Both the position numbers and the translations under genes were made by a program. Below the pieces are notes generated by a model that did no database searches, was not told the DNA's origin, and worked only from the letters and a program-made list of their open reading frames with translations. Below are positions 1-34,153 of a stretch of 34,153 bases of DNA, one piece after another (position 1 is the stretch's first letter; the number at the start of each line of letters is the position of its first letter). Source of the stretch: a virus; IMG/VR virus record IMGVR_UViG_3300042401_000517, positions 1 through 34,153 of that record; one strand, 5' to 3'.

Positions 1-127
1 TCTTCCGCTTGCCAAGAACTGATAAAGTCTTTTTTACACAAAGTCAAATTTACTTGAAATTGCTCTAATGTCAAAGAACGTTCTGTAATAGTTACAGTTG
101 ACAATGGGTCAAAATCACACGTTGCAT
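1..127. repeat. Terminal overlap copy 1 (circular assembly)
   Basis: These 127 bases recur without a mismatch as the last 127 bases of the window. They lie inside the capsid gene, and the reading frame stays open across the join. The copy therefore reflects a circular or circularly permuted molecule cut at an arbitrary point. A 127-base overlap is what an assembler using k=127 leaves on a closed contig (inference). Confidence 0.95.
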
Positions 128-299
128 TTTTCAATAGGTCATCAGTACCTAATTTGAACATTGTTGTTTTGTAAGCAATATTAGGAATGATTGTCATCCC
201 TCCTTTTGCCAAAGTGTTACCGCTTAATAAAGCAGCCTTTACCCATAGTTTAGAATCCTGTCCAACATATGAGGTAGTTAACGATGTAGTTGTAGCCAT
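1..299 (-). CDS. Major capsid protein, N-terminal part (gene crosses the window join)
   Basis: The gene starts at the ATG at 299 (MATTTSLTTSYVGQ...) and reads down to base 1. It continues without a frame break from base 34026 to 33372, giving 317 residues. The role as major head subunit is inferred from context: it directly follows a scaffold-like acidic protein, is followed by a strong terminator and then tail-tube-like proteins, has no membrane or signal segment, and has a length normal for an HK97-fold capsid protein. I see no diagnostic motif, because capsid proteins diverge quickly. The gap to the upstream scaffold gene is 10 bases. Confidence 0.75.
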   Translation of the reverse strand, partial: MATTTSLTTSYVGQDSKLWVKAALLSGNTLAKGGMTIIPNIAYKTTMFKLGTDDLLKNATCDFDPLSTVTITERSLTLEQFQVNLTLCKKDFISSWQAE

Positions 300-309
300 C
301 TTTGTTTAT

Positions 310-888
310 TTATTTGTTATTGTAAATTGTTTCTAAAATTGAATCACGAATTGAACGTGTTTTGTTTGGAGATAGGTCGAAATGTTGAATCTCTTCAACG
401 TTCTCAGGGTTGAACTGAATAGGTTTAGGCTCTGCACTAAATTCAATTACATCAGTTGGTTGCTCTTCCTCTTTCACCTCCAATGCTGCTAACTTAGTTT
501 CAAGCTCTTCAATCTTTGCTTTCATTTCTGCAAAATGTTGTTCTGTGATTGATACAACTTTTTTAGGTTGCTTTACTTCAACTTCGGGGGTTAGATCAGC
601 CTCAACAGGCATTTCCTCCTCCTCAGTTTCTTTTGGCATCTCTTCAATCGCTGCAATCATTCCTTTTTCTTCAACGATAAGTAAACGACCATCTTCAAGC
701 TCGTACTTACCGATTTCTAAAGGTACAGGTTCACCCTCAGAAACTACAATCATAACACTCGCGCCAGCTTCAAAAGAATCCGCTTCGATTACCGTGTTGC
801 CATCGACTAACTTCATTTGCTCCAACTTAACTTCCATTCCAAGGAATGTCTTGATAGTCTTCAACGCATCTTTTATTTCTTTATTCAT
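310..888 (-). CDS. Putative capsid scaffold protein
   Basis: 192 residues, directly upstream of the capsid gene. The N-terminal half (1-80) looks like a small beta-rich domain (GNTVIEADSFEAGASVMIV). The middle is very acidic (KETEEEEMPVEADLTPEVEV, about 87-107), followed by a predicted coiled coil (EQHFAEMKAKIEELETKLAALEVKEEE, about 116-142) and a basic helical tail (TRSIRDSILETIYNNK). An acidic linker, a coiled coil and a basic C-terminal helix next to the capsid gene is the usual build of a scaffold, whose C-terminus contacts the coat protein. The function is inferred from architecture and position. Confidence 0.55.
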   Translation of the reverse strand: MNKEIKDALKTIKTFLGMEVKLEQMKLVDGNTVIEADSFEAGASVMIVVSEGEPVPLEIGKYELEDGRLLIVEEKGMIAAIEEMPKETEEEEMPVEADLTPEVEVKQPKKVVSITEQHFAEMKAKIEELETKLAALEVKEEEQPTDVIEFSAEPKPIQFNPENVEEIQHFDLSPNKTRSIRDSILETIYNNK

Positions 889-911
889 AACGTTTTTCTT
901 TAATAACTTAT

Positions 912-1073
912 TTAACCTCTTTCTGTTGTAATTTGTCGTGCCTCAATGGTGTGAGTTACATTACTAATTGTTTGTTGTTCTGTGTTTCCAACACCTTGTG
1001 ACTTCCCATCACAACATTCTTTTGAATACGTGCCATCTTTGCATTGGCATCCTTTTTTACCTCCTTTTCTCAT
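912..1073 (-). CDS. Small Cys-rich protein
   Basis: 53 residues starting MRKGGKKGCQCKDGTYSKEC and containing a CC pair. Four cysteines lie within the first 21 residues in a CxC...CC pattern, which could bind a metal or form disulfides. The start overlaps the stop of the upstream gene as ATGA (1070-1073), so the two are probably translationally coupled. Short proteins of this look are, from memory, common in flavobacterial phage late operons. Function unknown. Confidence 0.7.
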   Translation of the reverse strand: MRKGGKKGCQCKDGTYSKECCDGKSQGVGNTEQQTISNVTHTIEARQITTERG

Positions 1074-1684
1074 AACATTAAAATTTTACCTATTTCGTTT
1101 GTGAATTGTTTAAACTTTTGGAAATCAATTTCTTCTTTCTTTTTGTCTTTTACAAAATCAAGACCTATATAAGCTACAAAGTTGTTGTTCTTAAAATACG
1201 GTGCAATAACAATTGATTGAATACCTTGGTTTAATAATGATAGTTTTGTTGAATGTTCTTCAATATCATGTATATCGCAATAGTTCATTTTGTTCAACAT
1301 TATATTTTGCAAAAACATTGGATGTAAACTAACAGGAATATTCTGTAAATTATTAGCTTCCGAACTAATACCATTTGCACACACTTCAAATGTCATTGAT
1401 TGATGATTTCGGTGCGTACCATCGTAGTACTTAATTGTGTTGTGAAATTGAAATATATAAGCCCTGTCAGCATTATATTTTAGCATCAATTCGTTAAGCA
1501 TTTGCTGAATCAAAACATTGTTGTTGATGTCTTTTTTCACCTCGTCAACATTTTCAATTTTTTTAACTACTACTTGCGTAACCAATGACTTGTAATAAAA
1601 AAGAATGAAGGCAAGTAGGATTATAATTAGCACTGTTGTTTTCGTCTTCCTGATTTGCTCTAAAATGTACTTGACTTCATTCAT
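1070..1684 (-). CDS. Membrane-anchored GAF-like protein
   Basis: 204 residues. A single N-terminal transmembrane helix (about 17-33, TVLIIILLAFILFYY) is followed by a short helical linker. The soluble domain from about 60 onward contains YNADRAYIFQFHN, then a variable loop, and near the end IVIAPYFKNNNFVAYIGLDF. Helix-strand order and the ADRAYIFQFHN stretch resemble GAF-type sensor folds (recognition by eye, not a search). In this topology the domain would face the cytoplasm. It lies between a small tail-region gene and the scaffold. Its role in infection is unknown; membrane signalling or superinfection effects are only possibilities. Confidence 0.6.
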   Translation of the reverse strand: MNEVKYILEQIRKTKTTVLIIILLAFILFYYKSLVTQVVVKKIENVDEVKKDINNNVLIQQMLNELMLKYNADRAYIFQFHNTIKYYDGTHRNHQSMTFEVCANGISSEANNLQNIPVSLHPMFLQNIMLNKMNYCDIHDIEEHSTKLSLLNQGIQSIVIAPYFKNNNFVAYIGLDFVKDKKKEEIDFQKFKQFTNEIGKILML

Positions 1685-1719
1685 AATTGTATAACTTTTA
1701 TTTGTGATTTTGTTGTAAA

Positions 1720-1869
1720 TTAGATGTAATCGTTTATGATAGTTTCTTGTGCTGTTATTTCTGCTGTTACATCAGCATTCAAAACCTCATTCCCTACTTT
1801 GATTATATCCAAGTAGCTACTCTCTACATACGTGTAAGCTCCCCTTACTTCTTGTATTACCTCTATCAT
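1720..1869 (-). CDS. Small protein following the tail fibre
   Basis: 49 residues, MIEVIQEVRGAYTYVESSY..., mostly beta-prone at first and ending TAQETIINDYI. Its ATG overlaps the TGA of the tail fibre gene (ATGA, 1866-1869), which argues for a real coupled gene. It could be a fibre accessory or chaperone by position only. Function not recognised. Confidence 0.6.
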   Translation of the reverse strand: MIEVIQEVRGAYTYVESSYLDIIKVGNEVLNADVTAEITAQETIINDYI

Positions 1870-2897
1870 GACAAACAATTTAAGGTTAATTGTGAAATAT
1901 CAAAACTGCAAGCATTTGAAGAACTCCCAGATGTTCGACAACCTTGGATGGTTATAGGCGTTGTATCACTTGGTAAATTAGTTGTGATTGACCCCTCAAC
2001 TGTAACATTATTTTCTAAAGAAATCGCTTTGTAATATACAGTATTTGAATTAAAAGGGTTATAGATTTCAAACACAAAGAAATCAGTAGCAACCGCCCCA
2101 CTTGTTCTATTTGCAGGAAAGTTTGAGCCTAAATCTATTTTTGTAGCCGTTAATAACCCATCATTATGAAATATTTGTAGATTAGTATCGGAAGCATCCG
2201 AACCAATGCCAATGATGTTAGTTAAACTTTCAATAGAAATAATGGAAGATAATCCTAAAGATGCTGTTGTTGCTGTCATACCGTAAAATTGTCTTGCTCC
2301 TGAATTATAACCTGTATCAGACACACCAAATGCGACACACATTCTAAAACCTGTATTAATAAAATTAAAAGCTGAAGTTGATCTATAACCACAAAATCCA
2401 TTTAATGCAGGCGTGGACACTCTAATTCTTAATCTTGTTTTCTTCTCTTGTATAGATGCAGTTGATACAGATACAGCTACTGCAGTTCCTAAGAGTGTTC
2501 CTGTTGCAATATTCTCAGCTAATACAGTTGTTGAGTTGTGTTGAGCTCTATATCCACGTGCAATTTCATCACTTTTAACTGCCCAATAGTTTTCAGCTAA
2601 TAATTTAGCATCAATTTGATTATCTACTGCTTGAGTCGTTGGATATTTAGTGTTGTTTATAGTAGTGAAATCAGTCGCTTTATTTGCTAATACTTCAAAG
2701 TCTGCTACATCGTAAATAATCTCTTCTATACCACTTGCTGTACGTGTGTATATCTTACCATTCACAGTATTCATGTAGAACTCACCTTCATAAATATCAG
2801 TAGCCAACCACGTACCATCCCTATGGTCTGTACTTGTTGGAACGGTTGGAGTTCCTGCCCCTTTTTTAATTATAATTCTCTTTGTTATATCGCTCAT
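1866..2897 (-). CDS. Tail fibre / distal tail protein
   Basis: 343 residues. The start region (ITKRIIIKKGAGTPTVP, then DGTWLATDIYEGEFYMN and GKIYTRT) resembles the N-terminal attachment module of phage fibres that display variable tips, with the GEFYMNTVNGKIYTRT-type loop. A linker with a heptad-like helix follows (about 65-100). The C-terminal part (about 120-343) is Ser/Thr/Asn-rich and beta-rich, as expected of a receptor-contacting domain. It overlaps the preceding 85-residue gene by ATGA. Assignment is from composition and position in the tail cluster. Confidence 0.6.
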   Translation of the reverse strand: MSDITKRIIIKKGAGTPTVPTSTDHRDGTWLATDIYEGEFYMNTVNGKIYTRTASGIEEIIYDVADFEVLANKATDFTTINNTKYPTTQAVDNQIDAKLLAENYWAVKSDEIARGYRAQHNSTTVLAENIATGTLLGTAVAVSVSTASIQEKKTRLRIRVSTPALNGFCGYRSTSAFNFINTGFRMCVAFGVSDTGYNSGARQFYGMTATTASLGLSSIISIESLTNIIGIGSDASDTNLQIFHNDGLLTATKIDLGSNFPANRTSGAVATDFFVFEIYNPFNSNTVYYKAISLENNVTVEGSITTNLPSDTTPITIQGCRTSGSSSNACSFDISQLTLNCLS

Positions 2898-3151
2898 AAA
2901 TTGTATATGTCTGAATTAATACTCGTACCAACACCGCCTATTATCTTATAAACATCCTCATCCGCTCCCGTGCCACCAAATAGAATACCGTTATCTTCAT
3001 CACCTAAATAGTTTTTGAATTTTAGCATTGCTATTCTGTTCGGTATTTCGCTATCAATAGGTTGTAAAAATAAAGAGTCACTATCTGTTACGGTAGTGAC
3101 TGCTCTAAATCTTATGAATGAAGGAGTTATTTTGTTATTAAACTCAGTCAT
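2894..3151 (-). CDS. Hypothetical tail-region protein
   Basis: 85 residues, MTEFNNKITPSFIRFRAVTT..., with a Gly/Asp-rich end. No signal peptide or membrane segment. It sits between a DUF2793-like structural protein and the tail fibre, 1 base after the former and overlapping the latter by 4 bases, so it is probably a minor tail-tip component. Not recognised as a family. Confidence 0.6.
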   Translation of the reverse strand: MTEFNNKITPSFIRFRAVTTVTDSDSLFLQPIDSEIPNRIAMLKFKNYLGDEDNGILFGGTGADEDVYKIIGGVGTSINSDIYNL

Positions 3152-3152
3152 G

Positions 3153-3869
3153 TTATAATGCTAAATTACCAAACACATACGCCTCCGTAGCTGAAATAAA
3201 AAGAATCGTAGCGCTTGAATACTGGCTATTGATTTTTAATTTACCACCGTCTGAACGTAACGTTACACCAGAACCTGCTAATGTAGTTTGTCCTGCTCCG
3301 TATTGTGTTACCAAAACTTGTTGACCCGCCGTAAATACTCCTGAAGGAACGGTTAAAGTGTTAGCAGTAGCTTTGTTCATTTCAACTACTTGACCGTTGT
3401 CAGCAGCTACTAATGTGTAAGAATCAGTTTTACGAGCTAATGTTAAGTCGATTACCTTTTGCACCGTGTAAGTTGCCCAAGCTGAACCGTTCCATCGGTA
3501 CGTAGTATTTGAACTTGTATTAACGACCAAAGCTCCTACCGTTGCGGTTGCATTTGCGATAACATATGTCCAAACAAAACCATTCCATTCAGCAACCCCT
3601 GAAGCTAAAACTAAATAACGGTCGCCTATTGCAGCACTAGCTCCATCCGCTGGTAATAATGTTTGAACGTCTAATACCGTCAATGCGTAGTCAGTAGCTA
3701 ATCCGACCTCTTTTATTGAACCGTCAACATGGTATTTTAACTTACCGTCAATGTAATGGATAGTTCCGTTTTCTTTTACTATCCCACTTTCAGATGTGAT
3801 AACATCAGGTTGCACCCTCCATGTAGAGTTGCTAATAGTTTGCGTATTGTCAATTTGTGTTACTCCCAT
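3153..3869 (-). CDS. DUF2793-like tail-tip protein
   Basis: 238 residues. The middle holds a DUF2793-like segment (LPADGASAAIGDRYLV then EWNGFVWTY, and again YRWNGSAWATYTV), a pattern found in phage tail appendage proteins. The C-terminal third (VTQYGAGQTTLAGSGVTLRS...) looks like a small beta-sandwich of tail spikes. The N-terminus carries a GTIHYIDGKLKYHVDGS strand pair. It follows the protease gene by 1 base. It is likely part of the distal tail or adhesion apparatus; the exact role is not shown by the sequence. Confidence 0.55.
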   Translation of the reverse strand: MGVTQIDNTQTISNSTWRVQPDVITSESGIVKENGTIHYIDGKLKYHVDGSIKEVGLATDYALTVLDVQTLLPADGASAAIGDRYLVLASGVAEWNGFVWTYVIANATATVGALVVNTSSNTTYRWNGSAWATYTVQKVIDLTLARKTDSYTLVAADNGQVVEMNKATANTLTVPSGVFTAGQQVLVTQYGAGQTTLAGSGVTLRSDGGKLKINSQYSSATILFISATEAYVFGNLAL

Positions 3870-3870
3870 T

Positions 3871-4437
3871 TTATATTGATTTTAAAAGTTCCTTAATTTC
3901 GTTTATTATATCTTCGTGGCTTTCAGCTTCCAATTGGTCTAAGCCGTCAAACTTCCCCTCGATACTAAACCCTTTGAATTTGCCGTCTTTGATTTGTTGC
4001 CACACTTCTTCATTGTAAACTTTCATTTTAACAACCCAACTACCTTTAACAGCATTAAGTTTGTATAGGTTAGACTTATCGTATTTCTCATCTTCAACAA
4101 TCCAACTTTCAATCAAACTAACACCATCAACATTATGATCATGGTCTACCGTTACGTTATTGTTATAATTCTTTTTAAGATAAAGTTCTTGAACCTTTGC
4201 GATAGTTTCTTCACTAAATGAAATAGTAAACTCTTTGTCTTTAATACGTCTTAATATCTGTTTATGTGGTACTAATGCAAGTCCAACAACTTCCCTCTTT
4301 TCATCGTTGGCAACTTGTAACTCAACACTAATTTCACTTAAGAAAATAAACGTTTCTTCTATGGCAGGCCTGTCGACTAATGAAATTGCGAAAACCCCTT
4401 GTTCATCGTCCTTAATTGTTAGCTCTATATTCTGCAT
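3871..4437 (-). CDS. XkdF-like head maturation protease
   Basis: 188 residues. The arrangement GLALVPHKQILRR (52-64), SFSEETIAKVQELYLKK, a His cluster DHDHN (98-102), SLIESWIVEDEKYDKS (107-122), GSWVVKMKVYNEEVW (132-146) and GFSIEGKF (156-163) matches the XkdF-type phage serine protease family (Peptidase_S78_2). His99 or His101 and Ser158 are the probable catalytic pair. The family processes scaffold and capsid during head maturation. Unusually, it lies between the tape measure and tail-tip genes rather than next to portal or capsid, about 3 kb from the scaffold. Confidence 0.8.
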   Translation of the reverse strand: MQNIELTIKDDEQGVFAISLVDRPAIEETFIFLSEISVELQVANDEKREVVGLALVPHKQILRRIKDKEFTISFSEETIAKVQELYLKKNYNNNVTVDHDHNVDGVSLIESWIVEDEKYDKSNLYKLNAVKGSWVVKMKVYNEEVWQQIKDGKFKGFSIEGKFDGLDQLEAESHEDIINEIKELLKSI

Positions 4438-4458
4438 ATCTTTATAACTTAGAATTGA

Positions 4459-6168
4459 TTAAAATGTTGCATTTCTTACTCTATTACGGTCTAAAGCTTG
4501 CGCTGTCGATACTTCACCACTTACTACATAAGCTTTAATTGGTTGTTGTTGCAATGCTCCTAATTGCATTTGTGGCTGCGCTTGGATAATGTCAAAGCTC
4601 GGTGTACGTGGTGCGCTTGCTATTGGTGTGTTGCCTCCTCCTGCGTTGTTGCCACCTTGAAATTGTGTGTTAGCTATCTTTGCGATATTCAAAGCTCCAA
4701 TTGTACCGATTAAACCAGCTTCAACAAAGTTCAAACCCGTTGCCACTTTACCAAGGTTGCCACCTCCACTTAATGCAGCAGTCACACCTTGTGCAGTGTT
4801 CATAATTGCCTGACCTATATTTACCGCTTTGTTTAATTGAAAAGCTTTCTTTTGGTCTTCTTCATTACCTTGAGCGAATAAGTCAGCAACACCTTGAATA
4901 ACACTAAAGGAATCATAAGCCATTCTTATCTTTGTGTTCTTGGCATCTTCCTCAATTGCTTTCTCTTCTTCCTTTGTCTTTTGTAGTTGCGCTAATTTCT
5001 TTTCATCAGAATCAATTTGTATTTTCATCAACTCATCAGCATCAGAAATCGCTTTTGCAGTTGTCGAATTTGGGTCATCCTCTAACATTTTAGGTTTTAA
5101 CCTTAATGCTTCAGTATCTTCTTGAAATTTTAAACGTTTATTAAAATACTCTTCATAGGTTTCAACTTCTTTTTGTAAGTTTTCCTTTAAATCTTTATGA
5201 GTTTCTTTAAAGCTTTCTTTTTGTTTTGTTAGTGTGGATATGTTAAGCTCTTCTTGTTTTAACTCTAACTCATCGTTTTGGTCTTTTTTAGCCTTTAAAA
5301 TAGCATTTCTTTGCGCTTGCAAGTCCTTGTACTCTTTATTTAAAGCCTTTGCCCTGTCCCAATCTTCATCCACATAAGCCTCGATATACATATTTCGCTT
5401 GTCTTTAAGCAATTTATCAAGCTCTGCAACCGTTCTTTTCTGTACTTCTACACGTTCTTTATTACCTTTTTTCTCAATGTTCAATAATTCTTGTTCACTC
5501 GCACCTCTTGCACGTGCTAAACGTAACTCAGCAGCTGTATTTTTATCTATTTGTTCTGTATTTCTTTGATATTTTATGTTAGCTTTATCAATTTCACTAT
5601 TCAAAGCATTTTGTCGACGCTCTAATTCCTTAGTACCGTCAATCCATTCCATTATTTTAGGTAACAAAAAACCAATAGTAACCACTAAAGCCCCTATTCC
5701 AGTAGCAATTAACGCACCTTTTAACGTAGCAAATGCTGCTACAACTTGGTTTTTAACAACCGAAGCTAATTGAATAAATGAATCCTTTGCACCTCCTAAA
5801 GCTTGTAAGCCTTCAGCTAAAGCCATTGCGCTTTGAACTTTCAAAAGTTGCTCTTCTACTTTCTTACTCTCAACACCAACTAAGCCTAAAGCTCCTTGAT
5901 AAGCAGCGAAACCACTCGCAACACCTCCCAACGATGAGGATAAAGCTTTAAATTTCGCATCAGGGTTAAAGGCATCCGTTAAGGCTTTCGCATCTTCAAT
6001 TTGGTCTTTTAGTTCCGCTGCTCTTTTCGCTGCATTAGCTGCCTCTTTAGATGTTACCCCAAACTGCTCCGATAACTTAGCAACCTCCGCCTGTGCCTCT
6101 CTAAGCTGTGATTTAAGCGAGCCTAAATTATTCTTTACCTCTAATTCAATTATTTTCTTTTCTGCCAT
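4459..6168 (-). CDS. Tail tape measure protein
   Basis: 569 residues. Long coiled-coil stretches (about 1-60 and 180-410, rich in Glu, Lys, Gln and Ala) flank a hydrophobic segment at 151-170 (GALIATGIGALVVTIGFLLP). A second Gly/Ala-rich hydrophobic region at about 450-500 (GVTAALSGGGNLGKVATGLN) follows. This is the standard build of a tape measure, which sets tail length and is ejected at infection. At about 1.5 angstrom per residue it predicts a tail near 80-90 nm (rule of thumb). It overlaps the small upstream gene by 23 bases. Confidence 0.85.
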   Translation of the reverse strand: MAEKKIIELEVKNNLGSLKSQLREAQAEVAKLSEQFGVTSKEAANAAKRAAELKDQIEDAKALTDAFNPDAKFKALSSSLGGVASGFAAYQGALGLVGVESKKVEEQLLKVQSAMALAEGLQALGGAKDSFIQLASVVKNQVVAAFATLKGALIATGIGALVVTIGFLLPKIMEWIDGTKELERRQNALNSEIDKANIKYQRNTEQIDKNTAAELRLARARGASEQELLNIEKKGNKERVEVQKRTVAELDKLLKDKRNMYIEAYVDEDWDRAKALNKEYKDLQAQRNAILKAKKDQNDELELKQEELNISTLTKQKESFKETHKDLKENLQKEVETYEEYFNKRLKFQEDTEALRLKPKMLEDDPNSTTAKAISDADELMKIQIDSDEKKLAQLQKTKEEEKAIEEDAKNTKIRMAYDSFSVIQGVADLFAQGNEEDQKKAFQLNKAVNIGQAIMNTAQGVTAALSGGGNLGKVATGLNFVEAGLIGTIGALNIAKIANTQFQGGNNAGGGNTPIASAPRTPSFDIIQAQPQMQLGALQQQPIKAYVVSGEVSTAQALDRNRVRNATF

Positions 6169-6322
6169 TTGTAGCTTGTTTTAAGTATAACTCACGTTTG
6201 GCTTGTTTGTAGCTTTCACGAATAGAATTAGTAAGTTTATATTTGCCTTTAGCGATGTCGATAATTTCGCTTTGACCGTAGAAGTCACCCGACTTCAATA
6301 GTTGAATGATAGTATTAAGCAT
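6146..6322 (-). CDS. Small helical protein upstream of tape measure
   Basis: 58 residues starting MLNTIIQLLKSGDFYGQSEI, helical and Lys-rich toward the end. The start codon overlaps the end of the upstream 723-residue gene, and the stop lies inside the tape measure start. This tight packing fits a tail-cluster gene. Function unknown. Confidence 0.65.
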   Translation of the reverse strand: MLNTIIQLLKSGDFYGQSEIIDIAKGKYKLTNSIRESYKQAKRELYLKQATNGRKENN

Positions 6323-8486
6323 CTTGATAAATTATTGTGTAAAATTCTCCGTTTCGTTCAAAATAAAAAGTTCTTGGAAGTCCTGTTACATTTGCTGTTA
6401 CCGTGTATGTTATTAATTGGTCTGATGTGTAATCGTAATAATCTGCATTATTTACCGTCATATTAGCAACTCCATTTAACGTGAAAATTGGAATTTCAAC
6501 ATTTCCACCTGCAGCAGGTTGCACAGGAATATTAATATTAGCTACTGGCCTAAAATCATTGATTAATGACAAATCAACTTCACCGCTTGTAAGGTTTACC
6601 TTCATCTCATTAATAATGTAACGTTTGTCTCTAATTATTAACCTATCATTTAGCTTTAAACTTGTAAGTAATGAAATAGGGAATAGCGCCTTAACGTTGG
6701 TTAGTCTGTTTTTAGGATTAAATAAGTTTTGCAAGTAGCTATCGTAATAATTTAAATACAATGAGTTGTTTATTGATGTTCCATTAAACGCACTACCCTC
6801 TACTGAAAAGTGATTAGAATATAAAGCATTGTTATATGTCAACTGATTTGTCAAAGGCATATATTGAGTCCTTTGTGTTACCGTATCACCTGTACTAAAC
6901 CAAAAATTAACACCTGTTTTTAAAGCATCTAAATACAAAAGTATAGGCTTATTGTCATAGCTTTCAACTGAGTTTATTGTATCTAATATAAAGGCCCTTG
7001 GAGGCTCTAAACCGTTTGTTATATCTTCTTTTGTAAACGAAATGTTTTCAAATGGAACATCTATTTTATATTCACCACCATCATAATTTGGAAACGATTC
7101 TTTTACACTTCCAAATTCACGCGCAAATCTTGAATCATATTCTTTATTGATAAAACTTTCTGACTTTTCGTAATTAAAAGATATTTCTTTGTAAAGCTTG
7201 TGGCGTTCTATTGTTATTTCGTCCGTGTCTATATACTCAGTAACATCAATAACCGCCCCTTTTGTGTACCAATCATCCAAAGGTTCAACTTGAAAGTTAC
7301 CTACCGAAGTAGCATAACATGTTAGATTAAACATTTTAAATATTCCACTTAAAAAATCAGCTATCTTAATGTCAGGTACATGGTCAGTAGGATTTAAAAA
7401 GTTTGTAGTTGTAACATTAGCGCACGTTATATATGTATTTGTGGAAATACTTCCGCCCCCTAAAACTACAATTAAAGGCGACGCGCTTGTTAATGGAACG
7501 TTTGAACGTAATCTAAATGTATAATTTCCTGTGCTATTAGCCAACGGAAATTGGTCAGGAACACCCCCCGTGCCTACTGATGTGTATGCAGCAAATGTAT
7601 TTACAAATTTACCATCCAAATAAACATCTAAAAAATACCTTTCAACTGTTGAATGAGTTATCTTAATAGTAAACTGTCCAGAAACTTTAACCATTGTATT
7701 ATTGGTTAAATTGTAAGTTGCCGTACTACTTACTTGAGTCCCACTAACAAAATCTAACTCAACTGAGAAAACCTCTTTAAATGATTTTTTGTTTTTAAGC
7801 AATAAAAATAATTCTGTAAATAACTTCTGATTAAAGAAATTTGAATTAAATGTTACACCGTATTTTGTTTGTATTGTTTCAAATATTTTCTTAATACGTA
7901 AAGATGGAAATAATTCATCGTAAACAATAGGATAATTTGTATTGCTTATATCAGTATTTGAACCATCACCATAACTCCAAAGTCTACTCGATGAAATCAA
8001 AGGGTAACGAATATCATAACTTGTTGCAGATGTCAATCTTGTTCTTACTTCTGAACCATTATAAGTATGTCCATAGCTACTAAGGTTTAAATCCTTCAAT
8101 GTATTATCCCCAAACTTATCTTTTAAGCTCGTTAAATCACCGTAAAACGTTATTGAATAGCTTTCTACACGTCCTTTAACTACGTTTGAACTCTCGATTG
8201 ATATCTTCCCACTCCTAAATGGTATCGTACCTATCTCTATAAATGCGTTGCGCTTAATGTTAGGGTTGTTATCCGCATCAACGTCCGACTGATAAAAGTG
8301 TTCAAACAATCTATTATTACGTGGTGATGCAGGAATAGTAAACGACTGAGTGAAGTCAGTGTAAACCTTTGCAAGGTCTTGAACATTTTGAATTGAACTA
8401 TTAATCTGTATTTCCTCATCGTTAAATAACTCTAACTTTTCATAGTTATCGGCAGTAACTTCAATATATATATCAACCTTTCTCAT
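6315..8486 (-). CDS. Large tail protein (hub/baseplate-like)
   Basis: 723 residues. The N-terminus (about 1-110) holds YEKLELFNDEEIQINSSIQN and FTQSFTIPASPRNNRLFEHF, a start I associate with large tail proteins of Bacteroidota phages. The middle is beta-rich with a variable Ser/Thr-rich insert (240-350). The region SGIFKMFNLTCYATSVGNFQVEPLDDWYTKG (about 380-410) and the following strands look like the core of a distal tail or hub protein. A Pro-rich linker and a small Ig-like end (TLNGVANMTVNNADY...) close it. It shares one base with the preceding gene. Function inferred from size and place next to the tape measure. Confidence 0.65.
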   Translation of the reverse strand: MRKVDIYIEVTADNYEKLELFNDEEIQINSSIQNVQDLAKVYTDFTQSFTIPASPRNNRLFEHFYQSDVDADNNPNIKRNAFIEIGTIPFRSGKISIESSNVVKGRVESYSITFYGDLTSLKDKFGDNTLKDLNLSSYGHTYNGSEVRTRLTSATSYDIRYPLISSSRLWSYGDGSNTDISNTNYPIVYDELFPSLRIKKIFETIQTKYGVTFNSNFFNQKLFTELFLLLKNKKSFKEVFSVELDFVSGTQVSSTATYNLTNNTMVKVSGQFTIKITHSTVERYFLDVYLDGKFVNTFAAYTSVGTGGVPDQFPLANSTGNYTFRLRSNVPLTSASPLIVVLGGGSISTNTYITCANVTTTNFLNPTDHVPDIKIADFLSGIFKMFNLTCYATSVGNFQVEPLDDWYTKGAVIDVTEYIDTDEITIERHKLYKEISFNYEKSESFINKEYDSRFAREFGSVKESFPNYDGGEYKIDVPFENISFTKEDITNGLEPPRAFILDTINSVESYDNKPILLYLDALKTGVNFWFSTGDTVTQRTQYMPLTNQLTYNNALYSNHFSVEGSAFNGTSINNSLYLNYYDSYLQNLFNPKNRLTNVKALFPISLLTSLKLNDRLIIRDKRYIINEMKVNLTSGEVDLSLINDFRPVANINIPVQPAAGGNVEIPIFTLNGVANMTVNNADYYDYTSDQLITYTVTANVTGLPRTFYFERNGEFYTIIYQDA

Positions 8487-9493
8487 TATACAACACTATT
8501 AATTAAATCATACGCAAATTCAAATTCTAAAACATAATTAATCTGCTTTGTATTTATAGACTTGTTTAGTTCAATAGATTTAGTTTTAAGGATAGCAGGC
8601 TTACCATCTACTAACACTTTTTCACTAAGCATCAATTGTTTTAAGTTGTCTTTAAAATCCTCTTCTACCCATCCGCTATTAACCTTTATAGTTTGTATTC
8701 CATTTTGGTTATACGTTGTTCTTTGACCTCCTGTTAAGCTATAATCATACGGTTGCATTAAGTTATAGTCTTTGTTAGTCACTTCGATATTATCGTTTGA
8801 AGCCTTAAAGAAAAACTCACGTTGGAACGCACCGTGTTTATTTATGAAGTCAACCTTTACAGGTGTGTACAAACATTCTTCAACAGGCTTAAACGTCCAT
8901 GTAGCTTGAACTACATTTGAACTATTTATTACCTCAACAATCCAAGGCTCTGTAAATAGACTACTATACGCACGTGGAAAATAATAAAACCCTTGAGTAA
9001 GTGATGAACTTAAATATGTAGCTCCTAACTCATCAGTCCATCTAACCTTATCCCCTGTTTGAACGTAAGACAATATCATACCAGGGTTTGAGCCACTATG
9101 GAAGTAGTAAGTCTTTTGGTCTAACAAATAATCCCCTCCATTATAATTAATACCGTCAGCAAAATCACTATAACCGTCCGTTGCTATCTCATCTATTGTA
9201 TCAATCAACACACCATCTGCATAACGTTTATACCTTACATAAACTTTATCTTCATTTAAAGAAGTAGATGTTAGCGAAGTAATATCTAAATAGTTGTTAT
9301 GGTCGAAATACTCACGAATAAATGGAGAAATATCGTAATAGGTTGCAGGCTCGTTTGAACTTGGTATTGCTTTACTTAGTGTGTATTGAACACCTGAAAA
9401 TGTAGGCGTTACACTTAAAGAAAGTTCTAACTTTGTTGTTGTTTGCCCAAACTCGTTTATCTCTACTATATACGGTGACCTTGCTCTAATCAT
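8486..9493 (-). CDS. Tail structural protein
   Basis: 335 residues, beta-rich, starting MIRARSPYIVEINEFGQTTT. No membrane segment. A conserved-looking centre (GYSDFADGINYNGGDYLLDQ) precedes strands and a C-terminal domain containing KHGAFQREFFFKASNDNIEV. It overlaps the gp10-like gene by ATGA and the 723-residue tail gene by one base. It is likely a distal tail component made with that larger protein; no named family recognised. Confidence 0.6.
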   Translation of the reverse strand: MIRARSPYIVEINEFGQTTTKLELSLSVTPTFSGVQYTLSKAIPSSNEPATYYDISPFIREYFDHNNYLDITSLTSTSLNEDKVYVRYKRYADGVLIDTIDEIATDGYSDFADGINYNGGDYLLDQKTYYFHSGSNPGMILSYVQTGDKVRWTDELGATYLSSSLTQGFYYFPRAYSSLFTEPWIVEVINSSNVVQATWTFKPVEECLYTPVKVDFINKHGAFQREFFFKASNDNIEVTNKDYNLMQPYDYSLTGGQRTTYNQNGIQTIKVNSGWVEEDFKDNLKQLMLSEKVLVDGKPAILKTKSIELNKSINTKQINYVLEFEFAYDLINSVV

Positions 9494-10047
9494 TTCGGTT
9501 GTTTAATTGAGTAGTTAAATATTTTCTCTAAATCTATTTTTAAATCGTTGACTAATTCTTGAGGTAAACGTTTGTAAGCTGCTTCAAATGGCTTAGTAAA
9601 AAACAAAGTCGGTCTTATACCTTTCGCATAAATTGAACGTGTGATTATCCATGCAGTTGAATCGTAACTCATAAACTTACCTTTCTTATCTTTGAACTGA
9701 AACTTACGTGCCTTAACCCATCTTTGTATTCCTTCCGTCAACCCTCCTTTTGCTCCAGTTCCGCTCCCGAACTTGTATGGTGACTTAGGCGCACGTGTGT
9801 TTGAACGTTTACCCCTTACCCCTTTATCTTGATAGTTACCGTACTCCTCCATCTGAAAGTTCAAGAAGTAACCTTTAGCATAAACTTTCGCTTCACCTTT
9901 AAGTGAGTTGTAAAGCTTCCTGGTGTTGTTGTGGCTCCCAAAAGGCGCACGTCCTTTCGTTAAGTTTGTACGAGCCTGTTTAATTACCGAGGCTTTGAAC
10001 TTATCCAATGCAGCTTGTAAGCCTGACTCCCTTAAATCGCTTAACAT
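9490..10047 (-). CDS. HK97 gp10-like tail/head-tail joining protein
   Basis: 185 residues. A basic N-terminal half (FKASVIKQARTNLTKGRAPFGSHNN...LYNSLKGEAKVY) leads to QMEEYGNYQDKGVRGKRSNT, the usual xxYgxYvdxGvrG-type stretch of gp10-like proteins, and a C-terminal helical end. In other phages this family sits at the neck or acts in tail completion. It overlaps the upstream gene by 7 bases. The position before the tail genes fits. Confidence 0.6.
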   Translation of the reverse strand: MLSDLRESGLQAALDKFKASVIKQARTNLTKGRAPFGSHNNTRKLYNSLKGEAKVYAKGYFLNFQMEEYGNYQDKGVRGKRSNTRAPKSPYKFGSGTGAKGGLTEGIQRWVKARKFQFKDKKGKFMSYDSTAWIITRSIYAKGIRPTLFFTKPFEAAYKRLPQELVNDLKIDLEKIFNYSIKQPK

Positions 10048-10499
10048 ATTGTCATTTCGTTAGGTGCTAATATGTCGAATGTCATAGTCCAACCGGCAAC
10101 CGCATCGGTAAATCTGTCAACAAAAGGCTCGCAACTTGCAGTGTCGTCTAACACTTCGTAACCTAAATTACTAATATCACCTCTTCTTACCCTCTCAAAT
10201 ATTCTATTTAGTATGCTTAAAGTAGTATTTAAAACATCGTCTTCATTATCGTTACCCTTGAATATATCAACTACATCGTCTTTGCTAACATCAACTATTG
10301 ACATCATAACCAAAGATATGTTATACACCGTTGTATTACCTCTAAATGCTACGTCGTTAAAGATAATGTGACACAATGGGTACATGTCTTGTTTAGCATT
10401 TGTGATTTTATCCAAACTTCCTTTCGTTACTCGATTCACTAAAGGGTCTGCAAGTATAGAATCGTGTAATAAAGTAGATAGGTTATAGTAGTTTTTCAT
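10041..10499 (-). CDS. Putative tail completion protein
   Basis: 152 residues, soluble alpha/beta, MKNYYNLSTLLHDSILADPL..., with PLCHIIFNDVAF and a C-terminal GWTMTFDILAPNE strand. It lies between the frameshifted tail chaperone pair and the gp10-like protein, where tail terminator or completion proteins usually lie. The role is inferred from order only. Confidence 0.45.
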   Translation of the reverse strand: MKNYYNLSTLLHDSILADPLVNRVTKGSLDKITNAKQDMYPLCHIIFNDVAFRGNTTVYNISLVMMSIVDVSKDDVVDIFKGNDNEDDVLNTTLSILNRIFERVRRGDISNLGYEVLDDTASCEPFVDRFTDAVAGWTMTFDILAPNEMTIC

Positions 10500-10756
10500 G
10501 TGACTTCTTTAATTGATTAACTTCAATTCTACTTTTTTGTTGTTCGAACGTTAAAAATGTCAAACATTGATGAAGTCCCAACGCTGTAACTTCGTCAAAT
10601 CTTCTAACGTCTCCTTGAGCGACATGATAGATTGAGCTATACCATCCCCATTGTTTTGAGAATTGAACATTCTCTGAATATGGGTTTTGTTCTTCATTTT
10701 CTCCAAAGAGTACAGAGTACTGCTTATTAATTCTATTCCTAAAGTCCAAAAAAAAA
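10483..10756 (-). CDS. Tail assembly chaperone, -1 frame extension
   Basis: An open frame of about 88 codons after a T9 run, in the -1 frame relative to the 225-residue chaperone. It has no ATG at its head; only a TTG at 10749 directly after the T run could start it. Its content (FSKQWGWYSSIYHVAQGDVR, RRFDEVTALGLHQCLTFLTF) looks like a conserved phage chaperone extension. The likely product is a fusion of residues 1-163 of the upstream frame plus this segment, about 251 residues, in the manner of lambda gpGT. The genes share 190 bases. Confidence 0.7.
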
Positions 10757-11237
10757 CAGAGGCAGGAAGTACAACATCCAGCGGCGCGTATTTTAACACC
10801 TCTGAGTAACTTAAATCACCCTTGTAAGGCTCTATTTCATATTTGCCTTTAACGTCTTTTACAATCGGTCTGTACATAACAGCTAAAGCTTTGTGTATAT
10901 TTTGAAAGTCACCAATGTTTGCTTCAATATCGATGTACTCTCCCCAACTTATTTCTTCAATGTCTGGTATAAATCCAAACTCCACATCATTTAATTTAAA
11001 TCTATGTTTGAAGGCAGTCTTTTCGTTAAAGATTTTATTAAAGTGTTGCACCAACTCGATTACCGTTGATGCTTTCATCTTAACAACTTCTTTTAATTCA
11101 AGACCGCAAAATATTTCAATCATTTTCTGAAATACAAACTCTTTATCGTCTGAGTTGTTCAAAGTAAGCATGTACTTCTGATACCTATCTAAACTTATCT
11201 CGGATAGGTTGGAAGGAATATCTATTTCTACTTTCAT
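10560..11237 (-). CDS. Tail assembly chaperone, zero-frame product
   Basis: 225 residues, acidic and helical (SDDKEFVFQKMIEIFCGLEL, then FGFIPDIEEISWGEYIDIEA). It lies a few kilobases before the tape measure, the usual place of the G-type chaperone that keeps the tape measure soluble. At residues 161-163 (Val-Phe-Phe) the message reads GTT TTT TTT T, a strong -1 slippery run. Without slippage, translation continues to residue 225. Start overlaps the previous gene by ATGA. Confidence 0.65.
   Translation of the reverse strand: MKVEIDIPSNLSEISLDRYQKYMLTLNNSDDKEFVFQKMIEIFCGLELKEVVKMKASTVIELVQHFNKIFNEKTAFKHRFKLNDVEFGFIPDIEEISWGEYIDIEANIGDFQNIHKALAVMYRPIVKDVKGKYEIEPYKGDLSYSEVLKYAPLDVVLPASVFFWTLGIELISSTLYSLEKMKNKTHIQRMFNSQNNGDGIAQSIMSLKETLEDLTKLQRWDFINV
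10748..10756 (-). promoter_or_regulatory. Candidate -1 programmed frameshift site (T9)
   Basis: Nine T in a row on the coding strand contain the heptamer T TTT TTT in the correct phase (GTT TTT TTT TGG in zero frame). Slipping by -1 continues as TTG GAC TTT AGG into the downstream open frame. Position and phase match known tail-chaperone frameshifts. The amount of slippage cannot be judged from sequence. Confidence 0.7.
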
Positions 11238-11425
11238 TTAGCCACCATTACTTTAGCTCTTACACCTTTCCAATACTTTAATGATGCTTCTGCTTTCGCA
11301 ACTTCATTGTCGATTGACTCAACACATTGAAACTTCCAATTGTCTCCGTATTCGTCCTTGTAAGCATCTACAACTTTAACACTGCTTTCATTAATCATTT
11401 GTTTTAAACTCTTACCTAATTCCAT
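11234..11425 (-). CDS. Hypothetical small protein
   Basis: 63 residues, MELGKSLKQMINESSVKVVD..., soluble, ending in a basic helix (EASLKYWKGVRAKVMVAK). It overlaps both neighbours: 14 bases with the coiled-coil protein upstream and an ATGA with the tail chaperone. Function unknown. Confidence 0.6.
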   Translation of the reverse strand: MELGKSLKQMINESSVKVVDAYKDEYGDNWKFQCVESIDNEVAKAEASLKYWKGVRAKVMVAK

Positions 11426-11630
11426 CTAATTCTTTTTTTAATTGTTCAACTCTATTATTCAAATAATCTATTTCTTCCAATAATACTTCGCTTTTAGTTA
11501 AAAACCGAATTCCTATCATTTCTGTATTGACATGAGTGAATCCTTTTTCTTTAACGTTATTTAAATGAATTATTAAATCTTCAATATTTTTTAATGCGGT
11601 TTTGTATTCGTAAATGTTTCCTTCATACAC
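11412..11630 (-). CDS. Hypothetical coiled-coil protein
   Basis: 72 residues, largely helical, with a predicted coiled coil at the C-terminus (LLEEIDYLNNRVEQLKKELD). It lies 40 bases after the large terminase gene. Function unknown; no motif seen. Confidence 0.6.
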   Translation of the reverse strand: MYEGNIYEYKTALKNIEDLIIHLNNVKEKGFTHVNTEMIGIRFLTKSEVLLEEIDYLNNRVEQLKKELDGIR

Positions 11631-11670
11631 TTACCATACAAATGTAGAATCGTTTTCTTTTAACATTCTC

Positions 11671-12834
11671 TCACCTAATTCCATATTTACCTCTGTTTCG
11701 TTTTAACCCTATTGTTTCCATTTCGTGATATCTCGCACTATCAATTATGTGATTGAACGAGTCTATTGGCTTATTCAATTTAGCGCCTGTTTTCTTATCT
11801 TTGTCCCACGCATACTTACGTAATTCATTCACCAAATTTAGTGATTTACTTGTTACTAAATAACTTTCTTCTTGCATTATTTGTATACCAAAATTAATAC
11901 TGTCAGAACCTTTGGTAACACCGTACGCATTCACACCGTACATTCTTAACTCTGCTATTGATTTTGGCTCTGCTGAATCACAATAACAAGGTAATTTTGT
12001 ATTGATATACTTTGCGATTTGCGAATTGCTTAATCCTTTGTTATAGCATATCTCATTTAATATCCTTTGGTCATTGTACTTGTATACTTCTACTATTGCA
12101 GTAGGGTCGTTCGTATAGCCAAAATCGACACCATAACCAAGTAGCCTTGCATCGTTTGGAATAGTATCTATTGTTTTCCAATTATTGAATATGACACCTT
12201 CTAAATTCCCTATTTGACCTAACCCATAAACATTATACCAATTCTGCCAATAGCTTGATGTATTAGCTTTTTCTTTTGCCTTTAAGATGAAGTTTAACGC
12301 ACTTTCTGGACATGCTTCATTGTCTTTATAAGTTACCGTAATAAAATCAACGTCACTATCATTTTGCAACTCTGAATGAAACCAAAACTCATTAACAGGA
12401 TTCCAATCTAAGTACACACCTTTCTTTGTTCTTGATGCTAATTCAGTGTAAGCATGAAATGTCATGTTGTTAGCTTCATTCATGTATAAATAGTCACGTC
12501 TCGCACCTCTTAACTTAGCATCGTTATCAGCACTGAAGAACTCTATTTGTGATCCATTCGCAAAGTTGTATTTGAAATCTGTTGCGTTCCATCGAGCATC
12601 TACAAAACGTCCTGTTTCAATCATTATTTTTTTAAAATCTTTCATTGCTCCACGTTTCAAATGTGGTATACTTTCAGCAACAATTGAAATCTCAGTCAAT
12701 GGATTCTTAGCAGCTATATCAATCAAAACAGGAAGGACACCAAAAGTCTTCCCCGCTGATGTCCCACCTTGAATACCCTTAACAAATTTAGTTAAGCCCT
12801 TAATTTTATTTATAACTGTTGTTCTTACAAACAT
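11671..12834 (-). CDS. terL: Terminase large subunit
   Basis: 387 residues. Packaging ATPase and nuclease. Walker A GGTSAGKT at 23-30, Walker B DYLYMNE at 114-120, and a coupling-type motif around YLDWNP (141-146). The nuclease domain carries Asp237 (GVDFGYTNDPTA), Asp286 (CDSAEPKS) and Asp365 (HIIDSARY), the expected metal-binding triad of RNase H-like terminases. It fits Terminase_3-type phage proteins and is compact. Its ATG overlaps the stop of the small subunit (TAATG). Confidence 0.93.
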   Translation of the reverse strand: MFVRTTVINKIKGLTKFVKGIQGGTSAGKTFGVLPVLIDIAAKNPLTEISIVAESIPHLKRGAMKDFKKIMIETGRFVDARWNATDFKYNFANGSQIEFFSADNDAKLRGARRDYLYMNEANNMTFHAYTELASRTKKGVYLDWNPVNEFWFHSELQNDSDVDFITVTYKDNEACPESALNFILKAKEKANTSSYWQNWYNVYGLGQIGNLEGVIFNNWKTIDTIPNDARLLGYGVDFGYTNDPTAIVEVYKYNDQRILNEICYNKGLSNSQIAKYINTKLPCYCDSAEPKSIAELRMYGVNAYGVTKGSDSINFGIQIMQEESYLVTSKSLNLVNELRKYAWDKDKKTGAKLNKPIDSFNHIIDSARYHEMETIGLKRNRGKYGIR

Positions 12835-13232
12835 TAATCAGGAAATAAAGGTTGTTCAGATATTATTGTTGTTTCTTGCTTCTCTGTAAGTCCGTTAAGT
12901 CTCTGAGTAATAGACGCATTATATTGTCCTACCATTCCCCCTTCTATTTGGTCTGCTTGCCTTTCCATCCTTATATGCGAACAGATGGCAATATAATCAT
13001 TATATAATTTATCTTGATTATCGAAATACTGTCCTATTGTCCATCCATATTTCTGCTTAACATATACCTCAAATCTTTGTTGTGTTAGAGGTATTTCGTG
13101 AGGTACAGGAACTAAACTTCCGTTTCTGTCTAATTGATAAATTAGCCTTGGATTCCCTTTTACGTGTGCTTTATATTCATCCCAAAGGTCTAATAATTTC
13201 TCGGGTGTTTCTATGTATTTATTTTTCCCCAT
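12834..13232 (-). CDS. terS: Terminase small subunit
   Basis: 132 residues. The first half (TPEKLLDLWDEYKAHVKGNP) and the later QQRFEVYVKQKYGWTIGQYF and IRMERQADQIEGGMVGQYNA segments resemble the DNA-packaging gp3-type small terminase family, which recognises phage DNA and recruits the large subunit. It is directly coupled to terL. Start ATG is embedded in the end of the small membrane peptide gene. Confidence 0.8.
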   Translation of the reverse strand: MGKNKYIETPEKLLDLWDEYKAHVKGNPRLIYQLDRNGSLVPVPHEIPLTQQRFEVYVKQKYGWTIGQYFDNQDKLYNDYIAICSHIRMERQADQIEGGMVGQYNASITQRLNGLTEKQETTIISEQPLFPD

Positions 13233-13314
13233 TATCTATTAAATAAAAATAGGCAGTCCAAAAAATCAAACTACCTAATGTTATAAATCCAACAAACTTC
13301 GCTATTGTAATCAT
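13219..13314 (-). CDS. 31-residue membrane peptide
   Basis: Starts MITIAKFVGFITLGSLIFWT and ends YFYLIDNGEK; almost the whole chain is one transmembrane helix. The start overlaps the preceding stop as ATGA (13311-13314) and the stop lies within the terminase small subunit start, so the gene is precisely wedged between two real genes. Function unknown; a membrane-perturbing or regulatory peptide is possible. Confidence 0.55.
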   Translation of the reverse strand: MITIAKFVGFITLGSLIFWTAYFYLIDNGEK

Positions 13315-13688
13315 CCTAATAAAGCTCCTTTATCTTCATAAGCATTGTACACTTGTTTCATCTTACGTAACATTTCGTTAAGACAAGAAGCACATGAAGT
13401 AGGTTGCTCGTTTGTTTTAAAAACTCTATTGTAAACTTTTAAGAATAGTATTTGGTCTGATGGTCTAACCTTAACGTTCATTCTTGGAAGTAAGTTAGTA
13501 AGTGTTTCGTGTTCTTCTTCTGTAAGACACTCTGGTGTTTTGTAAGGGAATAGTTTATTAAGTTTTGCTTGTCTTTCTTTGCAACCACAATCTTCTCCAG
13601 CAATGAAATTAACAACCTTATCTATTCCTGTTGCCTCTGTGAATTTAGCTACTGTATCGCCAAATCCTTTTGATACTCTTTTTGCCAT
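13311..13688 (-). CDS. Conserved Cys-containing protein before terminase
   Basis: 125 residues. An N-terminal helix (GDTVAKFTEATGIDKVVNFI) leads to GEDCGCKERQAKLNKLFPYK, and a second pair CASC lies near residue 99. CxC plus CxxC suggests a zinc site. I recall this type upstream of terminase genes in Bacteroidota phages, with unknown role; packaging or gene control are both possible. It overlaps the sigma gene by 40 bases. Confidence 0.6.
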   Translation of the reverse strand: MAKRVSKGFGDTVAKFTEATGIDKVVNFIAGEDCGCKERQAKLNKLFPYKTPECLTEEEHETLTNLLPRMNVKVRPSDQILFLKVYNRVFKTNEQPTSCASCLNEMLRKMKQVYNAYEDKGALLG

Positions 13689-14131
13689 ATTTTTAGTTTT
13701 CTTTTACATTTTTTAATAGTGTGAAAAATAGAAGTCAGACTTATTTTAGTTTCCTTTTCAAGTTCACGCATTGACTTTCCGCTTCGTAAATATAATAAAA
13801 ATAATTGTTGGTCAAACCACTCCCATTTTTTTATTTCGTTTTCAACACTCTGATAGTATAACTCTATTTCGTATGTTTTGTTGTTTTCATCTTCCGATAG
13901 GTCAACAAGTAGGTCAATGTCTACCATTGATATCTCTCGTTTGCAATAGTCAAAGAATATGTTACGTAGCATAATCCAAATGAATGACTTTGTTATTACT
14001 TGGCCTTTACCGTATTTGTGGAAACGTATGTACATATCTTGAACGATGTCCTCTGCTTCTGTCTTAGCTCCAAACCTTTTAACTATTCGTACCCATTCAT
14101 CGTGATACTGCGCTACTTCTTTTAAATCCAT
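13649..14131 (-). CDS. Phage RNA polymerase sigma factor (sigma-70/ECF-like)
   Basis: 160 residues from the Met at 14131. An in-frame Met at 14143 lies in the T run of the terminator, so I chose the later start (MDLKEVAQYH). Region 2: FGAKTEAEDIVQDMYIRFHK. Region 4, a helix-turn-helix: LYLRSGKSMRELEKETKISL then SIFHTIKKCKRKLK. It heads the late cluster, right after the terminator that closes the replication operon, so it probably directs host polymerase to late genes (inference). No anti-sigma partner is seen. Confidence 0.75.
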   Translation of the reverse strand: MDLKEVAQYHDEWVRIVKRFGAKTEAEDIVQDMYIRFHKYGKGQVITKSFIWIMLRNIFFDYCKREISMVDIDLLVDLSEDENNKTYEIELYYQSVENEIKKWEWFDQQLFLLYLRSGKSMRELEKETKISLTSIFHTIKKCKRKLKIWQKEYQKDLAIQ

Positions 14132-14140
14132 GTGTATAAA

Positions 14141-14169
14141 CAAAAATACCCTTACAACAATCGCTGCAA
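14141..14169 (-). promoter_or_regulatory. Possible promoter for the sigma gene, overlapping the terminator
   Basis: The coding strand reads TATTTTTG (14148-14141), matching TAnnTTTG, with TTG at 14169-14167 and an 18-base spacer. A start site would fall only a few bases before the ATG at 14131, giving a nearly leaderless message. The TATTTTTG is also the T run of the terminator, so chance is possible. Confidence 0.3.
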
Positions 14170-14174
14170 GGGTA
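14142..14174 (-). terminator. Intrinsic terminator after the replication operon
   Basis: On the minus strand a 12-bp stem (TACCCTTGCAGC with CGTTGTAAGGGTA-type partner, two G:U pairs, loop GATT; 14174-14147) is followed by TTTTTG. It lies between the MazG-like gene and the sigma gene and separates replication from late transcription. Confidence 0.8.
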
Positions 14175-14179
14175 GTAAA

Positions 14180-14464
14180 CTATTCTTTGATAAATGTTCC
14201 GTTTTCGGTTTTACCTTTTCGGTATTCAATAACTTTGAAGGCACGTTTTGCACAATCTTCTAATGAGTAGCCCATTTGATTTGCTAATATAACAAGTGTG
14301 ATGTAAGTATCACCTAATCCATCGATTGTAGCTGCTATATCTTTCTTTAATATTGCTGCTGATGTCTCTCCGATTTCCTCCACAACCTTTGCGAGTTGTT
14401 GAAACTTATTGTCTGGGTTGTCTAAGTTGCGAGCCTTAGCCCAATTTATTATTTCTCGTTCCAT
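14180..14464 (-). CDS. MazG-like nucleotide pyrophosphohydrolase
   Basis: 94 residues. The signature EEIGE (29-33) and a second acidic helix DGLGDTYITL (48-57) form the metal-binding EExxE...D...D pattern of the all-alpha NTP pyrophosphatase superfamily. Phage members hydrolyse (d)NTPs or alarmones and may adjust host nucleotide pools. It overlaps the DUF3310-like gene by 16 bases and is the last gene before a strong terminator. Confidence 0.8.
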   Translation of the reverse strand: MEREIINWAKARNLDNPDNKFQQLAKVVEEIGETSAAILKKDIAATIDGLGDTYITLVILANQMGYSLEDCAKRAFKVIEYRKGKTENGTFIKE

Positions 14465-14799
14465 TCTTTTAAATATAAATCAATTAAAAACTTTGTCTTT
14501 TCTAAATCCTGTACAAAGTTACCTTTCTTTCTGCATCTTACAATCCTTTTTATTTGGTCAAATTCGTATGCGTTTAGGTCATGGTCTTCTGCAAACTTAT
14601 ACAAGCTACCTTTCTCATTATTGTAATAGCTCGGTGCGTTATCGGTAACAACTTCAAAGTAATTTTCAATAGTGTCGAATTGATGTTCCTGCCCTTTGTC
14701 ATTCATAATCCAAATATAGCTATTATCTTTTTTAATCACATCGTAAACCTTACCAAAAGTAACATTAGCAAAGTGTTTTTCAATACATCTTAACTTCAT
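14449..14799 (-). CDS. DUF3310-like protein (SaV-type)
   Basis: 116 residues. A short N-terminal beta region (CIEKHFANVTFGKVYDVIKK, KOW/SH3-like) is joined to a C-terminal helical part with AEDHDLNAYEFDQIKRIVRC and KKGNFVQDLEKTKFLIDLYL, the pattern of DUF3310 (KYi.R...K....DL.Ka..yl). The family is called nucleotide kinase-like in phages, but its activity is not established. Coupled to both neighbours (ATGA upstream, overlap downstream). Confidence 0.6.
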   Translation of the reverse strand: MKLRCIEKHFANVTFGKVYDVIKKDNSYIWIMNDKGQEHQFDTIENYFEVVTDNAPSYYNNEKGSLYKFAEDHDLNAYEFDQIKRIVRCRKKGNFVQDLEKTKFLIDLYLKEWNEK

Positions 14800-14975
14800 A
14801 CTGGTTCAACACTATAAATTTCACTTCCTTTCACATAAAACATTTTACCTGAATGCCCTACAAAGCCTATCCATTCTTGATTTGCTGCAATGGTTAGCAC
14901 TAGGGTATCTAAATCGCAATCTGTTTTAATAATTCTTCCTTGTACTTGACCGTAGCTTATGTAATACCCTTTCAT
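14796..14975 (-). CDS. Hypothetical small beta-rich protein
   Basis: 59 residues starting MKGYYISYGQVQGRIIKTDC, with a later stretch WIGFVGHSGKMFYVKGSEIY. Beta-rich and soluble. The stop overlaps the next ATG (ATGA, 14796-14799), which supports it as a coupled gene. Function not recognised. Confidence 0.65.
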   Translation of the reverse strand: MKGYYISYGQVQGRIIKTDCDLDTLVLTIAANQEWIGFVGHSGKMFYVKGSEIYSVEPV

Positions 14976-15015
14976 AATTCTAATTTAATAATTTATAATT
15001 AATATACGCATTGCG

Positions 15016-15261
15016 TGTTATAAGAGGTTAGAAACGGATTATGTGATTAATGTTTATATAAGATTTTTCATATATAAAATCTGAAGTTCCATCAAATGAT
15101 TTTAATTCGACAATATATGTTAAACATATAAAAACATTACCGCTTACAATTGCTTCACTTATACTATTAGCCACTTCTTGTTGTGTTTCTTTTACTTTAA
15201 CACATTCATTTATTAAACTTATTATCATTGTATTGTATTTAAATTAAAACCTCTTATAACA
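15016..15261. repeat. 14-bp perfect inverted repeat flanking a small gene
   Basis: TGTTATAAGAGGTT at 15016-15029 is repeated in inverse at 15248-15261 (AACCTCTTATAACA). Between them lies only the 66-residue ORF. TGCGTATA-type motifs also sit just outside both arms. It may be an RNA long-range stem or the ends of a small inserted unit. Confidence 0.6.
15028..15228 (-). CDS. Hypothetical small protein between inverted repeats
   Basis: 66 residues, MIISLINECVKVKETQQEVA..., with a hydrophobic centre (GNVFICLTYIVELKSF). No family recognised. Its stop codon lies inside one arm of the 14-bp inverted repeat. The upstream gap to thyX (84 bases) holds a hairpin, so it may be transcribed separately or regulated post-transcriptionally. 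Confidence 0.5.
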   Translation of the reverse strand: MIISLINECVKVKETQQEVANSISEAIVSGNVFICLTYIVELKSFDGTSDFIYEKSYININHIIRF

Positions 15262-15265
15262 TCAT

Positions 15266-15302
15266 CTATACGCAAAAACGCAATTTGTTTAGGTGCGTAT
15301 AG
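15266..15302 (-). other. Hairpin downstream of thyX
   Basis: CTATACGCA (15266-15274) and TGCGTATAG (15294-15302) form a perfect 9-bp stem with a 19-base loop. No T run follows on the minus strand, so it is not a standard intrinsic terminator. It may protect the mRNA end or bind a protein. Confidence 0.5.
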
Positions 15303-15312
15303 TTGCAAAACG

Positions 15313-15954
15313 TTATAAACCAAATGCTTTTAATGACTCTGCAAAGTTACCGTTTTCTTTTAATAGTCGTAACATTTCGGAAACAACTTCACGTGTTTCT
15401 TGTTGTGCGTCTGACTTTAAACGTTGCTTACATAATCGAATGAATGAATATAAACTGCCTGTCCAAATCATCGTTGTGTTAAGATTCAAAGGTAGTATTG
15501 TTCGTGCTTGTTCTTTGCTTACGCCTAAATCAATTAGTTTCTTATAAGCATTTTGACAAAACTCTTTGACTTCATATTCAATAACATTGCAAGCTTCTTG
15601 ACCATAGAAATCCAAAGGGTCTGCACTACCTTGTTTACTGTCTTTAGATTGTGTTCTCCACTCACTGATTAAGCTATAAGTATCGGAAAAATCACAATAT
15701 CTACCGCTTATAGAATTATATTCAACACCTGCTTGAGTTTTAACTAATTGACGTTCAGTGTATATTGGTATTTGTAATCTAAAAACTACCTTTGGATGAC
15801 TAAAAGGTGACCAATGATTATGCTTTGCTAAATAGGATATTAACCTATTGTTTTGTTCAGTGCTGTAATGTTCAGCTCTTTTATCGAATGATACACGTGC
15901 AACGTCACACACTGTAACGTCTGACCCGAATGTATCTAACAATTCCACTTTCAT
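15313..15954 (-). CDS. thyX: Flavin-dependent thymidylate synthase ThyX
   Basis: 213 residues. Converts dUMP to dTMP with FAD, methylene-tetrahydrofolate and NADPH. Family features: an N-terminal domain with AKHNHWSPFSHPKVVFRLQI (43-62) and the region ERQLVKTQAGVEYNSISGRY (67-86), which aligns with the ThyX signature. The canonical RHR is replaced (KTQ at 72-74) and the usual Asn-Glu is Asn-Ser (80-81); Ser83 and Arg85-Tyr86 remain. C-terminal SLYSFIRLCKQRLKSDAQQE is typical. Start overlaps the homing endonuclease stop by ATGA. Confidence 0.85.
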   Translation of the reverse strand: MKVELLDTFGSDVTVCDVARVSFDKRAEHYSTEQNNRLISYLAKHNHWSPFSHPKVVFRLQIPIYTERQLVKTQAGVEYNSISGRYCDFSDTYSLISEWRTQSKDSKQGSADPLDFYGQEACNVIEYEVKEFCQNAYKKLIDLGVSKEQARTILPLNLNTTMIWTGSLYSFIRLCKQRLKSDAQQETREVVSEMLRLLKENGNFAESLKAFGL

Positions 15955-16469
15955 ATTATCTCTTTTAATTTGTTTTGATATGCTAAACTTGCTGCTAATT
16001 CACAATTGAAATAACCTAAATGCTTTCTATTTCCATTTATATTTATGTAAGATATCCATTTTTTATTTAATTTATTGAATGAAACACCTTTGTATTTTGA
16101 TGAATATTTACCTTGAGTCTTACAAGTGTTAAATCTAGCTGTTACTAATTGTAAGTTCTCTAAACGATTATCTGTTTTTATATCGTTTAAATGGTCGCAA
16201 ACTAAATCATATCTACAAGGTGTATGATTTAAAAAAGCCATTGCTACAAGTTGGTGAACTGAAAACGATTTTCTTTTTTCATCTTTAAAAAAACCGATAG
16301 TTAAGTACCCATTGCTATTAATAGCTGGTTTCAGTATTTTACCGTTGTGACGTCTAGTGTTGCGATAACATTCACCAGACCTCCATTCTTTAGGCAAACT
16401 TTTTACATTACCTAAATTAGATACTTGATACAATCCTTCGTACCCCGGCACATCTCTAAATTCTTCCAT
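15951..16469 (-). CDS. NUMOD4-HNH homing endonuclease
   Basis: 172 residues. NUMOD4 segment DVPGYEGLYQVSNLGNVKSL (6-25), then an HNH core with VHQLVAMAFLNH, LVCDHLNDIKTDNRLENLQL (about 90-113) and a following Asn, then an AP2-like DNA-binding end (KYKGVSFNKLNKKWISYINI, HLGYFNCELAASLAYQ). This order is typical of free-standing homing endonucleases that cut phage DNA at a site near their own gene. A promoter and an approximately 85-base leader precede it, and its stop overlaps the thyX start. Confidence 0.88.
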   Translation of the reverse strand: MEEFRDVPGYEGLYQVSNLGNVKSLPKEWRSGECYRNTRRHNGKILKPAINSNGYLTIGFFKDEKRKSFSVHQLVAMAFLNHTPCRYDLVCDHLNDIKTDNRLENLQLVTARFNTCKTQGKYSSKYKGVSFNKLNKKWISYININGNRKHLGYFNCELAASLAYQNKLKEII

Positions 16470-16502
16470 TGTTTTTTACGTTAAATTAATGCGTTAAATG
16501 AA

Positions 16503-16560
16503 ATGTGGAAAGTGTAACGCGCACCTTGTCGAATAGGTAATTAATCTAATCTATCCACAT
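16503..16560 (-). promoter_or_regulatory. Structured leader of the endonuclease-thyX unit
   Basis: ATGTGGA (16503-16509) pairs with TCCACAT (16554-16560), enclosing 44 bases that also contain a small GTGCGCGTTACAC stem. The outer stem would start close to the predicted transcript 5' end. It could restrain translation of the endonuclease, but this is inference. Confidence 0.4.
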
Positions 16561-16562
16561 TA

Positions 16563-16570
16563 CAAATATA
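16563..16570 (-). promoter_or_regulatory. Bacteroidota-type -7 element before the endonuclease
   Basis: Minus strand TATATTTG matches TAnnTTTG. No exact TTG sits at the ideal 19-base distance (TGTG is near). Predicted start around 16556, about 85 bases before the ATG. Confidence 0.5.
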
Positions 16571-16578
16571 CAAATTAT

Positions 16579-16755
16579 TTAACTACCACATGCTTCACAT
16601 TCGCCAAAATCTTCATCTAATTCAGGGTTATCTACTATCTCAGGGTTAAGTTGCTTTTTCAAGTCGTAGATTTTTTGTTGAATGTCTCCATCTTTAAAGA
16701 TGTCACCCGTTAACATCCCTTTTAACTCTTCAATTTGTTCTTTAATTGTTGTCAT
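16579..16755 (-). CDS. Small acidic protein with C-terminal CxxC
   Basis: 58 residues, MTTIKEQIEELKGMLTGDIF..., helical, ending DEDFGECEACGS. The terminal CxxC could hold a metal or a disulfide. Start lies inside the end of the preceding gene (14-base overlap). Function unknown. Confidence 0.65.
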   Translation of the reverse strand: MTTIKEQIEELKGMLTGDIFKDGDIQQKIYDLKKQLNPEIVDNPELDEDFGECEACGS

Positions 16756-16897
16756 CGTATTTGTTATAATATGCTTTTCTAATTAATCTACCTACGTTAA
16801 TAACGCCGACACGATTCTCTCTAAACTTCCATCGGCAAATGTCAAACTCTATCGCTATCATCCAACGATTCCTGTTCTTGTTGTTTCTTGAAATCAT
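16742..16897 (-). CDS. Small basic protein
   Basis: 51 residues starting MISRNNKNRNRWMIAIEFDI, rich in Arg, Lys and Asn, which suggests nucleic-acid contact. The start overlaps the previous stop as ATGA (16894-16897). Function unknown. Confidence 0.6.
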   Translation of the reverse strand: MISRNNKNRNRWMIAIEFDICRWKFRENRVGVINVGRLIRKAYYNKYDDNN

Positions 16898-17205
16898 TGT
16901 ATCTGAACTTTAATGTTTTCTTTGAACTCGTCAATCTGTTTGATAATGTTTGAATAGGTCTGAGCCATTGTCTCATTATTATTCTCTACAAACGTATTCG
17001 CGAACCTTTCAACTCCATTGATGAACTGGTTGATAGTGCGTTTAATTTCGTGTTTGTGAAACATGTTGTCGCTTACATCATCTAAGGAATGTAGTGCAGA
17101 TTGGCAAAGCATCATTGCTCGTGCTACGTGTTGGTAATATTCAATCGCCTGTTGGCGTTTAGCCTCACTTAAGTCAGCAAGGCTCTTAACGTCTTTCTTT
17201 TTCAT
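16894..17205 (-). CDS. Hypothetical helical protein
   Basis: 103 residues, almost all helix (LADLSEAKRQQAIEYYQHVA, then FINGVERFANTFVENNNETM). No cysteine motif, signal or membrane segment. In the replication operon between a KOW-like protein and small basic proteins. Function unknown. Confidence 0.6.
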   Translation of the reverse strand: MKKKDVKSLADLSEAKRQQAIEYYQHVARAMMLCQSALHSLDDVSDNMFHKHEIKRTINQFINGVERFANTFVENNNETMAQTYSNIIKQIDEFKENIKVQIQ

Positions 17206-17206
17206 G

Positions 17207-17554
17207 TTAATCTAATATTTTAATTCGTTTTAGTTGTTTCCATCCATCATTATCCATATCTATAAATTGTAATAGTTTTGTTTTATCGAACAATTTAAAC
17301 TTAACTACTCTCCAATATTCATCGTTATTATCCCTAACCAAACACAACTCACCAACTTCAGGCAATATAACTGGTCTTTCTTGAGTGAATCCTTGCAAGG
17401 TATATTCTGTGAATGATAGTAAAAAATGTTCTAAAAACCCATATTCCTTACCAGATTCAAACTTAATTTTTAAATAATTTTCATCACTATTATGTTCTTT
17501 TATAACTCCCCAACCATATAAAAGATGGTAAACTTTATCTCCTACTTTAAACAT
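17207..17554 (-). CDS. KOW/SH3-like hypothetical protein
   Basis: 115 residues. FKVGDKVYHLLYGWGVIKEH (2-21) is a barrel strand pair like CarD/KOW-type small beta barrels, and a second similar unit follows (VGELCLVRDNNDEYWRVVKF). I know this as a common phage protein type in Bacteroidota, without assigned function. It lies 1 base after the next gene in the operon. Confidence 0.6.
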   Translation of the reverse strand: MFKVGDKVYHLLYGWGVIKEHNSDENYLKIKFESGKEYGFLEHFLLSFTEYTLQGFTQERPVILPEVGELCLVRDNNDEYWRVVKFKLFDKTKLLQFIDMDNDGWKQLKRIKILD

Positions 17555-17556
17555 AA

Positions 17557-17853
17557 CTAAAATGGTGTTTCTTCTGTTTGTACTTTATTAACTCTCCACG
17601 CATCTATTGACGTGAAATACTTACCTTGCCACTCATTGGTCTTGAAGTTAAATAACACTTCAACCTCTTGGTCAACCTTGTTGTACTGCAAGAACTTGTC
17701 TACTTTCTCTGTACCAAAGATACCAAACTTCACCGCTTGAGGGTACTCTCCACTTGTTTCGGTCACTACAAACTCAATCTTTTTGTTTGCTCCTACTTCA
17801 ATCACTTCTAAAATGTTTGTAATTTTTCCGTTAAATTTCATTTCGTTTTTCAT
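17557..17853 (-). CDS. DUF3127 OB-fold protein (SSB-like)
   Basis: 98 residues. KFNGKITNILEVIEVGANKK, VKFGIFGTEKVDKFLQYNKV, EVEVLFNFKTNEWQGKYFTS and IDAWRVNKV follow the DUF3127 pattern, a Bacteroidota family with an OB fold thought to act like single-stranded DNA-binding protein. Its presence beside ERF and exonuclease genes fits a replication or recombination role. It lacks the long acidic tail of host SSB but ends QTEETPF. Confidence 0.75.
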   Translation of the reverse strand: MKNEMKFNGKITNILEVIEVGANKKIEFVVTETSGEYPQAVKFGIFGTEKVDKFLQYNKVDQEVEVLFNFKTNEWQGKYFTSIDAWRVNKVQTEETPF

Positions 17854-17860
17854 ATTTGTT

Positions 17861-18316
17861 TTATTTTATTGTTAATTCCTCTTCATTTAATGCGTAATAC
17901 AAATTCTGTAATTGGTGAACGTGCTTTAAAATTAATTTAATGCCATTAAGTACAGTATAAAAATTCTCATATGCATCTAAATTAATAATTAAACAATGCT
18001 CATAATCATCTTCAATAAAACGACCGAAAACTTTACTAAATGTAGGTATATCAGATTTTTCTTCTTCAAAACCTAACTTCAACATCCATTCTTTTGTTAG
18101 TAGTATTGGTTGTATCATGTAATCGTAAATTTCATTATTATTTGAATTTTCCTCTAATGATGTTGTGCTATAACCTCCATTTACTCCATAATAACAAATA
18201 GACATATTTCCAATTCTATTGTCAACCATGTTTTTAATCTCTGTTACTTGTATAACACCAATGTCTTCTACTGAATCAAATAAATAATTCCCAATCCTTA
18301 ACTCACTTGCTTTCAT
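17861..18316 (-). CDS. Conserved phage hypothetical (RIGN...HVHQLQNLY type)
   Basis: 151 residues. Begins KASELRIGNYLFDS and ends HVHQLQNLYYALNEEELTIK, with IQPILLTKEWMLKLGFEE between. These conserved-looking blocks match a protein type I have seen widely in Flavobacterium phages and prophages. No enzymatic motif. Function unknown. Start is in the end of a small upstream gene (14-base overlap). Confidence 0.65.
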   Translation of the reverse strand: MKASELRIGNYLFDSVEDIGVIQVTEIKNMVDNRIGNMSICYYGVNGGYSTTSLEENSNNNEIYDYMIQPILLTKEWMLKLGFEEEKSDIPTFSKVFGRFIEDDYEHCLIINLDAYENFYTVLNGIKLILKHVHQLQNLYYALNEEELTIK

Positions 18317-18455
18317 CTTCTTTTATTTTATTATTTGCTATTCTAAACGCTTCCTTTACGCATTCTGTTACACTATACTTTTTCTTCTGGTACTTTAAAC
18401 GCATCCGTATTTCGTCTATTGGGATGTCACTAAAGTCAATTATCGATTTTCTCAT
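18303..18455 (-). CDS. Small basic protein
   Basis: 50 residues, MRKSIIDFSDIPIDEIRMRL..., helical and Lys-rich. The YSVTECVKEAFRIANNKIKE end is amphipathic. It overlaps both neighbours by 14-20 bases. It resembles short ribbon-helix-helix-like proteins in composition, but this is not established. Confidence 0.55.
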   Translation of the reverse strand: MRKSIIDFSDIPIDEIRMRLKYQKKKYSVTECVKEAFRIANNKIKEDESK

Positions 18456-18624
18456 ACCATTTATTTATATATTCATCGTCTTTTGTTATTAACCAATTAT
18501 AAAATTTATATCTGTATTTAGGTGGTTCGTGGGCATACTTACCATTTTTATTTAACCCTCGAATCCTGTAACACGCAGTCAAATGTCGTGTTATTCTATT
18601 TATTTTGTTTTCTTTCGATATCAT
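18436..18624 (-). CDS. Hypothetical small basic protein
   Basis: 62 residues, MISKENKINRITRHLTACYR..., basic and aromatic (HEPPKYRYKFYNWLITKDDE). It overlaps the exonuclease gene by 29 bases and the following gene by 20. Function unknown. Confidence 0.55.
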   Translation of the reverse strand: MISKENKINRITRHLTACYRIRGLNKNGKYAHEPPKYRYKFYNWLITKDDEYINKWYEKIDN

Positions 18625-19222
18625 TTATATAAGTTTTATAATATTCAATTGCCGCCGCTGAGCGCTCTAACATTTCCTCTTCAAGTTGATAGTCACGTTC
18701 AATGGTTAACATCGTTACAAGGCTTTGAATCGGTGTGTCTCGCACTCTATGTAGTTCTTCACTTTCGTACCCAATTAAGTCACTCGGTGTATTTACCATG
18801 CAGTAAGCAAGTGCAGCACGTTCTACATCGTACAAAAACATGTAACCCCTTAACTGATACTCATAATCTTTTATGTTAATATCGCTTGGTGTTGCAGGGA
18901 ATGTATCAAAGCTCCACGACGTTTTAATGTCAATTATTAACTCAGGTGTGTAGATATCGCATTCTCCTGTTAATAGCTTGGTTGTTTTACGTACTTCGTT
19001 CTTTTCGTAGTTAGTGAATAGAACATCATTAAGTAGTTCAATCGATTGCTCCTCGCATTGTATCCCTTTAGTTACGTACTTATTATTTAACTCAGTAGTA
19101 TATCCGAAGTAGTCCTGTTTAGCAATTGACTTAATGTAGCTCTTTGCTGTTTCGGACAGTGCCTCACTTTTACTTCGTGAGGCTGTCATTATTTTCGGAA
19201 GTGATGAACATCTGATTAGCAT
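18596..19222 (-). CDS. PD-(D/E)XK exonuclease (YqaJ/RecE-like)
   Basis: 208 residues. Probable 5'-3' double-strand exonuclease that works with the ERF annealing protein. Motifs: SSLPKIMTASRSKSEALSET at the N-terminus, a Glu at 57-58 (GIQCEEQSIELL), Asp89 (TGECDIY), Asp98-Ile-Lys100 (IIDIKTSW) and Gln123 (YEYQLRGYMFLY), matching the phage YqaJ/lambda-exo-like layout. It overlaps the ERF gene by 7 bases, which supports a two-component recombinase. Confidence 0.82.
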   Translation of the reverse strand: MLIRCSSLPKIMTASRSKSEALSETAKSYIKSIAKQDYFGYTTELNNKYVTKGIQCEEQSIELLNDVLFTNYEKNEVRKTTKLLTGECDIYTPELIIDIKTSWSFDTFPATPSDINIKDYEYQLRGYMFLYDVERAALAYCMVNTPSDLIGYESEELHRVRDTPIQSLVTMLTIERDYQLEEEMLERSAAAIEYYKTYINDIERKQNK

Positions 19223-19725
19223 TGCTCTAATTGTTTAGGTGTTAATTCAAATTTCTCTTTTAGCTTTTCCATTGTGTACTCACCTTTCTTAATCTTTTCA
19301 AGTGCAGCGGCTAACCTGTCGTCTGATATTGTTTCTTTCTTCTTTGGTGTTGGTGCTTTTGAGCCAGGGTCTGATTCTGTTTCGTCAATTAAGAATAAAC
19401 CATTTAAAGCGTACTTACGAGCGTAACTTGATGCAGTACCTGTTGTCTGCTCTGAACTCATCCCTTTATGCTCTCCCATTTCAGCAAAACCAAACACTTC
19501 AATAGATTCACCTTCATGTTTAAATGTTGCTGTTGCCTTTAAGAATAACTTATTTCCTATCTCAACTATTGAATCAGACATTAACAATAGTGAATCATAT
19601 TTGTTAAGTAAAGGTTTTAAAGACTCTAATATTTGTTCAGCACTTCTATACTTGTACTTTCCAAATGCGTTGAATGAACCCTTCGGACATTTCAACTCTG
19701 CTTGTATTTTAATTAAGTTTTTCAT
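19216..19725 (-). CDS. erf: ERF family single-strand annealing protein
   Basis: 169 residues. IKIQAELKCPKGSFNAFGKY, YRSAEQILESLKPLLNKYDS, MSSEQTTGTASSYARKYALN and GLFLIDETESDPG match the ERF superfamily of phage single-strand annealing proteins. A Lys-rich linker and a helical C-terminal tail (DDRLAAALEKIKKGEYTMEK) follow, as is usual. Works with the adjacent exonuclease in recombination-dependent replication or repair. Confidence 0.9.
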   Translation of the reverse strand: MKNLIKIQAELKCPKGSFNAFGKYKYRSAEQILESLKPLLNKYDSLLLMSDSIVEIGNKLFLKATATFKHEGESIEVFGFAEMGEHKGMSSEQTTGTASSYARKYALNGLFLIDETESDPGSKAPTPKKKETISDDRLAAALEKIKKGEYTMEKLKEKFELTPKQLEQC

Positions 19726-19934
19726 GATACAATTAATTTAACGTTGTTTTTCTTAAAGATTGTCATTTCTAAATCGTACTCAATTGAATCCCAATTAATG
19801 TTTAAGTCGTCGATTAATATATCTTGTTTCATCGCTCCAAGTACAATATCATGTCTTGTTGAGCTAACATACAAGAACTTTGAAGCATCTACCTTTCTAA
19901 GGATCAATGCTAATTTTCTTAGATTTGTTTTCAT
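19722..19934 (-). CDS. Hypothetical small protein
   Basis: 70 residues, MKTNLRKLALILRKVDASKF..., with beta strands after (YVSSTRHDIVLGAMKQDILI). ATGA overlaps on both sides link it to the upstream small gene and to the ERF gene. Function unknown. Confidence 0.6.
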   Translation of the reverse strand: MKTNLRKLALILRKVDASKFLYVSSTRHDIVLGAMKQDILIDDLNINWDSIEYDLEMTIFKKNNVKLIVS

Positions 19935-20098
19935 TTTACAACGTAATATTCATCTGTTTTTAAAAACTGATTCCAATCATTCGCGCTCCAATAATAAGCG
20001 CTATCAAACTCTTGTTTTGACATTCTGATTGTTCTGTACTTGTTACCATCCTTTCTGATGGTGTAAGTTCTTGCTGATTTGTTTGCTGTAGTTTTCAT
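19931..20098 (-). CDS. Hypothetical small basic protein
   Basis: 55 residues: MKTTANKSARTYTIRKDGNK, then YRTIRMSKQEFDSAYYWSAN and a short end. Basic, aromatic, soluble. The stop overlaps the next start as ATGA (19931-19934). Function unknown. Confidence 0.65.
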   Translation of the reverse strand: MKTTANKSARTYTIRKDGNKYRTIRMSKQEFDSAYYWSANDWNQFLKTDEYYVVK

Positions 20099-20119
20099 TG
20101 TGTGTTTTGTTTTAGTTAT

Positions 20120-20230
20120 TTACTCTTCTTCTTCTTCATTCTCGTCTTGATCATCATCTTGATCAAGGTATTTGTCTAATTGTGCTTCCCAGTATCTATC
20201 ATAGGGATCACTTCCGTAACATCCTGCCAT
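20120..20230 (-). CDS. Small acidic-tailed protein
   Basis: 36 residues: MAGCYGSDPYDRYWEAQLDK followed by an Asp/Glu/Gln-rich tail. Short proteins with the CYG.DP.DRY start are familiar to me from Bacteroidota phages, with no function known. It lies between the tRNA-like gene and the small basic gene, about 20 bases before the latter. Confidence 0.6.
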   Translation of the reverse strand: MAGCYGSDPYDRYWEAQLDKYLDQDDDQDENEEEEE

Positions 20231-20254
20231 AATTGTGTTTTGTTTTAGTTAGTG

Positions 20255-20328
20255 ATAGGGAGGGGGAATCGAACCCCCATTAATCAACCTTACAGGACTT
20301 GGCACCTTGCCGCATTACGCACCCCTAC
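20255..20328 (-). tRNA. tRNA-like gene, anticodon uncertain (UGU by alignment)
   Basis: A 74-base cloverleaf can be drawn. Acceptor: GTAGGGG with TCCCTAT (7 bp, two G:U). D loop has A14, G18G19 and A21 but a weak stem. Anticodon arm: CAAGT-CCTGTAA-GGTTG with one G:G mismatch and C instead of U at position 33. T arm: perfect GGGGG-TTCGATT-CCCCC. No encoded CCA. A consensus promoter lies about 40 bases upstream. It may be a degenerate or unusual tRNA; the T arm and acceptor are the firm part. Confidence 0.5.
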
Positions 20329-20376
20329 CAGCCCAAAGGCTCAACTTGTTTTCTAATACGTCAAAGAATCATGTTA

Positions 20377-20406
20377 CAAATATAAGTATTAATTATTAAT
20401 CTGCAA
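20377..20406 (-). promoter_or_regulatory. Promoter for the tRNA-like gene
   Basis: Minus strand TTG (20406-20404), 19-base spacer, TATATTTG (20384-20377): the Bacteroidota consensus with ideal spacing. Start is expected near 20370, upstream of the tRNA-like gene. Confidence 0.65.
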
Positions 20407-20662
20407 GTATTTCTTTAAATTTTTCTAAACTTTTTATTAAATAATATTTGAAGCCTTGGTCAATCAATTGCTTTTCAACGTATTGTTGTAAATGAGACTG
20501 AACTCCACGTTCCGCTTTAAATTCAACAAATACTACCTTTCCATCCTTATACATTGATAAATCAGGCCAACCATTAATATTGCAACGTACAATTTTACAA
20601 CATATCCAACCTTTTGACTTTGCATATTTAATACATTTACTTTGTAGTTCTTGTTCGCTCAT
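20396..20662 (-). CDS. VRR-NUC domain nuclease
   Basis: 88 residues, the whole chain being a VRR-NUC domain: EQELQSKCIKYAKSKGWICC, NINGWPDLSMYKDGKVVFVE with Pro33-Asp34, Glu47-Phe-Lys49 (VEFKAERG), and Gln59-Gln60. This is the PD-(D/E)XK core of standalone phage VRR-NUC proteins, some of which resolve branched DNA. It overlaps the end of the SF2 helicase by 26 bases, suggesting joint action. Confidence 0.9.
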   Translation of the reverse strand: MSEQELQSKCIKYAKSKGWICCKIVRCNINGWPDLSMYKDGKVVFVEFKAERGVQSHLQQYVEKQLIDQGFKYYLIKSLEKFKEILAD

Positions 20663-21848
20663 ATTGTTTAAGTGTAAAGTTTTTCTTTTGTGAAACTGTC
20701 TTATAAATCTTTTCGGTCAACGAATCTTTCCCAAAGATAAAAAACACATCGTTTTCTTTTCGGTCTTTCGTTGTCAATCTGTCAATTGACTGAATAAAAT
20801 TTGTCCCTGAGAATCCAAACGAGTAGAACACTAAACAATGTGCCTTACTTAAATTGATACCCATAGAGGAACTGTACTGTTGTCCAATATAATGTTTATC
20901 CGTTGTGTTAAACTCATTTAAATCGCTCGTAGAGTTAGGAAATACTAACTTCAACAACTCAAGCTCTTCAACGTAATAGTAGAATATTGCTAACTTCTTA
21001 CCCTCAAAGTAATCTCTAATAAATTCAGCTTTACGAGTATTTAAGATCATTGATTTACCCGACTCAAATTTAATAGTTCCATTCTCAAGTTGATGAACTT
21101 TCTGCATTAACTTAGCTCCCGAATCTGCTAATATTACGTTTTCTTTACCCTCAATAATTAAGTCTTTTTCTAAACGTTCAATTAAGTTTCTACATAATGT
21201 AGGGTAATAGATCACGTGTTCTTTTACTTTGCTTTCAAAACCGCTTTGTTCTTGAGTAAACTTAATAATATACGGTTGTATTACTTCGTCAATCATTGCA
21301 ATTTTTGCATCGGAATAGTCGTTAATCATTGCATATCCCATATTCTTTTGTTTCACATTTACGAATGTTTTTGACCACTTGTAGAAGTTAACGTCTTTGA
21401 ATGGTGAATAAGAACTAACCCAAAACTGGTGGTACATTTGAGAATAACTTTCGGATGCTGGTGTACCGCTTAAAAATATCATTGGTACACGTGAATACTT
21501 AAATTTAAATTCTTTTACTCGTTTTGATGGTTTCGGAAATGCTCCGAACCTATGGTGTTCATCGTGGATTATTAAATCGAAGTTTCCTTCGATATTAGCT
21601 AATTGCTCATCGTTTGTAACTGTTAGATTGAACGTATAACCAAAGTTCTTGTAATCGCTTTCAATCGAGCTTATAGCTTTCTTTTTAGTTAGGAATAGAA
21701 CGTTGTTAGCTCCGTATAGTTTAGCTGTTTCTAAAGACGTTAAAGTTTTACCGCAGCGTGGCTCCATCATTAGGTAAACTATTTTCTTTTCTTTGAGAAT
21801 ACCGCACGCTTTTTGCGATATCTCAGTTTGGTAATCTCTTAAAATCAT
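20637..21848 (-). CDS. SF2 DNA helicase (DEAD/DEAH-like)
   Basis: 403 residues. Motif Q-type start LRDYQTEISQ, Walker A EPRCGKT (29-35), motif II HDEHH (95-99), motif III SGTP (127-130), and a C-terminal RecA lobe ending with FGFSGTNFIQSIDRLTTKDR (motif VI-like). It is shorter than SNF2 proteins and matches compact phage helicases. It lies between primase and VRR-NUC and is coupled to the primase by ATGA, so it probably unwinds or remodels replication intermediates. Confidence 0.87.
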   Translation of the reverse strand: MILRDYQTEISQKACGILKEKKIVYLMMEPRCGKTLTSLETAKLYGANNVLFLTKKKAISSIESDYKNFGYTFNLTVTNDEQLANIEGNFDLIIHDEHHRFGAFPKPSKRVKEFKFKYSRVPMIFLSGTPASESYSQMYHQFWVSSYSPFKDVNFYKWSKTFVNVKQKNMGYAMINDYSDAKIAMIDEVIQPYIIKFTQEQSGFESKVKEHVIYYPTLCRNLIERLEKDLIIEGKENVILADSGAKLMQKVHQLENGTIKFESGKSMILNTRKAEFIRDYFEGKKLAIFYYYVEELELLKLVFPNSTSDLNEFNTTDKHYIGQQYSSSMGINLSKAHCLVFYSFGFSGTNFIQSIDRLTTKDRKENDVFFIFGKDSLTEKIYKTVSQKKNFTLKQYERTRTTK

Positions 21849-24067
21849 TCGTCTAATTTTTTAATCCATTCATAAATAGTTTTTCTACTTACACCCAATA
21901 ATTCAGCTAATTCTTTTTTATTAAAGTCTGGGTTTAATTTATAAGCTTCTATAACCGTCTCTTTTTTAGATTTCGTTTTATTGTTAGTAATAACTTGTTT
22001 TAATTCTCCTACTTCAACACTATCAATTTTAATCTTTTTAGCCATATTAATAAAGTATTTACTTAATTTCTCAGCAGCTAACATTGACTCCTTTGATATT
22101 ACAAACATACTTTTTGATGTTCCCTCGTGTGCGTATAAAACATTTAACATTAATGCAAACCTTGGTATATATGATTTTTGTTTAGGCAACATACTTTTCA
22201 TATATTCATTTTCAACATCTGAATTTTGAATAGTTGTAATTTCTTTATCGATTCTTATATACTCACTTTTAGCTTCAGGACTTAATAATGCAACATGTGA
22301 AATTATTTCATCGTCTGCATCTTTTAGCAAATATTCTTTTTTTATCTTATCGTAAAAATTTAAAATATAGCTGTTATACCATTCGTGTACCTCTTCATCC
22401 ATTTCAGCATCGCTAAATTCTTCAATCTTCACGTCTGGGTAACAAGTTAGCATCCTGTCTACAAATCCATTATCCTTATTCTCAGCGCTGAAAAAACCAT
22501 TTAAAATCCCTGGCTGTATACCTCCTAAAACTGGGATAATAGGACTTTCAATAAAAGCATTTTTTGATGTTCTTCTGTTAAGTGAAACCCCCTTGTTTGA
22601 CCATGTAGACAACCAAAACTCTAAATCAGAACCTGCTCGATATTTATTCATATCTTTTAACCAACCTGACAACTCATCTTTAAACACACCAATAGAGTTT
22701 TTATTTTCTGAATGTAAATCAATAAGGGCTTCAAGTGTAATATCGTTTGCTATAAATTGTGTTTTTTTAGGTTGTTTTTGTTCTTCAACACGTTCCTTTT
22801 CTTTTTTATCTAATTCTTGATATTTTTCAAAGGCAGTCATTTTTTTAATATAGTTCTTTATCTCATTACTATTCGCTTTGTGTAATGGAAAAATAACGTT
22901 TTCAATATTTGGTGTTTTACCAACCCCAGGTTTACCCACTAAAGCTAACCATAAATTAACAGATTCAATCCAACCTGTTTTTACTTGTACTTTCATAGAA
23001 TTTCCAATAATAACAGAAAGAACCCACATAAACGCACAACCCATATAATCTATTGAACTGTTTAACGTTCTGTTACATTCTAACAAATAGTTTTTAATGT
23101 TATCAGGATAAATATCCAAAGGAAAAGTTAAATCTTCTTGATTTATTACAACCTCTTTTCTTATAGATTCAACTTCTTTTACTATTCTACTTCCATAACC
23201 TTTTTTATATAGCTCACTTGCTGACTCTGTATAGTCTCCATTATGATACTTGATAGTATATAAATTAAATGGACTTAACAACTTTTCATTTGGGTACATT
23301 GTCCCTGTTGAAAATAGAAATAAACACCCTGTATTTTTAAATACATATCCTGAATGTGGACTTGTTGCCCCGTGTCTTTTAATTACATACGAGTTTTGTG
23401 TATTTCTAACTATTGTAAATTCATCATCAATAATATCAAATACTGAATGTTTATTATTATAATCCTCCCACGGTGTGATTTCATTTTTTATAATGTATTC
23501 AGACTTTTTAGGTAGCTCTATTGTTTTCGGGTCTTTATAATCATAAGTTTTAGAAATTGACCAAATAATATCTCTCTCCTCTTCAGTGATATAATCTATT
23601 TGGTGATATTCTTTTTCAGTTAGAAAGTTATCGTATATGATAACAAACCCACCTGTACCCCTTGTTTCAATTATTGCCTCTGTCATACCTTCAAGCTTTG
23701 CTATTTTGGTATTTCCAACAATTGTTTTAGACTTGTAAAGAATATGATAACCACCTTTTTGAGTTTTAGATATTACTACCTTATCCATAAAGTCCTCTAT
23801 ATTATCACAAAGGAATGCAAGGTATTCATCCCACCACTCTTTTTTTTCTGTTACAGTATGTAAAACTTTTAAATCTATATCTATAACCTCTAAATCATTA
23901 AAACCTGTTACAAGTCCGTATTTAGGGCAATTTAAAAGTTCTATTTGTTCTGTATCTCTTTTAGATGTTTGGTAATCCTTCCAAGTTCCTATTGGTCTTT
24001 TATCTTCATCACAAGGAATAATACTAAAACCAATTGAAGAAAGTTTTTTCAAATATTCTTTAATCAT
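21845..24067 (-). CDS. Prim-pol / DUF3987 primase-helicase
   Basis: 740 residues. N-terminal AEP prim-pol domain (about 1-180): GFSIIPCDEDKRPIGTWKDY, Asp63-Ile-Asp65 (VIDIDLK), His108 (GGYHILYK). Middle: DUF3987-like ATPase with Walker A GKPGVGKT (378-385) and an acidic motif VFKDELSGWLKDMNKYRAGS. C-terminus: a helix-turn-helix (KKELAELLGVSRKTIYEWIK, about 717-736) that may bind origin DNA. Probable replication initiator, near the iteron-like region. Coupled to both neighbours by ATGA. Confidence 0.85.
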   Translation of the reverse strand: MIKEYLKKLSSIGFSIIPCDEDKRPIGTWKDYQTSKRDTEQIELLNCPKYGLVTGFNDLEVIDIDLKVLHTVTEKKEWWDEYLAFLCDNIEDFMDKVVISKTQKGGYHILYKSKTIVGNTKIAKLEGMTEAIIETRGTGGFVIIYDNFLTEKEYHQIDYITEEERDIIWSISKTYDYKDPKTIELPKKSEYIIKNEITPWEDYNNKHSVFDIIDDEFTIVRNTQNSYVIKRHGATSPHSGYVFKNTGCLFLFSTGTMYPNEKLLSPFNLYTIKYHNGDYTESASELYKKGYGSRIVKEVESIRKEVVINQEDLTFPLDIYPDNIKNYLLECNRTLNSSIDYMGCAFMWVLSVIIGNSMKVQVKTGWIESVNLWLALVGKPGVGKTPNIENVIFPLHKANSNEIKNYIKKMTAFEKYQELDKKEKERVEEQKQPKKTQFIANDITLEALIDLHSENKNSIGVFKDELSGWLKDMNKYRAGSDLEFWLSTWSNKGVSLNRRTSKNAFIESPIIPVLGGIQPGILNGFFSAENKDNGFVDRMLTCYPDVKIEEFSDAEMDEEVHEWYNSYILNFYDKIKKEYLLKDADDEIISHVALLSPEAKSEYIRIDKEITTIQNSDVENEYMKSMLPKQKSYIPRFALMLNVLYAHEGTSKSMFVISKESMLAAEKLSKYFINMAKKIKIDSVEVGELKQVITNNKTKSKKETVIEAYKLNPDFNKKELAELLGVSRKTIYEWIKKLDE

Positions 24068-24372
24068 AGCTCTATGGTTTTACTTCTTTTGTGATATACT
24101 CTATAAATATCTTCATATGTTTCAGCAAGTTTATTTTTAAAGACAACTTTATTTACTATTTTAGAAATGTTAAAGTCATAGTTAACACCATATTTTCTTT
24201 TTTCAAATCCTAATTCAGTCATTACGTCAATTATTTCTTGATTAGAAACGTAAACACCAATTGAACTCTCGCAAATATGTTTTAAACTATAAGAACCTGG
24301 AGCATTTGAATTAACGTTTTTAGTTCTTGTAAGGGCATTTTCTACCCATTTTTTAATGTATTCTTTTTTCAT
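24064..24372 (-). CDS. Hypothetical protein before the primase
   Basis: 102 residues, MKKEYIKKWVENALTRTKNV..., basic. SYSLKHICESSIGVYVSNQE and IIDVMTELGFEKRKYGVNYD suggest a small winged-helix-like alpha/beta fold. Coupled to the primase by ATGA. An accessory replication role is plausible; no family recognised. Confidence 0.55.
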   Translation of the reverse strand: MKKEYIKKWVENALTRTKNVNSNAPGSYSLKHICESSIGVYVSNQEIIDVMTELGFEKRKYGVNYDFNISKIVNKVVFKNKLAETYEDIYRVYHKRSKTIEL

Positions 24373-24376
24373 AATA

Positions 24377-24580
24377 TTAAATTGTTGTTACAAATATATA
24401 CTCTAAATCTAACCAATCATTTTTGGATATTTTAATAACCTTCAGTACTTCATCATTAAAATCAAAAGTGTCTTTCAGATTAATTTCTCCAAGACTTTCA
24501 CCTACAGGATTAACTTTCAGATTATCTACGTTAATCATAAGCCTTTGTAATTCCCCTTTTCTTTCTTTAAACTTTTCCAT
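24377..24580 (-). CDS. Hypothetical protein, first gene after the leader RNA
   Basis: 67 residues, MEKFKERKGELQRLMINVDN..., alpha/beta, soluble. First gene of the replication operon, 41 bases after the leader hairpin ends, so its expression is the most exposed to any control by that leader. Function unknown. Confidence 0.6.
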   Translation of the reverse strand: MEKFKERKGELQRLMINVDNLKVNPVGESLGEINLKDTFDFNDEVLKVIKISKNDWLDLEYIFVTTI

Positions 24581-24614
24581 AATCCTTTTTTTGTTAGTTA
24601 AATTTTTAATTAAT

Positions 24615-24703
24615 AAAAAAGCCCATCAAAATGCAGAGGTCGGAATTTCTACAAGTTGATGGGCAAATGTCCTTTGTGTTTAATATGGTTTCCGACCTAA
24701 CAC
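24615..24703 (-). ncRNA. Pseudoknot leader RNA with terminator-like end
   Basis: On the minus strand, from the promoter: AGGTCGGAA (24698-24690), GCCCATCAA (24664-24656), TTCCGACCT (24645-24637), TTGATGGGC (24629-24621), then TTTTTT. The order A-B-A'-B' with two perfect 9-bp helices is an H-type pseudoknot. The second helix plus the T run looks like an intrinsic terminator. The result is an approximately 80-nt leader or small RNA. I do not recognise it as a known family. Confidence 0.65.
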
Positions 24704-24707
24704 ATTG

Positions 24708-24715
24708 CAAATATA
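24708..24715 (-). promoter_or_regulatory. Promoter -7 element of the replication operon
   Basis: Minus strand TATATTTG followed by CAATG matches TAnnTTTG. No exact TTG is at the ideal distance, so the upstream element is weak. It would start transcription around 24,702-24,699, right before the leader RNA. Confidence 0.55.
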
Positions 24716-24784
24716 ATAATTTACTTTAACTAAATACACTTATGGTAAAAAATAATGTTAATTTATAATCGTTCTAAATAATAA

Positions 24785-24987
24785 ATTACATTAAAGCAAA
24801 TAGTGTTACATTTTACCCTATGTTACATTCCGAGTGTCACCTAAAATGTTACACTACTTTTCAGTGTTTATGGGGGTTTAAGGCTAAGGTTACATGTTAC
24901 CTTTGTTTTTTCAATTTTTAAAAATTTTATTTAATATTTTTTATTTTTCAGTGTGTAACCCTAAATGTTACAGTGACATGTTACACA
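24785..24987. other. Iteron-like repeats / candidate replication origin
   Basis: TGTTACA occurs at 24804, 24821, 24847, 24966 and 24979, with near copies GGTTACA at 24888, TGTTACC at 24895 and an inverted TGTAACC at 24954. TGTGTAAC (24952-24959) and GTTACACA (24980-24987) form an 8-bp inverted pair. An AT-rich stretch at about 24903-24949 splits the array and could unwind. No gene is present in this 300-base stretch. It lies directly before the primase operon. Origin or operator function is inference. Confidence 0.55.
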
Positions 24988-25015
24988 TAAAAAAACCGAC
25001 TTGTTAGGTCGGTTT
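24988..25015 (-). terminator. Intrinsic terminator of the accessory operon
   Basis: Minus strand AAACCGAC, loop CTAACAA, GTCGGTTT, then TTTTTT: an 8-bp stem (25015-25008 with 25000-24993) and T run, directly after the secreted 153-residue protein gene. Its loop and 5' arm are complementary to the start of the leader RNA 300 bases further on. Confidence 0.88.
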
Positions 25016-25021
25016 AGTTGG

Positions 25022-25483
25022 TTATTTCGATATGCAATTAAAATTGTCCTTTAGTCGGTTTCCTATGTTTATGTCATATTCATTGACGTAACACTTGATC
25101 CCAATTATCTTACTGTTTTTAAATGCGTCTAAAATTATCTCATCTGTTATTGAAAACATGAATGAATTGTAGAACCCTGTGTAAGCTGAGTAATCTCCGT
25201 AGCTTGTTAACGTGTTAGCAATTTTCACTATTTTACCATCTTCCAACTTGAAATATATTATTTCGTCTTTATCGATTATTTGATAGGTTGTAGTATTTAA
25301 ACTTAGATACACTACTACTGCTCCGTTTATGTTATGGAGTTTAAATGTACCTCCATTAAACTTTATGAAACCTGTTTCAATCTTTTGCTCCTGCGTGTAA
25401 GAATCTGTTTTTACTTTAACATCGCATTGAGAATGTGCAACTGTTGTTAATAATGTTGCTACTGCTATAATTATCTTTTTCAT
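25022..25483 (-). CDS. Secreted hypothetical protein
   Basis: 153 residues with a signal peptide: MKKIIIAVATLLTTVAHSQC, cleavage probable after AHS. The mature part is beta-rich (FIKFNGGTFKLHNINGAVVV) and has several Cys. Last gene before the terminator; overlaps the upstream gene by ATGA. The look is of a Bacteroidota exported protein, possibly acquired from a host. Function unknown. Confidence 0.65.
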   Translation of the reverse strand: MKKIIIAVATLLTTVAHSQCDVKVKTDSYTQEQKIETGFIKFNGGTFKLHNINGAVVVYLSLNTTTYQIIDKDEIIYFKLEDGKIVKIANTLTSYGDYSAYTGFYNSFMFSITDEIILDAFKNSKIIGIKCYVNEYDINIGNRLKDNFNCISK

Positions 25484-25680
25484 TTTGTTTCGTTTAATGT
25501 TTCTTTTAATAAATCTATTGTTTTTTCAGCTCCAATTACACCTGATACTTTATTTATGAATAAATAATGTACAACCCAATCTTTTGCTTCCATTTTTTTA
25601 GCTCTTACATAAGCTTCTTGACATTCTGCGGGGATAAGACATTCTAATTCGTCCCATAAAAAATCTACTGCTGATTTCAT
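25480..25680 (-). CDS. Hypothetical small protein
   Basis: 66 residues, MKSAVDFLWDELECLIPAEC..., acidic helical, with AYVRAKKMEAKDWVVHYLFI. No signal peptide. Similar short proteins occur in Bacteroidota phages in my memory, with no assigned role. Coupled to the secreted protein gene by ATGA. Confidence 0.6.
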   Translation of the reverse strand: MKSAVDFLWDELECLIPAECQEAYVRAKKMEAKDWVVHYLFINKVSGVIGAEKTIDLLKETLNETK

Positions 25681-25681
25681 T

Positions 25682-26047
25682 TTAAAATTGTTTTAATAGT
25701 TGAATATATCCTTCTTCTTCTGCGTATCCTATTTTTTGTAGGAATACGTAATAATCGCCTTTAACGTATCTTTTATCCTGCCACGTCTTGTAATACTCTA
25801 CGCACTCTGAAACGTTCTTAAATCGCATTAATTTGCCTTTTAACGTGAATCCGAACGCATTGTTGTACTCTCGAAATGCTCTGCTATTCCCATTACCTGT
25901 TTCTAAGCGGTATTGTGCGTAAACAATCTCAGGATGTTTTATCCCTTTGTCCTTGATTTGCTGTAAACTCAATTGACCGATAGATAGCTTGCTCATCATC
26001 AGAAAGCTCGTCATAAGTAGGGGTTTTATAAATGTAATCTTCTTCAT
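25682..26047 (-). CDS. Secreted glucosaminidase-like cell-wall hydrolase
   Basis: 121 residues from the Met at 26047, which gives a clean signal peptide (MKKITFIKPLLMTSFLMMSK, cleavage near SIGQ). A longer frame opens at 26071 with a charged prefix. The mature part, IVYAQYRLETGNGNSRAFRE, YNNAFGFTLKGKLMRFKNVS and ECVEYYKTWQDKRYVKGDYY, fits the glucosaminidase/lysozyme-like superfamily, with the Glu of ETGN as probable catalytic acid. It would act on peptidoglycan in the periplasm. The first 119 bases overlap the HTH gene in another frame. Confidence 0.6.
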   Translation of the reverse strand: MKKITFIKPLLMTSFLMMSKLSIGQLSLQQIKDKGIKHPEIVYAQYRLETGNGNSRAFREYNNAFGFTLKGKLMRFKNVSECVEYYKTWQDKRYVKGDYYVFLQKIGYAEEEGYIQLLKQF

Positions 26048-26237
26048 TGTATGCTTCGTTTTTGTAGCCAAAATATAGGCTTGTTATATACTTTTTTCCT
26101 TCCCATTTCGCTATTGCGTGACCAACAACTGAAACGGGTAAATTTAAATGTTTTGCGATGTCAAGCTGAATCCAACCGGACTCTAACATATTACGGACAC
26201 GCTCGTAAATGTATTCATAGTTCGAAGGGTTTCTCAC
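25929..26237 (-). CDS. Putative HTH DNA-binding protein
   Basis: 102 residues. A predicted helix-turn-helix at about 20-46 (WIQLDIAKHLNLPVSVVGHA, followed by IAKWEGKK). The C-terminal half is acidic (YDELSDDEQAIYRSIEFTAN). The last part overlaps the signal peptide region of the hydrolase gene by 119 bases. It may regulate its own operon. No repressor family recognised. Confidence 0.5.
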   Translation of the reverse strand: MRNPSNYEYIYERVRNMLESGWIQLDIAKHLNLPVSVVGHAIAKWEGKKYITSLYFGYKNEAYNEEDYIYKTPTYDELSDDEQAIYRSIEFTANQGQRDKTS

Positions 26238-26544
26238 AATAACAGTTTATTAAAATGTTTTGAAACGGTGCGTCTTGGTCGTAATCGGTAACGTAATATT
26301 CACCGCTACCGCCACACGTAATACACTTATTTAGTTCTGCAAACTCATCAAACTGCTCTAACTCCATTGTTGTGCAGATGCGGTCTCCTATTTCATCATA
26401 AACTAATCCTTCTTGTATGTAAAGACGTTCTCTAAGGTCTTCAAATGATGCGTATACACTATCGCTGTCAAGACTTACAAACTCAACGTCTGAGGGAATA
26501 ATTAACGTGTCTACTTTGAATATTTTTCTAATTAACTTCTTCAT
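26215..26544 (-). CDS. Zinc-ribbon-like hypothetical protein
   Basis: 109 residues. N-terminal beta/alpha part, then CITCGGSGEYYV (CxxCxGxG, DnaJ-like) and CYC near the C-terminus, giving a likely zinc ribbon. Overlaps the HTH gene by 23 bases and the membrane protein gene by 17. Function unknown. Confidence 0.6.
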   Translation of the reverse strand: MKKLIRKIFKVDTLIIPSDVEFVSLDSDSVYASFEDLRERLYIQEGLVYDEIGDRICTTMELEQFDEFAELNKCITCGGSGEYYVTDYDQDAPFQNILINCYCEKPFEL

Positions 26545-26680
26545 AACTTCTACCTATTAAATAACAACCTAATAAACCAAATCCAATCCAAACTGCTGTG
26601 GATGCGTTCCAATACTGATTCACAAAACCTACAATGATAATACAAACCAATACGTATAATAATTTTTTAGCATTTCTCAT
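26528..26680 (-). CDS. Small membrane protein with two helices
   Basis: 50 residues: a basic start (MRNAKKL), a first helix around LYVLVCIIIVGFV, a short polar loop (NQYWNAS) and a second helix (TAVWIGFGLLGCYLIG), then a charged end. Two helices in 50 residues suggest a small holin or spanin-like protein or a membrane toxin, but position in the middle operon argues against a late lysis role. Function unknown. Confidence 0.6.
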   Translation of the reverse strand: MRNAKKLLYVLVCIIIVGFVNQYWNASTAVWIGFGLLGCYLIGRSYEEVN

Positions 26681-26852
26681 GACCCATGATTTTTAAGATG
26701 AATAAATAATTTTCTCCTACAACCTTTTGCGCTTCGGTTACAAGCTCCTCCGAATAAGTGATTTTGTAGAAACTGTTACCATACCCCATTTTCTCACGTA
26801 TTTCGGTAATTTGACTTTCAATTAATTCTGCTGTTTTCATGTGTTTAGTCAT
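26667..26852 (-). CDS. Hypothetical small protein
   Basis: 61 residues, MTKHMKTAELIESQITEIRE..., helical, basic-acidic. An internal Met at residue 5 may also be the start. Overlaps the upstream gene by 8 bases and the membrane protein gene by 14. Function unknown. Confidence 0.55.
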   Translation of the reverse strand: MTKHMKTAELIESQITEIREKMGYGNSFYKITYSEELVTEAQKVVGENYLFILKIMGHEKC

Positions 26853-27042
26853 TTTTTATTTTTAACCATTCTTGCGCTGTTAATAATGGTAATCCTTTCT
26901 TATAACATTGAATTAAAAAAAAGCCATATTCTTCCATTATGTTAAAATTATTATATGATGAATTAATTAATATGTTTCTTAAAACTTCTATATCTTCACA
27001 TTGAATTACATCAACACCTGTTCTTTTATCTATTATTTTCAT
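26845..27042 (-). CDS. Hypothetical small protein
   Basis: 65 residues, MKIIDKRTGVDVIQCEDIEV..., alpha/beta. Start overlaps the upstream stop as ATGA (27039-27042). Function unknown. Confidence 0.6.
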   Translation of the reverse strand: MKIIDKRTGVDVIQCEDIEVLRNILINSSYNNFNIMEEYGFFLIQCYKKGLPLLTAQEWLKIKND

Positions 27043-27209
27043 AATTCAATTATTTTTTGTTTAACACCTTCCCAGTAAAATATATTTACATCATCTTTAA
27101 AACCTTTTAAAGCTATGTACATCGTCATCATCATATCAATAGCTAATAATGCATCTCTTTTTGTGCTGAATTTTTCTATTAATTCGATAGCTTTATTTTC
27201 TTCATTCAT
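27039..27209 (-). CDS. Small Met-rich helical protein
   Basis: 56 residues starting MNEENKAIELIEKFSTKRDA with a MMMTM run, then a charged end containing FYWEGVKQKIIEL. Coupled by ATGA to the next gene. Function unknown. Confidence 0.6.
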   Translation of the reverse strand: MNEENKAIELIEKFSTKRDALLAIDMMMTMYIALKGFKDDVNIFYWEGVKQKIIEL

Positions 27210-27244
27210 AATTAATGTGCGTTACAGTCGCACCCCTGTTTTAA

Positions 27245-27451
27245 TTAGTTAAAAATATTTGATAGTCCGTAAACATTTTTTGTTATTTGCTTTAAAGCTT
27301 TTTGACTTCTTTCAGTTCTTTGCTCAAGCATTTCAGCAATTAATTTATTTTCATCTAAAATTGCTTGTTTAACAGCTTGTAAAGGTTCCATACCTTCGAT
27401 AATGTAATCTACTGCTCTCATTTCTGCTGACCTTGATAATCCTGTTTTCAT
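27245..27451 (-). CDS. First gene of the accessory operon, unknown
   Basis: 68 residues, MKTGLSRSAEMRAVDYIIEG..., helical with a basic middle (EQRTERSQKALKQITKNVYG). It starts about 20-25 bases after the predicted transcript start from the strongest promoter of the window, so it is probably made early or constantly. No family recognised. Confidence 0.6.
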   Translation of the reverse strand: MKTGLSRSAEMRAVDYIIEGMEPLQAVKQAILDENKLIAEMLEQRTERSQKALKQITKNVYGLSNIFN

Positions 27452-27476
27452 TGTGTTTATGTTTTTAATTATGTTA

Positions 27477-27507
27477 CAAATTTAAACATTTATTATTAAT
27501 ACGCAAA
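27477..27507 (-). promoter_or_regulatory. Consensus Bacteroidota promoter, accessory operon
   Basis: Minus strand TTTG (27507-27504), 19-base spacer, TAAATTTG (27484-27477). This is the cleanest match to the Bacteroidota sigma-ABfr consensus in the window. It faces the 27451 gene and follows the late terminator. Confidence 0.72.
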
Positions 27508-27515
27508 CTTTTAAG

Positions 27516-27546
27516 CAAAAAAAAAGCGATTTATTTCTAAACCGCT
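27516..27546 (-). terminator. Intrinsic terminator after the endolysin
   Basis: Minus strand AGCGGTTT, loop AGAAAT, AAATCGCT (one G:U), then TTTTTTTTT. Closes the late transcript 22 bases after the endolysin stop. Confidence 0.9.
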
Positions 27547-27567
27547 ACAAAACACATTATAAAGATA

Positions 27568-28155
27568 CTAAAATTCCTCCAATAAACAATATGTAACACG
27601 AGTTTGATTTTTAACCATGTTAATTATCATTCTGTATTGTTCTACATTATTGCATACTTGACAGCCTGCTGAATAACCACCAATGTTTTCACCAATCTTT
27701 TTTACAGATAAATCATTTGAGATGCTATGAAAGTTTATTCCGTAACCACTCCCTTTAATAGGCATTCCGATTTCCTCACTCTTACCATCTTTATCTCCGT
27801 CACGGTAAACAATGAAGTTACCAACTTGACGTAATGCTGGCATCTTACCTTGGTGTAGTCCGAACTTCCATACATCGTAATACCATTCGTTTGACTTAAC
27901 AACCGCAGCACCTACTTTGTTATACTTTAAAAACCCACCTTGTAATATTGGTGTGCCTGGGTTAGTTGTACCTGTAACAACCTTAACAAATTGCTCACCA
28001 TTGAATAGGTAAAACTTATCATCGTACTTGTTTGGTGCGTCCTCATTGCTTCTAACTCCTACTATCCAATAACCACCAGGAATAGATTTAAAGGACTTTA
28101 AACTCTTAACTCTGTCGAGTATTTGTTTATCTGTATAGTTCTTAACGTTGCTCAT
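27568..28155 (-). CDS. Endolysin, L,D-transpeptidase-like fold
   Basis: 195 residues, no signal peptide. C-terminal motif: His143 in GINFHSISND and GGYSAGCQVC with Cys165, a variant of the H...[S/T]HGC active site of the YkuD/L,D-transpeptidase-like enzymes, here used as putative peptidoglycan peptidase. The N-terminal region has GYWIVGVRSNEDAPNKYDDK and many aromatic strands. It directly follows and overlaps a holin-like gene and precedes a terminator, the usual lysis cassette. Substrate bond unknown. Confidence 0.72.
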   Translation of the reverse strand: MSNVKNYTDKQILDRVKSLKSFKSIPGGYWIVGVRSNEDAPNKYDDKFYLFNGEQFVKVVTGTTNPGTPILQGGFLKYNKVGAAVVKSNEWYYDVWKFGLHQGKMPALRQVGNFIVYRDGDKDGKSEEIGMPIKGSGYGINFHSISNDLSVKKIGENIGGYSAGCQVCNNVEQYRMIINMVKNQTRVTYCLLEEF

Positions 28156-28348
28156 CTACTGTAAGTTGTGATAATACTCCTGCTACTGAACCAACTGCAA
28201 CCATGTAAGGTGCAATTGCAAAACTAAACGGAGGCGCGATTAATACCGCTCCTATGCCTCCGATTGCTATTCCAACACTTTGTACTTTTTTCCAAAAGTT
28301 TGGTGTCGGTGCGTTCCATCTATTTTTTAATGACTTCAAAACTTCCAT
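28142..28348 (-). CDS. Putative holin
   Basis: 68 residues. N-terminal basic amphipathic start (SLKNRWNAPTPNFWKKVQ), then two hydrophobic helices (VGIAIGGIGAVLIAPPF and YMVAVGSVAGVLSQL). This kind (RWNAPTP..F.KK) recurs before endolysin genes in Bacteroidota phages, in my memory. Overlap of 14 bases with the endolysin gene supports a lysis role, forming the membrane lesion. Confidence 0.65.
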   Translation of the reverse strand: MEVLKSLKNRWNAPTPNFWKKVQSVGIAIGGIGAVLIAPPFSFAIAPYMVAVGSVAGVLSQLTVDEQR

Positions 28349-28442
28349 CTGTAAAATTTATCATGTAATTACTTGAGTCGCTCCATACTGTTTTAACGAC
28401 CTTATTGTTTATTATTTGCCCTATGTAGAACTTACGCTTCAT
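28320..28442 (-). CDS. Small protein upstream of the holin
   Basis: 40 residues starting MKRKFYIGQIINNKVVKTVW, beta-rich and basic, ending DGSFEVIKK. Start overlaps the upstream stop as ATGA (28439-28442) and the end overlaps the holin start in another frame. Function unknown. Confidence 0.6.
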   Translation of the reverse strand: MKRKFYIGQIINNKVVKTVWSDSSNYMINFTDGSFEVIKK

Positions 28443-28657
28443 GGTGTCGGTAATGTAATTGTAAATTCAATCGGTGTGCCTAAAACGTTTTCTAACCCAT
28501 CAACATAACTAATATAGTATATTGAATCTAAATTAGAATAGTTATAATTAACCCAATAAAGTGTATCTCCTTGATGGTTTGGCAAACTTTTATAAATAGA
28601 TGCTTGATTACGTGCTGTTATTGCCTCTTGTTCGGTTGTATATGTATATCCTGTCAT
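28439..28657 (-). CDS. Hypothetical small late protein
   Basis: 72 residues, MTGYTYTTEQEAITARNQAS..., Tyr/Asn-rich. YWVNYNYSNLDSIYYISYVD suggests beta strands, as in tail-fibre accessory proteins. Lies 15 bases after the arabinofuranosidase-like gene and before the lysis genes. Function unknown. Confidence 0.6.
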   Translation of the reverse strand: MTGYTYTTEQEAITARNQASIYKSLPNHQGDTLYWVNYNYSNLDSIYYISYVDGLENVLGTPIEFTITLPTP

Positions 28658-28672
28658 AATTTATTTTATTTT

Positions 28673-29512
28673 TTAGTATATTGAGTAGTATGAGTTTATG
28701 TTTGTGTCAATATTATTAACATTACTTTCTTGATTGCTTGGATAAACTATATGCTCCTGATAATAAGCGTTTGCGTGTAGTGCATTTAAATAAGACGCTC
28801 CGAGGGTTAATCCACTCGCACCAGATGTTCCAGTATTACCAGTTGTATATGCACCATTGTTTATGCTTATTTTTGAATTAGAACCATTATAAATAGCATT
28901 TATTATTCTTTGAGTGGTTATATTTTGTGTGTAACCAGTTAAAGCAAATTCAGAAGAACCACCTATACGAATCCATGTTGTATTATAAGAAGTTGAATAA
29001 ATACGAGTAGATGAAGATATTGAATCAAACAAATAGGTAGATGCCGCTGAACCAACATTTGAACCAACGTGAAAGATAGTAGAAGGAGAAGTAATACTTG
29101 AATTATAAGTTACATTATAATGAGCATTGTTTGATGAATTAAATCTACTAACTAATGCAGGTTTACCATTTAATGTTTCTATAACACCATTTAAAACTAT
29201 TCTTGCCTGATTAGCAGCTGTGTTTTGAATTAAATTATGACCATTTTCTGATTGGTCATACCAAATAGATACAAAACCACTATTTGCACCAACAAAAGAA
29301 GTCAATGAAGTAGTATCTAAATTACCACTACTATCAAAGGAAATATCTTGGGAATTATTATCGCTTGAACGTCTTACACGTATTGCATAACCACTATACG
29401 TGCTTTTTATTTTTCTTAAAGAATAAGCCCCTATAGCTCCGCTGTATGTGTCTAACAATAATGGTACACCCGTCCCACTACTACTTATTATTCCGTGACT
29501 TGCTAATATCAT
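28673..29512 (-). CDS. Arabinofuranosidase B-like (LamG-type) structural protein
   Basis: 279 residues. GAIGAYSLRKIKSTYSGYAI then RVRRSSDNNSQDISFDSSGN and FVSIWYDQSENGHNLIQNTA match the start of the alpha-L-arabinofuranosidase B catalytic domain family (PF09206-type: yS.R......G...RVRRSSD...DI......WYDQSGnGn). The rest is a beta sandwich (LamG-like). In phages such domains decorate the capsid or tail and bind or cut polysaccharide. A glycan-contacting decoration is likely; catalysis is uncertain. Start overlaps a 31-residue ORF. Confidence 0.65.
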   Translation of the reverse strand: MILASHGIISSSGTGVPLLLDTYSGAIGAYSLRKIKSTYSGYAIRVRRSSDNNSQDISFDSSGNLDTTSLTSFVGANSGFVSIWYDQSENGHNLIQNTAANQARIVLNGVIETLNGKPALVSRFNSSNNAHYNVTYNSSITSPSTIFHVGSNVGSAASTYLFDSISSSTRIYSTSYNTTWIRIGGSSEFALTGYTQNITTQRIINAIYNGSNSKISINNGAYTTGNTGTSGASGLTLGASYLNALHANAYYQEHIVYPSNQESNVNNIDTNINSYYSIY

Positions 29513-29576
29513 TTAAGTATTGTTTTAGTTTAATTATGTTTTCTTCCTTTGGTTTGTATTCTTTTTTCTTCTTCAT
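29481..29576 (-). CDS. 31-residue Lys-rich peptide
   Basis: Starts MKKKKEYKPKEENIIKLKQY and ends SKSRNNK. Start overlaps the upstream stop as ATGA (29573-29576) and the end overlaps the following gene by 32 bases. Highly basic; could be a small DNA- or RNA-binding peptide or only a coupling ORF. Confidence 0.4.
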   Translation of the reverse strand: MKKKKEYKPKEENIIKLKQYLNDISKSRNNK

Positions 29577-30073
29577 AAATACCAATTAGTTAAATAGTTA
29601 TTATGTTGTGGGTATACGTCACCGTTTTCATTCGTTGTATACTCAGGAAACAAACTATTGTTCTTACAAATATAGTCTAAAAACCTTTGTGAATACGATT
29701 CTGCAATACGTTTTTCTTTCTCGATTAAGTAATCAACCTCCTCCTTAGATACGATTTCACTATTCTCAGATTGGTGTTTATATATCCCTTTGTTACTAAT
29801 TGTGTAAGCGCAAAAAGGTAAATACTCAACCATTGTGAAATGGATCAACATAGGCTTTAAATACGACCTTACAAGTGTTATGTAATTACCCGAAAGTGTA
29901 TTATTGGTAATATCAGTTTTAATCTTATCCAACAACTTAGAGCCTGTGTATTGTTGTATCCAAATGTTTTGTGCAACCAATACGAATTGAATCACTTTAT
30001 CAACGTCTGTATTTGCATTCAACGAAGTGTATTCTTGTAAGTCTTTTTTTGATATTAATAGTGCTTCTGCCAT
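29573..30073 (-). CDS. Head-tail connector (DUF6712-like)
   Basis: 166 residues. ALLISKKDLQEYTSLNANTD, VDKVIQFVLVAQNIWIQQYT, GSKLLDKIKTDIT and HFTMVEYLPFCAYTISNKG are the pattern of the DUF6712-type head-tail connector of Bacteroidota phages. It is mostly helical, as in gp6-like adaptors. Lies 9 bases after the portal gene, the normal place for an adaptor attached to the portal ring. Confidence 0.75.
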   Translation of the reverse strand: MAEALLISKKDLQEYTSLNANTDVDKVIQFVLVAQNIWIQQYTGSKLLDKIKTDITNNTLSGNYITLVRSYLKPMLIHFTMVEYLPFCAYTISNKGIYKHQSENSEIVSKEEVDYLIEKEKRIAESYSQRFLDYICKNNSLFPEYTTNENGDVYPQHNNYLTNWYL

Positions 30074-30082
30074 ATCTTAAAA

Positions 30083-31774
30083 TTATTTAGGTAAAAATCC
30101 CTTATTAGGCATATCAATCGGACGTGTGTAAACTTTTTTGTCGTTTGTCGGTGCAATCTCTCCTTGCTTACGTGTTTGTGACGGTGTAAACTTTTTAGCA
30201 AGTGGTGAATTAATGTCCGACTTTCTTAAATAAGTTTCTCTCACCCATTTATGGTGACATGCTCCTCCGCCTTTATACAACCAAATAGAATAATTATCAG
30301 CTCCTTTAGGTCCAAATCCTTTGTTTACTGCCTCAGATTCCATTCTGATTATATCTTCTTTACGATAAACTTTATTCGCTTGAGTCATCTTTTTACAGAA
30401 TAATCTTGAGTCATCAGAAGTGTCACCTGTGTATCTGTAACGATGTTTGAACATTTTACCGTCTTGCTCTGAACTTGCGTTTGGTCTTGCTGTACCAGTT
30501 TTTACAAAATTTAAAACTTTAGATAGTGTTGTAGGGTTATTAAGTTTTTCAAGCTCTGCATCCAATTCATCCTCTAACTCATAATCAACCTCCATGCTAT
30601 CAACTAACACCCATTCATCTAAATCAATGTCCTCCCCATATTTTGCAACGTCTAATTCATCCTGTGCACTCATTTTAACCTCTTGTACCGTTTGTGGTTC
30701 ATCCCCTTGTAAAGGATTTAATGTTTTAAATTTTAGGTTAAGAGAAACACCATTAAACGAAAGTATCTTTTTAATCATTTCAACTATCATTTGTTGCTTT
30801 GGCTTTATTACCATATTTTCAAACAATATAGCTCCCGTTTTCATTTCATCAGCATTGGAACTAAATCCTGTTGCAACCGATACGCCGAATAATAAAGGGG
30901 TAGTTACGTTATGTGAACGTAATATCTTGAATGTAGCCTCTTCACTTAAGTAATTGTAGTGACTTGGTGCATCGTTCAATGGTATTGAATCAACCGTTGT
31001 TTTTGTATTCTCATTTTCGTTAAATGATATAACAACTTTCTTACCTTTTGACCCGGTTAATTTACTAATTACTTGAGCTGAGATTTCATCTTTCATCTCG
31101 TCCGTTGGGGTACCATTGTTAAAATTTACGATACTGGTCGGTGCGAATGAGTTGCTAACCTCATTTATAAGGTATTCTGCTATTTTTTCTTCTAACAATG
31201 CGTAATCAATACCTCCTTGATAGTCTACATTTGAAAAGTATTTCATACCCGCACTATAAGGCGCTAAATACAAAATCTCTACTTCTTTTTTAGACGTTCC
31301 AAAAGCATCAAATCTTTTAGGCACGTATTTTTTTGGGTCAGTCCAATTGTCAGAATAGAAATATCCTACAATGTCCCCATCCTTATTGCATTTTTCAGGT
31401 CTTAATAATTGAATAGGTGTGTGAAAAGCCCTTGTAATAGCTTTATGTCCCTTATCGTAGTGAATCTGTAATGCACACTGCCCTAATGCGTACAAATCAA
31501 ATATAATACGTCTTAAATCATCCTCTTTAAGAATAGATAATAGTTGCGCCCATTCATTTGGCTTCATTGCACTATCAGTAGCCGTTAAGCCTTGACCGTA
31601 TATTAGTCTACAAATGTTATTAATTACCGCATTATTCGTAGCTGAATTGCTGTATCGGTCAATTAAGAATTGATAGTAGTTATTATCTTCACCATATTCT
31701 ACCCATTCATTTTTATTGTTCTCAACAATGACAGGGGCAGTGTATGATGATAGTTGTATAATGTTATTATTCAT
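30083..31774 (-). CDS. Portal protein with C-terminal Cys/His domain
   Basis: 563 residues. Portal region (about 1-410): an early RYSNSATNNAVINNICRLIY, then a long helical part with PTSIVNFNNGTPTDEM and KPKQQMIVEMIKKILSFNGV, and an acidic stretch (DELDAELEKL). The C-terminal part (about 445-520) has SRLFCKKM (Cys460), VYRKEDIIRMESEAVNKGFG and GGGACHHKWVRETYLRK (Cys506, His507-508), a pattern resembling the Mu F-like minor head domain. The two may be fused here. Located before the connector gene. Confidence 0.75.
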   Translation of the reverse strand: MNNNIIQLSSYTAPVIVENNKNEWVEYGEDNNYYQFLIDRYSNSATNNAVINNICRLIYGQGLTATDSAMKPNEWAQLLSILKEDDLRRIIFDLYALGQCALQIHYDKGHKAITRAFHTPIQLLRPEKCNKDGDIVGYFYSDNWTDPKKYVPKRFDAFGTSKKEVEILYLAPYSAGMKYFSNVDYQGGIDYALLEEKIAEYLINEVSNSFAPTSIVNFNNGTPTDEMKDEISAQVISKLTGSKGKKVVISFNENENTKTTVDSIPLNDAPSHYNYLSEEATFKILRSHNVTTPLLFGVSVATGFSSNADEMKTGAILFENMVIKPKQQMIVEMIKKILSFNGVSLNLKFKTLNPLQGDEPQTVQEVKMSAQDELDVAKYGEDIDLDEWVLVDSMEVDYELEDELDAELEKLNNPTTLSKVLNFVKTGTARPNASSEQDGKMFKHRYRYTGDTSDDSRLFCKKMTQANKVYRKEDIIRMESEAVNKGFGPKGADNYSIWLYKGGGACHHKWVRETYLRKSDINSPLAKKFTPSQTRKQGEIAPTNDKKVYTRPIDMPNKGFLPK

Positions 31775-32084
31775 AAATTATAAATTCGTTGGTTGTTACC
31801 GATTGAGTAAAATTCGAGCTTGGATTGTCAGTACAGAATACACGTCCGTAGAATCGTATATCGTTGGTTTTGCCAATTTTACAAATATACGTGTGTCCTT
31901 CTATTAATGCAAATGTAGATGTTGCTGTATGATAATAATCACCTGTTGCATAGGCAGTGATATTAATCGTTGTAGTGACGTTTGTTTGTTCGTCGGTTAG
32001 AAATATCTTATCCGAGTTTCCCATACCTTCACGTGGTATAAAATAAACCGTTTGTGGACTTGTAGAGGTAGTTAGTACTATCAT
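31767..32084 (-). CDS. Hypothetical virion-associated protein
   Basis: 105 residues, beta-rich, MIVLTTSTSPQTVYFIPREG..., with GHTYICKIGKTNDIRFYGRV. No signal or membrane segment. Between a terminator after the tail-tube-like pair and the portal gene (8-base overlap with the portal start). A small structural or decoration protein is possible. Not recognised. Confidence 0.55.
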   Translation of the reverse strand: MIVLTTSTSPQTVYFIPREGMGNSDKIFLTDEQTNVTTTINITAYATGDYYHTATSTFALIEGHTYICKIGKTNDIRFYGRVFCTDNPSSNFTQSVTTNEFIIYE

Positions 32085-32117
32085 AATAGTATAACTAAAA
32101 AATAGTGTTTTTGTTGC

Positions 32118-32146
32118 AAAAAAAAGAGGGGTGTTTTAAGCCCCTC
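32118..32146 (-). terminator. Intrinsic terminator after tail-tube-like copy 2
   Basis: Minus strand GAGGGG, loop CTTAAAACA, CCCCTC, then TTTTTTTT (32146-32118). Lies within the late cluster and probably reduces rather than stops transcription of portal and lysis genes, since no clear promoter follows. Confidence 0.88.
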
Positions 32147-32153
32147 CGAAAAA

Positions 32154-32750
32154 TTAACTTGTTACAATTACTGAAGCTGTTTGCCCTCCTGATGGGTCAA
32201 TGTCATAATAAAATGAACTTGTACCATTTTCAACGAATTGCGATGGTAGTAGCTCTTCACCTTGGAAGGTCAAGGAATATCCGCTAAAGTCACCTAAAGA
32301 GGCTCCATTGTTTATACTTCCCGCCGTTAAATCACAACCTCTCAAAAGTCCAACTAAGAAAAATTGTCCTTCGTTATTTTCAACTAAAATACGTGGCTTT
32401 GCATACGCTAAAGTTTTTACAGCGTTGTGTGTTGCAATGTCTTGTTTTTTTAGTTTGATAGTCAATGTTTGTCTAAAAAATGTAGTTCCGTTTTCACGTG
32501 AAGTAACAATCTCTTGGTCAAATACGTTTTCGTTAGATTTCAACTCAAACTTATAAAGATACTGTACAAAGTTTACATATTCGATAACCTCACCAAAGTA
32601 GTCATCTACTGCATAAATACCACTGCCGATAGAAGTCTCTTTGTAGATGTAATTTGCTGTTATATCTTCATTAATGAAGTAAACATTGCGTAGTCCTGCA
32701 AGGCTGTCCTTGCATGGCTCTGAACGTCCTATGGTTAAGTTGCAAGCCAT
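32154..32750 (-). CDS. Tail-tube-like protein, copy 2
   Basis: 198 residues from the ATG at 32750. A longer frame begins at 32786 but its prefix lies in the previous gene. MACNLTIGRSEPCKDSLAGL, then a core nearly identical with copy 1 (YKFELKSNENVFDQEIVTSR, GTTFFRQTLTIKLKKQD, DLTAGSINNGASLGDFSGYS), then an own C-terminus (SSFYYDIDPSGGQTASVIVT). The family is tail-tube-like by context and beta-rich character. Follows copy 1 with a 2-base gap. Confidence 0.65.
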   Translation of the reverse strand: MACNLTIGRSEPCKDSLAGLRNVYFINEDITANYIYKETSIGSGIYAVDDYFGEVIEYVNFVQYLYKFELKSNENVFDQEIVTSRENGTTFFRQTLTIKLKKQDIATHNAVKTLAYAKPRILVENNEGQFFLVGLLRGCDLTAGSINNGASLGDFSGYSLTFQGEELLPSQFVENGTSSFYYDIDPSGGQTASVIVTS

Positions 32751-32752
32751 AA

Positions 32753-33295
32753 CTAAGCAGTTACAATTGTAGCACCTGTGAAACAATCAGAAACGATAGT
32801 AGCAGCACTTGTAATGTCCGTAAATGGTGCCGGCAAAGCCTCTTCAGCGGTAAATGTTAAAGAATAACCTGAAAAATCTGCAAGCGATCCGCCCGAATTG
32901 ATACTTCCCGCCGTTAAATCAGCACCCCTAAACAATCCCATCAAAAAGAATTGACCGTTGTTATTTTCAATTAGTACGTGAGGTCGACTATAAGCCAAAA
33001 GTTTAATTTCTTTGTGAGTCGTTGCGTCTTGTTTTTTAAGTTTAATTGTTAACGTTTGTCTAAAGAATGTAGTACCCGCTTCACGACTTGATACGATTTC
33101 TTGGTCAAATACGTTTTCGTTTGACTTTAACTCATACTTGTACAAGTTATCCACGTTTGTTACTGCTGTTATTAAGTCATTTGAGAAAGTCACATCAGAT
33201 GGAACTATCTGAAAATTAATAAAGTATACGGCTTTCAGTCCTCCGATTGCCTCTTTGCACGCCTCCGCGCGTCCTATGGTTAAGTTACAAGCCAC
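32753..33295 (-). CDS. Tail-tube-like protein, copy 1
   Basis: 180 residues. Start is GTG at 33295 (MACNLTIGRAEACKEAIGGL). Core: YKYELKSNENVFDQEIVSSR, GTTFFRQTLTIKLKKQD, GADLTAGSINSGGSLADFSG. Located right after the capsid terminator. The end (SDCFTGATIVTA) differs from copy 2. Probable major tail tube subunit or a tube variant; two copies may be used at different positions in the tail. Confidence 0.65.
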   Translation of the reverse strand: MACNLTIGRAEACKEAIGGLKAVYFINFQIVPSDVTFSNDLITAVTNVDNLYKYELKSNENVFDQEIVSSREAGTTFFRQTLTIKLKKQDATTHKEIKLLAYSRPHVLIENNNGQFFLMGLFRGADLTAGSINSGGSLADFSGYSLTFTAEEALPAPFTDITSAATIVSDCFTGATIVTA

Positions 33296-33316
33296 CTGTT
33301 TAATATTTTAAAGTTT

Positions 33317-33350
33317 AAAAAAAAAGGGGAGGGACTTTAAGCTCCTCCCC
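33317..33350 (-). terminator. Intrinsic terminator after the capsid gene
   Basis: Minus strand GGGGAGG, loop AGCTTAAAGTC, CCTCCCC (7 bp, 33350-33326), followed by TTTTTTTTT. It separates capsid from tail-tube-like genes. The GTG start of copy 1 comes 22 bases after it. Confidence 0.9.
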
Positions 33351-33371
33351 ACGTTATTGTTTTGCTAATTA

Positions 33372-34153
33372 TTAGTTAGCACTGTTTGTAATACCGTAAG
33401 TTACGATGTCAGAAACTGAATGGTAATTAACAGCCATACCCGCACGTAATACGAAACGTACATTTTGGTCACCTAAAGTGTCAGCAGTATCGATAACTCT
33501 GATTTCGTTAGAATCATTTAATAAACCGCAACCAAAAAACAAGTTAGAAGTCTCAGCAGCAATTGCAACGTTAGAAGCTAATCCGTTAGCTACGAATAAT
33601 GGAATGCCATCAAAAGTAACATCACCACCATTGTACCAAGTTGTCCCCTTAGCATCAACACCTGAGTTAGACGTTGCAGCAACTGAGAAACCACCCAAAG
33701 CTCTTACGTAAGCTCTCATAATGTTTTGAGAAACGTAGATTTTCAAATCAGGTGAACCATACAAAGCAGCAGGAATTGCATCGGTAATTTTCCCTAACTC
33801 AGCAACAACGTTTGAAGATGTAACCGTAGTACCTGAAACCTCATTTGCAGTTGGTAAAGCAGCATCAGCAGCTAACAAAGTACAAATACCATCGATTTGA
33901 CCTGCAGTTGCATTAGCACCTCTCCAAATAGAAACCTCAACAGATGAAGCAACTTTCTCAGTGATGTAAGCTAAGAAATAATCAACGAATGATTTAGCTA
34001 AAACTTTGTTAGCAGAGAATCCCATCTCTTCCGCTTGCCAAGAACTGATAAAGTCTTTTTTACACAAAGTCAAATTTACTTGAAATTGCTCTAATGTCAA
34101 AGAACGTTCTGTAATAGTTACAGTTGACAATGGGTCAAAATCACACGTTGCAT
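33372..34153 (-). CDS. Major capsid protein, C-terminal part
   Basis: This is the rest of the capsid gene that begins at 299. In the closed circle it reads from 34026 to the stop at 33372; bases 34027-34153 only repeat the window start. The Met at 34130 is internal (before TVTITERS), not the true start. The sequence is rich in Ala, Val and Thr and has capsid-like stretches such as the segment around VDAKGTTWYNGGDVTFDGIP and the end VNYHSVSDIVTYGITNSAN. A GC-rich hairpin with a T run lies about 20 bases after the stop and probably limits transcription into the tail genes. Confidence 0.75.
   Translation of the reverse strand, partial: ATCDFDPLSTVTITERSLTLEQFQVNLTLCKKDFISSWQAEEMGFSANKVLAKSFVDYFLAYITEKVASSVEVSIWRGANATAGQIDGICTLLAADAALPTANEVSGTTVTSSNVVAELGKITDAIPAALYGSPDLKIYVSQNIMRAYVRALGGFSVAATSNSGVDAKGTTWYNGGDVTFDGIPLFVANGLASNVAIAAETSNLFFGCGLLNDSNEIRVIDTADTLGDQNVRFVLRAGMAVNYHSVSDIVTYGITNSAN
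34027..34153. repeat. Terminal overlap copy 2 (circular assembly)
   Basis: Exact duplicate of the first 127 bases. Removing it leaves a 34,026 bp circle. It sits inside the capsid coding region, so it is not a true terminal direct repeat with packaging signals. Confidence 0.95.

Follow-up and report, generated by a model that had tools for sequence, protein, structure and literature searches.

The phage operon analysed here appears to be headed by a cis-acting 5' leader of about 90 nt that works as an RNA-structured attenuator, the terminator of which docks onto another hairpin of the same transcript; we give this reading a probability of roughly 0.6. The element occupies positions 24615–24703, on the minus strand, of the window, i.e. 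the whole 34,153-nt stretch of viral DNA that was analysed (IMG/VR record IMGVR_UViG_3300042401_000517), and stands in front of a replication operon of a Bacteroidota phage. This small leader RNA probably switches phage replication on and off in a way that has not been described before. Sequence comparison shows directly how it folds and covaries, that it stands between a promoter and a start codon, and that it closes with a U-run.

The minus strand of the window contains, exactly as the first-pass annotation had described, two perfect 9-bp helices interleaved in the order A-B-A'-B' and followed by T6. Strand A (AGGTCGGAA, 24690–24698) is the perfect complement of A' (TTCCGACCT, 24637–24645), and B (GCCCATCAA, 24656–24664) that of B' (TTGATGGGC, 24621–24629), behind which lies the T6 tract (24615–24620), the predicted termination site, where a T-run also adjoins the stem in relatives. 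Two further parts of the structure, a hairpin around A (H1) and the inner stem of a second hairpin (H2), had been overlooked. In the MFE fold of the leader (z = -3.1), H1 spans 24703–24676, with the arms GTGTT (24699–24703) and AACAC (24676–24680) and with A inside its loop. An A-rich linker (24665–24675), which resembles that of relatives, separates it from H2, an extended terminator hairpin made of B/B' and of the inner stem TGTAGA (24648–24653) with TCTGCA (24632–24637; position 24637 is shared with A'). The GU pair of this inner stem is A-U in the relatives L005, L093 and L102. The A:A' helix thus joins the H1 loop, which contains A, to the apical loop of H2, which contains A', and the fold is of the loop–loop (kissing) type. 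Thus, the interleaved helices of the proposed pseudoknot are real, but the simple pseudoknot is not, since the H1 loop kisses the apical loop of the terminator; nor is the fold of the H-type, A itself being within a covarying hairpin loop. The B/B' stem is G+C-rich and runs directly into the U-run, as in an intrinsic terminator. A simple terminator scan of the window did not report it, because the scan accepts loops of 3–8 only and this stem is interrupted and longer-looped.

Directly upstream lies a Bacteroidota-type -7 promoter box (TATATTTG, 24708–24715) of the TAnnTTTG consensus, in agreement with the earlier statement that the unit follows a promoter. In Flavobacterium psychrophilum, this box is found at -12 to -5 (PMC9723704), which places the predicted +1 of the window at 24703, the first base of H1 and the very coordinate at which the annotated unit began; the spacing of the H1 core in relatives indicates the same position. 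The first ATG of the transcription unit is at 24580, 40 nt beyond B'. The genes of the unit, all on the minus strand, code for a 67-aa protein without family match (24377–24580; relatives in L003–L005), a 102-aa protein of unknown function (24064–24372), a Prim-Pol + DUF3987 primase-helicase with a C-terminal HTH (21845–24067; Pfam PF09250 and PF13148, PHROG helicase and primase), a ResIII helicase (20637–21848; Pfam and PHROGs) and an endonuclease or resolvase-like protein (20396–20662; PHROGs). The terminator-like end is therefore situated, as had been proposed, at the head of a primase/helicase unit. Since the upstream module ends in an ordinary intrinsic terminator detected by the terminator scan (24993–25015, minus strand), the replication genes form a unit of their own.

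Just upstream of the leader promoter, at 24798–24900, the window also carries repeated words (TGTTACATT and GTTACATTTTAC) together with an 18-nt inverted repeat, a weak iteron- or operator-like array. Stronger arrays composed of other words occupy the same place in relatives (nine copies of ATGTTACAC in L082, seven of GGTGTGAAA in L055, seven of GGTTTAAAA in L129, six of AGTGTAACC in L036 and five of ATGTCCCAC in L013); the C-terminal HTH of the primase might bind them. Six relatives (L013, L015, L016, L017, L031 and L033) have no RNA leader: their promoter box lies nearly at the primase ATG, several of them carry repeat arrays, and they look as if a DNA operator had taken the place of the RNA.

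A search with the primase identified 401 relatives in IMG/VR, 80 of which were retrieved. Scanning of the primase relatives for the arrangement A-B-A'-B'-T behind a promoter box, at a score of 38 or more, gave 57 matches on the operon strand and 5 on the opposite strand; the minus-strand matches inspected proved to be either A/T-rich repeats or the copy in the window itself. The letters of the stems differ wholly between phages and the layout is constant. A descriptor of the architecture was noisy without the promoter and was applied only together with the box; in this form it found 21 matches in pieces of 20 phage records, compared with 0.67 in the same amount of dinucleotide-shuffled sequence, and 17–18 of the 21 were judged genuine by eye, the genuine ones being followed closely by an ORF of the same orientation. 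The strict scan finds the element in 38 of 73 primase relatives, some of the misses being weak versions; with about half of the relatives lacking it by this measure, the element is dispensable or replaceable. Searches with the exact pattern of the window helices alone returned mostly chance matches in coding sequence and two real ones, and a second scan match in the window, near 18,040 on the minus strand, was discarded as A/T-rich, coding-like sequence.

The kissing contact was tested by a blind search. The tip of H2 in many relatives has the form AGTAGAG-N8-CTCGAAAG, which reads as a three-pair stem over a loop-E-like AGUA/GAA internal motif. IMG/VR was scanned for GAGTAGAGN8CTCGAAAG, a pattern that covers part of H2 only and leaves the loop unconstrained, and 78 contigs with 54 non-redundant sites were obtained. 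The exact complement of the 7-nt loop was present in the loop of an upstream hairpin at 52 of the 54 sites, as against a mean of 6.7 and a maximum of 15 when the loops were permuted among sites (1000 permutations); the other two sites have no other feature of the element and look like chance matches. Thirteen different kissing 7-mers occur, each with its exact partner. In 47 distinct but related sequences, which were picked from the 54 using the exact complement and in which the search pattern itself dictated the inner stem, two-sided changes affect 19 of 22 pairs, including 4/4 in H1, 7/7 in the kissing helix and 8/8 in the terminator stem. In the same set, 99.2% of cells are paired, compared with 75.5% after shuffling and at most 41.2% when the columns are slid by 1–3, and the covariation score is 0.618 (0.158 shuffled). 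As to a metabolite riboswitch, for which conserved binding-pocket nucleotides would be expected in all members, conservation of the AGUA/GAA letters is confined to one sub-class, owing to the way in which it was collected, and other sub-classes differ.

Compensatory changes in both helices, the check that the first-pass annotation had suggested, are found among close relatives in the window's own sub-class: L005 has AGGTCGCA/TGCGACCT and GCCCGTCAA/TTGACGGGC, the latter in the terminator stem, and L007 has AGATCTCA/TGAGATCT and GCCCTGTCAA/TTGACAGGGC. The covariance model of the loop-E class gives no score to the window's own copy, and kinship of the two groups is suggested by their common architecture.

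Interleaved helices could also constitute a true switch, in which A:A' would form first as an open antiterminator helix that excludes H1 and the terminator, B:B' would then displace it, and the balance between the helices, not a working kissing complex, would be the control. Folding of growing 5' fragments of the window leader is compatible with such a course: A:A' is the MFE structure at 67–78 nt (-13.6 to -16.5 kcal/mol), and H1 + H2 prevail only once B' has emerged (-22 to -26.4 kcal/mol), in nested-only folding with a model that does not allow for pseudoknots. However, an open A:A' helix would break H1, which is conserved and covaries at all four of its pairs, and in the loop-E class it is weak (-7.1 vs -13.0 for H2). 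Conservation also extends to the internal motif and to the inner stem that closes the apical loop; as both lie between B and the kissing loop, the two helices fit one joint fold. We therefore consider a switch unlikely, and retain the self-docked attenuator. Kinetic competition between A:A' and the terminator, with A:A' as a folding intermediate, is possible according to the same calculations.

The position of the loop-E elements relative to promoter and gene bears on what the docked fold does. The box TAnnTTT[GA] stands upstream of 43 of 51 elements (3.6% of random positions), and in 39 of the 43 the H1 core lies 4–5 nt past it, i.e. at +1/+2. Of the 51 elements, 47 (48 if L230, assigned by eye, is counted) have a T-run of four or more where the stem ends, compared with 7.4% of random windows; among the three roles that had been offered, namely attenuator, small regulatory RNA and copy control, it is the attenuator that this arrangement fits best, the other two having no direct support. 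The ATG follows the stem and T-run at 5–44 nt, a distance that varies while the T-run stays on the stem. T5 or longer runs precede 34 of 40 leadered genes, compared with 5.9% of the remaining ORFs of these loci. Initiation in Flavobacterium is favoured by adenines at -3, -12 and -13 and not by uridines (PMC6847099), so that a terminator accounts better for the U-run.

Translation could nevertheless be the target, as H2 often ends 5–15 nt before the ATG. The docked fold would then protect the 5' end of the mRNA or gate ribosome entry, the U-run being a spacer through which transcription continues. The start of H1 at +1 agrees with a 5' cap, the base of H2 lies at a median of 14 nt before the ATG, in the zone where structure affects initiation in Flavobacterium (PMC6847099), and a few copies have broken T-runs. 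Control of this kind seems improbable, given that the T-runs are tied to the stem instead of to a fixed distance from the ATG and that they are rare before other genes; termination thus remains the preferred outcome of the fold. It may not be universal, considering that the T-run is broken in three or four loop-E elements (L217, L250, L111 and perhaps L230) and reduced to T3 in some primase-linked ones (L030, L034). The kissing fold is intact in spite of the broken T-run at L111:6996–7081, L250:2777–2862 and L217:1907–1987, the first two of which lie 5' of homing-endonuclease-like genes, and these copies may reveal the role of the fold without a terminator.

Dozens of environmental phages share the architecture, as do three of the six cultured Flavobacteriia phages examined. 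It precedes the 'replication protein' gene of Polaribacter phage P12002L, an HNH gene of Flavobacterium columnare phage FCV-1, and in Flavobacterium phage mumin9-1 both an HNH gene and gp037, which heads the helicase/VapE genes; no copy was seen in Cellulophaga phi46:1, in Polaribacter Leef_1 or in the first 40 kb of Cellulophaga phi38:1. Among 395 Bacteroidota genomes, a single occurrence of the pattern was recorded, in a Psychroflexus MAG; the contig concerned is phage-like and encodes the primase as well. Covariance-model searches of host genomes yielded no further chromosomal copy, which is a weak negative, few candidates having been scored per genome. As far as seen, this is a phage element. 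Nucleotide similarity searches of phages and plasmids returned no match.

The genes behind the leaders include Prim-Pol/DUF3987 primases, a VapE-like primase of 799 aa, replisome organisers and DnaD-like helicase loaders, but also NUMOD4-HNH, GIY-YIG and NUMOD3 homing endonucleases, small lipoprotein-like genes and short unknowns. Consequently, the designation as a replication-operon leader is correct for the window but is not specific to such operons, the module being found at the head of homing-endonuclease genes and of further early genes as well. There is no homology between the first genes behind the leaders, which makes autoregulation by the first gene product unlikely, and they share no common metabolite pathway. 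Their range suggests that homing endonucleases have adopted the regulation used by replication genes. In close relatives of the window, endonuclease genes with their own promoter and kissing leader (L003:7844, L003:9672, L006:3439 and L008:6811) lie 3' of the primase or of the next genes; no such endonuclease leader was found at the corresponding places of the window. In a sub-type observed at L199:1507–1594, L204:8470–8557, L243:7604–7691 and L255:5469–5556, an inserted GCCGAAAGGC hairpin precedes H1, which thereby loses its 5'-terminal position.

A structured RNA immediately behind a promoter also recalls the HK022 put site, and the fold could in principle be loaded onto the polymerase near the promoter as a cis antiterminator giving read-through of later terminators. 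This is hardly credible for an element which itself ends in a terminator-like U-run and whose homing-endonuclease copies precede single genes.

The kissing letters are highly variable. Between phages whose replisome organisers differ at about 3% of codon positions 1+2, they differ at 24–26% of sites, compared with 0% in the H1 stem and 3–6% in the terminator stem, and their pairing is always exact. Such a pattern, together with the location at the head of a replication operon, would be expected if the released leader acted in trans on nascent leaders, as P4 CI RNA or ColE1 RNAI does, and if the kissing letters served as a specificity code for copy control or superinfection immunity. There is one copy of the loop-E type per phage genome (one contig bears another at the opposite end), and satellite phage P4 offers a precedent (PMC4825925). 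However, variation in the kissing letters is no greater than in the neutral flanks of the leader, and kissing alleles tend to carry their own linker in front of different genes. Diversifying selection on these letters was accordingly dropped as an explanation: a neutral rate of change and travel with linker haplotypes are accounted for by recombination. In addition, no antisense transcript is predicted, the homing-endonuclease copies do not fit immunity, and the cis partner, found at 52 of the 54 sites, is always available nearby in high concentration. Copy-number control is thus possible but not favoured, and we regard it as very unlikely. We read the variation as recombination of whole leader cassettes, with constraint on pairing only, while selection for distinct codes is possible. 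A more tentative extension is that promoter, 5' hairpin and self-docking terminator form a transferable phage RNA cassette which moves between replication genes, homing endonucleases and phages, each allele having its own matched code, with control that is private to the gene and requires no dedicated protein, and which possibly separates co-infecting phages.

Under the attenuator reading, H1 would fold upon leaving the polymerase because it begins at +1, and its loop would capture the apical loop of H2 through a kissing helix of 7–9 bp, a contact that the internal AGUA/GAA (loop-E-like) or a tandem G-A motif would organise in many relatives. H2 would close directly before the U-run, so that a share of the transcripts would end before the first gene. 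We infer that transcription stops in the T-run and that the kissing contact promotes, and does not impede, the terminator; the contact would set the speed or the firmness of terminator formation and thereby the output of primase, helicase loader or homing endonuclease. Termination would presumably be relieved under some condition of the host or the phage. The trigger is unlikely to be simple feedback by the first product, the first genes being unrelated.

If this is correct, the phages of Flavobacteriia and other Bacteroidota, in which gene control is little known, possess a well-defined class of structured RNA with strong covariation, and the element marks the start of replication transcription units. 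The model can be tested in cultured phages, namely mumin9-1, P12002L and FCV-1, and the modular, orthogonal loop pairs could serve as designed attenuators in Bacteroidota.

The earlier failure to recognise a known RNA family is borne out: neither the window nor any of 14 loci carrying the element reaches the gathering cut-off of an Rfam 15 family, permissive scans gave matches at chance level only, and the C4 covariance model matched neither the window nor the 14 loci. Literature searches, for which subscription papers were mostly outside reach, found no description of such an element. We class it among the leader attenuators, a known kind, with a kissing architecture that we did not find described. 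SAM-II, preQ1-I and ribosomal protein leaders are 5' leader pseudoknots controlling the gene behind them, and keep a conserved ligand or protein site; here, in contrast, the helix letters are free, only pairing is kept and the first genes are mixed. ColE1-type RNAI/RNAII form a 7-bp loop–loop helix in replication control, but there two antisense RNAs meet, whereas here one RNA kisses itself and carries the terminator. The HK022 put RNA, structured and placed behind a phage early promoter, suppresses downstream terminators, while the window element ends in one. The C4 antisense RNA of P1/P7 (Rfam RF01695) is a small structured phage RNA that acts through loop complementarity. It occurs in Proteobacteria and their phages (PMC2864571, Table 1). 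The STAXI motif of Enterobacteriales, a pseudoknot near DNA-handling genes, comes as a tandem of 2–3 copies (PMC2864571), unlike the single kissing-loop unit with promoter and terminator described here. By analogy, the nearest functional precedent is satellite phage P4, where RNA–RNA pairing in the leader of the replication operon leads to premature termination (PMC4825925). In P4, a processed antisense-type RNA, CI RNA, pairs in trans with two leader sites, seqA and seqC, whereas in the present element a single 90-nt leader supplies both partners as loops, the second of them being the terminator itself.
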